The notes under the pieces were generated by a model, which saw only the letters and a program-made list of their open reading frames with translations, was not told the origin of the DNA and did no database searches. Source: Chryseobacterium defluvii (GTDB lineage Bacteria > Bacteroidota > Bacteroidia > Flavobacteriales > Weeksellaceae). Taken from it: a stretch of DNA of 64,000 bases. The DNA lies in contig NZ_RBXB01000002.1 of NCBI RefSeq assembly GCF_003634775.1, positions 868,001 through 932,000 on the forward strand. Direction: 5' to 3'. Numbering within the stretch: position 1 is the stretch's first letter; the number at the start of each line of letters is the position of its first letter. Of this stretch, positions 1-64,000 are shown piece by piece. The position numbers were made by a program, and so were the translations under genes.

Positions 1-158
1 AAGAGCTGGAAGCTCTGGATAACAAATCAAGAGATTTCGTAGAAGAATGTATCGAATTCATGGAAAATTCTCCATATCCGACTGCAGAGAAAATCTATGA
101 ATATGTTTACGCTCAGGAAGATTATCCGTTCTTAGATAAATTAGAAAATAATAATTAG
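1..158 (+). CDS. pdhA: Pyruvate dehydrogenase E1 component alpha subunit, C-terminal end (partial)
   Basis: The window opens inside a gene whose last 51 codons (reading frame from base 3) end at TAG 156-158. The peptide contains ECIEFMENSPYPTAEKIYEYVY, typical of the C-terminus of the thiamine-diphosphate E1 alpha subunit of the pyruvate dehydrogenase complex. The call rests mainly on the E2 gene that follows 80 bases later, because the catalytic part lies outside the window. E1 decarboxylates pyruvate and reductively acetylates the lipoyl groups of E2. An E1 alpha of another 2-oxoacid dehydrogenase is the main alternative. Confidence 0.75.
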   Translation, partial: ELEALDNKSRDFVEECIEFMENSPYPTAEKIYEYVYAQEDYPFLDKLENNN

Positions 159-225
159 ATAATTTGAGAATTTGAAAATGAGTTAATTATTTTTAATTCT
201 CACATCATCACATTAACAAATTATC
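158..225. repeat. Intergenic inverted repeat between pdhA and pdhC
   Basis: The arms GATAATTTG (158-166) and CAAATTATC (217-225) are exact reverse complements. Between them lies a second imperfect hairpin, GAGTTAA (180-186) against TTAATTCTC (193-201). The left arm begins on the last base of the pdhA stop codon. The transcript of this operon would form an AU-rich stem in the spacer. It resembles the spacers around the four-helix-bundle genes at 29.7 and 31.3 kb but holds no ORF. Confidence 0.45.
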
Positions 226-238
226 ATATTAGAAAATT

Positions 239-1855
239 ATGGCAGAAGTAATTACAATGCCTCGTCTTTCCGATACCATGACGGAAGGTAAAGTGGCAAA
301 ATGGCATAAAAAAGTAGGAGATAAAGTAAAGGAAGGAGATATTTTAGCTGAAATTGAAACAGATAAAGCTGTTCAGGATTTCGAATCTGAAATTGAAGGT
401 ACCCTTTTATACGTAGGTGTAGAAGAAGGTAATGCTGCAGCTGTAGACTCTGTTTTAGCAATTATAGGGAACGATGGGGAAGATATTTCCGGGTTAACCG
501 GGGGAAGTACTCCTGCAGCTTCTGGTTCTGAAGAAAAAAAATCGGAAGAAGAATCTAAAACAGAAAACGAAAGTACAAGTGTGGAGCAAGCTTCAACAGA
601 AGTTCCTGCCGGTGTAGAAGTTATTACAATGCCAAGGCTTTCTGACACCATGACGGAAGGTAAAGTGGCGAAATGGCACAAAAATGTTGGCGATACAGTA
701 AAAGAAGGTGATCTTCTTGCTGAAATCGAAACAGATAAAGCCGTTCAGGATTTTGAATCTGAATTCAACGGAGTATTATTGAAGCAGGGTGTAGAAGAAG
801 GCGGAGCTGCTCCGGTTGATTCTGTTTTAGCGATTATAGGTCCTGAAGGAACGGATGTTTCCGGAATAGGAGCTGGAAAACCTGCTGCACCATCTACAGA
901 AAAGCCTGCAGAACAAAAACCTGAAGCTAAAACGGAAGAAAAAGCTGCTCCGGCTGCAAGCTCTTCATCTACTGATAGAATTGCTATTTCTCCATTAGCG
1001 AAAAAAATAGCTCAGGAAAAAGGAGTAGACATCAATAGCGTGCAAGGATCCGGAGAAAACGGAAGAATCATTAAAAAAGATGTTGAAAATTATCAGCCAT
1101 CCTCGAAACCTGCCGCATCTGCCTCTGCTCCGGCAGCAAGTGCAGCTGCACAGGTAGCAGTAAACTTCGTACAGGGTGAAGATACAGAAACTCCAAACTC
1201 TCAGGTAAGAAATATTATTGCAAAACGTCTTTCCGAAAGTAAGTTCTCTGCTCCTCATTACTATCTGATGGTAGAGATCAATATGGATAAGGCCATTGAA
1301 GCCAGAAAAGAGATCAATTCTTTACCAGATACGAAAATTTCCTTTAACGACATGATTATTAAAGCAACAGCGATTGCTTTAAGAAAACATCCACAGGTAA
1401 ATTCAAGCTGGGCAGGAGACAAGATCATCCACAGAGGAAACATCAATATCGGAGTAGCTGTGGCAATTCCTGATGGATTGGTAGTTCCGGTTCTTAAGAA
1501 TACTGATCAGATGAATTACACTCAAATTTCGGCTGCTGTTAAAGACATGGCTTCAAGAGCTAAATCCAAAGGCCTTAAAGCAAACGAAATGGAAGGCTCT
1601 ACGTTCTCTATTTCAAACTTAGGAATGTTCGGAATTGAAACTTTTACAAGTATCATCAACCAACCTAATTCGGCTATCCTTTCCGTAGGAGCAATCATTG
1701 AGAAGCCAATTGTTAAAGATGGGCAGATTGTGATTGGAAATACCATGAAACTTTCACTGGCGTGTGACCATAGAGTTGTAGATGGGGCTACAGGTGCGGA
1801 ATTCTTACAGACTTTAAGAACATATCTGGAAAGTCCTTTAACTTTATTACTGTAA
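239..1855 (+). CDS. pdhC: Pyruvate dehydrogenase E2, dihydrolipoyllysine acetyltransferase
   Basis: This 538-residue protein is the acetyl-transferring core of the pyruvate dehydrogenase complex. It has two N-terminal lipoyl domains (about 1-80 and 126-205), each with the ETDKA motif; the lipoylated lysines are K43 and K167. Linkers rich in Ala, Pro, Glu and Ser separate them from a peripheral subunit-binding domain (about 246-281, starting IAISPLAKKIA). The catalytic CoA acetyltransferase domain follows from about 311, with the active-site motif DHRVVDGA (H511, D515). The two lipoyl domains are nearly identical over their first 55 residues, which points to recent duplication or gene conversion. 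It follows pdhA in the same direction and ends at a clear terminator. No E3 gene is seen here. Confidence 0.96.
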   Translation: MAEVITMPRLSDTMTEGKVAKWHKKVGDKVKEGDILAEIETDKAVQDFESEIEGTLLYVGVEEGNAAAVDSVLAIIGNDGEDISGLTGGSTPAASGSEEKKSEEESKTENESTSVEQASTEVPAGVEVITMPRLSDTMTEGKVAKWHKNVGDTVKEGDLLAEIETDKAVQDFESEFNGVLLKQGVEEGGAAPVDSVLAIIGPEGTDVSGIGAGKPAAPSTEKPAEQKPEAKTEEKAAPAASSSSTDRIAISPLAKKIAQEKGVDINSVQGSGENGRIIKKDVENYQPSSKPAASASAPAASAAAQVAVNFVQGEDTETPNSQVRNIIAKRLSESKFSAPHYYLMVEINMDKAIEARKEINSLPDTKISFNDMIIKATAIALRKHPQVNSSWAGDKIIHRGNINIGVAVAIPDGLVVPVLKNTDQMNYTQISAAVKDMASRAKSKGLKANEMEGSTFSISNLGMFGIETFTSIINQPNSAILSVGAIIEKPIVKDGQIVIGNTMKLSLACDHRVVDGATGAEFLQTLRTYLESPLTLLL

Positions 1856-1877
1856 CAGTTTAAAATATAATACATTA

Positions 1878-1904
1878 AAACCTCTCATTTCGAGAGGTTT
1901 TTTG
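1878..1904 (+). terminator. Intrinsic terminator of the pdh operon
   Basis: The stem AACCTCTC / GAGAGGTT is followed by a run of T, about 25 bases after the pdhC stop codon. Confidence 0.85.
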
Positions 1905-1946
1905 TTTGATTGAATCTTGAAAAATTAGAAATTATCATTTACATTC

Positions 1947-1980
1947 TTGCCTGAATTTTAAAATCAATTTACTATTTTTG
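1947..1980 (+). promoter_or_regulatory. Candidate Bacteroidetes-type promoter of lolD
   Basis: TTG at 1947-1949 and TATTTTTG at 1973-1980 match the flavobacterial -33/-7 pattern with a 23-base spacer, the upper limit of the usual range. The -7 box ends only four bases before the lolD ATG, so the transcript would have almost no leader. Confidence 0.4.
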
Positions 1981-1984
1981 AATC

Positions 1985-2653
1985 ATGATTAGAGCAAGGA
2001 ATATCCATAAGTCTTATGGGAATTTAGAAGTATTAAAAGGAGTGGATATCCACATAAAAGTTGGAGAAGTAGTATCTATCGTCGGAGAATCCGGTGCTGG
2101 AAAATCAACGCTTTTGCAGATATTGGGAACATTGGATCAGCCCTCCAATTCTAAACATTATGAGACTGAAATTACCATAGCAGGAGAGTCATTCATCAAT
2201 ATGAATGATAAACAGCTTTCTAAATTCAGAAATCAGAATATAGGTTTTGTATTTCAGTTTCATCAATTACTTCCGGAATTTACCGCACTGGAAAATGTAT
2301 TGCTGCCTACAAAAATTGCCGGGGCTAATGAAAAAGAAGCTGTTGAAAAAGCCTATGCTTTATTCGAAGACTTAAGGATTGAGCAAAGATTGCATCATAA
2401 ACCTAATCAATTATCGGGAGGTGAGGCACAGAGGGTAGCGGTGGCAAGAGCTTTAATCAATTCTCCGAAAATCATTTTTGCTGATGAACCCACAGGAAAC
2501 CTGGATTCAAAAAATGCAGATGATCTTCACCGTTTATTTTTTGATTTAAGAGACAAATATGACCAGACCTTTGTGATTGTAACCCATAACCCAAACCTTG
2601 CAGAAATTACAGATAGAAAGCTGATTATGAAGGATGGTATGATCATTGAATAA
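1985..2653 (+). CDS. lolD: ABC transporter ATP-binding protein, LolD/MacB type
   Basis: This is a 222-residue stand-alone ABC ATPase of the lipoprotein-release (LolD) or MacB group. Visible motifs are Walker [10 protein letters not shown] (34-42), the signature [15 protein letters not shown] (about 143-157), Walker [14 protein letters not shown] and the switch histidine in VTHNP. In LolCDE the ATPase drives transfer of outer-membrane lipoproteins from the inner membrane to LolA; a LolA homologue is encoded at 49.5 kb. The partner permease is not adjacent, so assignment to Lol rather than a generic export ATPase is inference from family similarity. A lipoprotein gene follows 13 bases downstream. 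Confidence 0.85.
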
Positions 2654-2666
2654 AACACGCCGTCTT

Positions 2667-3245
2667 ATGATGAAACAATTTTTTTTCCTGTTCCTTTTCA
2701 TTATTTCCTGTTCCAGAGTAGAATCTCAGGCAGGTAATGCGCTTGATGTTCCCCAATCAAAAATCTCAGAGATTAAAAACTTTGTTAAAGGTAAAAATTA
2801 TAATCAGGATCTGGCTGTCTTTATCAATTTTAAGATACACTCCGGAAAATACCGTTATTTCGTTTATGATCTAAAGAATGATAAGATATTGCAAAAAGCA
2901 ATAGTATCTCATGGCTCAGGTTCTGTAATCCCGAACTCGAATGTACTTAAATTCAGTAACATTGAAGGCTCTTATCAATCATCCTTAGGAAAATATGAAA
3001 TAAAAGAAAGCTATATAGGAAAATTCGGAAAATCTTACAGATTAAACGGACTGGAAGACACAAACAGTAATGCCTTACAAAGAGCCATCGTTCTACATTC
3101 TTACGGCTGTGTTGCGGATAAAGAATCTCAAAACCCGGCATGCCTTAGTCTGGGATGTCCGATGCTTTCAACCAATGCCTTTAATCAAACTGCAAAATAT
3201 ATAGATCAATCAAAGCAACCGATTATTCTTTACGCATTTTATTAG
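2667..3245 (+). CDS. Murein L,D-transpeptidase catalytic-domain lipoprotein (YkuD_2-like)
   Basis: This predicted lipoprotein has a short hydrophobic signal followed by a lipobox (FIISC) near residue 14. The C-terminal half carries HSYGC and SLGCPMLS, the histidine and nucleophile-cysteine motifs of the YkuD_2 family, here about H143 and C163 counted from 2670. Family members are thought to act on peptidoglycan cross-links in the periplasm. Either ATG of the pair at 2667 and 2670 fits. The in-frame TTG at 2646 would add charged residues before the signal peptide and overlap lolD, so I reject it. It is probably co-transcribed with lolD. Confidence 0.82.
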   Translation: MMKQFFFLFLFIISCSRVESQAGNALDVPQSKISEIKNFVKGKNYNQDLAVFINFKIHSGKYRYFVYDLKNDKILQKAIVSHGSGSVIPNSNVLKFSNIEGSYQSSLGKYEIKESYIGKFGKSYRLNGLEDTNSNALQRAIVLHSYGCVADKESQNPACLSLGCPMLSTNAFNQTAKYIDQSKQPIILYAFY

Positions 3246-3271
3246 CCCTCATTCCTAAAAACACAAATATT

Positions 3272-3949
3272 ATGACTATCAAATTCCTAGCACAAGACGA
3301 CCGCCCCAGAGAAAAATTTTTACTCAAAGGGAAAAGCTCACTTTCAGATTCAGAGCTTCTTGCCATTATTATGGGAAGCGGGAGCAGAGATGAATCTGCC
3401 CTGGAACTGGCTAGAAAAATATTGATTTCAGTGGGAAATAACTGGAATCAACTCAGCTTACTATCCGTAAAAGACCTGATGAAATTTAAGGGAGTCGGAG
3501 AAGTAAAAGCGATTTCCATAGCAACGGCTTTAGAAATCGGTCGCAGAAGGGCAGGTCAGGAAGTCTCTGAAAAACCTGTTATTTCAAATAGTAATGATGC
3601 ATATAATGTTTTCAGGAATCAACTGTCTGATTTACGCACAGAGGAATTCTGGGCTGTTTTTGTGAATCAAAGTAACAAAATAATTCATCTCTCCAGGCTA
3701 ACTCAGGGAGGGATCAGCCAGTCTGTTGTTGACGTAAGAATCTTATTCAAAACAGCTTTGGATCACTTGGCCACAGGAGTTATTATTGCTCATAATCATC
3801 CTTCGGGAAGCTTAAAACCGAGCCGTGAAGATATGACTATTACACAAAAAATAAAAGAAGCCGGAAAATTCTTAAGTGTTCAGCTTTTGGATCATCTCAT
3901 TATAACACAGGATTCATATTTTAGTTTTTCAGACGAAGGATTATTATGA
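3272..3949 (+). CDS. radC: DNA repair protein RadC, JAMM/MPN+ family
   Basis: The protein has 225 residues, the usual RadC length. An N-terminal helix-hairpin-helix region (about 65-95, with FKGVGEVKA) precedes a JAB1/MPN+ metalloprotease-like fold. The zinc-binding motif is HNHPSGSLKPSREDM (H174, H176, D187). RadC proteins are annotated as repair proteins, but their biochemical role is unsettled. The stop codon overlaps the next start by four bases (ATGA), so the two genes are translationally coupled. Confidence 0.93.
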   Translation: MTIKFLAQDDRPREKFLLKGKSSLSDSELLAIIMGSGSRDESALELARKILISVGNNWNQLSLLSVKDLMKFKGVGEVKAISIATALEIGRRRAGQEVSEKPVISNSNDAYNVFRNQLSDLRTEEFWAVFVNQSNKIIHLSRLTQGGISQSVVDVRILFKTALDHLATGVIIAHNHPSGSLKPSREDMTITQKIKEAGKFLSVQLLDHLIITQDSYFSFSDEGLL

Positions 3950-4863
3950 TAAGAAAACTAAAATACCATGAAATTGATTTCAAAAAATACTCGGAATGCC
4001 TTGAAAACTCTGAGCAGAGAAAGTATTCTGCTTCAAAAGATTTTCTGGACATTACTTCAGGAAAGCAATGGGAAGTTTTAGTTTATAATGATTATGAAGC
4101 AGTAATGCCGGTTCCTTTTATCAGAAAAGCGGGATTGAAAATTGTAATAAACCCTAAGCTTTGCCAGCAATTAGGGATTTTTTCAAAAAACGATAATATT
4201 CAGACTAACGACTTGTTTTTGAATTTTCTGGAAAAAAAAAATATGATCTGGTATTATGCGTTCAATGATTTAAATAAATTCAGCAAACCGTTAAAACAAA
4301 GGAAGAACTTTCTTATTTTTCAGCAGCCCTATGAAACGGTAAAACAGAGATATTCACCCAAAAGAAAAAGGAAGTTGCGATTGGATGAAGAAGTACTTGC
4401 AAAATCTGAAATCCGGGAAGTACCTCTGAAAGAAATATGGGAATTTATTTCCGAAAATATGATCGGTGCAAAAAAACAGAAAGACAAAAAAGCATTTTTG
4501 CAGTTATTTCTGGACTTTGAAAAAGCCGGATATCTTACAATAACAGCTTTTTTCTATGATCATATGGTGATTAATGCTATTGCGGTATATAATGATCAGA
4601 AAACGGCAGCACTTTTAGGAACTTTTAATAATAAAGATTTCATCAAGCTTTCCGGATCATCTGTTATTATAGATCATGTTATTTCAAAAAATATAGAAAG
4701 CAAGATTTTTGATTTTGAAGGTAGTGAAGTTCCTGCTATTGAGGAATTTTTCAGAGGTTTCCGTCCGCAACTTGCAATGTATCCCGTAATTGCTCATTCC
4801 AAGCAGCAGCTCGTAAAGCAGGTCATAAAAATTTTTTCACACCTATTCTTTATTCACAGATAA
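3946..4863 (+). CDS. FemAB/GNAT-like protein of unknown function
   Basis: This 305-residue soluble protein has no signal peptide. Its layout, with a central segment rich in charged residues (RYSPKRKRKLRLDE) and a C-terminal portion with AALLGTFNNKDF and FDFEGSEVPAIEEFFRGF, resembles FemAB-like acyltransferases of the GNAT fold. In that family the late F-D-x-E-G motif lies near the C-terminus. No catalytic residue can be assigned with confidence. It is coupled to radC by a 4-base overlap, and its 3' end overlaps the convergent FkbM gene by 21 bases. Confidence 0.55.
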   Translation: MIRKLKYHEIDFKKYSECLENSEQRKYSASKDFLDITSGKQWEVLVYNDYEAVMPVPFIRKAGLKIVINPKLCQQLGIFSKNDNIQTNDLFLNFLEKKNMIWYYAFNDLNKFSKPLKQRKNFLIFQQPYETVKQRYSPKRKRKLRLDEEVLAKSEIREVPLKEIWEFISENMIGAKKQKDKKAFLQLFLDFEKAGYLTITAFFYDHMVINAIAVYNDQKTAALLGTFNNKDFIKLSGSSVIIDHVISKNIESKIFDFEGSEVPAIEEFFRGFRPQLAMYPVIAHSKQQLVKQVIKIFSHLFFIHR

Positions 4864-5625
4864 TACGGCATTCAGATGCTGCCTTATTTTATAACCAAAA
4901 GGTTCCAGGTCCTTGTTCAGATCTTCCGGAGTATAGGGGTGGTGAATTTCGATGATAATATTTTTAACTTTCTCCAACCAATAATTATTTTTACTTAAAA
5001 GATCAATTTCACCTCCTTCAATATCTACTTTAAGTAGATCTATTGGGTTCAATCCATACTCTTTCATTAAACTGTCAATAGAAACCGCTATCGTTGGTGT
5101 TCCTCTGTCTGAAACCTTTTGATTGTATGAAAGTTTTTCACCTCCGAAATTTACAATTCCGTCCTCAAAATAAACAGCTTTATTGACACATTCGATATTT
5201 TTGAATGCAGAGGTATTTTCTTTCAGAAGCAGAAAATTTTCTGTGGAAGCTTCAAGGGCTATAATTTTAGCCTCAGGATATCTTAAACTCAAATAAATTG
5301 AGGTCAATCCAATATGAGCGCCCAGATCAAGAATCACTTTTGGTTTTTCTTTAAGAATTTTGAGAGGTTTATCATAGGTTTTTTTCCAAAAAACTTCATA
5401 AAAAATATCGATATCCCCCTTAAAAGTTCTTAAATAGAGATTAAATTTTTTACCTTCTCTTTTAAATTTATAAACAAACGTTTCATTGTTGTTGGTATCA
5501 AGAGTGTTTCGTTTAAATCGAGAACTATATCTTTTAGAATTAATAATAAAAGCAACAAATGTTTTGACACTAACGCTTATTGTAGCATTAAATAAAAGCT
5601 TAGATATATAATTGTTGAAAGACAC
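4843..5625 (-). CDS. FkbM family SAM-dependent methyltransferase
   Basis: The protein has 260 residues. The SAM-binding loop VILDLGAHIGLTS lies at about residues 97-109, with an acidic residue at the end of the next strand (IIALEAS). The late motif DLLKVDIEGGEIDLL is diagnostic of the FkbM family, which O-methylates sugars or natural products. The target here cannot be told. It stands alone on this strand with a short divergent spacer upstream. The first 30 residues are hydrophobic but do not look like a cleavable signal. Confidence 0.85.
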   Translation of the reverse strand: MSFNNYISKLLFNATISVSVKTFVAFIINSKRYSSRFKRNTLDTNNNETFVYKFKREGKKFNLYLRTFKGDIDIFYEVFWKKTYDKPLKILKEKPKVILDLGAHIGLTSIYLSLRYPEAKIIALEASTENFLLLKENTSAFKNIECVNKAVYFEDGIVNFGGEKLSYNQKVSDRGTPTIAVSIDSLMKEYGLNPIDLLKVDIEGGEIDLLSKNNYWLEKVKNIIIEIHHPYTPEDLNKDLEPFGYKIRQHLNAVLSVNKE

Positions 5626-5774
5626 TGTGATTTATTTACGAGTTGAAATGTATATTATCATTCTGATCAAAAAGAATATAGAGGTTTCAAAATAAAATTT
5701 ATGATTTTATGACAAGAATTGGCAAAAACTTCCTCAAAAGTACTAAATAATTAGTAATTTTGCCATCTTAAATT

Positions 5775-6287
5775 ATGACAAGTTTTTCAGGATATTTACC
5801 GTATGCATTTGCATTAATTATTGCAATACCGTTTTTGGTTTTGCTGAGACAATTTGTATATACTTACATCAACTTAAAGAATCAGGAAATCAAGTTACTT
5901 TCAGTAAAATCCAATTCTGAGAATAAGACTCACTCTTATGAAAGAATGACCCTGTTTCTGGAAAGAATGAAGCCATCCAATCTTATTCAAAGATTTGATA
6001 AAAACCTGGCGGTTCATGAATTTATTTTTCTAACCGAAAAATCAATCCATGAAGAATTTGAGTATAATTCGTCCCAACAGCTTTATTTAACAAAAAATTC
6101 ATGGCAGAATATTGTAAATTCTAAAAATGCAATCATAGATTTGCTTCATAAAACATATGAAAGCTTGAATAATAATCCGGATCTGGACGAATTTAAGACC
6201 GTTTTCATTATGAATTATATGAACGATGAAGATTATATTGCTGCCACAATAGAAGATTTAAGAAGAGAAATTTTAATAATAGCTTAA
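5775..6287 (+). CDS. Conserved hypothetical protein with N-terminal membrane anchor
   Basis: This 170-residue protein has one membrane segment at about residues 8-28 and a predominantly helical cytoplasmic part. The first cytoplasmic stretch (LKNQEIKLLS, ERMTLFLERMKPSNLI) could form a coiled coil. I do not recognise a named domain. It lies 21 bases upstream of the soluble pyrophosphatase gene on the same strand and may be co-transcribed with it. Confidence 0.7.
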   Translation: MTSFSGYLPYAFALIIAIPFLVLLRQFVYTYINLKNQEIKLLSVKSNSENKTHSYERMTLFLERMKPSNLIQRFDKNLAVHEFIFLTEKSIHEEFEYNSSQQLYLTKNSWQNIVNSKNAIIDLLHKTYESLNNNPDLDEFKTVFIMNYMNDEDYIAATIEDLRREILIIA

Positions 6288-6308
6288 TAAAAATAAAACA
6301 GATAGATA

Positions 6309-6920
6309 ATGATTCCAAATTTTAAAGCACATCCATGGCATGGAATTTCTGCAGGAGAAGATGTGCCCAATGTTGTAAATGTGTTTGTAGAGATTGTTCC
6401 TTCAGATACGATTAAGTATGAAGTAGATAAAGAAACTGGATATTTAAAAGTAGACAGACCTCAAAAATTTTCCAATATTATTCCGGCATTATATGGATTT
6501 GTTCCAAGAACATATTGTCATGACGAAGTAAAGAAGCTCGCTGTTGAAAGTGGTGCGGATGATGTAACGATGGGAGACCACGACCCGCTGGATATTTGTG
6601 TTTTAAGTTCGCATAATATTCATTCAGGGGGAATGTTGATGGAAGCTATTCCAATCGGTGGATTTAAGATGATTGACGGTGGAGAAGCAGATGACAAAAT
6701 TGTAGCGGTAATGGTAGGAGACCACGCTTTCGGTCACTTCAGGGACATCTCAGAATTACCTGAAGCAGAAGTAAAAAGATTGATGCACTATTTCCTTACG
6801 TATAAAAACTTACCGGATGAGCCTGCAAAATGTAGAATTCACGAAGTATACGGAGCAGAGCATGCTAAGAAAGTAATTAGAGCTTCACAGAAAGATTACG
6901 CAAATAAATTCGGAGGATAA
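6309..6920 (+). CDS. ppa: Inorganic pyrophosphatase, soluble family I
   Basis: This 203-residue cytoplasmic enzyme hydrolyses pyrophosphate to two phosphates. The family I metal signature is present as D90-H-D92-P-L-D95; histidine at the second position is a variation on the common serine, glycine or asparagine. IKYEVDKETG (about 35-44) matches the substrate-binding strand. It ends at a terminator and is followed by the membrane pyrophosphatase gene, so both ways of disposing of pyrophosphate are encoded side by side. Confidence 0.93.
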   Translation: MIPNFKAHPWHGISAGEDVPNVVNVFVEIVPSDTIKYEVDKETGYLKVDRPQKFSNIIPALYGFVPRTYCHDEVKKLAVESGADDVTMGDHDPLDICVLSSHNIHSGGMLMEAIPIGGFKMIDGGEADDKIVAVMVGDHAFGHFRDISELPEAEVKRLMHYFLTYKNLPDEPAKCRIHEVYGAEHAKKVIRASQKDYANKFGG

Positions 6921-6941
6921 AATTTTCTTCGTTTGAAATAT

Positions 6942-6974
6942 AAAGGATAAATGGGTTCATTTATCCTTTTTTTA
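6942..6974 (+). terminator. Intrinsic terminator after ppa
   Basis: A perfect 12-base stem (6942-6953 with 6958-6969; AAAGGATAAATG in the first arm) with a GGTT loop is followed by T residues. Confidence 0.88.
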
Positions 6975-7088
6975 TGGAATATAGCCGGGCTTTAAAAATA
7001 TAAATTTTACAGAGTTATAATATTTTTGACGATATCATGGGAATTATTTATTATATTTAATTCTCTATTACCGAAAAAATATTAAACT

Positions 7089-9827
7089 ATGGATCTATTT
7101 GTGTTAGTGCCAATTTTTGGTGTGGTTGCTTTATTGTATACTTTTTTACAGAGTAACTGGGTAAGTAAGCAAAACGCCGGAAATGAAAAAATGAAAATTA
7201 TCAGCGGACATATCGCTGACGGTGCAATGGCCTTTTTAAAAGCCGAGTACAAGATTTTAACCTATTTCGTAGTTGTTGTAGCCATTTTACTGGCCGTGAT
7301 GGGAATGAGTAATTCCAACTCGCATTGGAGTATCGGGATTGCTTTTGTAGTAGGAGCCGTTTTCTCTGCTTTGGCAGGGTTTATAGGAATGAAAATCGCA
7401 ACAAAAGCGAATGTAAGAACTGCCGAAGCTGCAAAAACTTCTCTTTCCAAAGCACTTAAAGTTTCCTTTACCGGAGGGTCGGTTATGGGAATGGGGGTTG
7501 CCGGATTGGCTGTATTGGGCTTAGGTGCACTTTTTCTGATCATTAAACAAATCTTTGCACCGGATTCATCCCCGGATTCTCACGAAATGGAAAGAGCAAT
7601 AGAAATCCTTACCGGATTTTCTTTAGGTGCTGAATCCATCGCCTTATTCGCGAGAGTTGGAGGGGGTATTTACACAAAAGCTGCAGATGTAGGAGCTGAT
7701 TTGGTAGGAAAAGTAGAAGCGGGAATTCCTGAGGATGATCCTAGAAATCCTGCTACTATTGCAGATAATGTAGGAGATAACGTAGGAGATGTTGCGGGAA
7801 TGGGAGCTGACTTATTCGGTTCTTATGTAGCCACTGTTTTGGCTACGATGGTTTTGGGACGAGAAACAATCTCTGAAGATTCTTTTGGAGGTTTCGCTCC
7901 GATCTTGTTGCCGATGCTTATTGCCGGTACTGGGATCATCTTCTCTATGATAGGAACTTTATTTGTGAGAATCAATGATAATGATGGAGCATCCACTTCT
8001 AACGTTCAGAATGCCCTGAATCTTGGAAACTGGGGAAGTATCGTTATTACAGCTATAGCATCTTATTTTCTGGTTACCTATATCTTACCGGAAACTATGG
8101 TTTTAAGGGGCCATGAGTTTACCAAAATGGGCGTTTTTGGAGCCATTATGGTTGGATTAGTTGTGGGAACTTTAATGAGTATCATTACAGAATTTTATAC
8201 GGCAATGGGGAAAAGACCCGTTTCAAGTATTGTGAGACAGTCTTCCACAGGTCATGCTACCAATATTATCGGCGGACTTGCCGTAGGAATGGAATCTACA
8301 TTATTACCTATTATTGTACTAGCCGGAGGAATTTATGGTTCATATTTATGCGCAGGACTTTATGGGGTGGCTATTGCAGCAGCAGGGATGATGGCAACTA
8401 CGGCCATGCAATTAGCCATTGATGCTTTCGGGCCTATTGCAGATAATGCGGGAGGAATTGCCGAAATGAGTGAATTACCAAAAGAAGTACGTGAAAAAAC
8501 GGATATTCTGGATGCTGTAGGAAATACAACCGCAGCAACAGGAAAAGGATTTGCAATTGCTTCTGCAGCGTTAACCGCTTTAGCTTTGTTTGCAGCTTTT
8601 GTAGGAATTGCAGGAATTGACGGTATTGATATCTACAGAGCTGATGTTTTAGCAGGCTTATTTGTAGGCGGAATGATTCCGTTTATATTTTCCTCATTAG
8701 CAATTACTGCGGTAGGACAGGCAGCTATGGCCATGGTGGAAGAAGTAAGACGACAGTTCCGTGAAATTCCGGGAATCCTGGAAGGGAAGGCTGAACCGGA
8801 ATATGAAAAATGTGTTGCTATTTCAACCGATGCGTCTATTAGAAAGATGATGCTTCCGGGGGCTATTGCTATTATTTCTCCTCTTTTGGTAGGGTTTATT
8901 TTCGGGCCTGAAGTATTGGGCGGATTTTTAGCAGGAGCTACAGTGAGTGGTGTTTTGATGGGAATGTTCCAGAATAATGCCGGTGGAGCCTGGGATAATG
9001 CTAAAAAGTCTTTTGAAAAAGGCGTGGATATTAACGGGCAAACCTATTACAAAGGTTCTGAGCCTCATAAAGCATCCGTAACAGGAGATACGGTTGGAGA
9101 TCCTTTTAAAGATACTTCCGGACCTTCCATGAACATTTTAATTAAGCTAATGTCAATTGTTTCATTAGTTATTGCACCTACTTTGGCTACTTTGCATAAA
9201 GATAAAATTGATGCTAACAGAAAAGCAAAAATAGAAGCTTTAACCGGAGTTGCAGGAGTACATTCTGTTACCGATTCCAACGCAGGAAATGGTATTGTAA
9301 CATTAGCACCAACAGAAGTCAAAGGACGTTTGAATGAAAGCGGTGATTTTGTTTACGAAACCGGAAATATGCAGGAGATCAAACTGGAAGGAGGCCATAC
9401 TATTTCTATGGGTGAAAACAGTCAGTTATACCGGTTATATAATGATGTAAAAGGAAAAAATCAGGCTGTTTTGGATCCGAACAAATGGTATACTATTGAA
9501 AATTTATACTTTGAAACAGGTTCAAGCGACTTAAAAGCAGGTTCTGAAGTTCAATTGAATAATTTAGCTGAAATACTTAATGCCTATCCTGGTTTAAGAG
9601 TGAAATTAGGAGGATATACAGACAATACAGGTAATGAAGAAAGCAATATGAAATTATCCAATTTGAGAGCACAAACCGCAAAGCTTAAATTGTTGGAAAT
9701 GGGAATTGCTTCAGACAGAGTGGAAGCGGAAGGATATGGATCTCAATATCCTGTTTGCGAAGCCAATGATACGGATGAATGTAAAGCTAAAAACAGAAGA
9801 ATTGATGTAAGGGTTCTTGCTTTGTAG
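7089..9827 (+). CDS. hppA: K+-dependent ion-translocating membrane pyrophosphatase fused to a C-terminal OmpA domain
   Basis: Residues 1 to about 702 form a membrane pyrophosphatase. They include the substrate motif [11 protein letters not shown] (200-210), the acidic DNVGDNVGD loop, and about 16 membrane helices. [10 protein letters not shown] has Ala at 482 and Gly at 485, the pattern of K+-dependent enzymes. Helix 6 reads [12 protein letters not shown] and lacks the glutamate found there in Thermotoga-type Na+ pumps and plant H+ pumps. A glutamate appears instead in helix 5 (GAESIALF, E182), as I recall for the Flavobacterium H+-pumping subgroup, so H+ pumping is likely. After a linker of about 95 residues comes an OmpA-like domain (about 800-912) with GYTDNTG, LSNLRA, NRRID and two cysteines in [10 protein letters not shown]. 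The C-terminus of this pump family faces the periplasm, so the domain could bind peptidoglycan. Ordinary pumps are about 670-770 residues long. Confidence 0.95.
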
Positions 9828-9849
9828 AAGAGAAATTTATATAAACTTA

Positions 9850-9877
9850 AAGCACCACATTTTGTGGTGCTTTTTTC
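9850..9877 (+). terminator. Intrinsic terminator after the membrane pyrophosphatase
   Basis: The stem AGCACCACA / TGTGGTGCT is followed by six T residues, 25 bases after the stop codon. It lies between convergent genes. Confidence 0.88.
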
Positions 9878-9932
9878 TATGTATTTTGTTACAAAACAGA
9901 GGTTATAAGACTAAGCTTAATTATGTGGGAAA

Positions 9933-11072
9933 TCAAAGATTCTTTTTCAAATGCTCCAACGCCTGAATAATCACTTCATCCTTTTTAGAAAAACTGAACC
10001 TGATATAATTGGAATCCTGCCTTGAATTATAAAATGCAGAAAGAGGAAGGCAGGCCACCTTCTTTTCAATGGTCATCCATTTTGAAAACTCTATATCTGT
10101 CATGGTTTTAGATACATTTCTGAAATTAACGATCTGAAAAACACTTCCCTGAGCTTTCTGTTCCACTTCTAAAGGAGTTTCTTTAATAAGTTCATTGAAA
10201 ATATCCCTCTTTCTTTGCATGAAAATCAGGTTTTCGGCAGGATCAAAAACTTCAAGGTATTTTGCAATGGCATATTGGGCCGGTGCATTGGCACTGTATG
10301 AAATATATTGTTGATGACATCTGAATTTGTTAGTTAATTCAACGGAAGCTAATAAATAGCTGACCTTCCATCCGGTAGAGTGAAACATTTTCCCAAAAGA
10401 AAAAATAGAGAAAGTCCTTTTCTTTAGATCCGGATGCAGGAACGGACTGTAATGCGCTGCGCCATCATAACAATATATATCATAAATTTCTTCGGAAATC
10501 AGGTAAATTTCCCTGTTCTCAATTAAAGAGTATAATTGGTTCCAGTCATGTTGTGACCATATTTTCCCGGTAGGGTTTTGAGGAGAATTAATAATGATGG
10601 CTTTTGTTTTTTCGGAAATACAATTCCGGAATTTTTCCCAGTTGATGCTGAAATCACAGTCTAAATCATAATATACAGGAATTCCATCATTGAGAACAAT
10701 TGAAGGTGCATACGTATAATAGGAAGGTTGAATAATGATGACCTCATCTCCCTGATTTAAAATGCATTTCAGGGAAGTATATAATGCAAAGGTAGCACAG
10801 GGGACAATGCTTACTTCTTCTGTTTTAAGCTGAAGACTATTTTTTCTTTTTACATTGTATTTAATAATGCTTTCAATTAATAACGGATTACCCGCAAGAG
10901 GTTCATAATTGTGGTTGTTGTGATCAGCAGATTCTTTCAGATAATATTTTAAACGCGGATCGATATCGAAATCGGAAACCCCTAAAGATAAATCAAAGCT
11001 GTTATGCCGTGAAGCGAGATCAGACATTTCCGTAAAAAAAGAGTAATGTGTAAATCCATAAATATTCTCCAT
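9933..11072 (-). CDS. PLP-dependent aminotransferase, class I/II (methionine aminotransferase-like)
   Basis: This 379-residue fold-type I transaminase has NSPQNPTG (162-169) and the PLP-binding lysine in SFGKMFHSTGWK (K228). The HSTGWK form and the length fit the YbdL/kynurenine aminotransferase branch, whose Bacteroidetes members are usually annotated as methionine aminotransferases. Substrate assignment is by family only. The gene is monocistronic, convergent with the pyrophosphatase gene and divergent from the peptidase gene. Confidence 0.85.
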   Translation of the reverse strand: MENIYGFTHYSFFTEMSDLASRHNSFDLSLGVSDFDIDPRLKYYLKESADHNNHNYEPLAGNPLLIESIIKYNVKRKNSLQLKTEEVSIVPCATFALYTSLKCILNQGDEVIIIQPSYYTYAPSIVLNDGIPVYYDLDCDFSINWEKFRNCISEKTKAIIINSPQNPTGKIWSQHDWNQLYSLIENREIYLISEEIYDIYCYDGAAHYSPFLHPDLKKRTFSIFSFGKMFHSTGWKVSYLLASVELTNKFRCHQQYISYSANAPAQYAIAKYLEVFDPAENLIFMQRKRDIFNELIKETPLEVEQKAQGSVFQIVNFRNVSKTMTDIEFSKWMTIEKKVACLPLSAFYNSRQDSNYIRFSFSKKDEVIIQALEHLKKNL

Positions 11073-11158
11073 CTATTTGCATTTATATCAAATATAAGAA
11101 AATTTGGAATCCATGATCAATTAAATAAATTTTGTTATTTTTAAGCAAATTATTAAAA

Positions 11159-12205
11159 ATGAAAAAACTACTTATTCCTCTGTTTGCTGCTGCTTTACTC
11201 GCAAGTTGCGAGGCAGTTAAGGTTTCTGATAACAGCACTTCTAATCATACTTCACCCGGTTCTAAAGATGATAAAGGCTTCCAGATTGCATATAAGGCAA
11301 TTAAAGCAGATGATTTAAAGAAAAATCTATATGTGATTGCTTCTGATGAGATGGGGGGAAGAGATACGGGAAGCCCTGGACAGAAAAAGGCAGGAGAATA
11401 TATGGTTAACTATTATAAAAGTCTTGGAATTTCCTTTCCTAAAACATTAGGTTCCTATTATCAAAAAGTACCTGCAGAGTATATGAAGCAAAGGGGTGGA
11501 GGAAACCTTCCTGATTCTGAAAATATTCTTGCATTTATCGAAGGAAGTGAAAAACCTGAGGAAATCGTTGTTATTTCCGCTCATTACGACCATGTAGGAA
11601 CCAGAAACGGAGTAGTGTATAACGGAGCAGATGACGACGGAAGCGGAACAGTAGGGGTTATGGAGATTGCGAAGGCTTTTCAGGAAACTAAAAAAGCAGG
11701 AAAAGGCCCTAAAAGATCTATTTTATTCCTGCATGTAACTGGTGAAGAGCATGGCTTATTCGGTTCTGAATATTACAGCGATAACCCGGTATTTCCTCTT
11801 GCCAATACGGTGGTAGACCTTAACATTGATATGATAGGTCGTGATGATCCGGAAAACAGAGGAAAAGATTATGTTTACGTGATCGGTTCTGAAATGTTGA
11901 GTTCCGAATTGAAAGTTATCAATGAAGCAGCCAATAAGAAAACGAATAATCTTATACTGAATTATAAATATGATGACCCTAATGATCCTGAAAGGTTATA
12001 TTACAGATCAGACCATTATAATTTCGCAAAGAACAATATTCCTGTAGCATTTTTCTTTGACGGGATCCATGAAGATTATCATAAACCTACCGATGATGTT
12101 GAGAAAATCGATTATTCTTTATTGGCAAAAAGAACCCAGTTGGTTTTTGCTACAGCTTGGGAAATTGCCAACAGAGAAAACAGAATCGTGGTTGACAAAA
12201 AATAA
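11159..12205 (+). CDS. M28 family zinc metallopeptidase, lipoprotein
   Basis: The protein has a lipoprotein signal MKKLLIPLFAAALLASC (Cys17), so the in-frame TTG at 11132 is not the start. The M28 zinc ligands are visible in order: SAHYDHVG, GADDDGSG, TGEEHGLFGS, NIDMIGRD, and HEDYHKPTDD near the C-terminus. Members are di-zinc aminopeptidases; with a lipid anchor this one probably degrades peptides in the periplasm or at the outer membrane. It is monocistronic and ends at a strong terminator. Confidence 0.93.
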   Translation: MKKLLIPLFAAALLASCEAVKVSDNSTSNHTSPGSKDDKGFQIAYKAIKADDLKKNLYVIASDEMGGRDTGSPGQKKAGEYMVNYYKSLGISFPKTLGSYYQKVPAEYMKQRGGGNLPDSENILAFIEGSEKPEEIVVISAHYDHVGTRNGVVYNGADDDGSGTVGVMEIAKAFQETKKAGKGPKRSILFLHVTGEEHGLFGSEYYSDNPVFPLANTVVDLNIDMIGRDDPENRGKDYVYVIGSEMLSSELKVINEAANKKTNNLILNYKYDDPNDPERLYYRSDHYNFAKNNIPVAFFFDGIHEDYHKPTDDVEKIDYSLLAKRTQLVFATAWEIANRENRIVVDKK

Positions 12206-12228
12206 TAATTATAGAGTTTAAATATAAA

Positions 12229-12263
12229 GTAGGCCTATAAGTTATTTCTTATAGGCCTTTATT
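12229..12263 (+). terminator. Intrinsic terminator after the M28 peptidase
   Basis: The 11-base stem AGGCCTATAAG / CTTATAGGCCT has a TTATTTT loop and is followed by a short T-rich tail. Confidence 0.85.
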
Positions 12264-12275
12264 AAAATATTGCTG

Positions 12276-12719
12276 ATGACAATTCGTGACGCTAAAATAG
12301 AGGATATTCCGCAAATTCAGGTGATAAGGAACTCGGTTAAAGAAAACACCTTATCTGACCCGGGGCTTGTTACAGACAGAGACTGTGAAGAATTCCTGTT
12401 TCAGAGAGGAAAAGGTTGGGTATGTGAAATTAATGGGGAAATTGTTGGATTTTCTATTGTTGATAGGAAAGAAAATAACGTTTGGGCATTATTTCTCCAC
12501 CCGGATTTTGAAAAGCAGGGAACAGGCAGAAAGCTTCATGATAGTATGGTGGATTGGTATTTTGAGCAGACAAAAGATACCCTCTGGCTTGGAACTTCAC
12601 CGGGCACAAGAGCCGAAGCTTTTTACAGAAAAGCAGGATGGAAAGAAACGGGTAAACACGGAAAAGGGGAAATTAAATTCGAAATGACCTATAATCAATG
12701 GCAAAATAATAAATCATGA
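12276..12719 (+). CDS. GNAT family N-acetyltransferase
   Basis: This protein of about 147 residues has the GNAT core. ALFLHPDFEKQGTGRKLHDSMVDW contains the acetyl-CoA loop Q-G-T-G-R, and the terminal strand carries AEAFYRKAGWKETG. The ATG at 12276 gives the expected N-terminus MTIRDAKIEDIPQI; an in-frame TTG lies two codons earlier. The acceptor is unknown. Its stop overlaps the start of the next gene by four bases, forming a small coupled operon with a VOC protein and endonuclease V. Confidence 0.85.
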   Translation: MTIRDAKIEDIPQIQVIRNSVKENTLSDPGLVTDRDCEEFLFQRGKGWVCEINGEIVGFSIVDRKENNVWALFLHPDFEKQGTGRKLHDSMVDWYFEQTKDTLWLGTSPGTRAEAFYRKAGWKETGKHGKGEIKFEMTYNQWQNNKS

Positions 12720-13084
12720 GACAAAAAATAAAATCAATCCGTCCTTTTGTTGGCGCTGGGAATTTTGAGATCAGCAGAAATTTTTATACTGATCTGGGTT
12801 TTGAAGAAATAATTTTAGAACCTAAATTATCTTTATTCAGGAAAAATGAAACTGCTTTTTATCTTCAGAATGCTTATGTGAAAGACTGGATTGATAATAC
12901 CATGCTCTTCATTGAAGTGGAAGATACGGATGAATTTTGGAAAGAACTTCAATCCCTTAATCTTACAGAGAAGTATGAAGGAGTGAGACTTACTCCTGTA
13001 AGGACCATGGAGTGGGGAAAGGAGTGCTTTGTACATGATCCTTCCGGAATTTTATGGCATTTTGGAGAGTTTTTTACTAAATGA
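12716..13084 (+). CDS. VOC superfamily protein (glyoxalase/bleomycin-resistance fold)
   Basis: This 122-residue single-domain protein has the paired beta-alpha-beta-beta-beta pattern of the VOC family. It starts IRPFVGAGNFEISRNFYTDLGF and ends with VHDPSGILWHFGEF, the typical last strand with an aspartate and histidine. Related proteins are glyoxalases, dioxygenases or drug-binding resistance proteins; the specific role is unknown. Overlaps at both ends show tight coupling. Confidence 0.82.
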   Translation: MRQKIKSIRPFVGAGNFEISRNFYTDLGFEEIILEPKLSLFRKNETAFYLQNAYVKDWIDNTMLFIEVEDTDEFWKELQSLNLTEKYEGVRLTPVRTMEWGKECFVHDPSGILWHFGEFFTK

Positions 13085-13090
13085 TTGAAA

Positions 13091-13591
13091 ATGATCTACG
13101 CTTTTGATACATATTATTGTAATGACGTTGCCAATACGATCTGTATAGCTTTTGAAAACTGGAATTCTGAAAAGGAAAATAATATTTTCATTGAAAAAAC
13201 AGCCATCACGTCCGATTATGAAAGTGGCGCTTTCTATAAGAGGGAATTACCTTGTATAATGAGTTTGCTGAAAAAAATTCAACTTAAAGATGGAGATATG
13301 ATCATAGTAGATGGCTACGTTACTTTGGATGATCATGGAAAAATCGGTTTGGGAGGTTATCTTTTTGAAGCCCTTGAACAAAAATATCCAGTGATCGGAA
13401 TTGCCAAAAACGGATTTTCGGCCCCGGATTCTCGAAGAAGACATATATACAGAGGAGAGAGTAAAACACCTCTTTTCCTTACAGCGATGGGAATTGATGT
13501 GGATGAATTAGTCCCGAAAATAAAGCAAATGTATGGCTCATACAGAATTCCGGCACTTTTGAAAAAGCTGGATCAGTTGACGAGAGAATAG
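13091..13591 (+). CDS. nfi: Endonuclease V family protein (short form)
   Basis: Endonuclease V cuts DNA or RNA next to deaminated purines (inosine). The conserved acidic residues are visible: D6 in MIYAFDTYY, the glutamate in FYKRELPC, and the aspartate in MIIVDGYVTL. GIAKNGF matches the late conserved strand. At 166 residues it is shorter than the roughly 220-residue E. coli enzyme and lacks much of the N-terminus, including part of the mismatch wedge region. TTG 13085 is an alternative start that overlaps nothing; I prefer the ATG at 13091. Confidence 0.8.
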   Translation: MIYAFDTYYCNDVANTICIAFENWNSEKENNIFIEKTAITSDYESGAFYKRELPCIMSLLKKIQLKDGDMIIVDGYVTLDDHGKIGLGGYLFEALEQKYPVIGIAKNGFSAPDSRRRHIYRGESKTPLFLTAMGIDVDELVPKIKQMYGSYRIPALLKKLDQLTRE

Positions 13592-13639
13592 TTTTTAATG
13601 ATTTTAATTTTTATTAAATTCGTTAGGAAATTAACTACC

Positions 13640-14161
13640 ATGAAAAAACTATTACTTTTCACATTACTTTTCATAACTATTGTAACCAACGGACAGGCTA
13701 ATTCAAAACCCTTCAATTCTCTTACGGATAAAGATCTTAAAAAGTTTACTTATTCTGAAAATCAATCTGTTATTAAAATATTTAATAAAACAGATAATCC
13801 TGATGTGGTCTCTCAATATCTAGAGATCAAAAATAATTTTCTCTATTTTCATTCAGTTATTGAGCACAAGTATAGCAAGACCATTAGATTCAAGAAAGTT
13901 ATTTTCCAATATGATGACAAGAAAATAGAGTATATTATACCTAAAACAAATGTGAAGTCGTGGAGTTTGCATTATTTTATTGAAGAATCAGATGTGATCA
14001 TCAGTTCGGAGATGGTTGTTAGATTCAAAGAAATGCTGGATGCCAAATCTAAAATTGAAGTTACACTTGTGGGAGATCCTGAAGTAAAATTCTACTTAAG
14101 TAATAAAGAAAAAAAATATTTTAAAAGAATGCTTGAACTCTATGATAAACTTAAAAAATAG
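13640..14161 (+). CDS. Hypothetical secreted protein
   Basis: The protein of about 173 residues starts MKKLLLFTLLFITIVTNGQA, a signal peptide with likely cleavage after the NGQA region, so the upstream in-frame ATG at 13598 is not preferred. The mature part is rich in Lys, Glu and aromatic residues and probably beta-rich. I recognise no domain. It lies 48 bases after the endonuclease V gene. Confidence 0.65.
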   Translation: MKKLLLFTLLFITIVTNGQANSKPFNSLTDKDLKKFTYSENQSVIKIFNKTDNPDVVSQYLEIKNNFLYFHSVIEHKYSKTIRFKKVIFQYDDKKIEYIIPKTNVKSWSLHYFIEESDVIISSEMVVRFKEMLDAKSKIEVTLVGDPEVKFYLSNKEKKYFKRMLELYDKLKK

Positions 14162-14527
14162 ATTGTGTGTTTTGAATTAGTTGTAAATCATGTAGATTTT
14201 GCTAAATAGAGAGTATGAATTTGATATAAATGATAAATGTCATTACGAACACTATTTTTATTAATTCTAAATAAATATAAATTTGTCTTAATAAAAAATA
14301 GAAACCTTGAACTTCTATGATGACATGAAAGATCGTTAAATAAAAGGAATACATATCTAATCATATCCATATCAATTTTTTGTTTTTTTTAACCGGTGAG
14401 CCATATCTCATCGGTTTTTAATTTATAGAAGCGGATTTTCCGTTTTGACTACTTCTTACCCCAATTTGGCAACTCTACTCTTTTATTGAAAGCAGAACTT
14501 TGTCTTGTAATTTTAAAAGAATAAAAA
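14162..14527. other. Intergenic region without a convincing gene
   Basis: These 366 bases are strongly AT-rich. The only possible ORF (minus strand, 60 codons, about 14188-14370) has a biased, unconvincing composition and no start context. The region holds the terminator at 14389-14421, which lies 228 bases past the preceding stop, and then about 105 bases of leader before the SDR gene. Confidence 0.6.
14389..14421 (+). terminator. Hairpin with T tract, likely terminator
   Basis: AACCGGTGAG and CTCATCGGTT pair over ten bases with one G-T pair and are followed by T residues. Because it is far from the preceding gene, it may end a long 3' untranslated region or a small RNA. Confidence 0.7.
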
Positions 14528-15325
14528 ATGAAAACAATTTTTATAACAGGAGCTTCTACCGGATTAGGAAAAGCTACTGCCAGATTATTTCAAAGTAAAG
14601 GATGGAATGTAATTGCTACGATGAGAAATCCTGATTCAGAAACGGAGCTTGCCACATTGGAAAATGTAACATTGCTTCCACTGGATGTCACCAATTTAGA
14701 GCAGATACAGACCACTGTAAAAAAAGCTCTTGAAATCAGTGATATTGATGTAGTTTTCAATAATGCGGGCTATGGTTTGATAGGACCTTTGGAAGCATTA
14801 TCTGATGACCAGATTTTAAAACAGCTGGATACTAATTTATTAGGAGTAATTCGTGTAACTAAAGCTTTCATTCCGTATTTCAGAGAGAGAAGAGAAGGAC
14901 TGTTTATTTCAACTACTTCCATTGGCGGATTGATAACCTTTCCATTAGGTTCAACTTATCATGCTACCAAATGGGCGCTGGAAGGATGGAGTGAAAGCAT
15001 GGCTTTCGAACTTAATACATTCGGAGTACATATTAAAACAGTTTCTCCCGGAGGAATAAAAACTGATTTTATGAGCCGTTCCCTGGATATGGCGACTCAA
15101 CCTGAATATGAAGGAATGATCAACACCATGTTTTCAAATACTGAAAGCATGATGGATGGTGCCTCTACTGCTGAAGAAATTGCTGAAGTAGTTTATCAGG
15201 CCGCAACCGATGGTAAAAAGCAATTGAGATACGTCGCAGGGCAAGATGCAAAAGCTTTGTATGCACAACGTTTGGAACTGGGAGACGAAGCATTCAGGGA
15301 GCAGTTTGGCAAACAGTTTATTTAA
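14528..15325 (+). CDS. Short-chain dehydrogenase/reductase (classical SDR)
   Basis: The 265-residue protein has TGASTGLGKA (7-16) for NAD(P) binding, NNAGYG (79-84), and the catalytic S131, Y144 and K148 in YHATK. It belongs to the classical SDR group often annotated as retinol-dehydrogenase-like in bacteria; its substrate is unknown. It is followed by a terminator and then an AraC-type regulator that may control it. Confidence 0.9.
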   Translation: MKTIFITGASTGLGKATARLFQSKGWNVIATMRNPDSETELATLENVTLLPLDVTNLEQIQTTVKKALEISDIDVVFNNAGYGLIGPLEALSDDQILKQLDTNLLGVIRVTKAFIPYFRERREGLFISTTSIGGLITFPLGSTYHATKWALEGWSESMAFELNTFGVHIKTVSPGGIKTDFMSRSLDMATQPEYEGMINTMFSNTESMMDGASTAEEIAEVVYQAATDGKKQLRYVAGQDAKALYAQRLELGDEAFREQFGKQFI

Positions 15326-15337
15326 AACTTCAATGGA

Positions 15338-15373
15338 TAGCCACACGGGAACCGGAATCTGTGTGGCTTTTAC
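15338..15373 (+). terminator. Intrinsic terminator after the SDR gene
   Basis: The stem AGCCACAC (15339-15346) pairs with GTGTGGCT (15361-15368) and is followed by T residues. It separates the SDR gene from the AraC gene. Confidence 0.78.
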
Positions 15374-15398
15374 TTGTTTAAATTCATACATTTATATC

Positions 15399-16313
15399 AT
15401 GGAAAAGAAAGATATTACCCCGCTGAAGATTTCATCCATTTCTGAACTACATCATTTATTAATGCTTCCAAAGCCGCTTCATCCTATGATCAGCCTGGTG
15501 GATAATACTAAAATGAGTGTAAATACAGAACTGCTTAATAAAAATTTCGTATTAAATTTTTATAAGATCTCCTATAAGATCTCTGTAAACGGGAAAATGG
15601 GGTATGGGCAAGGCTATTATGATTTCAATGAAGGCGGTATGATGTTCACTGCTCCCAATCAGGTTTTATCTACAGATGAAGGTGCCGAATATTATGGATA
15701 TACCTTATTCATTCATCCAGATTTTATCAGAAACTATCCATTAGGAAAAACAATCAAGAAGTACGGCTTTTTCTCTTATGATACCGATGAAGCGCTGCAT
15801 TTATCAGATAAAGAAAAAAATAATATTCTAAGTCTTTTAGATAGTATTAATGAGGAATTACATACATCCATTGATGAAATCAGCCAGGATGTAATTGTCT
15901 CTTATATTGAAGTTTTATTGAATTACAGTAATAGATTTTATAAACGGCAATTCATTACCCGGAAAGCGGTCAGTAATAATTTGCTCTCAAAAATGGAACA
16001 GCTCCTGGATGATTACTTCAATCAACAGGAAACGCTGACGAAAGGGCTTCCTACCGTTGAATTTCTTGCTTCGGAACTTAATCTTTCACCCCACTATCTA
16101 AGTGATATGCTGAGAAACCTTACCGGGCAAAGTGCTCAGCAACATATTCATGAAAAATTAATTGAAAAAGCTAAAGAATATCTTACAACAACTGATTTTT
16201 CAGTAGCGGAAATAGCCTATCATCTCGGCTTCGAGCATTCCCAGTCTTTTAATAAACTATTCAAAAAGAAAACCAATACGACTCCTTTGAGCTTTAAGCA
16301 GTCTTTTAATTAA
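15399..16313 (+). CDS. AraC family transcriptional regulator
   Basis: The 304-residue protein has an N-terminal cupin-like sensing domain (about 1-180) and a C-terminal double helix-turn-helix. The second helix pair is marked by FSVAEIAYHLGFEHSQSFNKLFKKKTNTTPLSF, cited here as the region about 265-300. The ATG at 15399 follows the terminator; earlier in-frame starts would run through that hairpin and into the SDR gene. Such regulators in Bacteroidetes often sit beside the SDR or oxidoreductase they induce, but this link is inference. Confidence 0.9.
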   Translation: MEKKDITPLKISSISELHHLLMLPKPLHPMISLVDNTKMSVNTELLNKNFVLNFYKISYKISVNGKMGYGQGYYDFNEGGMMFTAPNQVLSTDEGAEYYGYTLFIHPDFIRNYPLGKTIKKYGFFSYDTDEALHLSDKEKNNILSLLDSINEELHTSIDEISQDVIVSYIEVLLNYSNRFYKRQFITRKAVSNNLLSKMEQLLDDYFNQQETLTKGLPTVEFLASELNLSPHYLSDMLRNLTGQSAQQHIHEKLIEKAKEYLTTTDFSVAEIAYHLGFEHSQSFNKLFKKKTNTTPLSFKQSFN

Positions 16314-16343
16314 AATTTATTTATTCCTTCTAATTGTAATACA

Positions 16344-16808
16344 ATGAAAAAAAGTGCAGGCCTATTACTATTCAAGAAAAGTAAAGAGGGATTATTGTAT
16401 TTCCTCGTCCATCCCGGAGGTCCTTTCTGGAAAAATAAAGATTTGGGATCCTGGTCAATTCCTAAAGGCGAAATGTCGGATGATGAAGATGCTCTTGAGC
16501 GGGCCAAAATAGAATTTCAGGAAGAAACAGGCCAGGAGATTGCAGGTGAATTTATTCCATTATCCGCTATCCAACAGAAGGGAGGGAAAATAGTGTACGC
16601 ATGGGCTGTAGAAGGAGATGTAGACCTCAGCTCGTTAAGCAGCAATACTTTCGATCTGGAATGGCCGCCAAAATCCGGTAAAATACTCCAGGTTCCGGAA
16701 GTAGATCAATGGGAATGGTTTACCTTAAATGAGGCCAAATCTAAAATTAATCCTGCTCAAGTTTCATTTTTGTTGGAAGTACAAAAGTTATTGGAAAGCA
16801 ATATATAA
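16344..16808 (+). CDS. NUDIX hydrolase (COG4119-like)
   Basis: The 154-residue protein contains HPGGPFW, WSIPKGE, and a Nudix box GEMSDDEDALERAK followed by EFQEETG. The first arginine of the usual REUXEE motif is replaced by isoleucine, while the metal-binding glutamates are kept. The HPGGPFW and SIPKGE motifs match a group predicted to hydrolyse nucleoside triphosphates or dinucleotides. It is 30 bases after the AraC gene on the same strand. Confidence 0.88.
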   Translation: MKKSAGLLLFKKSKEGLLYFLVHPGGPFWKNKDLGSWSIPKGEMSDDEDALERAKIEFQEETGQEIAGEFIPLSAIQQKGGKIVYAWAVEGDVDLSSLSSNTFDLEWPPKSGKILQVPEVDQWEWFTLNEAKSKINPAQVSFLLEVQKLLESNI

Positions 16809-16897
16809 TATGGTTTTATTAAAAAAAATACAGGTTAAATAAAGCATATTTAATTAAAAGGCATAAAATATGCTTGTATTGTAATATATAACTTTAA

Positions 16898-17080
<183 letters not shown>

Positions 17081-17081
17081 A

Positions 17082-17114
17082 TTAAATCCCGCTCAAAAAG
17101 CGGGATTTAATTTT
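17082..17114 (+). terminator. Intrinsic terminator after the lmo0937-family gene
   Basis: TTAAATCCCGCT (17082-17093) pairs perfectly with AGCGGGATTTAA (17099-17110) and a T tract follows. Confidence 0.9.
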
Positions 17115-17396
17115 AGCAATTGCCTATAAATAGGCTTCAAATAGTTGGTCTTACTCTTAGGCTAATCAGGAAGTTTAAAAGAATTCTTATTCAATATGTC
17201 AATTTCATCTTTACCGCTATATTTTTATAATAAATTCTTTTTTATGTTATTGTAATTCAGTTGGGTATGAAAAATTGACAGCATTTCTGAAAAAAAGTCA
17301 TACGCTGGCCAATGGTATTTTTTTTGTAGTATTTGAAAAAAGCCGGCCGGCTTAGGCATTTTTAATTTTTTGTTTAACTAAATAAAAGAGGTTATT
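17115..17396. other. Intergenic region upstream of hsp20 with a GC-rich palindrome
   Basis: These 282 bases contain no ORF of note. The striking element is the perfect 12-base palindrome AGCCGGCCGGCT at 17341-17352, 45 bases before the hsp20 start in otherwise AT-rich sequence. It could be an operator or a stable 5' hairpin. I see no clear TANNTTTG promoter. Confidence 0.5.
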
Positions 17397-17843
17397 ATGA
17401 ATCTAGCAAAAAGGAATTGGAATTTTCCATTGATTCCCTCAATGTTCGAGGATATGTTTAACCGAGAGCTTTTAAATTGGGGAAACAGCAATTATTCATC
17501 AACGAGTACAACAGTGCCGTCTGTGAATATTAAAGAAACAGGTGATGCCTATGAAGTAGAAGTAGCAGCACCCGGCATGGAAAAAAATGATTTTAAGGTT
17601 ACACTGGATGGTAATCTTTTAACCATATCTTCTTCAAAAGAAGATCAAAGGGAAGAGAAGAATGACAATTATACAAGGAGGGAATTTAGCTACCAATCCT
17701 TCCAAAGAAGCTTTCAGCTTCCAAAAGATGTGGTGGATCAGGATAACATCAATGCCAGATATGATAACGGCTTGTTGCGTCTGACTATTCCTAAGAAGGA
17801 AGAAGCTAAAAAGAAAGAACCTCGGTTAATTGAGATTTCTTAA
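17397..17843 (+). CDS. Small heat-shock protein, Hsp20/alpha-crystallin family
   Basis: The 148-residue protein is an ATP-independent chaperone that holds unfolding proteins. The alpha-crystallin domain spans about 40-135, from VPSVNIKETGDAYEVEVAAPG through FQRSFQLPKDV to the ARYDNGLLRLTIPKKE strand, and the C-terminal IEIS matches the I-x-I anchor used in oligomers. It is monocistronic between a palindrome-bearing leader and a terminator, consistent with independent stress induction. Confidence 0.95.
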   Translation: MNLAKRNWNFPLIPSMFEDMFNRELLNWGNSNYSSTSTTVPSVNIKETGDAYEVEVAAPGMEKNDFKVTLDGNLLTISSSKEDQREEKNDNYTRREFSYQSFQRSFQLPKDVVDQDNINARYDNGLLRLTIPKKEEAKKKEPRLIEIS

Positions 17844-17847
17844 TAAA

Positions 17848-17884
17848 AAAGAGGCTGTTTTAAAATAAAACAGCCTCTTTTTTA
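17848..17884 (+). terminator. Intrinsic terminator after hsp20
   Basis: AAAGAGGCTGTTTT pairs with AAAACAGCCTCTTT and a T tract follows. Confidence 0.9.
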
Positions 17885-18012
17885 TTGCTATAACATTGAG
17901 GATGACTCATTGCTCATTAAACTTTTACTTTCAATCAATACGCACTTCGCTATGTCATCAAGGGTAAGTCGTTTTTGAATCAGCTGATTTTAACAAAATT
18001 TGTTTAAAGTAA

Positions 18013-18042
18013 TTGTAGGATAAAAACGAAATGATAAATTTG
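18013..18042 (+). promoter_or_regulatory. Promoter of the racemase gene
   Basis: TTG (18013-18015), a 19-base spacer, and TAAATTTG (18035-18042) fit the Bacteroidetes -33/-7 consensus. The predicted start of transcription near 18049 lies after an in-frame ATG at 18031 and before the ATG at 18097, so the latter is the start codon. Confidence 0.65.
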
Positions 18043-18096
18043 TCTTCTAATTTTATAACTGTATCATCCTCTACCAATAATAACAACAATACCAAT

Positions 18097-18807
18097 ATGG
18101 AAAAAGCTAATCTAAAAACACTTGGGCTTATTGGTGGAACGTCCTGGCATTCCACCGTGGAATATTATAGTATTATGAATCAAAAGACAAATGATATTTT
18201 CCAAAATAATACTAACCCGCCATTGGTATTGATTAATCTGGATCAACATCATATACACCTGCTACAGCAGTCAGGAAGGTGGGATTCCATAGCGATGATT
18301 TTGGCCGATGCGTGTGACAGGTTGCAAAAAGCGGGTGCTGAAGCGGTGCTTTTCTGCGCCAATACTCCACACAAAGTGTATGATGAGGTACAGAGGCATA
18401 GCGCCATTCCTATTTTGCATATTGGAGATGCAATAGGGAATGCTATTACGAAAATGGGACTAAACCAGGTAGGTCTTATAGGAACAATATTTACTATGGA
18501 AGAACCTTTTATTATACAATGGTTGAAAGATAAATATAATGTTGATACTATCGTACCGAATGACAAAGAACAAAGACAGGAGCTCCACTCCATAATACAA
18601 AAAGAATTATCGTTGGGCGTTTTAAAACCGTCAACAAAGAAATATGTTCTTGATCAAATGCTTTCATTGAAAGCCGGGGGTGCAGAGGGAATCATACTAG
18701 GATGTACCGAGTTTCCGCTCCTTATACAACAGGAAGATATAGATATCCCGATATTTAATACCACATTACTTCATGCACAAGCCGGGGTTGACTTTATTAT
18801 AGGCTAG
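18097..18807 (+). CDS. Aspartate/glutamate racemase family amino-acid racemase
   Basis: The protein of about 236 residues is a cofactor-independent two-cysteine racemase. GLIGGTSWHSTVEYY marks the N-terminus; the catalytic cysteines are in FCANTPHK and LGCTEFPLL. GTSW-type members are mostly aspartate or broad amino-acid racemases, which would supply D-amino acids. The exact substrate is uncertain. The start at 18097 is supported by the promoter position. Confidence 0.87.
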   Translation: MEKANLKTLGLIGGTSWHSTVEYYSIMNQKTNDIFQNNTNPPLVLINLDQHHIHLLQQSGRWDSIAMILADACDRLQKAGAEAVLFCANTPHKVYDEVQRHSAIPILHIGDAIGNAITKMGLNQVGLIGTIFTMEEPFIIQWLKDKYNVDTIVPNDKEQRQELHSIIQKELSLGVLKPSTKKYVLDQMLSLKAGGAEGIILGCTEFPLLIQQEDIDIPIFNTTLLHAQAGVDFIIG

Positions 18808-18839
18808 GAGAGCTGTATTTACTTTTGTATTTTAAAAAG

Positions 18840-18881
18840 TAAAAACAGGAATTATGATTATAAAATACATAATTCCTGTTG
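18840..18881 (-). terminator. Terminator of tRNA-Arg (minus strand)
   Basis: AACAGGAATTAT pairs with ATAATTCCTGTT around a 13-base loop. The run of T is on the minus strand, directly 3' of the tRNA. Confidence 0.75.
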
Positions 18882-18883
18882 AG

Positions 18884-18955
18884 TAGCCCCACCAGGAATC
18901 GAACCTGGATCTAAAGTTTAGGAAACTTCTATTCTATCCATTGAACTATGAGGCC
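18884..18955 (-). tRNA. tRNA-Arg (anticodon CCU)
   Basis: The reverse complement folds as a full cloverleaf of 72 bases. The acceptor GGCCTCA pairs with TGGGGCT (one G-T, one T-G), the D stem is GTTC/GAAT, the anticodon stem is GAAGT/ACTTT with loop TTCCTAA, and the T arm is CCAGG-TTCGATT-CCTGG. Anticodon CCT reads AGG codons. The discriminator base is A and CCA is not encoded. Confidence 0.95.
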
Positions 18956-18999
18956 TGATGCCTCAAAGATAAGAAGAAAATGACACTGAAAAAAAGTCC

Positions 19000-19031
19000 A
19001 AAAAAAGAATCCGTTCTTTAGGAACGGATTC
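19000..19031 (-). terminator. Hairpin with minus-strand T tract
   Basis: GAATCCGTTC (19007-19016) pairs with GAACGGATTC (19022-19031); seven T follow on the minus strand. It sits between the tRNA and the hydrolase gene, just below a second terminator. Confidence 0.7.
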
Positions 19032-19069
19032 AATAGATAAAACATCTCATTTTTTTAATTAGACAACAA

Positions 19070-19098
19070 TAAAAAAGCACAGCCGACAATGCTGTGCT
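19070..19098 (-). terminator. Intrinsic terminator, minus strand
   Basis: AGCACAGC (19077-19084) pairs with GCTGTGCT (19091-19098) and is followed on the minus strand by T residues. It is the first terminator downstream of the hydrolase gene at 19260-20036. Confidence 0.75.
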
Positions 19099-19233
19099 TA
19101 AATTTTTATTTCAAATTTAATTGCAATTTCAAAGCTGAAAAAAGCAAAAAATGTTTCCACCTCAGTTTTATTACATAGTAAATGTAAGTATAATTTCAAT
19201 ACGAAAGATAAATTTAATGTTAAAATTCACAAC

Positions 19234-19257
19234 TTATCCACATTTTTTTGTGGATAA
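19234..19257. other. Inverted pair of perfect DnaA boxes
   Basis: TTATCCACA (19234-19242) and its reverse complement TGTGGATAA (19249-19257) are both exact matches to the strict DnaA box, six T apart. The site is next to an AT-rich segment and three bases from the stop codon of the hydrolase gene. It could be a DnaA-binding site or simply a stem-loop; neither strand shows a good T tract after it. Confidence 0.55.
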
Positions 19258-19259
19258 CT

Positions 19260-20036
19260 TCAGGGCTTTAATTCTTTTATAAAATTCCAGATAAAAAAGT
19301 TTAATGTTTTTTTCTCCTCGGGGCTTGCTTTATCATCCATTTTACCGTGGTTGATTTGTGTTGGCTGAACAACAATACTGTACTTTTTCTGCTCATTCGA
19401 ATCGGGAAGTACTCCTTCATCGGCAGGAAAGTCATTGGAGCGTAAGGTATAGATTTTGGGTGCAGAAGTTTTAGGAAGATACATTCTCCGGTGATCCAAT
19501 GTAATGATCTTATACACTTTTTCCGGATATTTTGTGGCCAATAAAGCGATCATGTCACCTCCGTTAGAATGTCCGATTAGTGTCAGATGCTGATAATCAA
19601 GCTCAGGTTTTGTTTTCTTCAGTTCATTCACAACGAACAGGATATTGTCAACACCTCTTTCCCAGAACGGCATGCGTACAATCTGTGGTTTTCCATCTGT
19701 AGGAATGAGATCATCGGTTGGAAGCTCATGCTGGATACTCACCACAAAATAACCTTTGGAAGCCAGATTTTCCGTGAGATAAGAATAATGCAGGTAATCT
19801 CCGCCTTTATTTTGCCCGTATCCATGGCTGAAAATTACGATTTGCTGATTTGAAATTTTATTTTTCAGATCAGGTCTATAAAAGGCTACAGGAATTGTAC
19901 GGTTTCTGCTGGTATCATATAATGTTAGAGTATCAAGTTTCACTTTATAGGCGGGGAGGAAAGCAGCTGTCTTTTTAGAATTACAGCTTGACACCAATAA
20001 AAGGGTAAAAATACAGAAGGTTAATTTGAAAATCAT
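19260..20036 (-). CDS. Alpha/beta hydrolase lipoprotein
   Basis: The 258-residue protein has a lipobox ending LLLVSSC (Cys18). The alpha/beta hydrolase motifs are the oxyanion region IFSHGYG and the nucleophile elbow GHSNGG (S157), with a late histidine in INHGKMDD. It resembles the platelet-activating-factor acetylhydrolase/dienelactone hydrolase-like lipoproteins; the substrate is unknown. It is monocistronic. Confidence 0.83.
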   Translation of the reverse strand: MIFKLTFCIFTLLLVSSCNSKKTAAFLPAYKVKLDTLTLYDTSRNRTIPVAFYRPDLKNKISNQQIVIFSHGYGQNKGGDYLHYSYLTENLASKGYFVVSIQHELPTDDLIPTDGKPQIVRMPFWERGVDNILFVVNELKKTKPELDYQHLTLIGHSNGGDMIALLATKYPEKVYKIITLDHRRMYLPKTSAPKIYTLRSNDFPADEGVLPDSNEQKKYSIVVQPTQINHGKMDDKASPEEKKTLNFFIWNFIKELKP

Positions 20037-20267
20037 TTTTCAGGATTTTGGGTGATTCAAAAATAGAATATATCCGGATATTTTAAACATTATTTGTTAT
20101 CTTTGATTCATCAAAATCTCTTTACACATACTATAACACATTCAGGATAATCTGCCTGAATTTAAGGCTCAGATTTTCCTGAGCCATTCCCGTCTATTAT
20201 TTCAATTTATGCAAATTGTCGTTGAACAGTTTGTATTTCGATAATCCTAATATAGTAAGAGAATCAT

Positions 20268-20921
20268 ATGAAAAAACATACCATTGCCGTAATCGGCGGA
20301 ACAGGAAAATCAGGACAATATCTTGTCCGGCATCTGTTAAGCGAAGGATATTCCATAAAACTATTACTCCGGAATCCTGAAAATTTCACACTTACAAATT
20401 CTTTAATCAAAATTATAAAAGGTGATGTAAGAGATTATAATGCAGTTAATGAGCTGATTAAAGATTGCACTGTGATAATAAGCACTTTAGGACAACCAAA
20501 AGGGGAGCGTTCCATATTCAGTGATGCTACCGGAAATATTATCAAAGCCATGAATTCGCATTCTGTTAAAAGATATATTGTAACTACAGGTTTGAGTGTA
20601 GATACTCCTTCAGATGCAAAAAATGATAAAATAAGAATGGCGACAGAATGGATGTATGCGAATTATCCTGAAACCACCAGCGATAAACAAAAAGAATATG
20701 AACTTCTTATAAAAAGCAGCCTGGACTGGACTTTGGTAAGGCTTCCCCTGATTGTACAAACTTCAGAGACTTTTTCAGCAGAAGCTCATCTGAAAGATTG
20801 CAAAGGAGAGAATATAAGTGCCGTAGATCTGGCAGAGTTTTTAGTTTCCCAGATCAATGATGCAGATTACCTGCGTAAAAGTCCTTTTTTATATAATAAG
20901 AGAAAAGGATTAATTGATTAA
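20268..20921 (+). CDS. NAD(P)-binding atypical SDR (NmrA-like)
   Basis: The 217-residue protein begins with a Rossmann motif VIGGTGKSGQYLVRHLL and then KGDVRDYNAV and ISTLGQP, the pattern of atypical SDRs that bind NAD(P)H such as NmrA or BVR-B. The classical Tyr-Lys pair is absent. These proteins act as reductases or redox sensors; no specific substrate can be assigned. It converges on uvrA. Confidence 0.85.
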   Translation: MKKHTIAVIGGTGKSGQYLVRHLLSEGYSIKLLLRNPENFTLTNSLIKIIKGDVRDYNAVNELIKDCTVIISTLGQPKGERSIFSDATGNIIKAMNSHSVKRYIVTTGLSVDTPSDAKNDKIRMATEWMYANYPETTSDKQKEYELLIKSSLDWTLVRLPLIVQTSETFSAEAHLKDCKGENISAVDLAEFLVSQINDADYLRKSPFLYNKRKGLID

Positions 20922-20924
20922 AAG

Positions 20925-20949
20925 AATAGAGAGTCATTGACTCTCTATT
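20925..20949 (-). terminator. Terminator of uvrA
   Basis: A perfect 11-base stem AATAGAGAGTC / GACTCTCTATT with a 3-base loop lies between convergent genes. The better T-rich tail is on the minus strand. Confidence 0.75.
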
Positions 20950-20956
20950 GTATTAA

Positions 20957-23746
20957 TTATTTCAGCTTTTCCTTAATATACTGAGCTGTATGTGACTTTT
21001 TATTTTTTATCAGCTCCTCCGGTGTTCCTGCAAATACGACTTCTCCACCATGTTTCCCGGCTTCAGGACCAATATCAATAATGTGATCGGCACACTTGAT
21101 AATATCGGGTTGATGCTCAATAACAATCACGGAATGCCCTAGGTCAATCAAAGCCTGTAAAGATTTCAGCAATTTTTTGATATCATGAAAATGCAGGCCG
21201 GTTGAAGGTTCATCAAAGATGAACAATGTTTTGTCCGTTGTAACTCCTTTCACCAGGAATGAAGCCAGCTTTACGCGCTGAGCCTCTCCTCCTGAAAGGG
21301 TAGATGAGCTTTGGCCTAACTGTAAATACCCTAATCCTACTTCCTGTAAAGGGGTCAGCTTAGTTACAATTTTATCCTCACGGTTTTCTCTGAAAAATTC
21401 AATGGATTCATCAACGGTCATATGCAGGATATCGGAAATGTTCTTTTCATCGTATTTCACTTCCAGAATCTCGCTTTTAAAGCGTGTTCCCTTACATACT
21501 TCACATTCCAGCTCAATATCTGCCATAAATTGCATGGAAACATTGATCACTCCTTCGCCTTTACATTCATCACATCTTCCTCCGTCCACGTTGAAAGAAA
21601 AATGCTTAGGCTTATATCCCATCATTTTAGCCGTTTTTTGTTTGGCAAACAAATCCCTGATATCGTCATAAGCTTTTAAATAGGTTACGGGATTAGAACG
21701 GGAAGATTTTCCGATAGGATTTTGATCGATCAGTTCAATGTTTTTAATCAGCTTTTTAGGAAATTCAACGGAATCGTAATCGCCTTTTTTTCCGCCCATG
21801 CCCAACTGGATCTGAATGTCGTTGGTCAGGATTTCCTTCATTAAAGTAGATTTTCCGCTTCCTGAAACTCCTGAAATTACTACCAGGCTTTCCAGTGGGA
21901 CATCTACGTCTATATTTTTAAGGTTATTTTGACGGGCTCCCTTGATGTGAATCCATTCTTTAGCTTTTCTTCGTTGTTTAGGAACTTCAATTTCCATTCT
22001 GCCGGTCAGATACTTCGAGGTCAGTGTATCTGCATTTTTCAAATCTTTGTAATCCCCTGCAAAAACCAGCTCTCCTCCAAGATATCCCGCTTCCGGGCCT
22101 ATATCAATAATGTAGTCTGCGGCTCTCATTACATCTTCATCGTGTTCCACCACAATAACGGTATTCCCTAAATCGCGGAGGTTTTTCAATACTTCAATTA
22201 AGTTTTCCGTATCTCTGGAGTGTAGCCCGATAGACGGCTCGTCCAAAATATAGATGGAGCCGACCAGGGAACTTCCTAAACTTGTAGCCAGATTGATTCT
22301 CTGGCTTTCTCCTCCGGATAGGGTATTGGAAGTCCGGTTCAGCGTTAAATATCCTAAACCTACTTTTAATAAAAATTCAAGACGTGTCGTAATTTCGTAA
22401 AGCAGTCTTTTGGCCACTTCCTGATCATGCTCAGACAGCTGCAGGCTCTTAATTAATGGAGAAAGCTCATCCAGCGGGAGCTCGATCATGGATTGGATAT
22501 TGTGAGCATCAATTTTCACCCAGCTTGTTTCTTCACGCAAACGAAGCCCGTCACAGGTAGGGCATAATGTTTTTCCACGATAACGGGAAAGCATAACGCG
22601 GTATTGAATTTTATATAAATTTTCTTCAAGCATTTTGAAGAAATTGTTGATCGATGGAAAACTGCTGCTGCCGTCGCCTTTCCACAAAAAGCTTTTCTGT
22701 TCTTTGGTTAATTGATGATAAGGTTTATGAATAGGGAAGTCACCGGCTTTTTTAATAAAAGCTTTTTTCCATTCACTCATACTTTCTCCTTTCCAGGAAA
22801 CCACAGCATCCTCATAAATGGATAAGGTTTTATTGGGAACCACCAGATCTTCATCAATTCCGATCACTTTTCCGTATCCTTCACAGGCAGGACAGGCTCC
22901 ATAAGGGTTATTAAAACTGAAAAAATGAACATTAGGTTCCAGAAATTCTATTCCGTCCAGTTCAAATTTATTGGAAAACTCTTTGGTTTTACCTGTTTCT
23001 GTATTTTTAAGGGAACAGTATCCTCTTCCTTCATAAAATGCCATCTGGATAGAATCTGCCAATCGTTGAAGAAAGCTTTCATCTTCCTCATAGGAGAAGC
23101 GGTCAATAACCAGATTAATGGTCATTCCCTTTTCAGGAGTGAATCCAAAACTTTCAAGATCTTCTATTCCTGCCAGATTTCCATTAATTTCTAGTCGGGT
23201 AAATCCGGCAAGCTTTAAAATATTCAGGGTTTCGCTGAAATCAGCAATATTGTATTCCAGGGGAGCTGTCAGTAAAAAAGAATCATTTTCTTTGGAAGCC
23301 TTGATGAAATCTACAACATCAGACACGGAATCTTTTTTCACTTCCTCCCCGGAAACCGGAGAATAAGTTTTCCCGATTCTTGCGAATAAGAGTTTCATGT
23401 AGTCGTAAATTTCCGTTGAAGTTCCTACGGTAGAACGTGGATTGGAGGAAATGACTTTTTGCTGAATGGCAATAGAAGGAGCCAATCCTTTAATATCATC
23501 CACTTTCGGTTTCTCAAGCTTTCCTAAGAACTGGCGGGCATACGAGCTTAAACTTTCCACATATCTTCTTTGCCCTTCTGCATAAATTGTGTCAAAAGCA
23601 AGAGAAGATTTACCACTTCCGGAAACTCCTGTGATAACAATGAGCTTATTTTTCGGGATTAATACATCTATGTGTTTCAGGTTGTTAAGGTGTGCATTCT
23701 TGACAAAAACCTGTTTTTTTATATCTATTTCTGTAGTTGTAGCCAT
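20957..23746 (-). CDS. uvrA: Excinuclease ABC subunit A (UvrA)
   Basis: UvrA is the damage-recognition ATPase of nucleotide excision repair. The protein has 929 residues counted from the ATG at 23746. It carries two ABC modules, each with Walker A GVSGSGKS, signature LSGGE (SNTLSGGESQRINLA and [15 protein letters not shown]) and Walker B (ILDEPSIGLH, IFDEPSTGLH). Zinc-binding cysteine pairs are CPACEGYG, CPTCDGLR, and CDECKGEG with CEVCKGTR. The internal ATG at 23746 is preferred to 23782 because MATTTEI leads directly into the conserved region. Confidence 0.97.
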   Translation of the reverse strand: MATTTEIDIKKQVFVKNAHLNNLKHIDVLIPKNKLIVITGVSGSGKSSLAFDTIYAEGQRRYVESLSSYARQFLGKLEKPKVDDIKGLAPSIAIQQKVISSNPRSTVGTSTEIYDYMKLLFARIGKTYSPVSGEEVKKDSVSDVVDFIKASKENDSFLLTAPLEYNIADFSETLNILKLAGFTRLEINGNLAGIEDLESFGFTPEKGMTINLVIDRFSYEEDESFLQRLADSIQMAFYEGRGYCSLKNTETGKTKEFSNKFELDGIEFLEPNVHFFSFNNPYGACPACEGYGKVIGIDEDLVVPNKTLSIYEDAVVSWKGESMSEWKKAFIKKAGDFPIHKPYHQLTKEQKSFLWKGDGSSSFPSINNFFKMLEENLYKIQYRVMLSRYRGKTLCPTCDGLRLREETSWVKIDAHNIQSMIELPLDELSPLIKSLQLSEHDQEVAKRLLYEITTRLEFLLKVGLGYLTLNRTSNTLSGGESQRINLATSLGSSLVGSIYILDEPSIGLHSRDTENLIEVLKNLRDLGNTVIVVEHDEDVMRAADYIIDIGPEAGYLGGELVFAGDYKDLKNADTLTSKYLTGRMEIEVPKQRRKAKEWIHIKGARQNNLKNIDVDVPLESLVVISGVSGSGKSTLMKEILTNDIQIQLGMGGKKGDYDSVEFPKKLIKNIELIDQNPIGKSSRSNPVTYLKAYDDIRDLFAKQKTAKMMGYKPKHFSFNVDGGRCDECKGEGVINVSMQFMADIELECEVCKGTRFKSEILEVKYDEKNISDILHMTVDESIEFFRENREDKIVTKLTPLQEVGLGYLQLGQSSSTLSGGEAQRVKLASFLVKGVTTDKTLFIFDEPSTGLHFHDIKKLLKSLQALIDLGHSVIVIEHQPDIIKCADHIIDIGPEAGKHGGEVVFAGTPEELIKNKKSHTAQYIKEKLK

Positions 23747-24194
23747 AGTAAAATTAAGACTAACAAAATTACGAATTTTCAATGTATATTTTTAGTCAAT
23801 TTCATAGAGAAAATTAAAATAAATTATATAAAAGAATTCCGAAATTTAATTAATTTAATAATCATAATTTGATATTGATAGAATATTATTTATTACTATC
23901 ATTAAAATTTATAATTTTCATTACTTTTTTTATTTGAACTCTTGTTTTGTGTGTTGAAATTATTTAAAATTGCATTCATAAATATGTAATATAGAATGAG
24001 AAAACTATTCAGAGATCTAGTTACACATTTAATGAGAAAAAGATAAAGTATTACTAAATCAGTTTCCCACACAAGATGTAGCTTTTGCTGCATCTTTTTT
24101 TATGATAACAATCATTTGCCTGTCTTGGCGAACTCCACTACTTTTGGAACCTGCAAAAACTCTTTCAAAATCAACTGAGAATAAATAATCGGAT
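23747..24194. other. AT-rich intergenic region with an unpaired terminator
   Basis: These 448 bases separate divergent uvrA and the TonB receptor gene. No ORF over 60 codons is credible. A 16-residue ORF (23996-24046, MRKLFRDLVTHLMRKR) ends 28 bases before the strong plus-strand terminator at 24074-24101, which serves no annotated gene. A small RNA or short peptide is possible. I see no cobalamin riboswitch core before the receptor. Confidence 0.5.
24074..24101 (+). terminator. Strong intrinsic terminator without an obvious gene
   Basis: AGATGTAGC (24074-24082) pairs with GCTGCATCT (24087-24095), nine pairs with one G-T, followed by seven T. Confidence 0.8.
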
Positions 24195-26006
24195 ATGCTA
24201 AAAAGAATTGGTAGTGTGTTTTTTATGGGATCTTTACTTTTTGTGAATGCCCAGGAGAAAACGGACGATATTGAAACCATAGAAGTTCAGGGAAAGCTTG
24301 TTTCCACCCCTTACAAAAGTGCCAATCAGAATATTTCTGTCATTACTAAAGATGAAATCGCCAACTCGCCCGCAAAAAGCATAGATGAAATTCTTCAGCA
24401 GATTCCGGGAATGGATATCAGAAGAAGAGGTGCAAACGGGGTGCAAAGTGATATAGGATTCCGGGGAAGCTCATTTGAGCAGGTTCTTCTCCTTTTAAAC
24501 GGAATACGAATGAATGATTCCCAGACCGGGCATAATTCGTTGAATCTTCCTTTGGATCTTGAAGATGTAGAACGGATCGAAGTCATTAAAGGTCCTGCGG
24601 CAAGAAGATTCGGTCAAAACGCCTATGCGGGAGTAATCAATATTATCACGAAAACATATTCCGGCAAAAAAGTAAGAATAAGCGCCGAAGGGGGAGATTA
24701 TGAAACTTACGGATTCGGATTGAATGCCCAGCTTGGAAACGAAAAGTTTTCTAATTCGCTTCAGGCTAATTCCAACAGTTCTCAAGGATATATGCATAAT
24801 ACCGATTATGAAATCAGGAATGTATTTTATCAAAGCAGGCTGAATATTAAAAATGGCAATTTAAAACTACAGGCGGGATTTTCCGAAAAGAAATTCGGAG
24901 CCAATGGTTTTTATGCTTCACCTAAGGCAACGGAACAATATGAAGAAACTCAGGCTTCTGTTGTAAGTCTTGCCCATCAGCAAAATTTTGGAAAATTAAA
25001 ATTTAATTCCAATATATATTGGAGAAGAGGACAGGATATGTATCTGTATAACAGGGAAAAACCTGAAATCTACAGAAATATGCATATTGGTAATAATGTG
25101 GGCGGAGAAGTGAATTCCAGTTATTCTTGGGGACTGGGAACAACAGGGCTTGGGGTTGAACTGAGAAAAGAATTTTTGGCAAGTAATAACCTTGGGGAGA
25201 GAAACCGCTTTGTATCCCAGGTTTTCTTTGAGCATCATTTCTCGTTGCTGGAAAACAGGCTGAATATTTCCCCCGGAGCTTCATGGGCTAATTATTCTAA
25301 GGAAGGAAACTTTTTCTACCCGGGATTGGATATAGGGTACAACTTTGACCAGAATAATAAGCTATACGGAAATATTTCAAAAGTCTATCGTGTACCTACT
25401 TTTACGGATTTGTATTATTCAAGTAAAACAGAACAGGGGAATATCGATTTGCTTCCTGAAAATGCTGTTTCAGCAGAATTAGGGTATCAGTTTCAGAACG
25501 CAAAGCTTTTAGCCAAAGTCAGCGGTTTTATGAGAAATTCCAATAATTCTATCGATTGGGTGAAAAAATCGTTGGAAGATCAGGTTTGGTATGCTCAGAA
25601 CGTAGGAGAAATAGATACAAAGGGAATTGAAGTGGAGCTGAACCACAAAGTTTTTAACTGGTTAACATATTCCGCCGGATATACGTATCTGGATACTTCT
25701 TTTAAAGAATCGAACGGAGTAGTGTCGAGGTATGTATTGGATAATCTGAAGCATCAGTTTGTCGCTAAACTGGAGACCAGATTCCTGAAATATTTCACTC
25801 ATGAATTTATTTACAGATATAATGAAAGGGTGAATTTGGGAAGCTATAACCTGTTGGATCAGAAAACAAGCTATACTCAAAATGACTTTTCAATCTATGT
25901 ACTCATTAATAATGTTACGAGAACGAAATATACGGAAACGTTTGGGGTTCAAATGCCTGACAGATGGTTCCATGTAGGATTCTCTTATAATATTAATGTT
26001 AAGTAA
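24195..26006 (+). CDS. TonB-dependent outer-membrane receptor (BtuB-like size)
   Basis: The 603-residue protein has a signal peptide (about 1-19, ending VNAQE) and a plug domain. The plug includes ISVITKDEI, IDEILQQIPGMDIRRRG, DIGFRGSS, and GPAARRFGQNAYAGVINIITK. A 22-strand barrel rich in aromatic and asparagine residues follows. The size and the short N-terminus without a carboxypeptidase-like extension resemble cobalamin or siderophore receptors rather than SusC. The ligand is unknown. A DUF2490 gene follows. Confidence 0.92.
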   Translation: MLKRIGSVFFMGSLLFVNAQEKTDDIETIEVQGKLVSTPYKSANQNISVITKDEIANSPAKSIDEILQQIPGMDIRRRGANGVQSDIGFRGSSFEQVLLLLNGIRMNDSQTGHNSLNLPLDLEDVERIEVIKGPAARRFGQNAYAGVINIITKTYSGKKVRISAEGGDYETYGFGLNAQLGNEKFSNSLQANSNSSQGYMHNTDYEIRNVFYQSRLNIKNGNLKLQAGFSEKKFGANGFYASPKATEQYEETQASVVSLAHQQNFGKLKFNSNIYWRRGQDMYLYNREKPEIYRNMHIGNNVGGEVNSSYSWGLGTTGLGVELRKEFLASNNLGERNRFVSQVFFEHHFSLLENRLNISPGASWANYSKEGNFFYPGLDIGYNFDQNNKLYGNISKVYRVPTFTDLYYSSKTEQGNIDLLPENAVSAELGYQFQNAKLLAKVSGFMRNSNNSIDWVKKSLEDQVWYAQNVGEIDTKGIEVELNHKVFNWLTYSAGYTYLDTSFKESNGVVSRYVLDNLKHQFVAKLETRFLKYFTHEFIYRYNERVNLGSYNLLDQKTSYTQNDFSIYVLINNVTRTKYTETFGVQMPDRWFHVGFSYNINVK

Positions 26007-26058
26007 ACTTAATATTACCGAATTGTTAAATCCTATATTTTTGCAAAAATTTTTTTTC

Positions 26059-26775
26059 ATGAAACTTGTATTAAGCCTAAGCTTATTGCTTACCATTACA
26101 TTTTTTAAAGCACAAGAACATATCTCCAGCTTCAATGCACTGACTTTAACATACAAGTTTCATCCTAAATTTTTCCTATATGCAGAAGGTCAGTTAAGAG
26201 GTAATGAGGATTTTACTTATCCGGATTATTATGAAATTAAAGGAGGATTAGGATATAATCTTACCAAAAATCATAAACCATTTGTAGGCCTTGGGAGATA
26301 CGCCAATTACAAAAATCACTCTTTAAGCAGGGAAGAATTCAGGGTTTGGTTACAGGATGTCATCGATATTAAAAAAGGTATCGTAAAATTTGAAAACCGT
26401 TTTCGTGCAGAAAAGAGCTGGTTTTATGAGCCAAAAACGGATAAAACCTCACAGAGAATGAGATATCGTTACCGGTTGAATATTACCGTTCCTTTAAATG
26501 CCCAAAAAGTAGAACCTGGGACCTTGTTTGCCAATGTATACGACGAAGTTTTCTTTGTAACCCCTATGAAACCGACTTTTGCGAGAAACAGGGTATATGG
26601 TGGAATTGGCTATCAGATTGATGATAACTTTGGATTGGCAACGGGATATCTTTGGCAAAGAGAATTTGAAGCTGCAGGGAACAAAAACCTTCACTTCGTG
26701 TATCTGGCTTTAAACATCAATATAGACGGTACCAAACACGAAACAAAAACTTACGATTTCCCCGGAGCCGACTAA
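26059..26775 (+). CDS. DUF2490 outer-membrane beta-barrel protein
   Basis: The protein of about 238 residues starts with a signal MKLVLSLSLLLTITFFKAQE. Alternating strands follow, including TLTYKFHPKFFLYAEGQLRG, FENRFRAEKSW, MRYRYRLN and ATGYLWQREF. This layout and the arginine/tyrosine-rich strands match DUF2490, a Bacteroidetes outer-membrane family of unknown role. The start at 26059 is preferred to 25996, which would overlap the receptor and precede the signal. Its stop overlaps the convergent HD gene by four bases. Confidence 0.83.
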   Translation: MKLVLSLSLLLTITFFKAQEHISSFNALTLTYKFHPKFFLYAEGQLRGNEDFTYPDYYEIKGGLGYNLTKNHKPFVGLGRYANYKNHSLSREEFRVWLQDVIDIKKGIVKFENRFRAEKSWFYEPKTDKTSQRMRYRYRLNITVPLNAQKVEPGTLFANVYDEVFFVTPMKPTFARNRVYGGIGYQIDDNFGLATGYLWQREFEAAGNKNLHFVYLALNINIDGTKHETKTYDFPGAD

Positions 26776-27218
26776 TATTTCTCAATCAAATACCGGTATG
26801 CTTTCAGGTATTTGTTGAATCTCTTGATGTCTTTGGGTGTTAATTCCCGGTTTACTCTTCTGAGGTCCATATTATCACGAAGATCATTCAGTTTTACGGC
26901 GACAGCCAAAGGAGATCTTTCTGTTCTTTTTACAAAATCGTCATAGTTCTCTTCCGGGTCAAATTTGGTAAGGCAGCTGATGGCGAATAAAATATATTCC
27001 GGGAAGCCTTCTGTTCTGAGAAATTCGAGGCTGAACTCTTCCGGATGATCTTCCACCACATCATGGAGCACCCCCACAATCTTTTCATCGATGGTTTTAC
27101 CATATTCCATTACCCTCATCACATGTGCAATGTAGGGAGCATGGTATTTGTCAGTCTGGCCTTTATGTGCTTTGTCAGCAATTTTTATTGCTTTATGGAG
27201 TAATTCTTCTTTTGTCAT
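26772..27218 (-). CDS. HD-domain phosphohydrolase, RelA/SpoT hydrolase-like
   Basis: The 148-residue single-domain protein has AHKGQTDKYHAPYIAHVMRV, then VLHDVVED and VKLNDLRDNMD. The H...HD...D metal pattern and the HDVVED box resemble the ppGpp hydrolase domain of SpoT and small alarmone hydrolases. Hydrolysis of guanosine tetraphosphate or another nucleotide is plausible but not shown. The ATG at 27218 is preferred to a GTG three codons upstream. Confidence 0.8.
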   Translation of the reverse strand: MTKEELLHKAIKIADKAHKGQTDKYHAPYIAHVMRVMEYGKTIDEKIVGVLHDVVEDHPEEFSLEFLRTEGFPEYILFAISCLTKFDPEENYDDFVKRTERSPLAVAVKLNDLRDNMDLRRVNRELTPKDIKRFNKYLKAYRYLIEKY

Positions 27219-27243
27219 TCTGGTCACAATGGATTACAAAAAT

Positions 27244-27275
27244 AAAAAATGCCCCAACATTTCGAGGCATTTTTG
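27244..27275 (-). terminator. Terminator after the YegP-family gene
   Basis: AATGCC pairs with GGCATT; A and T tracts flank it on both sides, so it could work in either direction. It separates the YegP-family gene from the HD gene. Confidence 0.65.
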
Positions 27276-27293
27276 TATCAATATTTTCACATA

Positions 27294-27629
27294 TTACAAG
27301 TTTGTTTCATCTTCTACGGATGCATGGTGGGCATTGCTTTTTACGGATTCAATTCCGTTTTCCATGCCGTTTTCAGATTCATACATCTGGCTGTTGCCTA
27401 TTACCTGTCCGTTAGCGGCTTTAAGATTGAAATAATATCTGTTATCCGAAGCAGTTTTTCGCTCAAATTTTGAATCATCCTGAGCATTGGTTTTTACAGA
27501 TTCAATTCCGTTTTCACACGCTGTCTTGGAACCGTATCCCTGACTGGTTAAAATGACTTGTCCGTTTCCCGCTTTAAGATTAAACTGAAAATCACCGTTT
27601 GTTCGTTTAGAGATAATAAATTTTCCCAT
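27294..27629 (-). CDS. YegP/UPF0339 (DUF1508) protein with two repeats
   Basis: The 111-residue protein is a tandem duplication of the DUF1508 unit. The first copy (about 1-51) reads GDFQFNLKAGNGQVILTSQGY and continues to NGIESVKTNAQ. The second (about 53-104) reads YYFNLKAANGQVIGNSQMY and continues to NGIESVKSNAH. The function is unknown; members are small conserved cytoplasmic proteins. The gene is monocistronic. Confidence 0.93.
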   Translation of the reverse strand: MGKFIISKRTNGDFQFNLKAGNGQVILTSQGYGSKTACENGIESVKTNAQDDSKFERKTASDNRYYFNLKAANGQVIGNSQMYESENGMENGIESVKSNAHHASVEDETNL

Positions 27630-27821
27630 GATATTAATATTTAGTTAAAGGTTTTTAGCTTTTATTTGGATATCTGTTTTTTAAAGACTGTCAGGATTTT
27701 TTGTTTTCAAGTCAGATTTTTTGAAACCCTATTTTTCATTACTGGAAAATCAACAATAAAAATCCATAAAGCATTCTACATTTAATATTTTTAATAAAAA
27801 TAAAAAAAAATTATTGAAAAT

Positions 27822-27849
27822 AAAAAAAACGTCTCAAAATGAGACGTTC
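27822..27849 (-). terminator. Terminator of the beta-oxidation operon
   Basis: ACGTCTC pairs with GAGACGT; eight T follow on the minus strand. It lies 27 bases after the last gene of the operon. Confidence 0.85.
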
Positions 27850-27875
27850 AAAATCAAATTATATGTTTAAAGAGA

Positions 27876-29666
27876 CTAATATGTTCCTTTTTCAATATAA
27901 TGAGCGGCAATTTTTTCAGTTAAAGCTACTACATTCGGATGATTGGTATATTTGGTAAATCTTCTTAATCCGGAAAGCATCATTCTCTGCTCATCACCTT
28001 CAGCGAAAGAAACAATTCCTTCTTTGGCAGCTACAATAATTTTTTCCACAGCCCTGTAAAGATTTAGCTGAGCCATTGCAGCTTCCACAGAATCAGCTGA
28101 GAAGTGTTTTTCTACTCTTAAGACCGTTGATTCCGCCATGTAGATCTGGTTGAGGATTTCAGAAGCATTCAATAGTAAATGTTGCTGTTTCTCAATATCC
28201 ATCATATATTTTTGAAGGGCTGCCCCTGAAACCATTAAGAAAACTTTCTTAAGATTTGCAATAATTGCTTTTTCCTCACTCATGAAGGCAGAATAATCAG
28301 GAACTTCAAATGACGGAATTCCCATCAATTCTTTGCTGATGGCCATTGCAGGGGATAATAAATCCAATTCTCCTTTCATAGCTCTTTTAATCAACATTCC
28401 AACTGCTAATAATCTGTTGATTTCGTTGGTCCCTTCATAGATTCTTCCAATTCGGGCATCTCTCCATGCAGATTCCATTGGAGTATCTTCTGAGAATCCC
28501 ATTCCACCGTAGATCTGGATTCCTTCATCAGCTGTGGTTTGAGTAAGATCAGATACGAAAACTTTAAGAATGGAAGCTTCTACCGCAAATTCCTCAACAC
28601 CTTTTAATTCAGCCTGTTGATGATCCATTCCTCCGGAAACCAGTTCTTCAATCTTATCTTCAACATTTTTAGCCAAACGGTAAGAACCGGCCTCACTTAC
28701 GAAAATGCCTGTCGCCATTTCCGCAATTTTCTTTCTGATGGCTCCGAAAGTTGAGATAGAAACGCCAAACTGTTTCCTCTCATTTGAATATTGAATAGAG
28801 TGATTTAAAATTCTTCTTTGCCCGTCAAGATTGGCCGCTGCTAATTTAATTCTACCAACATTCAAAGCGTTTAAAGCGATTTTGAAACCATTATTTCTTT
28901 CCCCCAGCATATTTTCTACAGGAACTTTCATGTCATTGAAGAAAACCTGACGGGTAGAAGATGAACGGATTCCCAATTTATGCTCTTCCTCACCTAAGGT
29001 CAGACTGTTTGGATCTTCCAGTTCTGAGCGGTTAATCACAAAACCGGTAATGTTTTTATCATCATCAATTTTTGCAAACAATGTAAATGTATCTGCAAAA
29101 CCGGCATTGGAAATCCACATTTTTTGCCCGTTGATGATGTAATGTTTTCCATCTTCAGAGAGTCTGGCTCTTGTTTTTCCTGAATTGGCATCAGAACCGG
29201 CATCAGGCTCTGTCAAGCAATAAGCACCGAATTTTGTTCCTGTAGCCAAATCCGGCAGATATTTCTTTTTTAGCTCTTCGGTTCCATAAAGAAGAGTAGG
29301 AAGGGTCCCGATTCCGGTATGAGCTCCATACGCTGTTGCCAATGAACCATTTCCTCCGGAAACATAGTCACAAGCCAACATGGTGCTTACGAATCCCATT
29401 CCAAGCCCGCCATATTCCTCCGGAACAGCAACGCCTAAAAGGCCCATTTCTCCAAGTTGACGCATTTTTTCTTCAGTCAGTGCATAGTCTTTTTTCTCAA
29501 AACGATCATGCTGCGGAACAACTTCACGGTCTATAAATTCTTTCGCAGAATCGCGAAGCATTTTTTGTTCTTCCGAAAGTTCTTCTAAAGAGAAGATTTC
29601 GTTTGCAGGAATTTCTTTGATCAGGAATTCTCCTCCTTTTAGTGTTTTATTAAGTGTATCACTCAT
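27876..29666 (-). CDS. Acyl-CoA dehydrogenase
   Basis: The 596-residue flavoprotein catalyses the first step of fatty-acid beta-oxidation. It starts FSLEELSEEQKMLRDSAKEFIDREV, has YCLTEPDAGSDANSG for FAD and substrate contact, and ends its catalytic core with IQIYGGMGFSEDTPMESAWRDARIGRIYEGTNEI (about 375-410), where the fatty-acid catalytic glutamate lies in YEGTNE. A further 180 residues form the extra C-terminal helical domain of the long Bacteroidetes/VLCAD-like form. It is the last gene of the marR-fad operon. Confidence 0.95.
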   Translation of the reverse strand: MSDTLNKTLKGGEFLIKEIPANEIFSLEELSEEQKMLRDSAKEFIDREVVPQHDRFEKKDYALTEEKMRQLGEMGLLGVAVPEEYGGLGMGFVSTMLACDYVSGGNGSLATAYGAHTGIGTLPTLLYGTEELKKKYLPDLATGTKFGAYCLTEPDAGSDANSGKTRARLSEDGKHYIINGQKMWISNAGFADTFTLFAKIDDDKNITGFVINRSELEDPNSLTLGEEEHKLGIRSSSTRQVFFNDMKVPVENMLGERNNGFKIALNALNVGRIKLAAANLDGQRRILNHSIQYSNERKQFGVSISTFGAIRKKIAEMATGIFVSEAGSYRLAKNVEDKIEELVSGGMDHQQAELKGVEEFAVEASILKVFVSDLTQTTADEGIQIYGGMGFSEDTPMESAWRDARIGRIYEGTNEINRLLAVGMLIKRAMKGELDLLSPAMAISKELMGIPSFEVPDYSAFMSEEKAIIANLKKVFLMVSGAALQKYMMDIEKQQHLLLNASEILNQIYMAESTVLRVEKHFSADSVEAAMAQLNLYRAVEKIIVAAKEGIVSFAEGDEQRMMLSGLRRFTKYTNHPNVVALTEKIAAHYIEKGTY

Positions 29667-29718
29667 TATTTTATTATTTTAAATTTTAGATTATAAATTA
29701 TAAATTATTGATTCTCTG

Positions 29719-30075
29719 TTATAAATTTTCAGATGAAGTTTTAATGATTCTAGTTAAAATATTAATGATGCTTTCAATGTCTCTCAAATAAGTATCTATT
29801 TCAATCCTAACTAAATTCGAAGATTGATAAAGCCTTAACCAATATTTTGTTTCTCTTGCTTCTTTATTGGCAATTGACAGTTTTGCGATAAAATCTTTTT
29901 TAGACTGTGCAGCAATTGCTTCTTCTACATTTGCGCCAATTGAAGTTCCACAACGAAGAATTTGTTTTGATAAAATAAACTCATTTTGAGATTTACATTC
30001 AGTATAAAATTTAATTATTCTTAAAGCAAATTCAAATGTTTTTATCTGAATTAAATTATCTTCTTTGAAACTCAT
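29719..30075 (-). CDS. Four-helix-bundle protein, 23S rRNA intervening-sequence-protein (IVP/S23) family, copy 1
   Basis: The 118-residue basic helical protein has the conserved core LSKQILRCGTSIGANVEEAIAAQSKKDF and SIANKEARETKYWLRL, typical of one subfamily of IVP proteins (TIGR02436). That family includes ORFs inside 23S rRNA intervening sequences and the Avd proteins of diversity-generating retroelements. Here there is no rRNA or reverse transcriptase. It sits between thiolase and acyl-CoA dehydrogenase in a beta-oxidation operon. It starts and stops exactly at the arms of an inverted repeat (29719-30092). Its own function is unknown; related proteins bind nucleic acids. Confidence 0.88.
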   Translation of the reverse strand: MSFKEDNLIQIKTFEFALRIIKFYTECKSQNEFILSKQILRCGTSIGANVEEAIAAQSKKDFIAKLSIANKEARETKYWLRLYQSSNLVRIEIDTYLRDIESIINILTRIIKTSSENL

Positions 30076-30092
30076 TCATCTAAAATTTATAA
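29719..30092. repeat. Inverted repeat bracketing the IVP-1 gene
   Basis: TTATAAATTTTCAGATGAA (29719-29737) is the reverse complement of TTCATCTAAAATTTATAA (30075-30092), with one extra base. The first arm contains the stop codon of the gene and the second ends on the A of its ATG. A third related stretch (AAATTTTAGAT, near 29682) lies just outside. The transcript would fold into a stem that encloses the whole ORF. Confidence 0.6.
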
Positions 30093-30110
30093 TTTAAAAT
30101 CTATAATTAA

Positions 30111-31289
30111 TTAAAGAAGCTCGAAAATTGAAGCTGCTCCCTGTCCTGTTCCTACACACATGGAAACCATTCCGTACTTGTTTCCGCGTTTTCTCATTTC
30201 GTCAAGAAGCTGAACTGTTAACTTTGTTCCGGTACATCCAAGAGGGTGCCCCAAAGCAATAGCACCTCCGTTTACATTGAGAATGTCAGGATTCAGGCCT
30301 AATTCTTTTTTGATAGCAACGGATTGAGAAGCAAAGGCTTCGTTCAATTCGATTAATTCGATGTCTTTTAATTCTAGACCGGCTTGTTTCAAAGCTTTTG
30401 GAATTGCATAAATGGGTCCCATTCCCATGATTCTTGGCTCAAGCCCGGCTGCTGCATATGCTACCAGTCTTGCTTCGGGTTGTAGCCCTAGTTCCTTTAC
30501 CATTTCTTCACTCATAACCATTACGAAAGCGGCTCCGTCACTCATTTGAGATGAATTTCCGGCCGTTACACTTCCGCCATTGGCGAATACGGGTTTTAAT
30601 TTGGCAAGACCTTCCAGTGAGGTATCTGCTCTTGGACCTTCATCCACAGAAAAATCAAATTTTTTAGTCTGCATTTTCTGGTTTTCATCCAGGAAATTAT
30701 ATTCAACAGGAATTGGAACAATCTGATTGGCAAATCTTCCTTCCTGATTCGCTTTTAAAGCCTTCATATGAGATTCAAAAGCAAACTGATCCTGTTCTTC
30801 TCTGGTGATTTTATATTGTTTGGCTACTTCTTCGGCAGTGTAACCCATTCCCCAGTAATAATCAGGGTTTGTTTTGGCGATGTCGGTCTCAGGAACCGGT
30901 TTGTAGCCACCCATCGGGATATAAGACATGGATTCTGTACCCCCTGCGATGATGCAATCTGCCATTCCTGCCTGAATTTTTGCAGAAGCAATCGCAATCG
31001 CTTCACTTCCCGATGCACAGTATCTGTTGACCGTAACTCCCGGAACTTTATCTGTATTGAGTCCCATCAGTGAAATCAAACGGGCAACATTCAGGCCTTG
31101 CTCAGCTTCCGGCATTGCATTTCCTACGATAAGGTCGTCAATCCTGTTTTTGTCTAATTGCGGAAGCTCAGCCATTAATTTTTCAATAACTGTAGCCGCC
31201 ATTACATCGGGTCTTGTAAATCTTAAACTTCCTTTTGGAGCTTTTCCAACGGCAGTTCTGAAACCCTTTACTATATATGCTGTTTTCAT
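30111..31289 (-). CDS. fadA: Acetyl-CoA acyltransferase (thiolase)
   Basis: The 392-residue enzyme cleaves 3-ketoacyl-CoA to acetyl-CoA and a shortened acyl-CoA. The nucleophile is C91 in NRYCASGSE, the other catalytic residues are H348 in GHPLGCTG and C378 in SMCVGTGQG, and the length matches degradative thiolases. It lies between the fadB-like and acyl-CoA dehydrogenase genes, with an IVP gene in each flanking spacer. Confidence 0.95.
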   Translation of the reverse strand: MKTAYIVKGFRTAVGKAPKGSLRFTRPDVMAATVIEKLMAELPQLDKNRIDDLIVGNAMPEAEQGLNVARLISLMGLNTDKVPGVTVNRYCASGSEAIAIASAKIQAGMADCIIAGGTESMSYIPMGGYKPVPETDIAKTNPDYYWGMGYTAEEVAKQYKITREEQDQFAFESHMKALKANQEGRFANQIVPIPVEYNFLDENQKMQTKKFDFSVDEGPRADTSLEGLAKLKPVFANGGSVTAGNSSQMSDGAAFVMVMSEEMVKELGLQPEARLVAYAAAGLEPRIMGMGPIYAIPKALKQAGLELKDIELIELNEAFASQSVAIKKELGLNPDILNVNGGAIALGHPLGCTGTKLTVQLLDEMRKRGNKYGMVSMCVGTGQGAASIFELL

Positions 31290-31293
31290 AAAT

Positions 31294-31327
31294 TGTATAA
31301 TGTATTAATGTATAATGTACAATGTAT
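31294..31327. repeat. Short tandem TGTATAATG-type repeats
   Basis: The spacer between thiolase and the IVP-2 gene holds three imperfect repeats of TGTATAATGTA. The last copy runs into the inverted repeat around the IVP-2 gene. Confidence 0.55.
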
Positions 31328-31731
31328 TTTAAGTGTTAACTTGAATAAACTTGTTTCAGTTTAATAATCATATTTTGAATATGTTGTATTTCAATAAGAG
31401 TTTTCTGAAATCTGTCTTCCGGAAAAAATTCAGATTCCTTTGCTATTGTAATTTGAGTTTCAAACTCAAATGAAGAACCCAATGCAATATTTAAAAAATG
31501 TGAAAATTGTGCCTTAGTGTCTCTTCCTGCTCCCTTAGCTATGTTAGAAGGAATAGAGTATAAACATCTTCTTGATTGAGAAGTAAGACCAAATAATTCA
31601 TCTTTTGGAAATTCTTTGGAAAAGAAATAATACATTTTACAAAGTTGAATTGATTTTTTCCAAACCTCCAATTGCCTGAAATCATGCATACTAAAAAATA
31701 TTTTTTACGTTAATACTTTTTACATTTTACA
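31316..31731. repeat. Imperfect inverted repeat bracketing the IVP-2 gene
   Basis: The segment at 31316-31340 and the reverse complement of 31708-31731 share the pattern TGTAxAATGTA, then AAGTxTTAAC, with a two-base gap. About 20 of 25 positions match by eye. The first arm contains the stop codon of the gene (31336-31338); the second lies 19 bases upstream of its ATG. Confidence 0.5.
31336..31689 (-). CDS. Four-helix-bundle protein, 23S rRNA intervening-sequence-protein family, copy 2
   Basis: The 117-residue protein belongs to the other common IVP subfamily. It begins FRQLEVWKKSIQLCKMYY and continues with FGLTSQSRRCLYSIPSNIAKGAGR, FLNIALGSSFEFETQ and a late KLKQVY helix. It differs strongly in sequence from copy 1, so the two are not recent duplicates. 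It lies between the fadB-like gene and thiolase, with an imperfect inverted repeat around it. No rRNA or retroelement is nearby. Its role is unknown. Confidence 0.88.
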   Translation of the reverse strand: MHDFRQLEVWKKSIQLCKMYYFFSKEFPKDELFGLTSQSRRCLYSIPSNIAKGAGRDTKAQFSHFLNIALGSSFEFETQITIAKESEFFPEDRFQKTLIEIQHIQNMIIKLKQVYSS

Positions 31732-31738
31732 GAATAAT

Positions 31739-34132
31739 CTAGTTTCTCAATGGTTTTCCATTCTGTAACATGTACTGAATTCTCTCCAACGTTTTTCTTT
31801 CGCCGCAAAGCTGAAGGAAAGTTTCTCTTTCAAGATTCAATAAGTATTGTTCCGTAACGACAGTAGGTTCAGAAAGATTTCCTCCCACCATTACGTTGGC
31901 TAATTTATCTGCAATTTTCTTGTCATGCTCAGAAATATAATTTCCGGTCAGCATCTGGTCGGTTCCTACGTAGAACATTCCCAAAGCATCTTTACCTAAA
32001 ACTTTTACTTTCTGTTCTATAGGTTGTGTATATCCTTGTTCTGCCAATAATTTTGCGATTTTTTTAGCTTCTGCGATCTGTCTGTTTTTGCTTACGGAAA
32101 CGATATCTTTTCCTTTTTCAAGGATTCCCATATCATAAGCTTCATAAGCTGAAGTTGCTACTTTACCCATTGCAATATTCATAAAGGCATCACGAAGCCT
32201 GTTGTTTTTCACATCATCATTATGGAATTCTCTTGACGTTCTCAGTGTCAATTCTTTTGTTCCACCACCGCCGGGAATCACACCAACTCCGGTTTCTACC
32301 AATCCGATATATGTTTCTGCTGCGGCAACCACTCTGTCGGCATGCATAGTCATTTCGCAGCCTCCGCCTAATGTCATTCCGTGAGGAGCAACCACCACAG
32401 GAATAGAGGAGTAGCGAACTCTCATCATCGATTTCTGAAAATAAGCGATCGCCATATTCAGATCATCCCAATCCTGCTCGATAGCCATCATTAAAATCAT
32501 TGCTAAATTTGCTCCTACAGAGAAATTCGCACCCTGATTTCCAATAACTAATCCGTCATATTCTTTTTCAGCCAGATCAATAGCCCTGTTGAGTCCATCC
32601 AACACTTCACCCCCAAGAGAGTTCATTTTTGAACGGATCTCGAAGTTGATAATTCCATCGCCTAAATCCTCAATAGCAGCCCCTGAATTACTCCAAAGTG
32701 TTTTGTTTTTTCTGATATTATCTAAAATAATAAAGGCATCCTGGCCTGGAATTTTATTGTATTGCCCTGAGCTTTTGTCAACGTAAATGCTTTGTCCTTC
32801 ATCATTAACCTTATAGAAGGTCTCTACATTTTTAACCCAGTCTGAAACTTCGTAGCCGGCTTCTTTAGCCAATTCAATACCTTTTTGGACCCCTACGGCA
32901 TCCCAGATTTCAAAAGGCCCGTTTTCCCAGCCGAAACCTGCTCTCATGGCATCATCAATTTTATAGATATCATCCGAGATTTCAGGTACTTTATGAGAAA
33001 CATACGAGAATAATGCTCCTAAGGATTTTCTGTATAATTCACCTGCCTTATCTTTTCCGCCGATTAAAACTTTGAATCTGTCAATCGGTTTGTCAATAGT
33101 TTTTGTTAGTTCCAGTGTAGGGAAGGATGATTTACCCTGAAGCTCATATTCTAATGTATCAAGGTTCAATCCGTGGATTTCAGATTTCCCCTCAGCATTT
33201 TTTACTTTTTTATAGAATCCCTGTTCTGTTTTTGATCCCAGCCATTTATTATCTACCATTTTCTGGATATAGCCAGGAAGTGCAAATACGTCATTGAAAT
33301 CATTGGCTTCCGCTCCGCTCTGACGAACTCCGTTGGCAACCATTACCAATGTATCCAGACCTACAACATCTGCTGTTCTGAATGTAGCAGATTTTGGACG
33401 TCCGATAACAGGTCCGGTTAATTTATCAACATCGGAAACCGTCAAACCTAATTTTTGAACGTTGTGAAGCAAATCCATCATGGAGAAAACTCCGATTCTG
33501 TTGGCAATGAATGCAGGAGTATCTTTAGCTAAAACGGTTGTTTTACCTAAGAATTTTGCTCCATAGTTCATGTAGAAATCTATAATTTCAGGATCTGTAT
33601 CGCTTGTAGGGATGATCTCTAAAAGAGGAAGATATCTTACAGGATTAAAGAAGTGTGTTCCTGCAAAATATTTTTTAAAGTCCTCACTTCTTCCCTCCGT
33701 TAATAGATGGATGGGAATTCCTGAGGTATTAGAAGAAATTAATGTACCAGGTTTTCTGAACTGTTCGATTTTTTCATAGACGGATTTTTTAATATCGAGT
33801 CTTTCCACTACCACTTCAATAATCCAATCCGTATCTTTTATTTTTGGTAAATCGTCATCAAAGTTTCCGATTGTAATTCTGTCAGCAAATTTCTGTGAAT
33901 AGAGCAAAGCCGGGCTGGCTTTTTTCAATTTCTCAAAGTTTTCGGCAGCAATTCTGTTCCTTACTGCTTTATGTTCCTTTGTCAAACCTTTTTTCTGTTC
34001 AGCCTCAGTCAATTCAAAAGGAACAATATCCAGCAAAGATACTTCCACGCCAATGTTGGCAAAGTGCGCTGCGATACCGCTTCCCATAATTCCTGAACCG
34101 AGAACCGTTACATGTTTGATTCTTCTTTTCAT
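31739..34132 (-). CDS. 3-hydroxyacyl-CoA dehydrogenase/enoyl-CoA hydratase, FadB/FadN-like
   Basis: The 797-residue bifunctional enzyme performs hydration and NAD-dependent oxidation in beta-oxidation. The dehydrogenase module comes first: Rossmann motif GSGIMGSGIAAHFAN (12-26), then NFFNPVRYLPLLEI-type residues (FAGTHFFNPVRYLPLLE). A crotonase module follows from about 490, with GANFSVGANL and PHGMTLGGGCEMTMHAD as oxyanion and substrate loops. The order (dehydrogenase then hydratase) matches FadN rather than E. coli FadB. It follows marR and starts the catabolic part of the operon. Confidence 0.94.
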   Translation of the reverse strand: MKRRIKHVTVLGSGIMGSGIAAHFANIGVEVSLLDIVPFELTEAEQKKGLTKEHKAVRNRIAAENFEKLKKASPALLYSQKFADRITIGNFDDDLPKIKDTDWIIEVVVERLDIKKSVYEKIEQFRKPGTLISSNTSGIPIHLLTEGRSEDFKKYFAGTHFFNPVRYLPLLEIIPTSDTDPEIIDFYMNYGAKFLGKTTVLAKDTPAFIANRIGVFSMMDLLHNVQKLGLTVSDVDKLTGPVIGRPKSATFRTADVVGLDTLVMVANGVRQSGAEANDFNDVFALPGYIQKMVDNKWLGSKTEQGFYKKVKNAEGKSEIHGLNLDTLEYELQGKSSFPTLELTKTIDKPIDRFKVLIGGKDKAGELYRKSLGALFSYVSHKVPEISDDIYKIDDAMRAGFGWENGPFEIWDAVGVQKGIELAKEAGYEVSDWVKNVETFYKVNDEGQSIYVDKSSGQYNKIPGQDAFIILDNIRKNKTLWSNSGAAIEDLGDGIINFEIRSKMNSLGGEVLDGLNRAIDLAEKEYDGLVIGNQGANFSVGANLAMILMMAIEQDWDDLNMAIAYFQKSMMRVRYSSIPVVVAPHGMTLGGGCEMTMHADRVVAAAETYIGLVETGVGVIPGGGGTKELTLRTSREFHNDDVKNNRLRDAFMNIAMGKVATSAYEAYDMGILEKGKDIVSVSKNRQIAEAKKIAKLLAEQGYTQPIEQKVKVLGKDALGMFYVGTDQMLTGNYISEHDKKIADKLANVMVGGNLSEPTVVTEQYLLNLERETFLQLCGERKTLERIQYMLQNGKPLRN

Positions 34133-34191
34133 CTGTAAATTATTATTTATTTGTTAATTGGTCAGATGGAACCTTTCGGTTTCATTTTAAT

Positions 34192-34644
34192 TTATTTTCT
34201 GTTGTTTAGATCGTTGGCAATTTTCATAATTTCAGTCATAACGTCCTTGAAAACTTCCATTTTCTCAGAAGGAATTCTTTCCATTACTTTTTTGTTGAAG
34301 TTCACTACAACTTCCTTTGAAAGGTTTCTTGAGTTTAAGCCTTTTTCGGTAAGCTTAATGATCACTTCACGTTTATCGGTGGTAGTTTTTTCCTTATAGA
34401 TATATCCGTTATCTTCCAGAAGCTTGATGATTCTGGTTAAAGAAGTGGGTTCAATAGCCATTTTAGGTCCCAGGTTTGTACTTCTTGTACCTTCCTTTGG
34501 ATCTATTTTAAGAAGTGTAAGAGCCTGAACGGCTGTTGAATCGTACTCATGAGCCATATCAGAGTACATTTTCGAGACAGACAACCAGGTCTGCTTTAAA
34601 ATTAAGTCTACGTTTTCTATTTTATCCTTGTTATTATCCATCAT
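34192..34644 (-). CDS. MarR family transcriptional regulator of the beta-oxidation operon
   Basis: The protein of about 150 residues has the MarR winged helix. TSLTRIIKLLEDNGYIYKEKTTTDKREVIIKLTEKG contains the wing with DKRE. ATG 34644 is preferred; the in-frame TTG at 34668 lies inside the -7 box of its own promoter. It is 60 bases from the fadB-like gene on the same strand, so it probably represses or controls the whole operon, likely with an acyl-CoA ligand by analogy with FadR-type control. The palindrome pair upstream supports autoregulation. Confidence 0.9.
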   Translation of the reverse strand: MMDNNKDKIENVDLILKQTWLSVSKMYSDMAHEYDSTAVQALTLLKIDPKEGTRSTNLGPKMAIEPTSLTRIIKLLEDNGYIYKEKTTTDKREVIIKLTEKGLNSRNLSKEVVVNFNKKVMERIPSEKMEVFKDVMTEIMKIANDLNNRK

Positions 34645-34665
34645 TTTTCTTGTAATGGTTTTATC

Positions 34666-34673
34666 CAAATTTA
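34666..34673 (-). promoter_or_regulatory. Candidate -7 box of the marR-fad operon
   Basis: CAAATTTA on the plus strand is TAAATTTG on the minus strand, an exact TANNTTTG. No clear TTG lies at the -33 distance; instead the first TATGCATGCATA palindrome occupies that spacing. Confidence 0.5.
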
Positions 34674-34681
34674 GTAAATAT

Positions 34682-34693
34682 TATGCATGCATA
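34682..34693. promoter_or_regulatory. MarR operator candidate 1
   Basis: TATGCATGCATA is a perfect 12-base palindrome, extended by partly symmetric flanks (ATAtTATGCATGCATAGcAT). It lies just upstream of the marR -7 box, where a repressor would block transcription. Confidence 0.65.
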
Positions 34694-34764
34694 GCATTTA
34701 TTTACGTTAATTTTTGTTAAACATCTGATAATAAATGGATTAAATTATATGATAAGCATAATAT

Positions 34765-34776
34765 TATGCATGCATA
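34765..34776. promoter_or_regulatory. MarR operator candidate 2
   Basis: This is a second copy of TATGCATGCATA, 83 bases from the first and with almost the same flanks (ATAATATTATG on the left). The upper half of the intergenic region therefore carries two sites on nearly the same helix face. Confidence 0.65.
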
Positions 34777-34806
34777 GTATGTGATATAATTAAAGAAAAC
34801 TAAGTA

Positions 34807-35730
34807 TTAATGAATGTTCTTAATGAAATTAATGATTTCTTCAAAAGATTCGCATTCGTGTTTTAAATTGTTATCAGAAATCACCCAAAAGTCATTATGA
34901 AATTCAAAACTAAAATCTGAAAGGTCTTTTTGAAAGTTTTTTTGAAGTAAGGAATACAACATTTCCTTATGAAAAGCCGGTGCTGAGATTTTGGGAGCAA
35001 CAAAGTTTTCATTCACCTGAAATAATGAGGCGTTGGTTAATTCTTTATGTCCTAGAAGAATATCTTCAACAATTCCGGAATAGAGTTGATTGTCTTTGAT
35101 ATACCATATCTTATCTGCAAATTCTTTGGCTAATCGCCAGTCATGGGAGGAAAAAAGAATAAGTTTTTGCTGTTCTTTAGCTAATTTCCGGAGTGTTTTG
35201 AGAATGATGATTTTATTTTTTTCATCCAGGTGGGTAGTCGGTTCATCCAAAATAATTACCGGTGAATTTTGGGTTAACGCTCTTCCGATAAAAGCTTTTT
35301 GAAGGTTACCATCTGAAAGGTTTCTGAGGGATGTGTGTTTATATTGAGCTAAATTCAGTTCTTCGATGATTTCTGAAACTTCATCCCTGTCTTTCTTCTT
35401 CAATTCGAAATAAAAAGGATAGTAAATATATTTTCCCAAAGAAATCAGGTCTTCAACCGTATAATTCTGGGGAACAATCGATTTAGAAAAAACGACGGCA
35501 ATATTTTCGGCAATTTCTTTAACCGAAAGACCTTTTACATTCTTATTATTAATCAAGATTTCCCCATTTAGTAAAGGAATCTGATGTAAAATAGATTTGA
35601 TCAAAGTGGTTTTTCCTACACCGTTATTACCGATCAACAAGCACACGTCCCCCAATTTCAACTCTGCATTGGCATTTGAAATTAGACGGCTAGTATACCC
35701 AATATTGGCTTGTTTGACGTGCAGGTGCAT
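34807..35730 (-). CDS. ABC transporter ATP-binding protein, FecE/BtuD type, with C-terminal extension
   Basis: The 307-residue ATPase has Walker A GNNGVGKTT (34-42), signature NLSDGNLQKAFIGRAL, and Walker B VIILDEPTTHLDE. The usual ATPase ends near residue 220; the remaining 85 residues form an extra domain with no motif I recognise (late segment FEFHNDFWVISDNNLKHECESFEEI). It lies downstream of a FecCD permease gene. The pair imports an iron-siderophore, haem or cobalamin complex. No substrate-binding protein gene is adjacent. Confidence 0.88.
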   Translation of the reverse strand: MHLHVKQANIGYTSRLISNANAELKLGDVCLLIGNNGVGKTTLIKSILHQIPLLNGEILINNKNVKGLSVKEIAENIAVVFSKSIVPQNYTVEDLISLGKYIYYPFYFELKKKDRDEVSEIIEELNLAQYKHTSLRNLSDGNLQKAFIGRALTQNSPVIILDEPTTHLDEKNKIIILKTLRKLAKEQQKLILFSSHDWRLAKEFADKIWYIKDNQLYSGIVEDILLGHKELTNASLFQVNENFVAPKISAPAFHKEMLYSLLQKNFQKDLSDFSFEFHNDFWVISDNNLKHECESFEEIINFIKNIH

Positions 35731-35784
35731 TTACTTTGTTTATTTTATTTCGTTAGTTTTTGTTATCGAAATTGATTCATTCCA

Positions 35785-36756
35785 TCAAACCTTATTCTGT
35801 TTCAAAAGCATAAATAATATCACAGGAATTCCAAATATAGAGCTTATTACATTCAAAGGGATCATTGTTTTCTCTGCAATAATGGAAAATAAAATCATGA
35901 TCAACATGCCTAACAACATGTTCAAAATCCACTGCTGCCATAACTTGGCGGGATTATAGATCAGCCTGCAGAAGTGGGGTACAATTATTCCTATAAATAA
36001 AATGGGTCCCAGGAATGCCGTAATGGAGGCTGAAAGCAGAGAAGATGCGGTGATGATCAATAGTTTCAGATGCTGCAAATTAACCCCTAAGCTATGAGCA
36101 TATGAGCTTCCTAATGAATTCCCTATCAAAGGCTTGATGGTTCTAAAGCAAATAAATAATCCTGCAAGGACTAATAAAGATAATACCCAGATCTGGTTTC
36201 TCGTCACCATATTATTGGCTCCGAATGACCATAGAATATAGTTTTTCAAACTTTGATTTTCGGCATAGAGCTGTAGTAAAGAAACAAATGCCCCCGCAAA
36301 TGCAGAAACTAGAAACCCAAATATAATGAGGTATGATTTGTCCTGAAATTTATTAGACATAGATAACAAAACCAACATCAGCAGTAAGCTTCCTCCAATA
36401 GCGGATATACTGAGAAAACTGTTTTGTAAAAATTCCGGTAACTGAATGTCTGAGGAAAAGAATATATAAAATGCCACTGATAAACTGGCTACAGAAGTAA
36501 TCCCTAAAATATCGGGCCCTGCCAGAGGATTCTGGAAATATTCCTGCATCAGAAAGCCGGAAGTGGGAATGGAAATTCCTGCCAGAAGCATTACCAAAAC
36601 CCTGTTAATACGGATCTCAGCAATCTGGCTGTTTCCGGAGTCCTGGACAAAATCATTGAAATTTAAAGTTAAAAATCCTGTGTTCAGATTGATAATCGCA
36701 GCAATAATGATAGCGATCAGGAATACCAAACATAGGATTTTAAATGTTTTTGACAT
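35785..36756 (-). CDS. FecCD family ABC transporter permease
   Basis: The 323-residue integral membrane protein has about ten helices. RINRVLVMLLAGISIPTSGFLMQEYFQNPLAGPDILGITS is the conserved permease loop, and GPILFIGIIVPHFCRLI is the late cytoplasmic coupling helix. It is the FecCD/BtuC fold of importers for siderophores, haem or cobalamin. The ATPase gene follows by 54 bases and TlpA precedes it by 23. Confidence 0.9.
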   Translation of the reverse strand: MSKTFKILCLVFLIAIIIAAIINLNTGFLTLNFNDFVQDSGNSQIAEIRINRVLVMLLAGISIPTSGFLMQEYFQNPLAGPDILGITSVASLSVAFYIFFSSDIQLPEFLQNSFLSISAIGGSLLLMLVLLSMSNKFQDKSYLIIFGFLVSAFAGAFVSLLQLYAENQSLKNYILWSFGANNMVTRNQIWVLSLLVLAGLFICFRTIKPLIGNSLGSSYAHSLGVNLQHLKLLIITASSLLSASITAFLGPILFIGIIVPHFCRLIYNPAKLWQQWILNMLLGMLIMILFSIIAEKTMIPLNVISSIFGIPVILFMLLKQNKV

Positions 36757-36779
36757 TATTCAGAATGAATTCTGTAATA

Positions 36780-37343
36780 TTATTTTAGAAAGGAATTGAT
36801 CTTAGAGTCCAACAAATCTTCTGACATCATTCCCAGGGTTTCATCCGTTTTATCACCTTTTCTGATATGGGTGAAAGGAATGGAACCTCCGTCCCATTGT
36901 TTAAAGTTGTTTTTGAAGAAATTAGGGTCCAGTTTCTGTCCGTCCAGCAAAACAATATGGGCTGCAAGATTGTTTTCTTCTGCGAATTTTTTAACGGCAC
37001 CGTTCCATTCAGATTTATCATCCAGGCTTATGAAGGTAAATTTTACAGGTTTACCTTGAAGCTCCTGCATTTTGTCTTTAAAATGAGGAATCTCTCTCAT
37101 ACACGGACCACACCAGGTTGCAAAGAAATTAGTAACATATAGAGTGTCATTATTTTTGGCTAAAATCTGACTTACTTTTTCAGGAGACGCTTCAGGACTG
37201 CTGTAAGCTGTACTTTCAGGCTCCGGGTTTTGTGCCACAGCAGCTGAATCTGCAGGTGGAGTGGTATCGTCAGTTCTCTGACCTTCCTTTTTACATCCCG
37301 TAAGAGCAATCAGCACAAGCGTGGATAAAATTATCTTCTTCAT
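36780..37343 (-). CDS. TlpA-like thioredoxin lipoprotein
   Basis: The 187-residue protein has a lipobox (ALTGC, Cys17), a low-complexity linker rich in Pro, Ala and Glu, and a thioredoxin fold with the active-site WCGPC (C78, C81) in NFFATWCGPCMREIPHF. It reduces disulfides or apo-cytochromes outside the inner membrane. It is the first gene of a leftward group with the ABC permease and ATPase; a link to metal uptake is inferred from this neighbourhood only. Confidence 0.9.
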   Translation of the reverse strand: MKKIILSTLVLIALTGCKKEGQRTDDTTPPADSAAVAQNPEPESTAYSSPEASPEKVSQILAKNNDTLYVTNFFATWCGPCMREIPHFKDKMQELQGKPVKFTFISLDDKSEWNGAVKKFAEENNLAAHIVLLDGQKLDPNFFKNNFKQWDGGSIPFTHIRKGDKTDETLGMMSEDLLDSKINSFLK

Positions 37344-37375
37344 AAATTATTTTTTATCTATTTTTGAATTGAAGT

Positions 37376-38500
37376 ATGGAACAACAAATCTATAAAGGGA
37401 AACTGGTACAGTTTCATTGGTTAAAAATAGCGAAAAAGGAAGAACTTACCAAAAATACTTTTTCTCTGGAGTTTGAAATTCCAGGGAATCTGCAGGAGAA
37501 TTTCAAGTTTGAAGCCGGACAGTTTGTGAGTGTGAAATTTCAGGCCCATGGAAAAGAGGTTATTAACGATTATTCAATGACTTCGGCTCCTTATGAGAAA
37601 AAAATATGCTTGGGGATAAAGGTTGGTTCTCCTGAAGGTGCAACTGCTGAGTTATTTAACAATTACAATGTTGGTGATGAATTATTGGTGAGTGAGCCGA
37701 GCGGAAGGTTTACGCTCGTTTCAAAGCCGAGCGAATTCAGGACAATCGTTGCATTTGCCGGTGGAATCGGAATTACTCCTATTTTGAGCCATTTCAAGAA
37801 CATTCTTCATAATGAACCCAGAACAAGATTGTTTCTGTTTTTCGGAAACAAAAGATCAGAGGAACTGATTTATAGGGAGCTATTGGATAATCTTGCCAGG
37901 ACATGTGGCAATAGGCTTCAGATTTTTTATTTCTTTTCACAGGAGAAAACGGCTGATCAGTTTTTTTACGGAAGACTGGATGAAAAGAAATTGAATTTAA
38001 TAATCAATCAGATTCTCCACCTTGATGATACGGATGAAGAATCCACCATTTGGGATGCGGTAGATGAAGTGCTGATCTGTGGAAAAGGAGAGATGATCAA
38101 GACATTGGCAAATGCATGTTATCATCATGGAATTCCAAAAAAAAATATTCATTTTGAGCTTTTTGAAGAATATAATAATGATATTTATCCTATCGAAAAA
38201 GAATTTCCATTGATTGAAAATGTAGAGGTGGATTTCAAAATGCTGGGAAAAGAATATCATACTGAACTCCCTGATAACACGGAAAAAATATTGCAGCAAT
38301 TGCTGGTTCAGAAATTTCCGGTACCTTATTCTTGCAAATCCGGGATTTGTGGGAGCTGTGAATGTATTCTGGAAGAAGGGGAAGTGGAATTGCTGGAAAA
38401 TGAATATTTAACAGAAAAAGAGGAAAAACAGGGACATATCTTAGCCTGCATGTCAATTGCCAAAACTAAGAAAATAAAGCTTAACTTTGATCTCATTTGA
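37376..38500 (+). CDS. PaaE-like oxidoreductase with FAD, NAD and [2Fe-2S] domains
   Basis: The 374-residue protein resembles the reductase of phenylacetyl-CoA epoxidase and flavohaemoprotein reductases. The FAD domain is marked by GQFVSVKF and NDYSMTSAP, the NAD domain by AFAGGIGITPILS, and a plant-type ferredoxin domain at the C-terminus by C320-x4-C325-x2-C328 and C358. It passes electrons from NAD(P)H to an oxygenase or other acceptor; no oxygenase gene is nearby, so the partner is unknown. The next gene overlaps by four bases. Confidence 0.88.
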   Translation: MEQQIYKGKLVQFHWLKIAKKEELTKNTFSLEFEIPGNLQENFKFEAGQFVSVKFQAHGKEVINDYSMTSAPYEKKICLGIKVGSPEGATAELFNNYNVGDELLVSEPSGRFTLVSKPSEFRTIVAFAGGIGITPILSHFKNILHNEPRTRLFLFFGNKRSEELIYRELLDNLARTCGNRLQIFYFFSQEKTADQFFYGRLDEKKLNLIINQILHLDDTDEESTIWDAVDEVLICGKGEMIKTLANACYHHGIPKKNIHFELFEEYNNDIYPIEKEFPLIENVEVDFKMLGKEYHTELPDNTEKILQQLLVQKFPVPYSCKSGICGSCECILEEGEVELLENEYLTEKEEKQGHILACMSIAKTKKIKLNFDLI

Positions 38501-39114
38501 GAATCGTAAAAAACATATTTAACCTTTTATTTTTATCAATGGAAATCGGAATTCTGTTGATATGCCTGTCCAATGCCTGGGTTTTTGCCCTTACGAACGG
38601 TAGAACGTATACCAAAATATCCAAAATACCACCCCGGGAAATCGCTCTTGTATTAGGTACTTCGCCCAAAATGAGATCGGGCTTATCCAATCCGTATTTT
38701 ACAAAAAGAATGGATGCAGCGGCTTTGTTGTATCATCATGGAAAAATAAAACAAATCATTGTCAGTGGGGAAAAGAGCAAAGGATATAACGAACCCGCTG
38801 CCATGAAAAAATATCTGATCTACCAGGAAGGAGTTCCTGAAGATATTATTGTAGAGGACCCCAAAGGTTTTAATACCTACAAAAGTATATTGCGCTGTAA
38901 GGATGTTTATAAAAAAGATGATATCATTATTGTTTCCCAGGGGTTTCATAATCTGAGGGCATTGTTTTTTGCCAGAAACAATGATATGAATGCATTGGGG
39001 TTTGATGCCCAGGATGTAAGCAAAGCTGAAAGCTACTACAGAAATCAATCGCGGGAAATTCTTGCCAGAGTGATTGCTGTCGTTTATTTCATACTGGGAA
39101 TATCCCCGGATTAG
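38497..39114 (+). CDS. SanA/YdcF family (DUF218) membrane protein
   Basis: The protein of 191-205 residues has an N-terminal membrane helix and the DUF218 core: ALVLGTSPKMRSGLSNPYFTKRMDAAALLYH, VSGEKS, NTYKSILRC, and IIVSQGFHNLRALFFAR. It matches SanA, linked in E. coli to vancomycin resistance at high temperature and envelope barrier function. The TTG at 38497 overlaps the preceding stop; ATG 38539 is the other choice. The stop overlaps tamL by four convergent bases. Confidence 0.87.
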   Translation: MRIVKNIFNLLFLSMEIGILLICLSNAWVFALTNGRTYTKISKIPPREIALVLGTSPKMRSGLSNPYFTKRMDAAALLYHHGKIKQIIVSGEKSKGYNEPAAMKKYLIYQEGVPEDIIVEDPKGFNTYKSILRCKDVYKKDDIIIVSQGFHNLRALFFARNNDMNALGFDAQDVSKAESYYRNQSREILARVIAVVYFILGISPD

Positions 39115-41711
39115 AAAGGATATCCGAAAGCAATATTCAAAGTAGGTTTGAAGGGCTGGAAATATTTAAATCTCCATTTTTCACCATCCGGTTTATTTGG
39201 GTCATAAATTTTATACGCCAGATCCAATCTTAACGTAATATAAGCAACGTTTACTCTTAATCCGAATCCGCTACCGATACCCACTTGCCTTAAGAACCTA
39301 TTGAATTTAAACTCATCGCCAAATCCATCATTATAATTGCGAAGACTCCAGGTGTTCCCAATGTCTGTAAAAATTGCCCCTTCATACATTTCATTAAAAG
39401 GAACCCTGTATTCTATATTGGTCGTAAGCTTCACATTGTCCGTCATGTAGGTACGAACTCTTTCATCAACCTGAGAATCGGCAGGACCAAGACCTCCAAA
39501 GGCCACCCAGGCTCTTATATCATTGGAACCCCCGTTAAAGTAAGAACGGATAACAGGCATGGAAGAAGAATTTCCATAAGGAATCCCAACTCCTATGAAC
39601 TGGCGAAGCACTAATGTTTGGTTACTGTTGAATCTGAAATATTTTCTTACATCAATATCAAATTTAACAAACTGGGCATACGGTATGCCGAAGATTGTTC
39701 TTTGCGGGTTTGTGATGACACCTCCTTCATCTCTTTTTTGATTGAAAACGCTTAAAATGTTACCCGCCAATTCAACTTTTCCGTTAAAATAAAAGGCATT
39801 AGGGTAATCCTTTTTTCCAATTTCATTATATACAAAATTATAGATCATGGATGAAATGATCACATCCTGTGTCTGTCTGTCTTTGTTGATCAGTGTTCCT
39901 AAAAATGCTGTCAGACGATCGGTTCCCTGCTGATCAAGGTTACTGCGATATACTGCATCTGAAACAATTTGTTGGGAAACCTGGTCAATAGTCGTTTGTC
40001 CGGCACTGAATGCCTGTCCGGCTGCAGGATTATAGGCAAAATAATCAGTGAAAATTTCACTTCTTACCTGCTCATCATTGACAAAGTAATCATAATAGGC
40101 ATCCTTATTCTTGGTTAAACTCAACTGCGTATTGAAAAGAGTAAGCCGGTGGGATACTTTATCATTTACCGTAGCCATATAATTCAGTCCGGTATTGAAA
40201 TTCACCCTTCCCAGGCCGATATTATTTTGGATGGAAGCTCCTAAAACAATAGATGAAGTAGGGCTATATCGTTTAGGTAATAATTTATAATAATCGAACG
40301 GTAACAGAAGTCTTGGGAAATTAAGGGCAGCCTGTGCTGAAATTTCATACGCCAACACTCTTTTGTCTATATTTTTTGTACTTCTGATGGATCCGAAAGT
40401 TCCCGAAAGGCTGGTTGAAAGGTTCTCTGCTCCGTTAAAAACATTCCGGGTAGTTAAATCCACTGATGGAGAAACTCCCAAATTCAGTAATTGAGAATAG
40501 TTAATATCCGTTCCTACCTTAAGTTCATATTTAGGAAGCGGTTTCAAGATATACATTACATCAATAATACTGTCGTTAGGCGCAGTATCGCCACCTCTCC
40601 GCAATGAATCTTTCGCTTTCAGGATGCTGAAATTATTCATGGATAGGAGGTTTCTTTTGGTGAGATCCAGCTTTTTCTGATCGTATACTTGTTTATGTCC
40701 TACGGTAATGGCCCTCCACAATGCTCTGGTCTTATACTGCTCATTCACTTTGTGAAATCTTATCCCCCGTAAGCTGTCTTTAAAAGTATTTTTAGAATAG
40801 TCGCCCATTTCATCAACAACAGCAACGTCTATATTGCCTATTGTTGCAATTTTATAGGGACTGTCTGCAGAATCTTTGTGAATTTCCAACGTAAGCGGAA
40901 CCTGCTTTCTGCTTTTCAGTGAATCAGCAACGAAATAAATTTCTTCATTGGTACTGTTGAATTTGTAATACCCTCTTTCCCTCATCATCTCATTGATTCT
41001 TGTCACTTCTTTTTCCAGAACGGTCTGATCCAGAATCTGCCCGGATTTTATAAGACTGCTATGAAGCTTTTGCTTGTAGAGATCTTTAATATTGGCATCC
41101 GGAATATTATAATAATAATCCTTGATATAAGTGGGATCATTGTGAGTAATATAATAAGTTACAGCCGCTTTTTTTGCAGCCGAATCCAATTCATGTTTAA
41201 ACTTTACCTGTCCGTCCCAATATCCTCTGTAGGTAAGCCTTTTATCAATAGATTCCGCTCCTTTTTCCGTTCTTGTCTGATCCAGAATTACAGGTGGTGA
41301 TCCCCAACTATGAAATAATCTGTCCCAGAACAGGTTTTTCCCGATGCTGCTTTTCATATTGTACTTCAGGAAAAGAGAATCTCTTAATTTCTGATCTCTC
41401 ATTTCACTGGGATAGGTCATGTATTCATTAAGGATGGTGTCGTATTTTGGATTGGCCATATTGTAGAACCACAGGCCTACCGGCATGAAAAGTAGCTGTT
41501 TCTTGTTGGGTTTTTGCTGAACATAACTTTTCAGCTCATCATCAAAAAACTGTTTTTTATCTTCAAACTCGAAATTGTTTTTGGTAAGCAGATATTCCCC
41601 GTCCGGAACCTTTTTCGTAGTGCTACAAGCATAAAGGAGACCAACAAATGTTGCAAATGAGATAATTTTATAATATTTTTGAGGAGAATTCTTATAATGC
41701 TTACAGCTCAT
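39111..41711 (-). CDS. tamL: TamL, lipidated BamA/TamA-family outer-membrane protein
   Basis: The 866-residue protein has a lipoprotein signal ending LLYACSTTKKVPDGEYLL. POTRA-like repeats occupy about 30-360. The C-terminal surface-antigen barrel ends with FGLRVNVAYITLRLDLAYK and LNIAFGYPF, with the terminal aromatic typical of barrels inserted by Bam. The lipidated N-terminus and VPDGEYLL motif are those of TamL, the Bacteroidetes partner of TamB needed for outer-membrane assembly. Its first 15 coding bases overlap the start of the divergent SpoU gene. Confidence 0.9.
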   Translation of the reverse strand: MSCKHYKNSPQKYYKIISFATFVGLLYACSTTKKVPDGEYLLTKNNFEFEDKKQFFDDELKSYVQQKPNKKQLLFMPVGLWFYNMANPKYDTILNEYMTYPSEMRDQKLRDSLFLKYNMKSSIGKNLFWDRLFHSWGSPPVILDQTRTEKGAESIDKRLTYRGYWDGQVKFKHELDSAAKKAAVTYYITHNDPTYIKDYYYNIPDANIKDLYKQKLHSSLIKSGQILDQTVLEKEVTRINEMMRERGYYKFNSTNEEIYFVADSLKSRKQVPLTLEIHKDSADSPYKIATIGNIDVAVVDEMGDYSKNTFKDSLRGIRFHKVNEQYKTRALWRAITVGHKQVYDQKKLDLTKRNLLSMNNFSILKAKDSLRRGGDTAPNDSIIDVMYILKPLPKYELKVGTDINYSQLLNLGVSPSVDLTTRNVFNGAENLSTSLSGTFGSIRSTKNIDKRVLAYEISAQAALNFPRLLLPFDYYKLLPKRYSPTSSIVLGASIQNNIGLGRVNFNTGLNYMATVNDKVSHRLTLFNTQLSLTKNKDAYYDYFVNDEQVRSEIFTDYFAYNPAAGQAFSAGQTTIDQVSQQIVSDAVYRSNLDQQGTDRLTAFLGTLINKDRQTQDVIISSMIYNFVYNEIGKKDYPNAFYFNGKVELAGNILSVFNQKRDEGGVITNPQRTIFGIPYAQFVKFDIDVRKYFRFNSNQTLVLRQFIGVGIPYGNSSSMPVIRSYFNGGSNDIRAWVAFGGLGPADSQVDERVRTYMTDNVKLTTNIEYRVPFNEMYEGAIFTDIGNTWSLRNYNDGFGDEFKFNRFLRQVGIGSGFGLRVNVAYITLRLDLAYKIYDPNKPDGEKWRFKYFQPFKPTLNIAFGYPF

Positions 41712-42425
41712 ACAATAAAAGTTTTACAGTCTTTGGATAAAAAGAAGTTCAGGCAAAAATACAATTTGTTTTTGGTTGAAGGTAATAAAATCATTTGTGA
41801 ACTCTTTGAATCTAACTTTAAAATTAAAGAAATATTTTCTACTGATCCACAAAAATTAGACCGTACAGATGTACCGGTTACACATGTCTCTGAAAATGAG
41901 TTGAAAAAAGTAAGCTTTCTAAAGACTCCGAAAGATTCCATAGCGGTTTGTCATCTCAATTCTGAGCAAAAAATGGAAGATCAGAATGTTCAGCTGGTAT
42001 TGGACGGAATTCAGGACCCGGGGAATTTAGGAACAATTATTCGTTTGGCAGACTGGTTCGGAATCGAACAAATTATCTGTAGTAATGATACGGTAGATTT
42101 TTATAATCCAAAAGTGATACAGGCCAGTATGGGATCTTTTACGAGGGTGAATATGGTGTACTGTGATCTTGTGGAATATCTTTCGGAAACTGAAAACATC
42201 AATATTGGAACTGATATGGAAGGGGAGAACATCTACACTTTCCAAAGACCCGAAAAAATCAACCTGATTTTAGGAAATGAAGGCAACGGAATGCGCCCGG
42301 AAACGGAAAAACTGCTTCAGAAAAATATCAGTATTCCCCGATTTGGAAAATCACAATCTACGGAGAGTCTGAATGTTTCTATGGCAGCAGGAATTATTTT
42401 AGGGCAGTTGTTTTCTCAAAAATAA
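41697..42425 (+). CDS. SpoU/TrmH family RNA 2'-O-methyltransferase
   Basis: The protein of about 242 residues has the three SPOUT motifs: QDPGNLGTIIRLADWFGI, LILGNEGNGM, and IPRFGKSQSTESLNVSMAAGI. The N-terminal substrate domain (FLVEGNKIICEL) is the type found in the RlmB/TrmH group. It methylates ribose on rRNA or tRNA; the site is not shown. GAGGAG lies 7-12 bases before the ATG at 41697, a good ribosome-binding site that excludes the TTG at 41679. It overlaps tamL in opposite direction. Confidence 0.9.
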   Translation: MLTAHTIKVLQSLDKKKFRQKYNLFLVEGNKIICELFESNFKIKEIFSTDPQKLDRTDVPVTHVSENELKKVSFLKTPKDSIAVCHLNSEQKMEDQNVQLVLDGIQDPGNLGTIIRLADWFGIEQIICSNDTVDFYNPKVIQASMGSFTRVNMVYCDLVEYLSETENINIGTDMEGENIYTFQRPEKINLILGNEGNGMRPETEKLLQKNISIPRFGKSQSTESLNVSMAAGIILGQLFSQK

Positions 42426-42428
42426 AAA

Positions 42429-42532
42429 TTAGAGGTTAGAAGTTAGATTTGATGATAAAGGTGAAGATTTATCAAGCAATTACTAAAGATTGAATGTTCT
42501 GTAATTTACTTTTCCTAACTTCTAACGACTAA
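42429..42532. repeat. Intergenic inverted repeat
   Basis: TTAGAGGTTAGAAGTTAG (42429-42446) pairs with the reverse complement of CTAACTTCTAACGACTAA (42515-42532), with two mismatches in 18. The loop of 68 bases holds no ORF. It begins just after the SpoU gene and lies between convergent genes. Confidence 0.7.
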
Positions 42533-42540
42533 CTTTGGTT

Positions 42541-43038
42541 TTATATCAGTTGTTCCATACTGGAAACACTTTTGTTCTTCTGGTAATTTTCCAATTTTTT
42601 TCTAACAAATTTCAGGGCAACGGGAGCAAGGTAAATCATGGCCAGACCCAACAATTTTTTCTTCCAGTTCGGGCTGCTCATGCTTTTCTTGGCATAATTT
42701 CCCACTAACGCTGTGATCCCAAGTTTGATGACGGCATCCATCGCATTTCCTTTGAAAGCAGAATTGGCAATACCCATTGCGGTATTTTTGCTGATAAGCA
42801 TATCTTTTACTTCGGAAGTAATCTGTTTGGCAATGACATCCTTTCTGAGTACAATTTTCTCATCACCGTCTTCATCTACTTTTTCCTGCAGATACTGATC
42901 CGTTAAACCATTGGTGAAGGCACTTAAGCTTTCCTTGGTGTTTTTGAAGGTAAGAAGGTTTTCCAAATCATCGATCTCAGTCTTCAATAATTTTTTCTTT
43001 CTCCTTAATTCCTCTAAGCTCTCATAATTTCTGCCCAT
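42541..43038 (-). CDS. Hypothetical protein of the YtxH-holin cluster
   Basis: The 165-residue protein begins with a charged, likely coiled-coil segment (LEELRRKKKLLKTEIDDLENLL). A lysine-rich C-terminal half holds two weak hydrophobic stretches (about 102-117 and 131-145). I recognise no domain. It follows the holin-like gene by three bases and is probably translated with it, so its job is likely at the inner membrane. Confidence 0.7.
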   Translation of the reverse strand: MGRNYESLEELRRKKKLLKTEIDDLENLLTFKNTKESLSAFTNGLTDQYLQEKVDEDGDEKIVLRKDVIAKQITSEVKDMLISKNTAMGIANSAFKGNAMDAVIKLGITALVGNYAKKSMSSPNWKKKLLGLAMIYLAPVALKFVRKKLENYQKNKSVSSMEQLI

Positions 43039-43041
43039 AGT

Positions 43042-43350
43042 TTAATGATTTAAAAATTTAATAACCTGATCTGCCACAGAGTTTACAATGGTTTTCTTAA
43101 AAGCGATAATAAAAAACATTACAAAAAGGTAAAATGCCGCAACAATTAAAAAACCGTAAGAAGTATTATCTAATGCTTTACCTATAAGAAATGCTATTCC
43201 AAAATTGAAAAGAATGATAAAAAAAGCAAAAGCTACTAATAATACTACAAGGTAAGTAATGATCCCTGCGGAAAGTGAAGATTTTTCTGTCGCTTCAATT
43301 TTCAGCAGGTCTATTCTCTTCGTTGCATATTCTTTAATAGTCTCTATCAT
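43042..43350 (-). CDS. Phage-holin-family (DUF1469-like) membrane protein
   Basis: The 102-residue protein has an N-terminal amphipathic segment (YATKRIDLLKIEATEKSS) and two membrane helices at about 28-55 and 65-85. It matches the holin superfamily III/DUF1469 type found on bacterial chromosomes, where a lytic role is not established. It is not in a prophage: no phage genes are nearby. It sits between YtxH and a hypothetical protein. Confidence 0.82.
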   Translation of the reverse strand: MIETIKEYATKRIDLLKIEATEKSSLSAGIITYLVVLLVAFAFFIILFNFGIAFLIGKALDNTSYGFLIVAAFYLFVMFFIIAFKKTIVNSVADQVIKFLNH

Positions 43351-43370
43351 TATTTTTATTTTAAAGTTAC

Positions 43371-43404
43371 AAAAAAAGGAACTTTAATGCACAAAGTTCC
43401 TTTT
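43371..43404 (-). terminator. Terminator of ytxH
   Basis: AAAAGGAACTTT pairs with AAAGTTCCTTTT and a T tract follows on the minus strand, 23 bases after the stop codon. It separates ytxH from the holin-like gene. Confidence 0.85.
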
Positions 43405-43426
43405 AATAATTTCAAATTATTGAATC

Positions 43427-43774
43427 TTACTTTTTTAGATCATTTAATTCTGCTTCTACGTCTTTTACAACATCCGTAGTTTTAGAAACAATCTGATCTT
43501 TATATTTGTCATAGCCATCTTTCACTGTATGAGCTACATTGCTGGCTGTTTCTTTAAAGGTAGAAGAAATGTTGCTGTATTGATCTTTTACTTTTTCAGA
43601 AACTTCCCCATACTTGTTTTTAGCCTGATCTTTAAGATCGTTTGCTTTATTTTTTATCTTTTTTCTAGTTTCTTTACCTTCTTCAGGAGCATAAAGCATT
43701 CCTAATACCACACCTGCTGCAGCACCTGCAAGAAGTCCTGCCAATATACCTGCTGTATTGTTTTTTTTAGACAT
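43427..43774 (-). CDS. YtxH domain membrane-associated stress protein
   Basis: The 115-residue protein has a glycine-zipper-like membrane segment (GILAGLLAGAAAGVVLGMLYAPEEGKETRKKI) and a long polar, likely coiled-coil tail. The APxxGxETRK motif is diagnostic of YtxH. The family is linked to envelope stress in Gram-positive and Bacteroidetes species, but its action is unknown. It precedes the holin-like gene. Confidence 0.9.
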   Translation of the reverse strand: MSKKNNTAGILAGLLAGAAAGVVLGMLYAPEEGKETRKKIKNKANDLKDQAKNKYGEVSEKVKDQYSNISSTFKETASNVAHTVKDGYDKYKDQIVSKTTDVVKDVEAELNDLKK

Positions 43775-43859
43775 TTTTCGTTTTTTTAATAGTTAATAAA
43801 GATTAGTTTTTTATAGTAATAATGATTACAATTTATATACCAAAGGAAATTTTGTCTTA

Positions 43860-44543
43860 TTAAAATTTGTTAAAACTTTTTAAGTAGGACAGGATGCTTT
43901 CAATTGTTTCTTTCTTGGTAAGAAAGGTATTATCTATAACGATGGCGTCATCAGCTTGCTTTAATGGTGCGATTTCTCTTTCACTGTCTATTTTGTCTCT
44001 TTCAATCAGGTTTTCTTTTACCTGTTGCTCTGCCGCTTCTATTCCAAGGCTTAAAAGTTCATGGTACCTTCTTTTGGTTCTTTCATCAATGCTCGCCGTC
44101 AGAAAGAATTTGAAGTCCGCATTTGGCAGAACTACTGTCCCAATGTCACGCCCATCCATAATAATGCCGCCTTTTTCTGCCAAGGTGCGTTGATATTGAA
44201 GTAAAAAATCCCGCACTTCTTTTTGTTTGGCGACTAAACTTACATTATCGGAAACTTCATTGGAACGGATTTCCTTGGAAATATCCTTGTGGTCAAGATG
44301 AAGAATCAATTCACCATCCTGGTTTTTAAACTCAAGTTCAATGTGCTGTAATGAGGAAAAAAGCTGTTCCAAATCTATTGATCCGTTTCCATCCATACAG
44401 TTCTGAAGGGCATACCAGGTGATTCCCCTGTAAAGTGCACCCGTGTCCAGATGGATAAGCCCAAGCTTTTCAGCAATGACCTTTGAGATTGAACTTTTTC
44501 CGGTAGACGAGTACCCATCGATAGCTATTACAGGTTTTTTCAT
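43860..44543 (-). CDS. cmk: Cytidylate kinase
   Basis: The 227-residue kinase phosphorylates CMP and dCMP. It has the P-loop DGYSSTGKSS (9-18), LDTGALYRGI, and the NMP-binding motif IIMDGRDIGTVVLP. The ERTKRRYHE and ERDKIDSERE loops carry the phosphate-binding arginines. It is separated from porQ by a strong hairpin, though cmk and porQ are neighbours in many Bacteroidetes. Confidence 0.95.
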   Translation of the reverse strand: MKKPVIAIDGYSSTGKSSISKVIAEKLGLIHLDTGALYRGITWYALQNCMDGNGSIDLEQLFSSLQHIELEFKNQDGELILHLDHKDISKEIRSNEVSDNVSLVAKQKEVRDFLLQYQRTLAEKGGIIMDGRDIGTVVLPNADFKFFLTASIDERTKRRYHELLSLGIEAAEQQVKENLIERDKIDSEREIAPLKQADDAIVIDNTFLTKKETIESILSYLKSFNKF

Positions 44544-44574
44544 ACCGCAAATTTCAAGAAATTTTCTTAAAAAT

Positions 44575-44609
44575 CAAGAAACCTTAAGAGATTTTCTTAA
44601 GGTTTCTTG
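44575..44609. terminator. Strong bidirectional hairpin between porQ and cmk
   Basis: A perfect 15-base stem (44575-44589 with 44595-44609; core AACCTTAAGA) with a GATTT loop lies downstream of porQ. The best T tract is on the minus strand. Confidence 0.88.
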
Positions 44610-44638
44610 TTTATTTTAGTGTAAAGGCTTCAGTTTAT

Positions 44639-45631
44639 TTAATATCCTGCGTGGCTGGTAAGGTCTACGGAAACACCTATTTGATTTACATTGGAAGAAT
44701 TATGATATCTTACATGAGCATAATCGATACGGAACCTTGAAAGCTTGATTCCAAACCCCGCAGATAGTCCTGAAAAGTTTCTCTGATCCACTACAGCGAG
44801 TTCATTTCCTCTTTTTACATTATATCCCAATCTGATATTGAAGTTCTTTTCCGGGAATAGTTCTGCCCCTAAAGAGAAGTGATCTGCAATTTTTCTTCCT
44901 ACATTTACTTCCTGGCCGTTTACATTGTACTCGGAAGAAATATCAAGTTGCTGAAGATCATGTGCGGTAATGGTAATGGCAAGGGGAAAAGCTTTTAATA
45001 TCTTGGTATATCCGAGATCTACCCTAAATGGAAGCTTTTCTCTTTCTCCGTTGAACGATTTGAATTGGTATCCGAAATTCCTGAAGACTACGGCAACCAC
45101 TTCTTTACTTTTTTTGTTGTGGTAAGTAACTCCAGCATTTCCTGCTATGGCAGAAGATGTATAATTATCAATTTTAGAAGTGATAAAATTTAAGCTTCCC
45201 CCAATGGTCCAGTCTTCTTCAAACTGGTAAGCATAACCGGCACCGATGGCAACATCAGAAGCGCTGAAATTACCGTTTTCAAAACCACTGTCGTCTGTTC
45301 TGGGAATATCACCGTAGTTCATATACCTTGCATTGACAGTAGCCATATGACCGTTATCAAAATCTTTGGCAAAGGCGATGGTTCCATACTTGGAATCGGC
45401 AAGATAAGCCGCACCATTCACAGAAAGCTGTTTGTCAGAATCCTTATTCAACAAGGCCGGATTGGCAATCGCAAAAGAAACATCATAATCTCTTATGGTA
45501 ATTGCATCACCTCCTAAAGCAGCCTGTCTGGCAGATACAGGAATGTTTAAAAAAGGATAGACATGGGTTCCCGTTTGTGCATGAGAAACCAATCCTGACA
45601 GAAATAATGAAAAAATGATAATTTTCTTCAA
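44639..45631 (-). CDS. porQ: Type IX secretion system protein PorQ
   Basis: The 330-residue outer-membrane protein has a signal peptide (MKKIIIFSLFLSGLVSHAQ) and a PorV/PorP-like barrel. YPFLNIPVSARQAALGGDAIT and VSFAIANPALL are the PorQ-specific N-terminal motifs; the barrel ends with FSLGAELFPEKNFNIRLGYN and GLSAGFGIKLSRFRIDYAH. PorQ forms part of the attachment complex that modifies and anchors type IX cargo on the cell surface. It is monocistronic with its own promoter. Confidence 0.92.
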   Translation of the reverse strand: MKKIIIFSLFLSGLVSHAQTGTHVYPFLNIPVSARQAALGGDAITIRDYDVSFAIANPALLNKDSDKQLSVNGAAYLADSKYGTIAFAKDFDNGHMATVNARYMNYGDIPRTDDSGFENGNFSASDVAIGAGYAYQFEEDWTIGGSLNFITSKIDNYTSSAIAGNAGVTYHNKKSKEVVAVVFRNFGYQFKSFNGEREKLPFRVDLGYTKILKAFPLAITITAHDLQQLDISSEYNVNGQEVNVGRKIADHFSLGAELFPEKNFNIRLGYNVKRGNELAVVDQRNFSGLSAGFGIKLSRFRIDYAHVRYHNSSNVNQIGVSVDLTSHAGY

Positions 45632-45649
45632 TTCAATTTATAATTAATG

Positions 45650-45679
45650 CAAAAATAATCCTTTTTCGTACTTTTCAAA
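45650..45679 (-). promoter_or_regulatory. Promoter of porQ
   Basis: On the minus strand TTTG, an 18-base spacer and TATTTTTG form a near-perfect Bacteroidetes promoter. The start of transcription would fall near 45643, about 11 bases before the ATG. Confidence 0.75.
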
Positions 45680-45736
45680 ATATTTCTAAGATTATTTACA
45701 CTTAAATATTTTTCTTTTTTCAATATTTTTAATGAT

Positions 45737-45744
45737 TATATTTG
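45737..45744 (+). promoter_or_regulatory. Candidate -7 box of pyrH
   Basis: TATATTTG matches TANNTTTG, about 54 bases before the pyrH ATG. No clear TTG lies at the -33 distance. Confidence 0.4.
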
Positions 45745-45797
45745 CAAAGTCAAATTTTAGGGAATTTCCCGACTAAAAAATTTTATTAAAATTAAAG

Positions 45798-46505
45798 ATG
45801 AAATATAAAAGAATCCTTTTGAAACTGAGTGGTGAGGCCTTAATGGGGAACAGACAATATGGTATTGACAATGAAAGGCTGCAAGAATATGCTGCAGAAA
45901 TCAAAAAAGTAGTGGATAAAGGCTGTGAAGTAGCCATCGTAATTGGAGGAGGAAATATTTTCCGTGGAGTAGCAGGTGCTGCAAAAGGGATGGACAGAGT
46001 TCAGGGAGATTATATGGGAATGTTAGCCACGGTCATCAACGGGATGGCTTTACAGGGAGCCCTGGAAGATGCAGGAATTAAAACAAGGCTGCAATCTGCT
46101 ATTGAAATGGACAAAGTGGCTGAACCTTTTATTAAAAGACGTGCGGTAAGACACCTTGAAAAAGGCAGAGTGGTTATTTTCGGTGCCGGAACAGGAAATC
46201 CATATTTTACCACAGATACAGCTGCCACATTGAGAGCAATTGAAATAGGAGCCGATGTAATTTTAAAGGGAACAAGAGTAGACGGAATCTACGATAGCGA
46301 CCCTGAAAAGAATGCAGATGCTGTAAAATATAATTCATTATCTTTCGATGAAGTTTTTGAAAAGAACCTTAAAGTAATGGATATGACTGCATTTACTTTA
46401 AGCCACGAGAATAAATTACCGATTATTGTTTTTGATATGAACAAAGAAGGCAATTTAGTGAAAATTGTAGAGGGAGAAAATGTTGGTACTTTAGTTGATT
46501 TGTAA
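45798..46505 (+). CDS. pyrH: UMP kinase
   Basis: The 235-residue enzyme phosphorylates UMP in pyrimidine nucleotide synthesis. The amino-acid-kinase fold is marked by [51 protein letters not shown] (about 135-165) and [11 protein letters not shown]. It is hexameric and GTP-activated in other bacteria. It is followed by frr after a 125-base spacer, a common core pairing. Confidence 0.97.
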
Positions 46506-46630
46506 AGAGGAGTCTGGTGGTAGGGCTTAGGATTCAGAATGAAATTATTCATTGCCCCATTACTTATTACTCATCATTATCAATGATCATTTTATAAATA
46601 ATGTGTAACCTTTCAAATTTTAATTATATA

Positions 46631-47185
46631 ATGGAAGAATTAGATCTTATATTAGAATCGGTAAATCAGGACATGGATGCAGCTATCAAACATTTGGATC
46701 ATGCGTTTCAAAAGATCAGGGCAGGACGTGCTTCTACGGCAATGGTTCAGGATGTAATGGTGGAATATTACGGAGCTCCAACTCCTATCAACCAGGTTGC
46801 TAACGTTTCCGTACCGGACGCCATGACGATTTCTATTCAACCTTGGGATAAAACAGCGATTAACGCTATTGAAAAAGCTATTATCAATTCTAATTTAGGT
46901 TTTGCACCTTCTAACAACGGGGAAAACATTATCCTTAATGTTCCGCCTTTAACAGAAGAGAGAAGAAGAGATTTGGCTAAACAGGCTAAAGCTGAAACGG
47001 AACAGACGAAAATTGTCGTAAGAAATGCAAGACAAGACGGTTTAAAAGAACTTAAAAAGCTGGAAGGTGTTTCTGAAGATGTTATCAAAGGGGTAGAAGA
47101 CGAAATTCAAACGCTTACCGATAAATATGTAAAACTTTGTGATGAACATCTTAAAGTGAAAGAAGCTGAAATTATGAAAGTATAA
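46631..47185 (+). CDS. frr: Ribosome recycling factor
   Basis: The 184-residue protein separates the post-termination ribosome with EF-G. It has KIRAGRASTAMVQDVMVEYYGAPTPINQVANVSV and LTEERRRDLAKQAK, with the three-helix-bundle and hinge layout of RRF. The ATG at 46631 gives the normal length; the ATG at 46601 would add ten residues of spacer sequence. It ends at a bidirectional terminator. Confidence 0.97.
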   Translation: MEELDLILESVNQDMDAAIKHLDHAFQKIRAGRASTAMVQDVMVEYYGAPTPINQVANVSVPDAMTISIQPWDKTAINAIEKAIINSNLGFAPSNNGENIILNVPPLTEERRRDLAKQAKAETEQTKIVVRNARQDGLKELKKLEGVSEDVIKGVEDEIQTLTDKYVKLCDEHLKVKEAEIMKV

Positions 47186-47203
47186 TTTTCAGTTTTAAAA
47201 TAT

Positions 47204-47234
47204 AAAAAGAGGCTTCATTTGAAGCCTCTTTTGT
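47204..47234. terminator. Bidirectional terminator between frr and a lipoprotein gene
   Basis: A perfect 12-base stem (AAAAGAGGCTTC / GAAGCCTCTTTT) has A and T tracts on both sides. Confidence 0.9.
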
Positions 47235-47879
47235 TTATAAGCATTGAATTTCTCCTCGCTTTTCACTATTCCTTATCAGCAATTCATAAGCTTTCAGTAA
47301 TTCTTCTGCAGAACAATTTATCTCTTTACTGGCAATTTTTTGAGGATCCGGATTGTGGGGAGTATTTGATCTTTTTGTATATTTTTTTTCAAGACATTTT
47401 ATCGCTTTACCATGTTGCAGATAAATCCTCTGTTCACTAATATTATCTTTTATAATAGGTTTTTCCGGAGTTCCTCCATCAAAGTTCCATGATGTGTCTT
47501 CTCTAAAAATAAAAAAAGGCTCGTTATTTTCGATATAATAGTTTTCTATGGAAGAAAAATGGCTGTATTCTGCATATGAATGTTGTATCACCTTTATTCC
47601 CTCCTGATCTGAATAAAAAACCACTTTTCCCGACCTTTCATTATTACAGCTGTATTCAAATTTTACGGAGTCCAGCTTTTTAGTGGTAAGAAGATTGTTG
47701 AGAACGGCGTATTTTTTTCTTATACTTTCTATGGGGGAAAGGCTCTTTGGTGAATCTATTGTAATTGTATCTGTTATAATACTATCCGTATGCCGGAAGT
47801 TCTTATCCTTAATGGAGCCGGATTCTTTCTTACATGAAAAAAACGATAGTAAGCCGGCTATTATAAAAAGAGTTCTCAT
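47235..47879 (-). CDS. Hypothetical lipoprotein
   Basis: The 214-residue protein has a lipobox LLSFFSC (Cys16) followed by KKESG. The mature part is rich in lysine, serine and aromatic residues, with a late NCSAEELLKAYELLIR helix. I recognise no family. It stands between frr and the LptF/G gene. Confidence 0.7.
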   Translation of the reverse strand: MRTLFIIAGLLSFFSCKKESGSIKDKNFRHTDSIITDTITIDSPKSLSPIESIRKKYAVLNNLLTTKKLDSVKFEYSCNNERSGKVVFYSDQEGIKVIQHSYAEYSHFSSIENYYIENNEPFFIFREDTSWNFDGGTPEKPIIKDNISEQRIYLQHGKAIKCLEKKYTKRSNTPHNPDPQKIASKEINCSAEELLKAYELLIRNSEKRGEIQCL

Positions 47880-47941
47880 GATCAGCGATTATAATCAGAA
47901 TATTACAAAAAATATGCAGTTTTTAGAATAATGCCGGAAAT

Positions 47942-47972
47942 AAAAAAGATCCGGAATTTCCGGATCTTTTAT
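47942..47972 (-). terminator. Terminator of the LptF/G gene
   Basis: GATCCGG pairs with CCGGATC within AAAAGATCCGGAATTTCC and continues with T residues on the minus strand, directly after the stop codon. Confidence 0.85.
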
Positions 47973-47973
47973 T

Positions 47974-49428
47974 TTATTGATATCTCTTATGTTCTTTATT
48001 TTTAGAAAATCTTTTAATGATTGGTTTAAATAATGCTTTATATTTTTCCGCATCAAACAGTTGTGAATCCGTAAGTGCTTTATAAGTCATCCAGACCCCG
48101 AAAGGTAAAAGAATCATATTAGGCAGCCACGCGGCAAGATATGGATTCATTTTCCCGCCCCATGCAATATTCTCGATCGCAAGGTTCATCACATAAAAGA
48201 TGATGAAAATAACAATGGCTATGATTACGGGTACTCCCATTCCTCCTTTTCTAATGATAGATCCTAAGCTGGCCCCGATCAGGAAGAAAATAATACAGGT
48301 AACAGAGTAGGAGACAATTCTCTGCTGGTAAATAACGACTTTACTGAAGTATTTTACATTGGGTTTGATGTCATTGGATTTTCCTTCCAGTGTTACTTTT
48401 AAATTATCCAGCCTGTTATAGGCATTATAAATGATTTCCAGCTTTTTATCTGTTTTTACGGTATCCAGCTTGATTTGAGATTTCACGGGAGCTTTGGATT
48501 TGTTCTTATCCATATAGCTGACCATGGAATTGGTCTGATTAAGCGCATCATTGCTTATATTGGCAAAGAATTTATCATTCTCCTTTTTATTCTTGAGAAT
48601 GGTTTCATTAAGTTCATTATAGGATTGAAAACGATAGTCATCTGTAATCTGTTCCTTTTCAATAGCCTTATTGATAATCTCACTAATGTCGAAATGAGAA
48701 ACAAGAGTGTCAAATTTAATGGCCTGATCCGGTTGCTTGTATCTTGCATTTTCCCCTTTTCCTGCTAAATTATCTTCAAATACATATCCGTTATATAAAA
48801 CCAGTTTGAGGAAGTTTTTATTCGCAGCAGGTACAAATTTCCCTTTTTCGGCGACAATGGACTGCTGGTTTTCAAATGTGCTGGCTTTTTTGTGGACAAA
48901 TACCCCGTCAATATTTTCTCCGTTTTCCCCGTAGATCTTATCAAATTTTACCATGTATCCGGGAATCTGATCAATAAACTGTCCGGGTGTGAAGTTAAGG
49001 GCCGGTTTCGTCTGGGCAATATTGAAAAGCATATTTTTAGCTTTTCTCTGAAAATCAGGAATGATATTATTGGAGAAGAAAAACAGCATTACCGCCAACA
49101 TTACAGATACTCCTAAAAGCGGTGTCATCACTCTTGTTAATGAAATACCTGCTGCTTTCATGGCTGCAAGCTCATACCTTTCTCCAAATTCACCGAAAGA
49201 CATAATACTGGCCAGAAGAATGGTAAGCGGCATTACCATACTGATAACGCTTACTCCCAGATAAAAAAGAAGCTTAAGGATCTGCCAGTAGCTTAACCCT
49301 TTCCCCATAAACTGACCCAGCTGCACCCAGATGATATTCACGATGAATATGAAAAACAATACACTGAATATAAAGAAAAAAGGGCCAAAGAAGGTTTTTA
49401 TGATATATCGGTCTAGTATTTTTAACAT
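47974..49428 (-). CDS. LptF/LptG family permease (YjgP/YjgQ)
   Basis: The 484-residue inner-membrane protein has three N-terminal helices, a periplasmic beta-jellyroll domain (about 110-360) and three C-terminal helices. It begins LKILDRYIIKTFFGPFFFIF and has the conserved LAAMKAAGISLTRVMTPLL. LptF and LptG form the permease that extracts lipopolysaccharide for export. I cannot tell which of the two this is; the second permease and LptB are not in the window. Confidence 0.9.
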   Translation of the reverse strand: MLKILDRYIIKTFFGPFFFIFSVLFFIFIVNIIWVQLGQFMGKGLSYWQILKLLFYLGVSVISMVMPLTILLASIMSFGEFGERYELAAMKAAGISLTRVMTPLLGVSVMLAVMLFFFSNNIIPDFQRKAKNMLFNIAQTKPALNFTPGQFIDQIPGYMVKFDKIYGENGENIDGVFVHKKASTFENQQSIVAEKGKFVPAANKNFLKLVLYNGYVFEDNLAGKGENARYKQPDQAIKFDTLVSHFDISEIINKAIEKEQITDDYRFQSYNELNETILKNKKENDKFFANISNDALNQTNSMVSYMDKNKSKAPVKSQIKLDTVKTDKKLEIIYNAYNRLDNLKVTLEGKSNDIKPNVKYFSKVVIYQQRIVSYSVTCIIFFLIGASLGSIIRKGGMGVPVIIAIVIFIIFYVMNLAIENIAWGGKMNPYLAAWLPNMILLPFGVWMTYKALTDSQLFDAEKYKALFKPIIKRFSKNKEHKRYQ

Positions 49429-49443
49429 GCGCCAAAATTAATC

Positions 49444-49475
49444 AAAAAGCCACAAAGTTTACTTGTGGCTTTTTA
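49444..49475 (-). terminator. Terminator of lolA
   Basis: AAAAGCCACAA pairs with TTGTGGCTTTT; T residues follow on the minus strand. It lies between lolA and the LptF/G gene. Confidence 0.88.
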
Positions 49476-49537
49476 TATTTTTTTATTATCAGGTGAAATT
49501 GCAAATTGTCCATCGTAAAATTGGTCCAAAAAACAAT

Positions 49538-50182
49538 TTACAGTTCTGTTATGATATAATTTTTATATTTATTCTTGTCAAAAACGAACATGTTCGGATC
49601 CAGGTCCTGGTTTTCCTTATATTCCTTAATGGCAATTACCGCTACATCCTGGTTGGTGCCGTGCTGCTCCAGCTTTACCATTTGTTTTTTAGCTGAATCT
49701 ACAAACAGGTAGACATATTTCAAACCATTTGCTTTTACAGGAGTCAGCTTAATAAAGTCTGTATTTACGCCATTTACAGTTTTCTTCCCGTTATAAGTTA
49801 CATTATAATCCTTTCTGTAGCTCGTAAGATAATTGATAGGAGAAAACATGCTGCCACCGTTAGGCTTGGCAATCGTTACTTCCATATCTTCCGCATTGAT
49901 ATTATAGATCTTATTGCCATCGAAAACCTGTTCTGTATCCATGATTTTCAACTTGTACTTATCTCCGGCAGCATAGTAAATTCCGGGCTCGGTTTTAGTC
50001 ACCTGCCCTTTGATTCCGCTTCCGAAAGAAAATTTAAAATAGGTGTTGTTTTTAGAATTGTAGTTGGCCGTAATATCATCAAGGATTTTTTTAGCCTTTG
50101 CATCTATTTTCTGTGCATTGGCAAACCCAACCGCTCCTATAACCAAACTTCCTAATATGGCTTTTGAAATAATATTTTTCAT
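49538..50182 (-). CDS. lolA: LolA-like outer-membrane lipoprotein carrier protein
   Basis: The 214-residue periplasmic protein has a signal peptide (MKNIISKAILGSLVIGAVGFANAQ) and the half-barrel of LolA: ILDDITANYNSKNNTYFKFSF, PGIYYAAGDKYKL, DGNKIYNINAEDMEVTI and LTPVKANGLKYVYLFVD. LolA carries lipoproteins from LolCDE to the outer membrane. In Bacteroidetes this gene usually sits beside ftsK, as here. Confidence 0.9.
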   Translation of the reverse strand: MKNIISKAILGSLVIGAVGFANAQKIDAKAKKILDDITANYNSKNNTYFKFSFGSGIKGQVTKTEPGIYYAAGDKYKLKIMDTEQVFDGNKIYNINAEDMEVTIAKPNGGSMFSPINYLTSYRKDYNVTYNGKKTVNGVNTDFIKLTPVKANGLKYVYLFVDSAKKQMVKLEQHGTNQDVAVIAIKEYKENQDLDPNMFVFDKNKYKNYIITEL

Positions 50183-50254
50183 TTTTTCTAATTAATACTT
50201 TAATCTTTAGACATTTTCTGATCTCAAAAGTTAAACGTCATGACGTTTTTCCCT

Positions 50255-52783
50255 TTATTTACGCAAATCTTCCAAAAACTGTTCCAAAGAATGAAGATCA
50301 CTGATTAAAACCTCTCTTGCTTTTGCCCCGTTGAATCCGCCTACAATACCACTGGCTTCCAGCTGATCCATAATTCTTCCGGCTCTGTTATACCCTAATT
50401 TCAATTGTCTCTGAAGCATTGAGGTAGAACCCTGCTGTGTGGAAACAATGATTCTTGCCGCTTCTTCAAATAAAGCATCCTTTTCGTTCGGGTCAAAAGC
50501 ACCTACCGTACTTGTGGAATCTTCAGAAACATATTCAGGCAACATAAATGCAGAAGCATATCCTTTCTGTTCTCCGATATATTCAGCGATTCTTTCCACC
50601 TCAGGAGTATCTACGAATGCGCATTGAAGCCTTAAAATTTCGTTTCCGTTGAAATACAGCATATCTCCCTTACCAATCAGCTGATCTGCTCCCGGAGAAT
50701 CAAGAATTGTTCTTGAATCTACACTGGAAATTACTCTGAATGCAGCCCTTGCCGGGAAATTGGCCTTGATCATCCCTGTAATTACGTTAACGGATGGTCT
50801 TTGTGTAGCAACAATCAGGTGGATTCCAACGGCTCTTGCCAGCTGGGCCAATCTTGCAATAGGTAATTCAACCTCTTTTCCGGCTGTCATGATCAAATCA
50901 GCAAACTCGTCTACTACTAAAACGATATAGGGCAAATAACGGTGTCCGTTTTCAGGATTAAGTTTTCTTTCACTGAATTTCTTATTGTATTCTTTCAGGT
51001 TTTTACAGAAAGCATTCTTCAAAAGGTCATATCTTGTATCCATCTCGATACAAAGAGAATTCAGAGTATTGATTACTTTATTGGTATCCGTAATGATGGC
51101 TTCATCCGTATCCGGAAGTTTAGCCAGGTAATGTCTTTCAATTTTAGAGTATAATGAAAGTTCCACTTTTTTAGGATCAACCATTACAAACTTCAATTCG
51201 CTCGGGTGTTTTTTATAGAGTAGGGAGGTAAGAATAGCATTAATCCCTACTGATTTACCCTGTCCTGTTGCTCCTGCCATCAACAAGTGAGGCATTTTAG
51301 CCAAATCTGCCATGAAAATTTCATTAGAAATGGTTTTTCCGAATACCACCGGCAAATCCATATCCGTATTCTGGAATTTCTGTGAAGCGATAACGGAGCG
51401 CATAGAAACCATGGTAGGATTTTTTCTTGGAACTTCTATTCCTATTGTTCCTTTTCCGGGCATTGGTGCAATAATTCTGATTCCTAATGCAGAAAGATTT
51501 AATGCAATGTCATCCTGTAATTTTTTGATAGCCGCAACTCTGATTCCCGCTTCCGGAACAATTTCGTATAAAGTAACGGTAGGACCTATGGTGGCTTTAA
51601 TTTCAGCAATTCCTACATTGAAATTCTTTAAAAGTCCGACAATCTTATTTTTGTTTTCCTCCAGCTCTTCCTTGTTGATAGAAATTTCCTCGCTTCCGTA
51701 ATCTTTTAACAGATCTACTGTCGGCATCTGGAAGTTTGCCAGATCTAATTTGTGATTGTATAGCCCGTGCTTTTCAACAAGTTCCTGAGATTTTCTGTCA
51801 GAATCATCCAAAATATCCACTACAGGTGCTACTTCTACATTGAATTTGATATCTTCTTTCGGAGCTGTTGCTGTTTTAGTATTAAAATCAAAAGCTTCTT
51901 CCAGGGTTGCTGCCGGAGTAACAGGTTTTGTCGTAAGGTTTAGATTGACAGATGATGAGAAGTCCTTTTCCTCTTCATCAAATGAAGTCTGATTCGGGGT
52001 AGTAATAGGTGCTAAATTAGTGGAAACCGGAACTTCAGGAAAACCTTTCGGAACACTTACAGGATCCTGAATGGTTGCGCTTTCTGTTACATCCGTAACC
52101 GAAACATTATTCACCGGAGTATCTTTACTTTCTTCTTCCAATTCATTATCCGCTTCAAAATTCTCATCAGAATTGGGCATCATGGATTTTACTCTTCCTA
52201 TGGTGTTTTCATTAATTTCTTCCAGCTTGGCTTTTATTGAACTTGGACGAAGATTGAATTCTAAGATGAAATATAAAATAATACTTGCTGCCAACACCAG
52301 CCAAAGACCTACGGTCCCGATAATGGCATTAAGAGAATCCATGATCTGATATCCATAGACGCCTCCTAAAACACCTTGCCCTTTGGTAATGGCTCCCATG
52401 AAAATAGGAATCCAGCAAATGAAAAATAAAGAATGTCCAACGGTTTTCCATGGCTTAAATATCTTCTTCTTCAAAATCAGTGTTCCAAAGACCAGAAACA
52501 GGAAAGCAATGATAAAAGAGGCAACCCCTATACTTTCGAATATGAAAATATTTCCGAGCCAGTCTCCGACTTTCCCAAAAACATTTGAGGATTTTATACT
52601 TTTATCCAGCATTGTTCCCGCCTGGCTCTGGTCTGCCTTCCAATTCATTAAATAGGAAATGAATGACAAAGTAAGCACTACAGAAAAAAGTATAAAGGTA
52701 AGCCCGAAAAATATACGTGGCTTAGATAAAATTCTGCCTTTTTCAGGCGATTCCGTTTGTTTGGTTTGTGTCTTTTTATCCAT
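50255..52783 (-). CDS. ftsK: DNA translocase FtsK
   Basis: The 842-residue protein pumps chromosomal DNA through the closing septum. It has four N-terminal membrane helices (about 20-175), a Glu/Thr/Pro-rich linker (about 200-310), and a RecA-type motor with Walker A GATGQGKSVG (about 494-503) and Walker B YIVLVVDEFADLIM. The winged-helix gamma domain at the C-terminus (from about 775, with GSTSMLQRQLKLGYNRAGRIMDQLE) reads the KOPS-like polarity signals. CAAATTTA at 52798-52805, TAAATTTG on the coding strand, is a possible -7 box. Confidence 0.95.
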   Translation of the reverse strand: MDKKTQTKQTESPEKGRILSKPRIFFGLTFILFSVVLTLSFISYLMNWKADQSQAGTMLDKSIKSSNVFGKVGDWLGNIFIFESIGVASFIIAFLFLVFGTLILKKKIFKPWKTVGHSLFFICWIPIFMGAITKGQGVLGGVYGYQIMDSLNAIIGTVGLWLVLAASIILYFILEFNLRPSSIKAKLEEINENTIGRVKSMMPNSDENFEADNELEEESKDTPVNNVSVTDVTESATIQDPVSVPKGFPEVPVSTNLAPITTPNQTSFDEEEKDFSSSVNLNLTTKPVTPAATLEEAFDFNTKTATAPKEDIKFNVEVAPVVDILDDSDRKSQELVEKHGLYNHKLDLANFQMPTVDLLKDYGSEEISINKEELEENKNKIVGLLKNFNVGIAEIKATIGPTVTLYEIVPEAGIRVAAIKKLQDDIALNLSALGIRIIAPMPGKGTIGIEVPRKNPTMVSMRSVIASQKFQNTDMDLPVVFGKTISNEIFMADLAKMPHLLMAGATGQGKSVGINAILTSLLYKKHPSELKFVMVDPKKVELSLYSKIERHYLAKLPDTDEAIITDTNKVINTLNSLCIEMDTRYDLLKNAFCKNLKEYNKKFSERKLNPENGHRYLPYIVLVVDEFADLIMTAGKEVELPIARLAQLARAVGIHLIVATQRPSVNVITGMIKANFPARAAFRVISSVDSRTILDSPGADQLIGKGDMLYFNGNEILRLQCAFVDTPEVERIAEYIGEQKGYASAFMLPEYVSEDSTSTVGAFDPNEKDALFEEAARIIVSTQQGSTSMLQRQLKLGYNRAGRIMDQLEASGIVGGFNGAKAREVLISDLHSLEQFLEDLRK

Positions 52784-52966
52784 AATATCAATGAGGGCAA
52801 ATTTAATGTTTTTTCAATAGTAAAAGAATCTTTTTCGTGAAAATTATAATCCTTGGTTATGCTCATTTTTGAGGGTTTCGATGAATGATTTTCTATAAAT
52901 CTGTCCTTATTAAGAATGAATCAAAATAAGTGTAAGCAGGCTCTAAAATGATAAATAACAGTTTTT

Positions 52967-53001
52967 TTTGTCGACCTTTTAATTAATCATCCTTATTTTT
53001 G
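52967..53001 (+). promoter_or_regulatory. Candidate promoter of ccsBA
   Basis: TTTG (52967-52970), a 23-base spacer and TATTTTTG (52994-53001) match the Bacteroidetes pattern. Transcription would start near 53008, after the ATG at 53003, so ATG 53021 is the likely start of translation. Confidence 0.5.
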
Positions 53002-53020
53002 CATGTCAAGTAAAAAAATC

Positions 53021-56000
53021 ATGAAGAAGCTCCAGGATATTCTTATCTCAACCAGAACAATGGCAGTGTTGTTGCTCATTTTTGCATTCGCAATGGCTTA
53101 TGCAACATTCTTAGAAAATGATTATGGAACCCCTACCGCAAAAGCATTAATTTACGAAGCAAAATGGTTCGAACTGATCATGTTTCTGCTCATCTTAAAC
53201 TTCATCGGAAATATCGGAAGATACAGACTTTGGAAAAGAGAAAAATGGCCGGTTTTGGTGTTCCACCTTGCTTTTGTCCTTATTTTCATTGGCGGAGCCA
53301 TTACAAGATACATCAGCTTCGAGGGAACCATGCATATCAGAGAAGGAGAAACATCCAATGAGATCGTAACAGATAAAAACTTCTTTAAAATTCAGATCGA
53401 AGAAAAAGGGGATGTTTTGAATTATGAGGATATTCCTTATCTCATGTCTCCATTACATAAAGATTTCAAAGCAACTTATGATTTCCACGGAAAGCAGATT
53501 AAAGTTTTTGCAAAAGAATATGTTCAGAGAAAAAAGGACAGTTTAATTGCTGAACCAAACGGAGCAGAATACCTTCATTTGGTATCTACCGGACAAACCG
53601 GAAGACAGAATATTTACATCAAACCGGGAGAAACCAAATCTATCAATGGTACGCTGGTAACTTTTAACAGAGCTATTGAAGGGGCTGTTGAGTTTAAGAG
53701 CGAAGGTGGAAAGTTGTTCATTAAAACCCCGGTTGACGCTACTTATATGACAATGGCCACGCAGGCTACAGGCAACACGAAAAAAGATGAATTTCAGCCT
53801 CTGGCATTGAGAAGCTTATACAGCATCAACGAACTTAAATTAGTCGTTCCTGAAGGTCTTAGAAAAGGAAGGTTACTGGCTTTTGAAGGTGACAGAAAAA
53901 AAGATGCTAATGTTCCTGATATGTTAACGGTGGAAATTCAGGGACCTAAAACAAAGCAATTGGTTGACCTTTCCGTTGAAAAGGGAAATCCGAATGCTTA
54001 CAAGCAGGTGACTATGGACGGATTGAACATTATGGTTGGTTTCGGACCGAAAGTTTACAACACCCCTTTTGCTTTGAAGCTGGATGACTTCGTTATGGAA
54101 ACTTATCCCGGAAGCTCTTCACCAAGTGCCTATGAAAGCCACGTGAAAATTATTGACGAAGGAAAACAAACTCCTTATAAAATCTATATGAATCACGTCC
54201 TTAATCACGGAGGATACCGTTTTTTCCAGGCTAGTTTTGATCCTGACAGAATGGGAACGGTATTGTCAGTCAATCATGACTATTGGGGGACTTTAATTTC
54301 ATATATAGGATATACATTTTTATTCCTGGGAATGTTCCTGATCTTTTTCTGGAAAGGATCTCACTTCTGGAAACTGAATAAAATGCTGACGGATGTTAAC
54401 AAGAAAAGAGCGGTAACAGTCATTTTATTAATGCTGAGTTTAGGGTTGAACGCTCAAAAAATTGAAACACACGGAACGACTGACGGAAGCAGGGAACATA
54501 TTCATGTAGAAGGAGACGGGCACAATCATGCACCTGCTCCTGAAGCGGCTCAACCACAGCAAAAGCCACAACAGAACTCATTAGCGGCTCCTTTAGGAAA
54601 AATGAGAATGATTTCTGCTGATGAGATTATTGCCAGAAATAAAATCAGTAAAGAGCATGCGGATAAATTCGGATATCTTTTAGTTCAGAATTTCGAAGGA
54701 AGAATTGTTCCTATTAATACAGAGGCATTAGATATTTTAAGAAAACTATACAAGAAAGACGAATTTAAAGGAACCGACGGGAAATCCCTTACGGCTAACC
54801 AATGGTTCCTTTCCATTAATACCGATACGCCAAGTTGGACGATGGTTCCTATCATTAAAGTGGGAACTAAAGGCGGCGATGAATTAAAAAACAAAACAAA
54901 GGCTAATGATGAAGGATACACTTCATTAATGAATCTTTTCCCGGCAGATGCGAATGGAAATCTTACTTATATTCTGGAACACGATTATAATATCGCTTTC
55001 CGTAAAAAACCGGCGGAACAGACGAATTATGATAAGGAAGTTATTTCCGTGAACGAGAGGGTTCAGATTTTCAATGAATTTTTCAGCGGGCAGTTTATGA
55101 GAATTGTTCCGGTGAAGAATGATGCGAATCATACTTGGCACTCATGGCTGGATCAGAAATTCGAGCCGGATATGGAATCTCAGCAGGTCATGGGACCTTA
55201 CTTCGCCGAAGTTTTAGCAGCACAGCAGTCCGGGAACTGGAGTAAGGCCGATACGGAATTGTCAAAGCTTTCAGATTATCAACAGAAATGGGGAAAAGCT
55301 GTAGTTCCTGCCAAATCCAAGGTGGATCTGGAAGTATTCATGAATAAAGTAAACATCAATTTCAAATTATTGATTTTCTATACTTTAATCGGGGGATTAT
55401 TGCTTATCTTAGGATTTGTTGAATTATTCAAACCTAATAAAATTTTAAATAAGGTTATTAAGGGAATCATTGCGTTAGGTTTACTGGGCTACCTGTTACA
55501 TTTCCTGGGACTGGTTGCAAGATGGTATATTTCCGGGCATGCGCCTTGGAGTAACGGATATGAAGCCATTATCTTCATTTCATGGGTGGGGATTACTGCA
55601 GGATTATTGTTATACAGAAATTCAAATGCCCTGATTCCGGCAGCCGGGTTTATGGTAGCGGTAATTATGATGGGGTTTGCACACGGAGGCTCAGCGCTTG
55701 ATCCTCAGATTACGCCTCTTGTACCTGTTTTAAAGTCTTACTGGTTAATTGTTCACGTGGCTATTATTACGTCGAGTTACGGTTTCTTTGCCCTTTCTAT
55801 GATTATTGCTGTAATTTCCCTGGTATTCTATATTATTTCAAATAAGAGTACATATAAATTACATCACGATACGACGTTAAAAGAATTAGCCATTGTTTCT
55901 GAAATGTCATTAACAATTGGTCTTTTTGCTCTTACCGTAGGGAACTTTTTAGGAGGAATATGGGCCAATGAATCCTGGGGAAGATACTGGAGCTGGGATC

Positions 56001-56287
56001 CTAAGGAAACCTGGGCATTCATTTCCATTATGGTATATGCTTTTGTATTGCACATGAGATTGGTTCCCGGATTAAGAAGCAGATGGGCTTTCCATGTAGC
56101 GGCAATGTTCGCATTCTGCTCAATGGTAATGACGTATTTTGGAGTTAATTATTACTTAAGCGGGCTTCACTCTTATGCTGCGGGAGATCCTGTTCCGGTG
56201 CCGGCCTGGGTGTATATAGGGGTATCAACGATGATTCTTTTATCTGCAGTATCTTACTTTAAATTTAAAGTACTGACCAAAAAATAA
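53021..56287 (+). CDS. ccsBA: Cytochrome c biogenesis protein CcsBA (ResB-ResC fusion)
   Basis: The protein of about 1088 residues exports haem and attaches it to cytochrome c in System II. The N-terminal part has ResB-like helices (MKKLQDILISTRTMAVLLL, FHLAFVLIFIGGAIT) and a large periplasmic domain with YRFFQASFDPDRMGTVLSVNHD. The C-terminal CcsA part has LVARWYISGHAPWSNGYEA and the haem-binding WWD motif WGRYWSWDPKETW (about 985-997). The middle carries a histidine-rich stretch (HIHVEGDGHNHAP) followed by a Pro/Gln linker. Start at 53021 rather than 53003 is based on the promoter position. Confidence 0.92.
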   Translation: MKKLQDILISTRTMAVLLLIFAFAMAYATFLENDYGTPTAKALIYEAKWFELIMFLLILNFIGNIGRYRLWKREKWPVLVFHLAFVLIFIGGAITRYISFEGTMHIREGETSNEIVTDKNFFKIQIEEKGDVLNYEDIPYLMSPLHKDFKATYDFHGKQIKVFAKEYVQRKKDSLIAEPNGAEYLHLVSTGQTGRQNIYIKPGETKSINGTLVTFNRAIEGAVEFKSEGGKLFIKTPVDATYMTMATQATGNTKKDEFQPLALRSLYSINELKLVVPEGLRKGRLLAFEGDRKKDANVPDMLTVEIQGPKTKQLVDLSVEKGNPNAYKQVTMDGLNIMVGFGPKVYNTPFALKLDDFVMETYPGSSSPSAYESHVKIIDEGKQTPYKIYMNHVLNHGGYRFFQASFDPDRMGTVLSVNHDYWGTLISYIGYTFLFLGMFLIFFWKGSHFWKLNKMLTDVNKKRAVTVILLMLSLGLNAQKIETHGTTDGSREHIHVEGDGHNHAPAPEAAQPQQKPQQNSLAAPLGKMRMISADEIIARNKISKEHADKFGYLLVQNFEGRIVPINTEALDILRKLYKKDEFKGTDGKSLTANQWFLSINTDTPSWTMVPIIKVGTKGGDELKNKTKANDEGYTSLMNLFPADANGNLTYILEHDYNIAFRKKPAEQTNYDKEVISVNERVQIFNEFFSGQFMRIVPVKNDANHTWHSWLDQKFEPDMESQQVMGPYFAEVLAAQQSGNWSKADTELSKLSDYQQKWGKAVVPAKSKVDLEVFMNKVNINFKLLIFYTLIGGLLLILGFVELFKPNKILNKVIKGIIALGLLGYLLHFLGLVARWYISGHAPWSNGYEAIIFISWVGITAGLLLYRNSNALIPAAGFMVAVIMMGFAHGGSALDPQITPLVPVLKSYWLIVHVAIITSSYGFFALSMIIAVISLVFYIISNKSTYKLHHDTTLKELAIVSEMSLTIGLFALTVGNFLGGIWANESWGRYWSWDPKETWAFISIMVYAFVLHMRLVPGLRSRWAFHVAAMFAFCSMVMTYFGVNYYLSGLHSYAAGDPVPVPAWVYIGVSTMILLSAVSYFKFKVLTKK

Positions 56288-56307
56288 ATGATTTAAAATA
56301 TAATATA

Positions 56308-56337
56308 AATCCCGGAAGTAATTCCGGGATTTTTTTA
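56308..56337 (+). terminator. Intrinsic terminator after ccsBA
   Basis: AATCCCGGAA pairs with TTCCGGGATT and a run of T follows. Confidence 0.9.
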
Positions 56338-56491
56338 TTCAAATTTTAAGATTGACATCAGACCAAATACTTTGTCATCTTCGTATCGCAAGACCCCGGA
56401 TCCGGACCCTCAAAAAAAACATCATTTATAACTCATAATTCAAAACTTATATATATCTTTATGATATCAAAATAATATCAAAATTAAAATC

Positions 56492-57358
56492 ATGGAAAAA
56501 ATTTTAAAACCCATGTCGGGTTACTTAACATTGGTTATTTGCCTAGTGCTGTTGATCGCTTCTGTTTACTTATTTATTAAGGGTGTGGATGAGAATATTA
56601 CTTATGTTATCATAGCATTATTATGTTTTATCCTTTCATGCTTTTTCCTGAAAGGCTTAATGATCATTCAGCCCAACCATTCGAGAGTTTTGAATTTCTT
56701 TGGAAAATATGTAGGAACAGTAAAAGATAACGGATTGTTTTTCATTAATCCTTTATACTCATCTCAGAAAATAAGTCTTCGTTCTGAAAACTTACAGGGG
56801 CAAACTTTGAAGGTAAATGATAAAATGGGGAACCCGATCGAAATTGCCGTTGTGATTGTGTGGAAAGTAGGAGATACTTATAAAGCGGCTTTTGATGTGG
56901 AGCGTTATTCAGACTTTGTAAAAATGCAGAGTGAAGCTGCGGTACGTCATTTAGCCATGAGCTTTCCGTATGATAATTTGGAAGATGATCATGCACCTAT
57001 TACTTTGAGGGAAGGGGGTGACAAGATCAATTCTATTTTGGAACAGGAACTTACTGACCGGCTTTCCAAGGCGGGTATTACAATCCAGGAAGCGAGAATC
57101 TCACATTTAGCTTATGCTTCAGAAATTGCCGGAGCTATGCTTCAGAGACAACAGGCAACCGCTATTGTTGCCGCCAGAACCAAGATCGTAGAAGGAGCTG
57201 TAGGGATGGTAGATTTGGCATTGAAAAAGCTATCGGAGGAAAACATTGTTGAACTTGATGATGAAAGAAAAGCTGCTATGGTAAGCAATTTAATGGTAGT
57301 TCTTTGTGGTGAAAAAGCCGCACAACCTATCTTAAACGCCGGGACATTATATAACTAA
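56492..57358 (+). CDS. SPFH/Band 7 domain membrane protein
   Basis: The 288-residue protein has two N-terminal membrane helices (about 8-27 and 32-52) and an SPFH domain beginning IIQPNHSRVLNFFGKYVGTVKDNGLFFINP. The coiled-coil stretch with QEARISHLAYASEIAGAMLQRQQATAIVAARTKIVEGAV (about 205-245) is the usual oligomerising part. Such proteins scaffold membrane microdomains. A ribbon-helix-helix gene follows 75 bases downstream, a pairing seen in other bacteria. Confidence 0.9.
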   Translation: MEKILKPMSGYLTLVICLVLLIASVYLFIKGVDENITYVIIALLCFILSCFFLKGLMIIQPNHSRVLNFFGKYVGTVKDNGLFFINPLYSSQKISLRSENLQGQTLKVNDKMGNPIEIAVVIVWKVGDTYKAAFDVERYSDFVKMQSEAAVRHLAMSFPYDNLEDDHAPITLREGGDKINSILEQELTDRLSKAGITIQEARISHLAYASEIAGAMLQRQQATAIVAARTKIVEGAVGMVDLALKKLSEENIVELDDERKAAMVSNLMVVLCGEKAAQPILNAGTLYN

Positions 57359-57433
57359 TTGATTATTAGGATCAAGACTAAAGAATATACTAAGTAAACT
57401 TAATATTCTTGTATTTAAAAAATAGAAAGAAAA

Positions 57434-57628
57434 ATGAAACCCCAAAAAGCTCAAAACTCTTCCGAAAGCACTCAGAAAGGTAAAAAGTCTTTTGTGATCA
57501 GGATAGATGAGTCTACTTATAAGCTCCTGGAAAAATGGGCCAACGATGAATTCAGAAGCGTAAACGGACAGATTGAGTATTTGCTTCATCAAAGTCTGAT
57601 CAGTTCGGGACGAAAGAAGAAAGAATAA
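57434..57628 (+). CDS. Arc-type ribbon-helix-helix DNA-binding protein
   Basis: The 64-residue basic protein has the ribbon-helix-helix fold: strand KSFVIRIDESTYKLLEKWAND with helix 2 SVNGQIEYLLHQSL. The N-terminal tail (MKPQKAQNSSESTQKGKK) is disordered. It may regulate the upstream SPFH gene, but no operator is visible. It could also be an antitoxin-like protein; no toxin gene is adjacent. Confidence 0.85.
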   Translation: MKPQKAQNSSESTQKGKKSFVIRIDESTYKLLEKWANDEFRSVNGQIEYLLHQSLISSGRKKKE

Positions 57629-57675
57629 TTAAGACCGGGTAACAACAAAAATCATTCAATTTAACCGATAAACAA

Positions 57676-57706
57676 AAGAAAAGCAGAGAAATTTCTCTGC
57701 TTTTTT
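57676..57706. terminator. Bidirectional terminator
   Basis: AGCAGAGAA pairs with TTCTCTGCT with A and T tracts on both sides; it includes the stop codon of the minus-strand small gene. Confidence 0.8.
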
Positions 57707-57854
57707 ATTTCATGCAACTCTGAAGCGTGTCCGCCCCAAAGTAGAATATTACAAGCCATATTAAACCTTTAATGGTAAAAAAAGCAAATCCTGCCCATCC
57801 CACACGTTTAAACCATTTTTTGAACTTTGAATTATTTTCCTGCGGATTTTCCAT
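57705..57854 (-). CDS. Small single-span membrane protein
   Basis: This 49-residue protein starts MENPQENNSKFKKWFKRVGW, a basic cytoplasmic start, and has one membrane helix (about 20-40, WAGFAFFTIKGLIWLVIFYFG), then a short tail ending SCMK. The layout is convincing for a real gene and the codons fit the neighbours. It converges on the SPFH/RHH genes. The function is unknown. Confidence 0.65.
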   Translation of the reverse strand: MENPQENNSKFKKWFKRVGWAGFAFFTIKGLIWLVIFYFGADTLQSCMK

Positions 57855-57987
57855 TGATATTAAGAGTATTACTTTACAAAGATAAACATGTTTAGAATTA
57901 TTCCAAATAACAAAGCTGTTAAAAAAAATAAAATTTTGCGTTTCGTATAATATTTTTATCTTTAGAGGAAACGAAAAGTATCATTGT

Positions 57988-59538
57988 ATGTCTAAAAAAG
58001 TCAAAGATTTCGGGATAGAAAAAACTCTCAAAAATCTAGGTATTAAAGAAGAAAATAAAGGAACATCAGTAGGCGGAAAATATTTTGCATCAGGAAAAAC
58101 AATAGAAAGTTTTTCTCCGGTTGATGGCAAATTAATTGCTAAAATAAAGACTTCAGGTGAGAGCGATTATGACAAAGTAATTGAATCTGCTCAAAAAGCA
58201 TTTCAAGAATTCAGAATGATCCCTGCCCCTAAAAGAGGAGAAATTGTAAGACAATTAGGACAAAAACTAAGAGAATATAAGGACGACCTTGGAAAACTCG
58301 TTTCTTATGAGATGGGTAAATCTCTACAGGAAGGGCTGGGAGAAGTACAGGAAATGATTGATATCTGCGATTTTGCAGTTGGGGTTTCAAGGCAGCTTCA
58401 CGGCTACACCATGCACTCTGAAAGACCCGGACACAGAATGTATGAGCAATACCATCCGCTGGGAATTGTTGGAATTATCACGGCTTTTAATTTTCCGGTT
58501 GCGGTTTGGTCCTGGAACACTGCTTTGGCGTGGATCTGTGGAAATGTCACCATTTGGAAACCTTCTGAAAAAACACCGCTTTGTGCACTTGCATGCCAGA
58601 ATATTATGTCAGAAGTTCTGAAGGAAAATAATCTTCCCGAAGGAATTTCAAGTGTATTGGTGGCAGATCACGAGATCGGTCAGAAACTGGTGGATGACAA
58701 ACGTGTTTCTTTGATTTCTTTTACAGGTTCTACAAGGGTAGGAAGAATGGTTTCTTCCAGAGTAGCCGAAAGATTCGGAAAATCAATCCTTGAATTGGGC
58801 GGAAATAATGCCATTATTATCTCAAAAGAGGCAGACCTTGATATGGCAATTATCGGAGCCGTTTTCGGAGCCGTAGGAACAGCAGGACAGAGATGTACCT
58901 CTACGAGAAGACTGATCATTCATGAAAGCGTTTATGATGATATGAAGAAAAGACTGGTAAAAGCTTATGGTCAGCTTAAAATAGGAAATCCGTTAGATGA
59001 AACTAATCACGTAGGACCGTTAATTGACACAGATGCGGTAAACCAATACGAAGAATCCATCAAAAAGTGTAAAAAAGAAGGTGGTAAATTCATTGTAGAA
59101 GGTGAAGTTTTAAAAGGAAAAGGATATGAATCCGGCTGCTACGTAAAGCCGTGTATCGCTGAAGTGAAGAACTCTTATGAGATTGTTCAGCACGAAACGT
59201 TTGCACCGATTCTGTATTTAATCAAATATAAAACATTAGAAGAAGCTATTGCTATTCAGAATGATGTTCCTCAAGGCTTATCTTCGTCTATCATGACCCA
59301 GAATCTTAGAGAAGCAGAATTATTCCTTTCCCATTCCGGATCTGATTGCGGAATTGCTAACGTGAATATTGGAACCTCCGGTGCTGAAATTGGCGGTGCT
59401 TTCGGTGGTGAAAAAGAAACCGGAGGTGGAAGAGAATCAGGATCAGACGTATGGAAATACTACATGAGAAGACAGACCAATACCATCAATTATACCACAC
59501 AGCTTCCTTTAGCACAAGGAATTAAATTCGATTTATAA
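57988..59538 (+). CDS. amaB: Aldehyde dehydrogenase, ALDH7A1/AmaB type (2-aminoadipate semialdehyde dehydrogenase)
   Basis: The 516-residue enzyme oxidises 2-aminoadipate 6-semialdehyde to 2-aminoadipate in lysine catabolism. The catalytic cysteine is C303 in GQRCTS and the glutamate is E269 in LELGGNN; FTGSTRVGR binds NAD. The motif EQYHPLGIVGIITAFNFPVAVWSWN (about 151-175) and the C-terminal GGAFGGEKETGGGRESGSDVWKYYMRR are those of the ALDH7 group. Its partner aminotransferase follows 82 bases downstream. Confidence 0.92.
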   Translation: MSKKVKDFGIEKTLKNLGIKEENKGTSVGGKYFASGKTIESFSPVDGKLIAKIKTSGESDYDKVIESAQKAFQEFRMIPAPKRGEIVRQLGQKLREYKDDLGKLVSYEMGKSLQEGLGEVQEMIDICDFAVGVSRQLHGYTMHSERPGHRMYEQYHPLGIVGIITAFNFPVAVWSWNTALAWICGNVTIWKPSEKTPLCALACQNIMSEVLKENNLPEGISSVLVADHEIGQKLVDDKRVSLISFTGSTRVGRMVSSRVAERFGKSILELGGNNAIIISKEADLDMAIIGAVFGAVGTAGQRCTSTRRLIIHESVYDDMKKRLVKAYGQLKIGNPLDETNHVGPLIDTDAVNQYEESIKKCKKEGGKFIVEGEVLKGKGYESGCYVKPCIAEVKNSYEIVQHETFAPILYLIKYKTLEEAIAIQNDVPQGLSSSIMTQNLREAELFLSHSGSDCGIANVNIGTSGAEIGGAFGGEKETGGGRESGSDVWKYYMRRQTNTINYTTQLPLAQGIKFDL

Positions 59539-59554
59539 AAGTTAAAATTAAATA

Positions 59555-59601
59555 ATGAAAAGACTGGACATCATGTGCCCCTAACACACGTTCCAAGTCT
59601 T
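59555..59601 (+). promoter_or_regulatory. Structured leader with a nine-residue ORF between amaB and lat
   Basis: A 30-base ORF (ATG 59555, TAA 59582-59584; MKRLDIMCP) overlaps an extended hairpin. AAGACTGGA (59560-59568) pairs with TCCAAGTCTT (59592-59601, one bulge), and an inner stem pairs ATGTG with CACAC around CCCCTAA. A CCTCC sequence follows. Attenuation or processing of the operon is possible but unproved. Confidence 0.4.
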
Positions 59602-59620
59602 CCTCCCTAATCACAAAAGT

Positions 59621-60946
59621 ATGGACCAAACAATTGAAGTAAAAGTAAACAGAGTAAAAGAAACAGTAGGTAAGCATGTTCTGGCAGATGGATTTGATCT
59701 GGTGATGGATCTCGAAAGATCTCATGGGTCATGGTTATACGACAAACTTTCAGATAGAGAATATCTGGATATGTTTTCTATGTTTGCTTCGGCATCTATA
59801 GGATACAATCATCCTTATCTTGTTGAAAAATCAGCCTGGCTGGGAAAAATGGCCGTAAACAAGCCCACGTTGGCAGACGTTTATTCTGAGGAATATGCTC
59901 ATTTTTTAGAAGTTTTCGAAAGAGTAGTGCTTCCTGAAGAACTACAATATGCCTTCTTTATCGAAGGTGGAACTTTAGGTGTTGAAAATGCTATGAAGGC
60001 ATGTTTCGACTGGAAAACACGCAAAAATTTTGAGAAAGGTCTTCAAACCGAAGCCGGAATTTGTATCCATTTCAGGCAGGCATTCCACGGTAGAAGTGGA
60101 TATACGTTAAGTCTGACCAATACCTCTGACCCAAGAAAATATCAGTATTTCCCGATGTTTGACTGGCCAAGAATCCTTAATCCAAAATTAACTTTTCCTA
60201 TTACAGAAGAAAATTTAGAGGAAACAATCAAAAATGAAAGACTGGCACTCCTGCATATTGAAGAAGCGATTCTTTCCAACCCGGATAAAGTAGCCTGTGT
60301 AATCATTGAGCCTATTCAGGCAGAAGGCGGAGACAATCACTTCAGAGATGAATTCTTTGTAGAATTAAGAAAGCTTTGTGATGAAAATGAAGTGTTGCTG
60401 ATCTTCGATGAAGTACAGACTGGTATCGGAATTACTGGCAAAATGTGGGCTTTCCAGCATTTTACTGCTAAACCGGATATTATTTCTTTCGGTAAAAAAG
60501 CGCAGGTTTGTGGAGTATTGGCCAATAAAGAAAAATTTGATGAAATTCCGAACAATGTTTTCAGAGAAAGTTCAAGAATCAATTCTACTTTCGGTGGAAA
60601 TTTTATAGATATGCTGCGCTTCCAATTAGTAATGGAGGTGATCGAAAAAGAAAACCTTGTAGAAAACGCAAGAGTCGTTGGGGAATACCTGCTAGAAGGA
60701 TTGCAAGCCCTGGCTCAGAAATATCCGGACAAAATTTCAAATGCCAGAGGAAGAGGACTGATGTGCGCCATCGATCTACCGACTCATGAACAAAGAAACG
60801 TTTTAAGAGACGAACTTTTCAATGATGGACTGATCATTTTGGCATGCGGTGATCAATCCCTTCGTTTCAGGCCACATTTAAATGTTTCCAAGGAAGAAAT
60901 TCAATTGGCATTGGATAAAATTGAAAATAATATTAACAAAATTTAA
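59621..60946 (+). CDS. lat: L-lysine 6-transaminase
   Basis: The 441-residue PLP enzyme transfers the 6-amino group of lysine to 2-oxoglutarate, giving 2-aminoadipate 6-semialdehyde. The PLP lysine is K292 in SFGKKAQVCG, and LLIFDEVQTGIGITGKMWAF holds the aspartate that contacts the PLP nitrogen. FHGRSGYTLSLTNT, DWPRI and FGGNFIDMLRF match the lysine-specific group. Together with AmaB it forms a complete lysine-to-aminoadipate step pair. Confidence 0.93.
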   Translation: MDQTIEVKVNRVKETVGKHVLADGFDLVMDLERSHGSWLYDKLSDREYLDMFSMFASASIGYNHPYLVEKSAWLGKMAVNKPTLADVYSEEYAHFLEVFERVVLPEELQYAFFIEGGTLGVENAMKACFDWKTRKNFEKGLQTEAGICIHFRQAFHGRSGYTLSLTNTSDPRKYQYFPMFDWPRILNPKLTFPITEENLEETIKNERLALLHIEEAILSNPDKVACVIIEPIQAEGGDNHFRDEFFVELRKLCDENEVLLIFDEVQTGIGITGKMWAFQHFTAKPDIISFGKKAQVCGVLANKEKFDEIPNNVFRESSRINSTFGGNFIDMLRFQLVMEVIEKENLVENARVVGEYLLEGLQALAQKYPDKISNARGRGLMCAIDLPTHEQRNVLRDELFNDGLIILACGDQSLRFRPHLNVSKEEIQLALDKIENNINKI

Positions 60947-61008
60947 AACCAAAGATTTGTAATTCTGAAAAAAAGATTGTACATTTAAATACTCAAATGG
61001 AATAAAAT

Positions 61009-61239
61009 ATGGAAAGAAGTACGAGAGTATCAGTTTTTGAAAGTGACAATTCTTCAGAAATTCAGTTAATAAAATCTAAATTAGATGACGCGCAAATCGC
61101 CAATGCTGTAGAAAATAATTATTTGACTTTTACCACCACACCAACAGCAACTTCACTTAAGGTTATGGTGGATCTGGAAGATGAAAAGAAAGCATTCGAA
61201 ATTATAGATGCATTTCTTCAGCAAAGCGAAAATCAATAA
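61009..61239 (+). CDS. DUF2007-like small protein
   Basis: The 76-residue protein has the ferredoxin-like beta-alpha-beta pattern of DUF2007: RVSVFESDNSSEIQLIKSKLDDAQIANAVENN (about 6-38) and a terminal DLEDEKKAFEIIDAFL. The family is annotated as putative signal transducing. It may be co-transcribed with lat. Confidence 0.75.
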   Translation: MERSTRVSVFESDNSSEIQLIKSKLDDAQIANAVENNYLTFTTTPTATSLKVMVDLEDEKKAFEIIDAFLQQSENQ

Positions 61240-61273
61240 AAACAATTTCATAATTTTAAATTTTACTACTTCG

Positions 61274-61309
61274 AACCGAAAATTAATCTTAATTAGTTTT
61301 CGGTTTTTT
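61274..61309 (+). terminator. Intrinsic terminator after the DUF2007 gene
   Basis: AACCGAAAATTAAT pairs with ATTAGTTTTCGGTT (one mismatch) and a T tract follows. Confidence 0.82.
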
Positions 61310-61420
61310 CTTTCGCTCTTTAGTGAAACTCAATTATAAATTTTACTAAACTTGAGCGTAATGAGAATTAAAACATATAATCATAAATCAATTGGCCTGG
61401 CCCAACTTTAGAAATAATAT

Positions 61421-61933
61421 ATGACAACAGAAATTGCATTAAGAAAAGCGGAAATAGAAGACAGGAACATTATCTGGGAAATCTTGCAACAGGCTATTGA
61501 GAGGAGGAGAAAGGATGGGAGCACCCAATGGCAGAATGGTTATCCTAACCTCGGGACTGTTGAAAGCGATATTGCAAAAGGTTTCGGATATGTTCTTACA
61601 GTGGATGGAAATATAGCAGTATATGCAGCCTTGATATTGAATGATGAGCCGGCTTACAGCACTATCGACGGAGCCTGGTTAAGTAATGGTGAATTCGTAG
61701 TGGTTCATAGGGTGGCAGTTGATGAAAAATTTGCCGGACAAGGTCTTGTTAAACAACTTTTCGACCATATTGAAGATTTTGCCAGGTCTCATGATATTCA
61801 AAGTATAAAAGTAGATACGAACTTCGATAATTTGGCAATGCTTAAAATTCTGGAAAACAAAGGTTACTCTTATTGTGGTGAAGTATACCTGAGTGGGGGC
61901 ATCAGAAAAGCCTTTGAAAAGATAGTGATTTAA
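61421..61933 (+). CDS. GNAT family N-acetyltransferase
   Basis: The 170-residue acetyltransferase has VHRVAVDEKFAGQGLVKQLFDHIEDFA, with the acetyl-CoA loop G-Q-G-L, and a final strand VDTNFDNLAMLKILENKGYSYCGEVYL. The substrate is unknown. It is monocistronic, upstream of the efflux regulator. Confidence 0.87.
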   Translation: MTTEIALRKAEIEDRNIIWEILQQAIERRRKDGSTQWQNGYPNLGTVESDIAKGFGYVLTVDGNIAVYAALILNDEPAYSTIDGAWLSNGEFVVVHRVAVDEKFAGQGLVKQLFDHIEDFARSHDIQSIKVDTNFDNLAMLKILENKGYSYCGEVYLSGGIRKAFEKIVI

Positions 61934-61990
61934 AAAAAGAGCAAAAGTTAAATCAACTTTCATTGAATTTTTAAAAAACTATGTATCGAG

Positions 61991-62039
61991 AAACTCTATT
62001 GAGTTTGTTCGTTTAGTTCTGAACTAATTTCTACTTTTG
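61991..62039 (+). promoter_or_regulatory. Promoter and palindromic operators of the efflux operon
   Basis: Two inverted repeats lie in tandem: AAACTC-TATT-GAGTTT (61991-62006) and TTAGTTC-T-GAACTAA (62013-62027). A -7 box TACTTTTG is at 62032-62039 and a TTTG at 62004-62007, with a 24-base gap that is slightly long. The second palindrome is between the two boxes, where a repressor would block transcription. The ATG of the regulator is 16 bases downstream. Confidence 0.65.
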
Positions 62040-62055
62040 TTCAAATTTTTATATT

Positions 62056-62511
62056 ATGCAACAAAGTATAGAAATTGATGAAAAAATTTTCCAGGATGCC
62101 GTGAAATTCTATGGCACCGTGTTCAACATACCCCCATTGGCTTCAAAAATTTATGCTTACCTTAATTTCGATTTCGATAAGGTAGGAATTACTTTTGATG
62201 AATTTGTAGAAGTATTTTCAGCAAGTAAAAGTTCGGTTTCTACAAGCATTTCATTGTTATTAAATGCCCAACTTATTGTGGATCACAACAAAATGGATGT
62301 CAGGAAACGATATTTTTTCATCAATGATGAATACAGGAAGATAAGATTTGAAAAAATAGTTCAGAAAATGCAGGACGAATTGAGATTAATAGATGATTTA
62401 AGCAAATTCAAAAAAGGAAAGGAAAATGATTACGATGAAAAAATGGAGGTTTACATATCTCTTCTAAACAAGAGCATTACAAATATTCAGGAATCACTTA
62501 ATAAACTATAA
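62056..62511 (+). CDS. GbsR/MarR-type transcriptional regulator of an efflux operon
   Basis: The 151-residue protein has a winged helix-turn-helix: FNIPPLASKIYAYLNFD and FDEFVEVFSASKSSVSTSISLLLNAQLI, then a wing (RKRYFFINDEYRK) and a C-terminal coiled coil. The layout is that of the GbsR branch of MarR. It precedes the membrane-fusion gene by two bases and is almost certainly the local repressor. Confidence 0.88.
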   Translation: MQQSIEIDEKIFQDAVKFYGTVFNIPPLASKIYAYLNFDFDKVGITFDEFVEVFSASKSSVSTSISLLLNAQLIVDHNKMDVRKRYFFINDEYRKIRFEKIVQKMQDELRLIDDLSKFKKGKENDYDEKMEVYISLLNKSITNIQESLNKL

Positions 62512-62513
62512 AA

Positions 62514-63698
62514 ATGACGAACAAACTAATTATATTTTCTATTGCGGCATTCTCTTTAACTGCCTGCAAAAAGGAAGCTCCCAAGCAGGATGGCCCGAAA
62601 CCTTATCCTGTGGTCTCTGTAGAAGTTAAAAATGTGGTGGGATACCAGACGTTTCCGGCTACGATTCAGGGGAGGATCAATAATGATGTACGGGCTAAAA
62701 TCCAGGGATATATCACCCAGGTTTTGGTAGATGAGGGACAGTATGTTACAAAAGGACAACCGTTATTCCGTCTTGAAACGAATATTCTTAATGAAAATGC
62801 TGCCGCTGCGCAAGCAGGAATCGGTGCTGCGGAATCTAATATTGCTGCCGCACAGGCTGCCGTTAATGCGGCTCAGGTGGAGGTAAACAAGTTGAAGCCA
62901 CTGGTTGCTAAAAATATTATCAGCAATGTCCAGCTTCAGACCGCACAGGCAGATCTGGCAAAAGCACAGGCACAGCTTCAGCAGGCCGTTGCTTCCAAAC
63001 GACAGGCAACAGCAAACTATAAAGGGGTAGAAGCCAATATCGAGTATTCCGTTATTCGTGCGCCTATTTCAGGAGTAGTAGGAAAACTTCCATTGAAAGC
63101 GGGAAGCTTGGTAGGCCCTACAGATCAGACTCCATTAACGACTATTTCCGATACCTCAGAGATCTATGCCTACTTTTCAATGAATGAAAAAGAATATTTC
63201 GATTTTCTTGAAAAATCCGTAGGAGCCAGCGTACCTGAAAAAATTAAAAATCTTCCGATGGTAGAATTACAGCTAGCCAACGGAAGTCTTTATCCTGAAA
63301 AAGGAAGAATTGAAGCTATTACAGGGCAAATTGACCCTACAACAGGAACGATTCAGTTTAGAGTACAATTTCCTAATGCCCAGAAATTATTGAGTAACGG
63401 AAACAGTGGTACCATCAGATTCCCTCAAAGATATGATAATGTACTGGTGGTTCCGGAAAGTGCTACTTATGAGCAACAGGGTATCGTATATGTATACAAA
63501 GTAGAAAAAGATACCGCCAAAAATGTGGTAATAGATGTGATAGAAAGAATTGATAATATGGCTTTGATCAAATCAGGTGTTAACAAAGGAGAAACCGTAA
63601 TTGCAGCAGGTATCGGAGGCTTAAAGCCCGGAACAGCAGTTATCAAGAAGCCTGTGAAAATGGATAGCCTTGTTCAATCTATAAAACCGAAATTCTAA
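62514..63698 (+). CDS. RND efflux periplasmic adaptor (AcrA/MexA family) lipoprotein
   Basis: The 394-residue protein has a lipobox SLTACKKE (Cys18), a biotinyl-lipoyl-like hairpin split by a long alpha-helical coiled coil (about 90-170, rich in Ala and Gln), and YSVIRAPISGVVGKLPLKAGSLV as the second half of the lipoyl domain. It bridges an RND pump to an outer-membrane channel. Its stop overlaps the pump start in TAATG. An outer-membrane factor gene would be expected beyond the window. Confidence 0.93.
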   Translation: MTNKLIIFSIAAFSLTACKKEAPKQDGPKPYPVVSVEVKNVVGYQTFPATIQGRINNDVRAKIQGYITQVLVDEGQYVTKGQPLFRLETNILNENAAAAQAGIGAAESNIAAAQAAVNAAQVEVNKLKPLVAKNIISNVQLQTAQADLAKAQAQLQQAVASKRQATANYKGVEANIEYSVIRAPISGVVGKLPLKAGSLVGPTDQTPLTTISDTSEIYAYFSMNEKEYFDFLEKSVGASVPEKIKNLPMVELQLANGSLYPEKGRIEAITGQIDPTTGTIQFRVQFPNAQKLLSNGNSGTIRFPQRYDNVLVVPESATYEQQGIVYVYKVEKDTAKNVVIDVIERIDNMALIKSGVNKGETVIAAGIGGLKPGTAVIKKPVKMDSLVQSIKPKF

Positions 63699-64000
63699 TG
63701 ATAAAGAACTTTATTAACAGGCCGGTTTTATCTACGGTTATATCAATCCTGATTGTTATACTCGGTGTGTTAGGGCTTATCTCCCTACCAGTTACGCAAT
63801 ATCCCGATATTGCGCCGCCTACAGTAAGTGTTTCCGCCAATTATACGGGTGCCAATGCGGAAACCGTAATGAAAAGTGTAGTGGTTCCGCTGGAAGAACA
63901 AATCAACGGGGTGGAAGGAATGGATTACATTACTTCTTCTGCAGGAAATGACGGTTCTGCCAATATCCAGATTTTCTTTAAACAAGGAATAGATCCGGAT
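63698..64000 (+). CDS. RND efflux pump, AcrB/HAE1 family (partial)
   Basis: The ATG at 63698 overlaps the preceding stop (TAATG). The 101 visible residues read MIKNFINRPVLSTVISILIVILG and LPVTQYPDIAPPTVSVSANYTGANAETV, the first membrane helix and porter domain of an HAE1 drug-proton antiporter. Further motifs such as VEEQINGVEGM-type residues (here PLEEQINGVEGMDY) follow. The gene continues past the window. Confidence 0.95.
   Translation, partial: MIKNFINRPVLSTVISILIVILGVLGLISLPVTQYPDIAPPTVSVSANYTGANAETVMKSVVVPLEEQINGVEGMDYITSSAGNDGSANIQIFFKQGIDPD

Follow-up and report, generated by a model that had tools for sequence, protein, structure and literature searches.

In the 64,000-nucleotide stretch of DNA analysed here (the window), the gene between thiolase and acyl-CoA dehydrogenase genes is probably part of the 'IVP element', a mobile DNA element of which this locus would be one copy. 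The element is ~400-450 bp long and would consist of a single gene, encoding a pentameric four-helix-bundle protein, with an array of about five degenerate 7-nt words on each side of it, the two arrays being inverted relative to each other. Genes annotated as 'four helix bundle protein' or 'S23 ribosomal protein' occur in thousands of genomes and have no known role. Comparisons between genomes show that the gene and both arrays move as a unit, that they enter and leave clean intercistronic sites, and that they decay to arms-only hairpins. They also show that the word differs between element subfamilies and that one insertion was accompanied by a 5-bp target duplication. The window contains two IVP genes, copy 1 and copy 2, and one pair of arms with no gene, as follows.

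29719-30075, minus strand: IVP / S23 / four-helix-bundle protein gene, copy 1; ORF of 118 aa; PF05635, TIGR02436
30078-30108, minus strand: 5' arm of copy 1, upstream heptamer array, ATTATAA-type word; inverted-repeat score 42, P=4e-4; period-7 P=0.002
29682-29712, plus strand: 3' arm of copy 1, downstream heptamer array, inverted relative to the 5' arm; shares the same inverted repeat; period-7 P=0.0003
29721-29738, unstranded: inner 3' pairing segment with the stop codon within it; an arm of the sequence-only reading, present in the sequence and in the fold
30075-30091, unstranded: inner 5' pairing segment with the start codon at its end; an arm of the sequence-only reading, present in the sequence and in the fold
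31336-31689, minus strand: IVP gene, copy 2, 117 aa; PF05635 8.1e-34; between a fadB-type gene and thiolase
31703-31728, minus strand: upstream array of copy 2, TATAATG-type word; inverted-repeat score 27, P=0.02; period-7 P=0.024
31290-31315, plus strand: downstream array of copy 2; period-7 P=0.004
42429-42533, unstranded: arms-only element with no gene, TTAGAGGTTAGAAGTTAGA ... CCTAACTTCTAACGACTAAC; array at 42418-42447, second arm read in the sequence

The copy 1 protein matched PF05635 with an E-value of 1.3e-23 (83.7 bits against a curated cut-off of 33.8) and TIGR02436, 'four helix bundle protein', at 2.4e-28 (98.5 against a cut-off of 24). These profile searches revealed a single IVP ORF and no transposase domain in copy 1. 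Both neighbours are on the minus strand, thiolase at 30111-31289 and acyl-CoA dehydrogenase at 27876-29666, which is the operon setting that the sequence-only reading had given. The inverted repeat formed by 30078-30108 and 29682-29712 scored 42, a value reached by AT-rich shuffled spacers in 4e-4 of trials. When 132 ORFs of 90-200 aa from 464 kb of the genome were ranked by the inverted-repeat score of their flanks, the IVP genes of the window came 1st and 3rd. The ORF, both profiles and this repeat bear out the earlier claim of an IVP-family gene within an inverted repeat. The 18-19-base arms with one indel that had been described were also recovered (~29721-29738 pairs with ~30075-30091, with one bulged base), as were the stop codon in the distal arm and the start codon at the proximal arm. 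This pairing is real and is the inner end of the longer repeat, 29682-29712 / 30078-30108. The inverted repeat had been seen, but its 7-nt arrays, the word common to both arms and the end of the element at the outer array edges had all been missed.

Copy 2 has diverged from copy 1 and occupies the next gap upstream, between the fadB-type gene and thiolase. Taken alone, it gives weaker statistics than copy 1 (inverted repeat, P=0.02; period 7, P=0.024 and 0.004). The genome has eight IVP loci, every one of them in a gap between co-directional genes. Most have degenerate two-sided arrays with words differing among loci; one locus (L005) fails to score. The arms at 42429-42533 are inverted TTAGAAG-type arrays, and their word is that of IVP elements of other species at purF and fadB-thiolase sites.

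IVP genes were found in 116 of the 118 genus genomes sampled, with 1-18 matches each. The architecture was compared in 118 loci from 15 IVP sites, a sample biased to high-scoring copies, with gene neighbours called by a simple ORF caller. Most of the 15 sites share the plan; the word varies by site and matches between the arms of one site. When the downstream flank was reverse-complemented and aligned with the upstream flank, the mean score over 117 loci was 28.5, compared to 16.9 for flanks mispaired across sites, the same 16.9 after dinucleotide shuffling and 16.7 in direct orientation. Word similarity was likewise higher between the two arms of one locus than between loci (0.57 versus 0.43). 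Flank autocorrelation in the 117 loci peaked at lags 7 and 14. Across all loci examined, 267 arms were clearly periodic and lag 7 came out best in 229 of them, and the arrays had a consensus of about AGTKATN and a median length of 4.7 heptamers on each side, 'about five' being approximate because the detection threshold drops shorter arrays. A minority of loci had weak or absent inverted arms. As a negative control, the IVP-free genomes were mixed, G045 being without real heptamer arrays and G092 having some. In G092, inverted heptamer hairpins are present (L368-L377), yet there is no detectable IVP gene; either the gene was lost or movement occurs in trans.

The gap between thiolase and dehydrogenase was compared in 40-odd relatives and was found to be empty, to hold an IVP element of type A, B or C, or to hold arms only. 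Type A is the window type, type B has the arms AAAGAATAAAGAGA and type C the arms ATAGACGGATAGATAATAGA, each type having its own word. The empty gap measured 11-18 nt (L129, L133, L147 and L148). Arms-only gaps (types C and D) had C words in L134-L136 and copy-2-type words in L124, L145, L150 and others, and in L123 a type B element has decayed. A thiolase tree of 39 taxa, many of whose inner branches are weakly supported, gave at least 21 state changes, compared to a mean of 24.5 for shuffled labels. A type A carrier (L137) and an empty site (L133) were sisters with a support of 100/100, nested among type C carriers. Whole-locus exchange between species is a possible alternative account of this site pattern. 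In two relatives (L126 and L132) the same gap holds a membrane-protein-like ORF of 181-185 aa without a Pfam match.

Insertion could be followed at base resolution in cyanobacterial plasmids. An IVP element in Trichormus variabilis NC_007412.1 is missing from Nostoc linckia AP018224.1, Aulosira laxa and other plasmids, and the flanks of the filled/empty pair are 98-99% identical. The filled site is longer by 428 bp, made up of a 423-bp element and a second GTAAT, a clean 5-bp target duplication, and the insert is bounded on both sides by the outer edges of its heptamer arrays. Nostoc ATCC 53789 NZ_CP046704.1 has a related element, 81% identical over 405 aligned bases with the arms included, at an unrelated site where the similarity stops at the arms and the flanks are dissimilar, which shows that gene and arms form a single unit. 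Related plasmids are without this element, and a TTCTA duplication at its site is probable, with one flanking indel. These two were the one clean and the one probable duplication in a comparison that also covered the tra, nrd, Pseudanabaena, Picosynechococcus, Calothrix and window sites. The sequence-only reading had suggested a mobile element and a search of relatives for a clean empty site; such sites, found both in the genus and in these plasmids, support that suggestion. A decayed copy of the Trichormus element, reduced to its 5' array and the beginning of the gene, lies at the same plasmid site in Nostoc C052 NZ_CP040277.1 (L400).

The same plan was observed in a further set of 144 loci, of which 40-43% exceeded the 99th percentile of mispaired controls; the set covered Bacteroidota, Clostridia, Synergistaceae, Cyanobacteria, Acidobacteriota, Planctomycetes and Proteobacteria. 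In 12 named genomes, 30 loci had a mean arm score of 36.2, compared to 16.2 when mispaired, and several words were found side by side in one genome. TAGGGAG-type arrays flank a four-helix-bundle gene on both sides between two nrd genes in Nostoc edaphicum NZ_CP054697.1, AACAGGG arrays are easily visible in the annotated plasmid of Nostoc C052 NZ_CP040276.1, and in Microcystis (L166/L327) arrays of TCAGTTA, which is TAACTGA reversed, enclose the IVP gene. IVP genes inside CRISPR operons have been reported earlier (PMC3936711) and were found here between cas10 and cmr3 and between cas6 and cas4. No Rfam match indicating an rRNA location was obtained at 20 IVP loci of other phyla, and no match indicating phage carriage among 50,697 phage records. 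The cas6-cas4 locus (L350, Pseudanabaena galeata NZ_CP112875.1) has long arrays on both sides that are direct rather than inverted, with 13 similar places on the plasmid. Arrays look period-8, not 7, at L007, L008 and L354, the last being the cas10-cmr3 locus of Picosynechococcus NZ_CP016476.1.

The IVP protein is under strong purifying selection, with a dN/dS of 0.08 among same-site relatives of the window type. Of nine site groups, eight gave values of 0.05-0.12, and the ninth mixes subfamilies. The only PDB matches of the protein were 2gsc and 2rld, solved relatives with five chains each, and the family has been described as a toroidal homopentamer (PMC4990558). These matches suggest that the window IVP protein is a pentamer of four-helix bundles. 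At unrelated sites, IVP proteins at least 60% identical had a word similarity of 0.57-0.67, and less identical ones 0.42-0.47. IVP similarity predicted word similarity with a Mantel r of only 0.14 (P=0.0005; heptamer profiles, one locus per site), and an earlier measure of arm similarity by 5-mers gave a weak link to IVP identity.

We infer that the pentamer recognises the arrays through putative binding of about one subunit per heptamer. It would bring the two ends together and so mark the element DNA for a recombination enzyme, which may be supplied by the host or by another element, the IVP protein being without a known transposase domain. Expression would be by read-through from the upstream gene, as the orientation suggests, and insertion is presumably tolerated only where it is harmless, in intergenic gaps and, in other bacteria, in rRNA loops. 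Neither a transposase, a recombinase nor a reverse transcriptase was found in the element. Counting against the mobile-element reading are this lack of an enzyme, target duplications that are clean at one site and probable at one other, the strong purifying selection at fixed sites, the arrays without IVP in G092, the weak-armed loci and the direct Pseudanabaena arrays.

An alternative is that the locus acts as an RNA intervening sequence: the arms would form a stem in the operon mRNA, cleavage of this stem by RNase III would release the IVP part, the separate cistrons would tolerate the cut and movement would proceed via RNA. In Coxiella, an intervening sequence with an S23p ORF and a 28-bp terminal repeat is excised by RNase III and has heptamers before the ORF (PMC4990558). 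In the window, the arms pair in the predicted fold, but the fold z was only -1.8 for copy 1 and -2.0 in a second prediction. Most copies are co-directional with their neighbours (116 of 116 genus loci with both), but this is weak evidence because 73% of the genome's small ORFs are likewise co-directional and the broader loci include exceptions, 11 antisense to both neighbours and 12 between opposite-strand genes. With one locus per site, differences between arms comprised 115 that were G-U-tolerant and 146 that were A-C. Since G-U differences do not outnumber A-C, the arms as a selected RNA stem are not supported. In orthologous arms, one-sided changes broke the pairing ~4 times as often as they kept it (400 broken, 101 still pairing), and two-sided changes were broken in 109 cases and compensatory in 70. 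With the wobble and compensation tests both negative, an RNA stem kept by selection was rejected, and the earlier suggestion of self-excision from mRNA is not supported. Overall, an RNA intervening sequence is an unlikely explanation of the locus; RNase III could cleave the arms as a by-product.

Somewhat less likely again is that the host has domesticated IVP as an RNA- or DNA-binding protein, with the arrays serving as its operators or as sites of translational control. The purifying selection seen at fixed sites (dN/dS 0.05-0.12) might also signal host function, the arrays lie near start codons, array-only sites exist elsewhere, and a regulator has been proposed for TAACTGA repeats (MacGregor 2015, PMC4679880). 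A host regulator is at odds, however, with the turnover and empty sites, with the occurrence in unrelated operons across unrelated phyla, with several subfamilies having different words in one genome, and with the decayed copies. That the arrays are gene-independent products of ordinary slippage or chance AT-rich sequence, the latter a concern of the sequence-only reading given the AT-rich window arms, is highly improbable and was rejected even though heptamer arrays also occur without IVP in G092, since matched arms beat mispaired and shuffled controls across the 117 genus loci, the window P values (4e-4 and the period-7 tests) are low, control ORFs of the same genome have no such arms or arrays, GC-rich arrays exist (L341 and L318), and insertion ends coincide with arrays.

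The mobile IVP element resembles the 23S rRNA intervening sequences of Coxiella and Leptospira, thought to be selfish, in its protein family, its terminal inverted repeat and a length of ~430 bp (PMC4990558), and the window element likewise has complementary ends around an S23p-family ORF. It differs in lying between thiolase and acyl-CoA dehydrogenase rather than in an rRNA gene, in its two-sided arrays with a locus-specific word, in the DNA insertion seen from empty sites and in showing no RNA-stem selection. In the Coxiella 23S rRNA, tandem GACAGAT heptamers stand directly before the S23p ORF (PMC4990558), which ties the rRNA case to the architecture of the IVP element. Intergenic heptamer repeats of period 7 have been described in Xanthomonas (GGGAATC), Nostoc (GGGGATT) and Beggiatoaceae (TAACTGA), in arrays usually of 2-6 units and of 4 in Xanthomonas (PMC4692102, PMC4679880). 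Xanthomonas has 70-75 inverted heptamer pairs per genome (PMC4692102) and was compared by description. In contrast to the IVP element, these arrays were published without a link to IVP and most have no gene between them. In the literature covered, mostly outside subscription journals, we found no paper linking non-rRNA IVP genes with heptamer arrays. Avd of diversity-generating retroelements belongs to the same fold family; copy 2 matched the Avd equivalog profile weakly (20.3 against a cut-off of 80) and copy 1 not at all, and, unlike Avd, the IVP gene has no reverse transcriptase and no template or variable repeats beside it. In contrast to a DNA transposon or insertion sequence, the element has no transposase and a single ORF, IVP.

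It is conceivable, with the odds slightly against, that IVP elements form a transposase-less mobile class in which a pentamer reads ends of about five heptamers and protein and word co-diversify, and which covers the S23p rRNA intervening sequences and the heptamers of Cyanobacteria, Xanthomonas and Beggiatoaceae. IVP genes and source-less heptamer arrays would then be the halves of one mobile element, which would join two open problems and extend rRNA intervening sequences to ordinary operons. IVP would be a candidate for the TAACTGA repeat-binding protein sought by MacGregor, who proposed a regulator (2015, PMC4679880). Movement without a transposase would become a concrete question, and one pentamer to about five heptamers is a direct binding prediction.

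The IVP element also resembles RAYT/REP/REPIN systems in having a small gene with inverted repeats, repeat-only derivatives elsewhere and an intergenic location. In contrast to those systems, its repeats form arrays of 7-nt words with no conserved sequence, rather than a conserved palindrome, and it has no Y1 transposase, Y1_Tnp being found only in an alternative occupant of the neighbouring gap. This occupant, ~650 nt long, lies in the fadB-thiolase gap of L129, L130, L133-L138, L141, L142, L145 and L148, and has an IS200-like Y1_Tnp gene (154 aa; PF01797 5e-26 for L145) flanked by REP-like inverted ends, AGCTCCGTAGGAGCGAACTGTTAAT. In L132, L139 and L146 this gap holds only REP-like hairpins. 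Two unrelated repeat-flanked elements, IVP and Y1_Tnp/REP-like, are attracted to the one fadB-thiolase gap. In L140, L149 and L107 this gap holds another short intergenic hairpin, TTTGTCATTCC...GCATGACAAA.

Follow-up and report, generated by a model that had tools for sequence, protein, structure and literature searches.

An IVP gene in the fad operon of Chryseobacterium defluvii and the paired arrays of 7- to 8-nt units that frame its family

Proteins of the IVP (S23p) family are common in bacterial genomes, and to our knowledge their function is not known, the family having remained an orphan since the 1990s. In Coxiella burnetii, an S23p ORF lies within an intervening sequence (IVS) of the 23S rRNA, and tandem GACAGAT heptamers, whose copy number varies by strain, stand directly upstream of its start codon (PMC4990558). 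This IVS has a 28-bp terminal stem and is excised by RNase III, and its protein is probably not made (PMC4990558). Apart from the Coxiella heptamers, our literature search found no report that ties IVP genes to operon gaps or to heptads.

We analyzed a 64,000-nucleotide stretch of the C. defluvii genome (hereafter the window) that carries a fad operon in the order fadB, IVP2, fadA, IVP1, acyl-CoA dehydrogenase, all on the minus strand. In the ORF list, the host genes are a fadB-type 3-hydroxyacyl-CoA dehydrogenase/enoyl-CoA hydratase upstream (31739..34132, 797 aa, with an ortholog in 98 of 98 congeners), a fadA-type thiolase between the two cassettes (30111..31289), and the acyl-CoA dehydrogenase downstream (27876..29666). 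IVP2 (31336..31689, minus strand, 117 aa) is a 23S rRNA intervening-sequence-type protein, a four-helix bundle; in a profile search it matches PF05635 (23S_rRNA_IVP; E = 8e-34, 116.5 bits against a cut-off of 33.8) and scores 105.5 bits with TIGR02436, above the curated cut-off of 24. IVP1 (29719..30075, minus strand, 118 aa) also matches PF05635 (E = 1e-23). The two proteins are 21% identical and fall in separate clades of the protein tree, IVP2 in clade IVP0 of the fadB-fadA gap and IVP1 in clade IVP1 of the fadA-acyl-CoA dehydrogenase gap, and are therefore no recent duplicates. The preliminary description of this locus, made from the DNA letters alone, was thus correct both in recognizing a second, divergent IVP gene in the operon and in rejecting a recent duplication. 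The nearest named relatives are from Chryseobacterium, with IVP2 93% identical in C. luteum and C. lathyri. The PF05635 relatives with solved structures in the PDB, 2gsc and 2rld, each have five chains. IVP2 resembles bAvd only distantly (PF22296, E = 1.5e-4, 22.7 bits, below the Pfam cut-off of 40), and the profile search gave no match of IVP2 to PF01797 (Y1/HUH transposase). Because IVP2 lies in the fadB-fadA gap and not in a helix of the 23S rRNA, we describe it as IVS-type only and not as a 23S IVS. By reading, the source genome contains eight IVP loci, three of which are split or carry stop codons.

Short complementary arms frame both IVP genes of the operon. At IVP2, the 5' arm (31695..31731, minus strand) is heptad-like, GTAAAAT GTAAAAA GTATTAA(C) GTA..., and the 3' arm (31294..31330, minus strand) is complementary to it (TACATTGTACATTATACATTAATACATTATACA), with a complementarity of 18 against 13.4 ± 2.3 in dinucleotide shuffles (p = 0.05). 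At IVP1, the 5' arm (30078..30108, minus strand) reads ATTATAG ATTTTAA ATTATAA ATTTTAG and the 3' arm (29682..29712, minus strand) consists of complementary heptads (p = 0.002 against shuffles). Since the units repeat, alignments of the arms are ambiguous in register. The best register of the IVP2 downstream arm begins 5 nt past the stop codon, and the earlier statement that this arm contains the stop codon holds only in an alternative register with more gaps. Folding the RNA of the whole gaps, which had been suggested for the IVP2 gap, gave unremarkable values relative to shuffles (z = -1.6 for the IVP2 gap, and -1.4 in a second whole-gap fold). The imperfect inverted repeat that had been described around IVP2 does have its two arms, but by itself it is borderline and close to chance; the family survey decides.

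The survey covered 124 non-fad IVP genes from Bacteroidota, which were top-scoring matches rather than a random sample and whose start codons were set by rule. As controls we used 196 neighboring non-IVP genes at equal A+T (0.68) as well as mismatched IVP flanks, and we scored the best local complementarity between the upstream and downstream flank. The median was 18 for the IVP genes versus 10 for the controls and 10 for the mismatched flanks. Many of the IVP loci are orthologs, and the test was redone on 17 protein clusters, with a cluster-level complementarity of 20.0 versus 9.8 that was higher in 16 of the 17 (p = 1.5e-5). Complementarity at IVP flanks far exceeds that of spacers with the same A+T content. 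A survey of this kind had been set beforehand as the one that could overturn the inverted repeats, and the overturning outcome was not obtained. Complementary termini around an ORF, a trait of IVSs, are therefore found at the level of the family and are borderline at the IVP2 locus.

The flanks are also periodic. Their autocorrelation peaks at lag 7 (13.9/14.2 of 21 matches) and again at lag 14; other lags give 8-9 matches (lag 8 gives 10), random segments give 8, and 49% of IVP genes versus 1.4% of controls have at least 16 of 21 matches at lag 7. Around the IS200-like transposase of the fadB-fadA gap, heptad flanks were found in 0 of 33 cases. A few loci are exceptions, with heptads on one side only or in direct orientation (L163, L207, L378); at L163 and L207, the IVP gene has direct rather than inverted heptads on both sides, outside the stem model. 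The sequence of the unit varies by locus (ATTATAG, AAAGAAT, TAGACGG, GTAAAAT, GAGCCAA and others), and the arms of one locus stay complementary.

This pattern is wider than was seen in the preliminary description, as the same frame stands around the IVP family in many bacterial phyla. Our wider sample comprised 18 loci from MAGs labelled as non-Bacteroidota or unplaced, including Patescibacteria, Chloroflexota, Firmicutes, Deltaproteobacteria, Gastranaerophilales and others, although such labels may be wrong. The unit is 7 nt long in most of these loci and 8 nt in four (two of them Gastranaerophilales), both arms agreeing; the Firmicutes MAG arms are repeats of GTTCGTA, a GC-richer heptad. The polarity of the arms is fixed as well. 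At 169 IVP loci against 8, and in 17 clusters against 0, the upstream arm is rich in G and poor in C, and outside Bacteroidota it has more G than C at 17 loci against 1. Heptad hairpins without an ORF keep this polarity (31:4), whereas ordinary co-directional gaps have more G than C in 43 of 108, that is, without such a bias. The genes themselves are oriented, with 114 of the 124 lying between two co-directional genes and running in the same direction and 2 running against them, at a median distance of 51 bp to either neighbor. Strand polarity even in the absence of an ORF, together with this orientation bias, suggests that the element is important at the level of the transcript. Among the mismatches in the arms, we find no excess of G-U over A-C (170 versus 267; cluster means of 20 versus 25).

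These data bear on the most trivial explanation, namely that the arms are accidental pairing of AT-rich sequence or functionless 7-nt repeats generated by replication slippage. The IVP2 arms taken alone (p = 0.05) would allow it, and replication is known to be prone to slip at 7 nt (Mrazek, as cited in PMC4679880). We nevertheless regard this explanation as scarcely probable, given the excess over composition-matched and cross-locus controls in 16 of 17 clusters, the heptads of higher GC content (for example, GTTCGTA in Firmicutes MAGs), the absence of heptads around the fad-gap transposase and from random segments, and the fixed strand polarity.

We find that the fad gaps are multi-allelic. 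The whole exchangeable allele of the IVP2 gap runs from the fadB stop to the fadA start (31290..31738, minus strand), and there are other occupants among 93 congeners, in which this gap holds IVP clade 0 (25), IVP clade 4 (7), an IS200-like Y1 transposase (37), no ORF (19) or another ORF (5). The fadA-acyl-CoA dehydrogenase gap holds IVP clades 1, 2 and 3 (19, 16 and 14), short sequences (35) or other occupants (7). Several of the short alleles at the fad gaps are ORF-less heptad hairpins, and some are empty stretches of 5-18 bp. The transposase is a 154-aa protein (PF01797, E = 8.5e-27), always in operon orientation and flanked by REP-like hairpins (for example, L076, L094 and L127; range L071-L162), and deletion remnants of it are present at L071 and L098. 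Elsewhere this gap contains a 344-aa putative abortive-infection protein (PF16872 putAbiC; L153), a 218-aa ORF of no assigned kind (L138), or a 139-aa ORF without a Pfam match (L128, L130). The suggestion of a preferred site is borne out, as the fadB-fadA gap hosts two IVP clades and a transposase, and the fadA-acyl-CoA dehydrogenase gap hosts three further clades. In other genera of the family, IVPs occur between fadB and fadA (L166, L170, L175) and after fadA (L174, L176); elsewhere in Bacteroidota, they are found before a different thiolase gene (L199, L201).

Horizontal exchange at the orthologous gap has carried whole cassettes from species to species, along with short stretches of the neighboring genes. 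Occupants change at least 42 times per gap on a fadA/fadB tree versus 48-49 times with shuffled labels, a count that is approximate because the tree is drawn from a recombining locus. Sequence tracks the occupant only near the gaps, over the final 95 bp of fadB (z = 3.9), the initial 60 bp of fadA (z = 5.1) and the terminal 89 bp of fadA (z = 3.0). For some pairs of species, the cassette is 96-100% identical at a fadA identity of ~88%, and in the pairs L110/L112, L116/L151 and L117/L151, cassette and arms are mostly 96-100% identical versus mostly 81-95% for the neighboring genes. Sporadic occurrence and horizontal transfer, both traits of IVSs, are thus seen for the fad cassettes. Transposase alleles are exchanged as often as IVP alleles (11 of 615 versus 16 of 691 pairs are anomalously similar), and therefore host recombination suffices; homing driven by the IVP was considered and is ruled out as a requirement. 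Two independent insertions had been proposed for this operon. Different subfamilies do occupy the adjacent gaps, but fresh insertions are not needed when alleles are exchanged between species. The two gaps fill independently (17 congeners with both, 32 and 14 with one, 28 with neither; odds ratio 1.06), and therefore no cooperation is implied.

An alternative that accounts for much of this behavior is a DNA-level selfish element resembling REP/RAYT systems. Here the hairpins would be DNA sites (single-strand hairpins or iterons), the IVP would promote copying or conversion, and the ORF-less hairpins would be non-autonomous copies. Such hairpins do exist, at fad gap 1, groES-groEL and accB-accC, whole cassettes do move from species to species, and a RAYT-type IS200-like transposase with hairpins of its own competes for the fadB-fadA gap. 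The lack of a G-U excess in the arms is also compatible with DNA sites, as is the relation of IVP to bAvd (a weak Pfam match), a nucleic-acid-binding partner of a reverse transcriptase. However, each IVP clade keeps to its own site without spreading to others, and the equally anomalous transposase alleles indicate that exchange needs no IVP activity. Both the strand polarity of the hairpins without an ORF and the 114:2 bias in gene orientation speak instead for a constraint on the transcript, and ORF-less hairpins are rare genome-wide, at ~2 in 110 co-directional gaps. We therefore consider a REP/RAYT-like element unlikely. The same low frequency rules out the idea that operon gaps are generally filled by heptad hairpins.

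The preliminary description had also offered control of fad mRNA stability as a possible role, that is, a regulator in which hairpin and IVP tune the stability or translation of this message. One operon with two cassettes, arms that adjoin the fadB stop and the fadA start, and purifying selection on the IVP are what such a regulator would predict. Yet by reading, the same cassettes occur in unrelated operons, including groES-groEL, carA-carB, trpE-trpG and upstream of nadD, and the IVP protein tree groups by site. Moreover, in many congeners one fad gap or both are without an IVP, the two gaps are occupied independently, a transposase or unrelated ORFs can stand in for the IVPs, and the G-U versus A-C comparison lacks the signature of RNA pairing. 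A fad-specific role is not supported, and we judge it highly unlikely. Gaps in other operons are variable too: by species, the groES-groEL gap (L281-L310; L272 in the source genome) contains an IVP of two kinds or an ORF-less heptad hairpin, and the accB-accC gap (L311-L340) contains ORF-less heptad hairpins in at least three alleles that are unrelated to one another and interchangeable.

Based on these data, we propose that IVP2 and its arms are probably an IVS-type cassette lodged in an operon gap and transcribed with the host operon. The heptamers just upstream of the ORF in the Coxiella 23S IVS are the reason to read the fad cassettes as being of the intervening-sequence type. In four IVP clades dN/dS is 0.06-0.09 (0.06 in that of IVP2), indicating purifying selection, and therefore the protein is used. 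The small IVP gene lies between two arrays of 7-8-nt units that are complementary to each other, and in the transcript these arrays may form a stem that joins the ends of the cassette and leaves the gene in the loop. By analogy with 23S IVSs, a double-strand RNase could then cut the insert from the polycistronic RNA, and this excision would keep the neighboring genes expressed such that the insert is tolerated. An IVP oligomer may bind the repeated units of the cassette that encodes it, each subunit taking one unit, as both solved relatives have five chains. Host homologous recombination between the conserved flanking genes would move the cassettes, since the IS200-like transposase alleles of the fadB-fadA gap show the same signature. 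RNA-level excision or insulation is our leading mechanism, by analogy and unproven. Several observations argue against an IVS-type reading: the arms have no G-U excess although RNA pairing should tolerate G-U, the whole-gap RNA folds are ordinary, a few loci have one-sided or direct heptads, and the Coxiella IVS protein is probably not made (PMC4990558), compared with the strong purifying selection here. The cassette is most likely a semi-selfish passenger. A broader hypothesis, which we put forward as tentative, is that IVP has a dedicated cis partner in the paired 7- or 8-nt arrays of fixed polarity and that a pentamer reads one unit per subunit. The two together would make up a mobile RNP cassette able to remove or insulate itself from ribosomal and messenger transcripts of any kind, which would let it live in the gaps of essential operons.

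A conserved tandem 7-8-nt cis element around the IVP gene, across phyla and in the 23S IVS, provides a candidate substrate and makes the function of the family directly testable. Furthermore, conserved operons (fad, groESL, accBC) can have multi-allelic gaps at which species swap small cassettes through short conversion tracts; comparisons of gene content miss this kind of genome change.

Among described systems, bAvd of diversity-generating retroelements shares a distant family tie and the four-helix bundle with IVP2. The match is below the cut-off, and by reading, no reverse transcriptase is present near the window's IVP genes among the ORFs of 20-44 kb. The heptamer repeats of Beggiatoaceae, Cyanobacteria and Bacteroidetes (TAACTGA; MacGregor 2015, PMC4679880) are likewise 7-nt tandem intergenic units, mostly just before start codons, but they are one heptamer repeated and not inverted, with no reported link to IVP. 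REP/REPIN sequences and their RAYT (IS200-like) proteins have in common with the cassettes intergenic hairpins with or without a single small gene, and both kinds occur in the same fad gap. In contrast, IVP is no Y1 transposase, its arms are heptads and not REP palindromes, and its clades stay at one site. The 23S rRNA IVSs with an S23p/IVP ORF (Coxiella burnetii, Leptospira) share the protein family, the terminal inverted repeats that form a stem, a sporadic distribution and horizontal transfer, and that of Coxiella also has tandem heptamers just ahead of its ORF (PMC4990558). Excision is an analogy for the cassettes described here, whose arms both consist of 7-8-nt units and whose protein is under strong purifying selection, whereas it decays in Coxiella. 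Unlike the 23S IVSs, the fad-type cassettes lie in the gaps of protein operons, with about eight IVP loci in the source genome, and they occur in many phyla.
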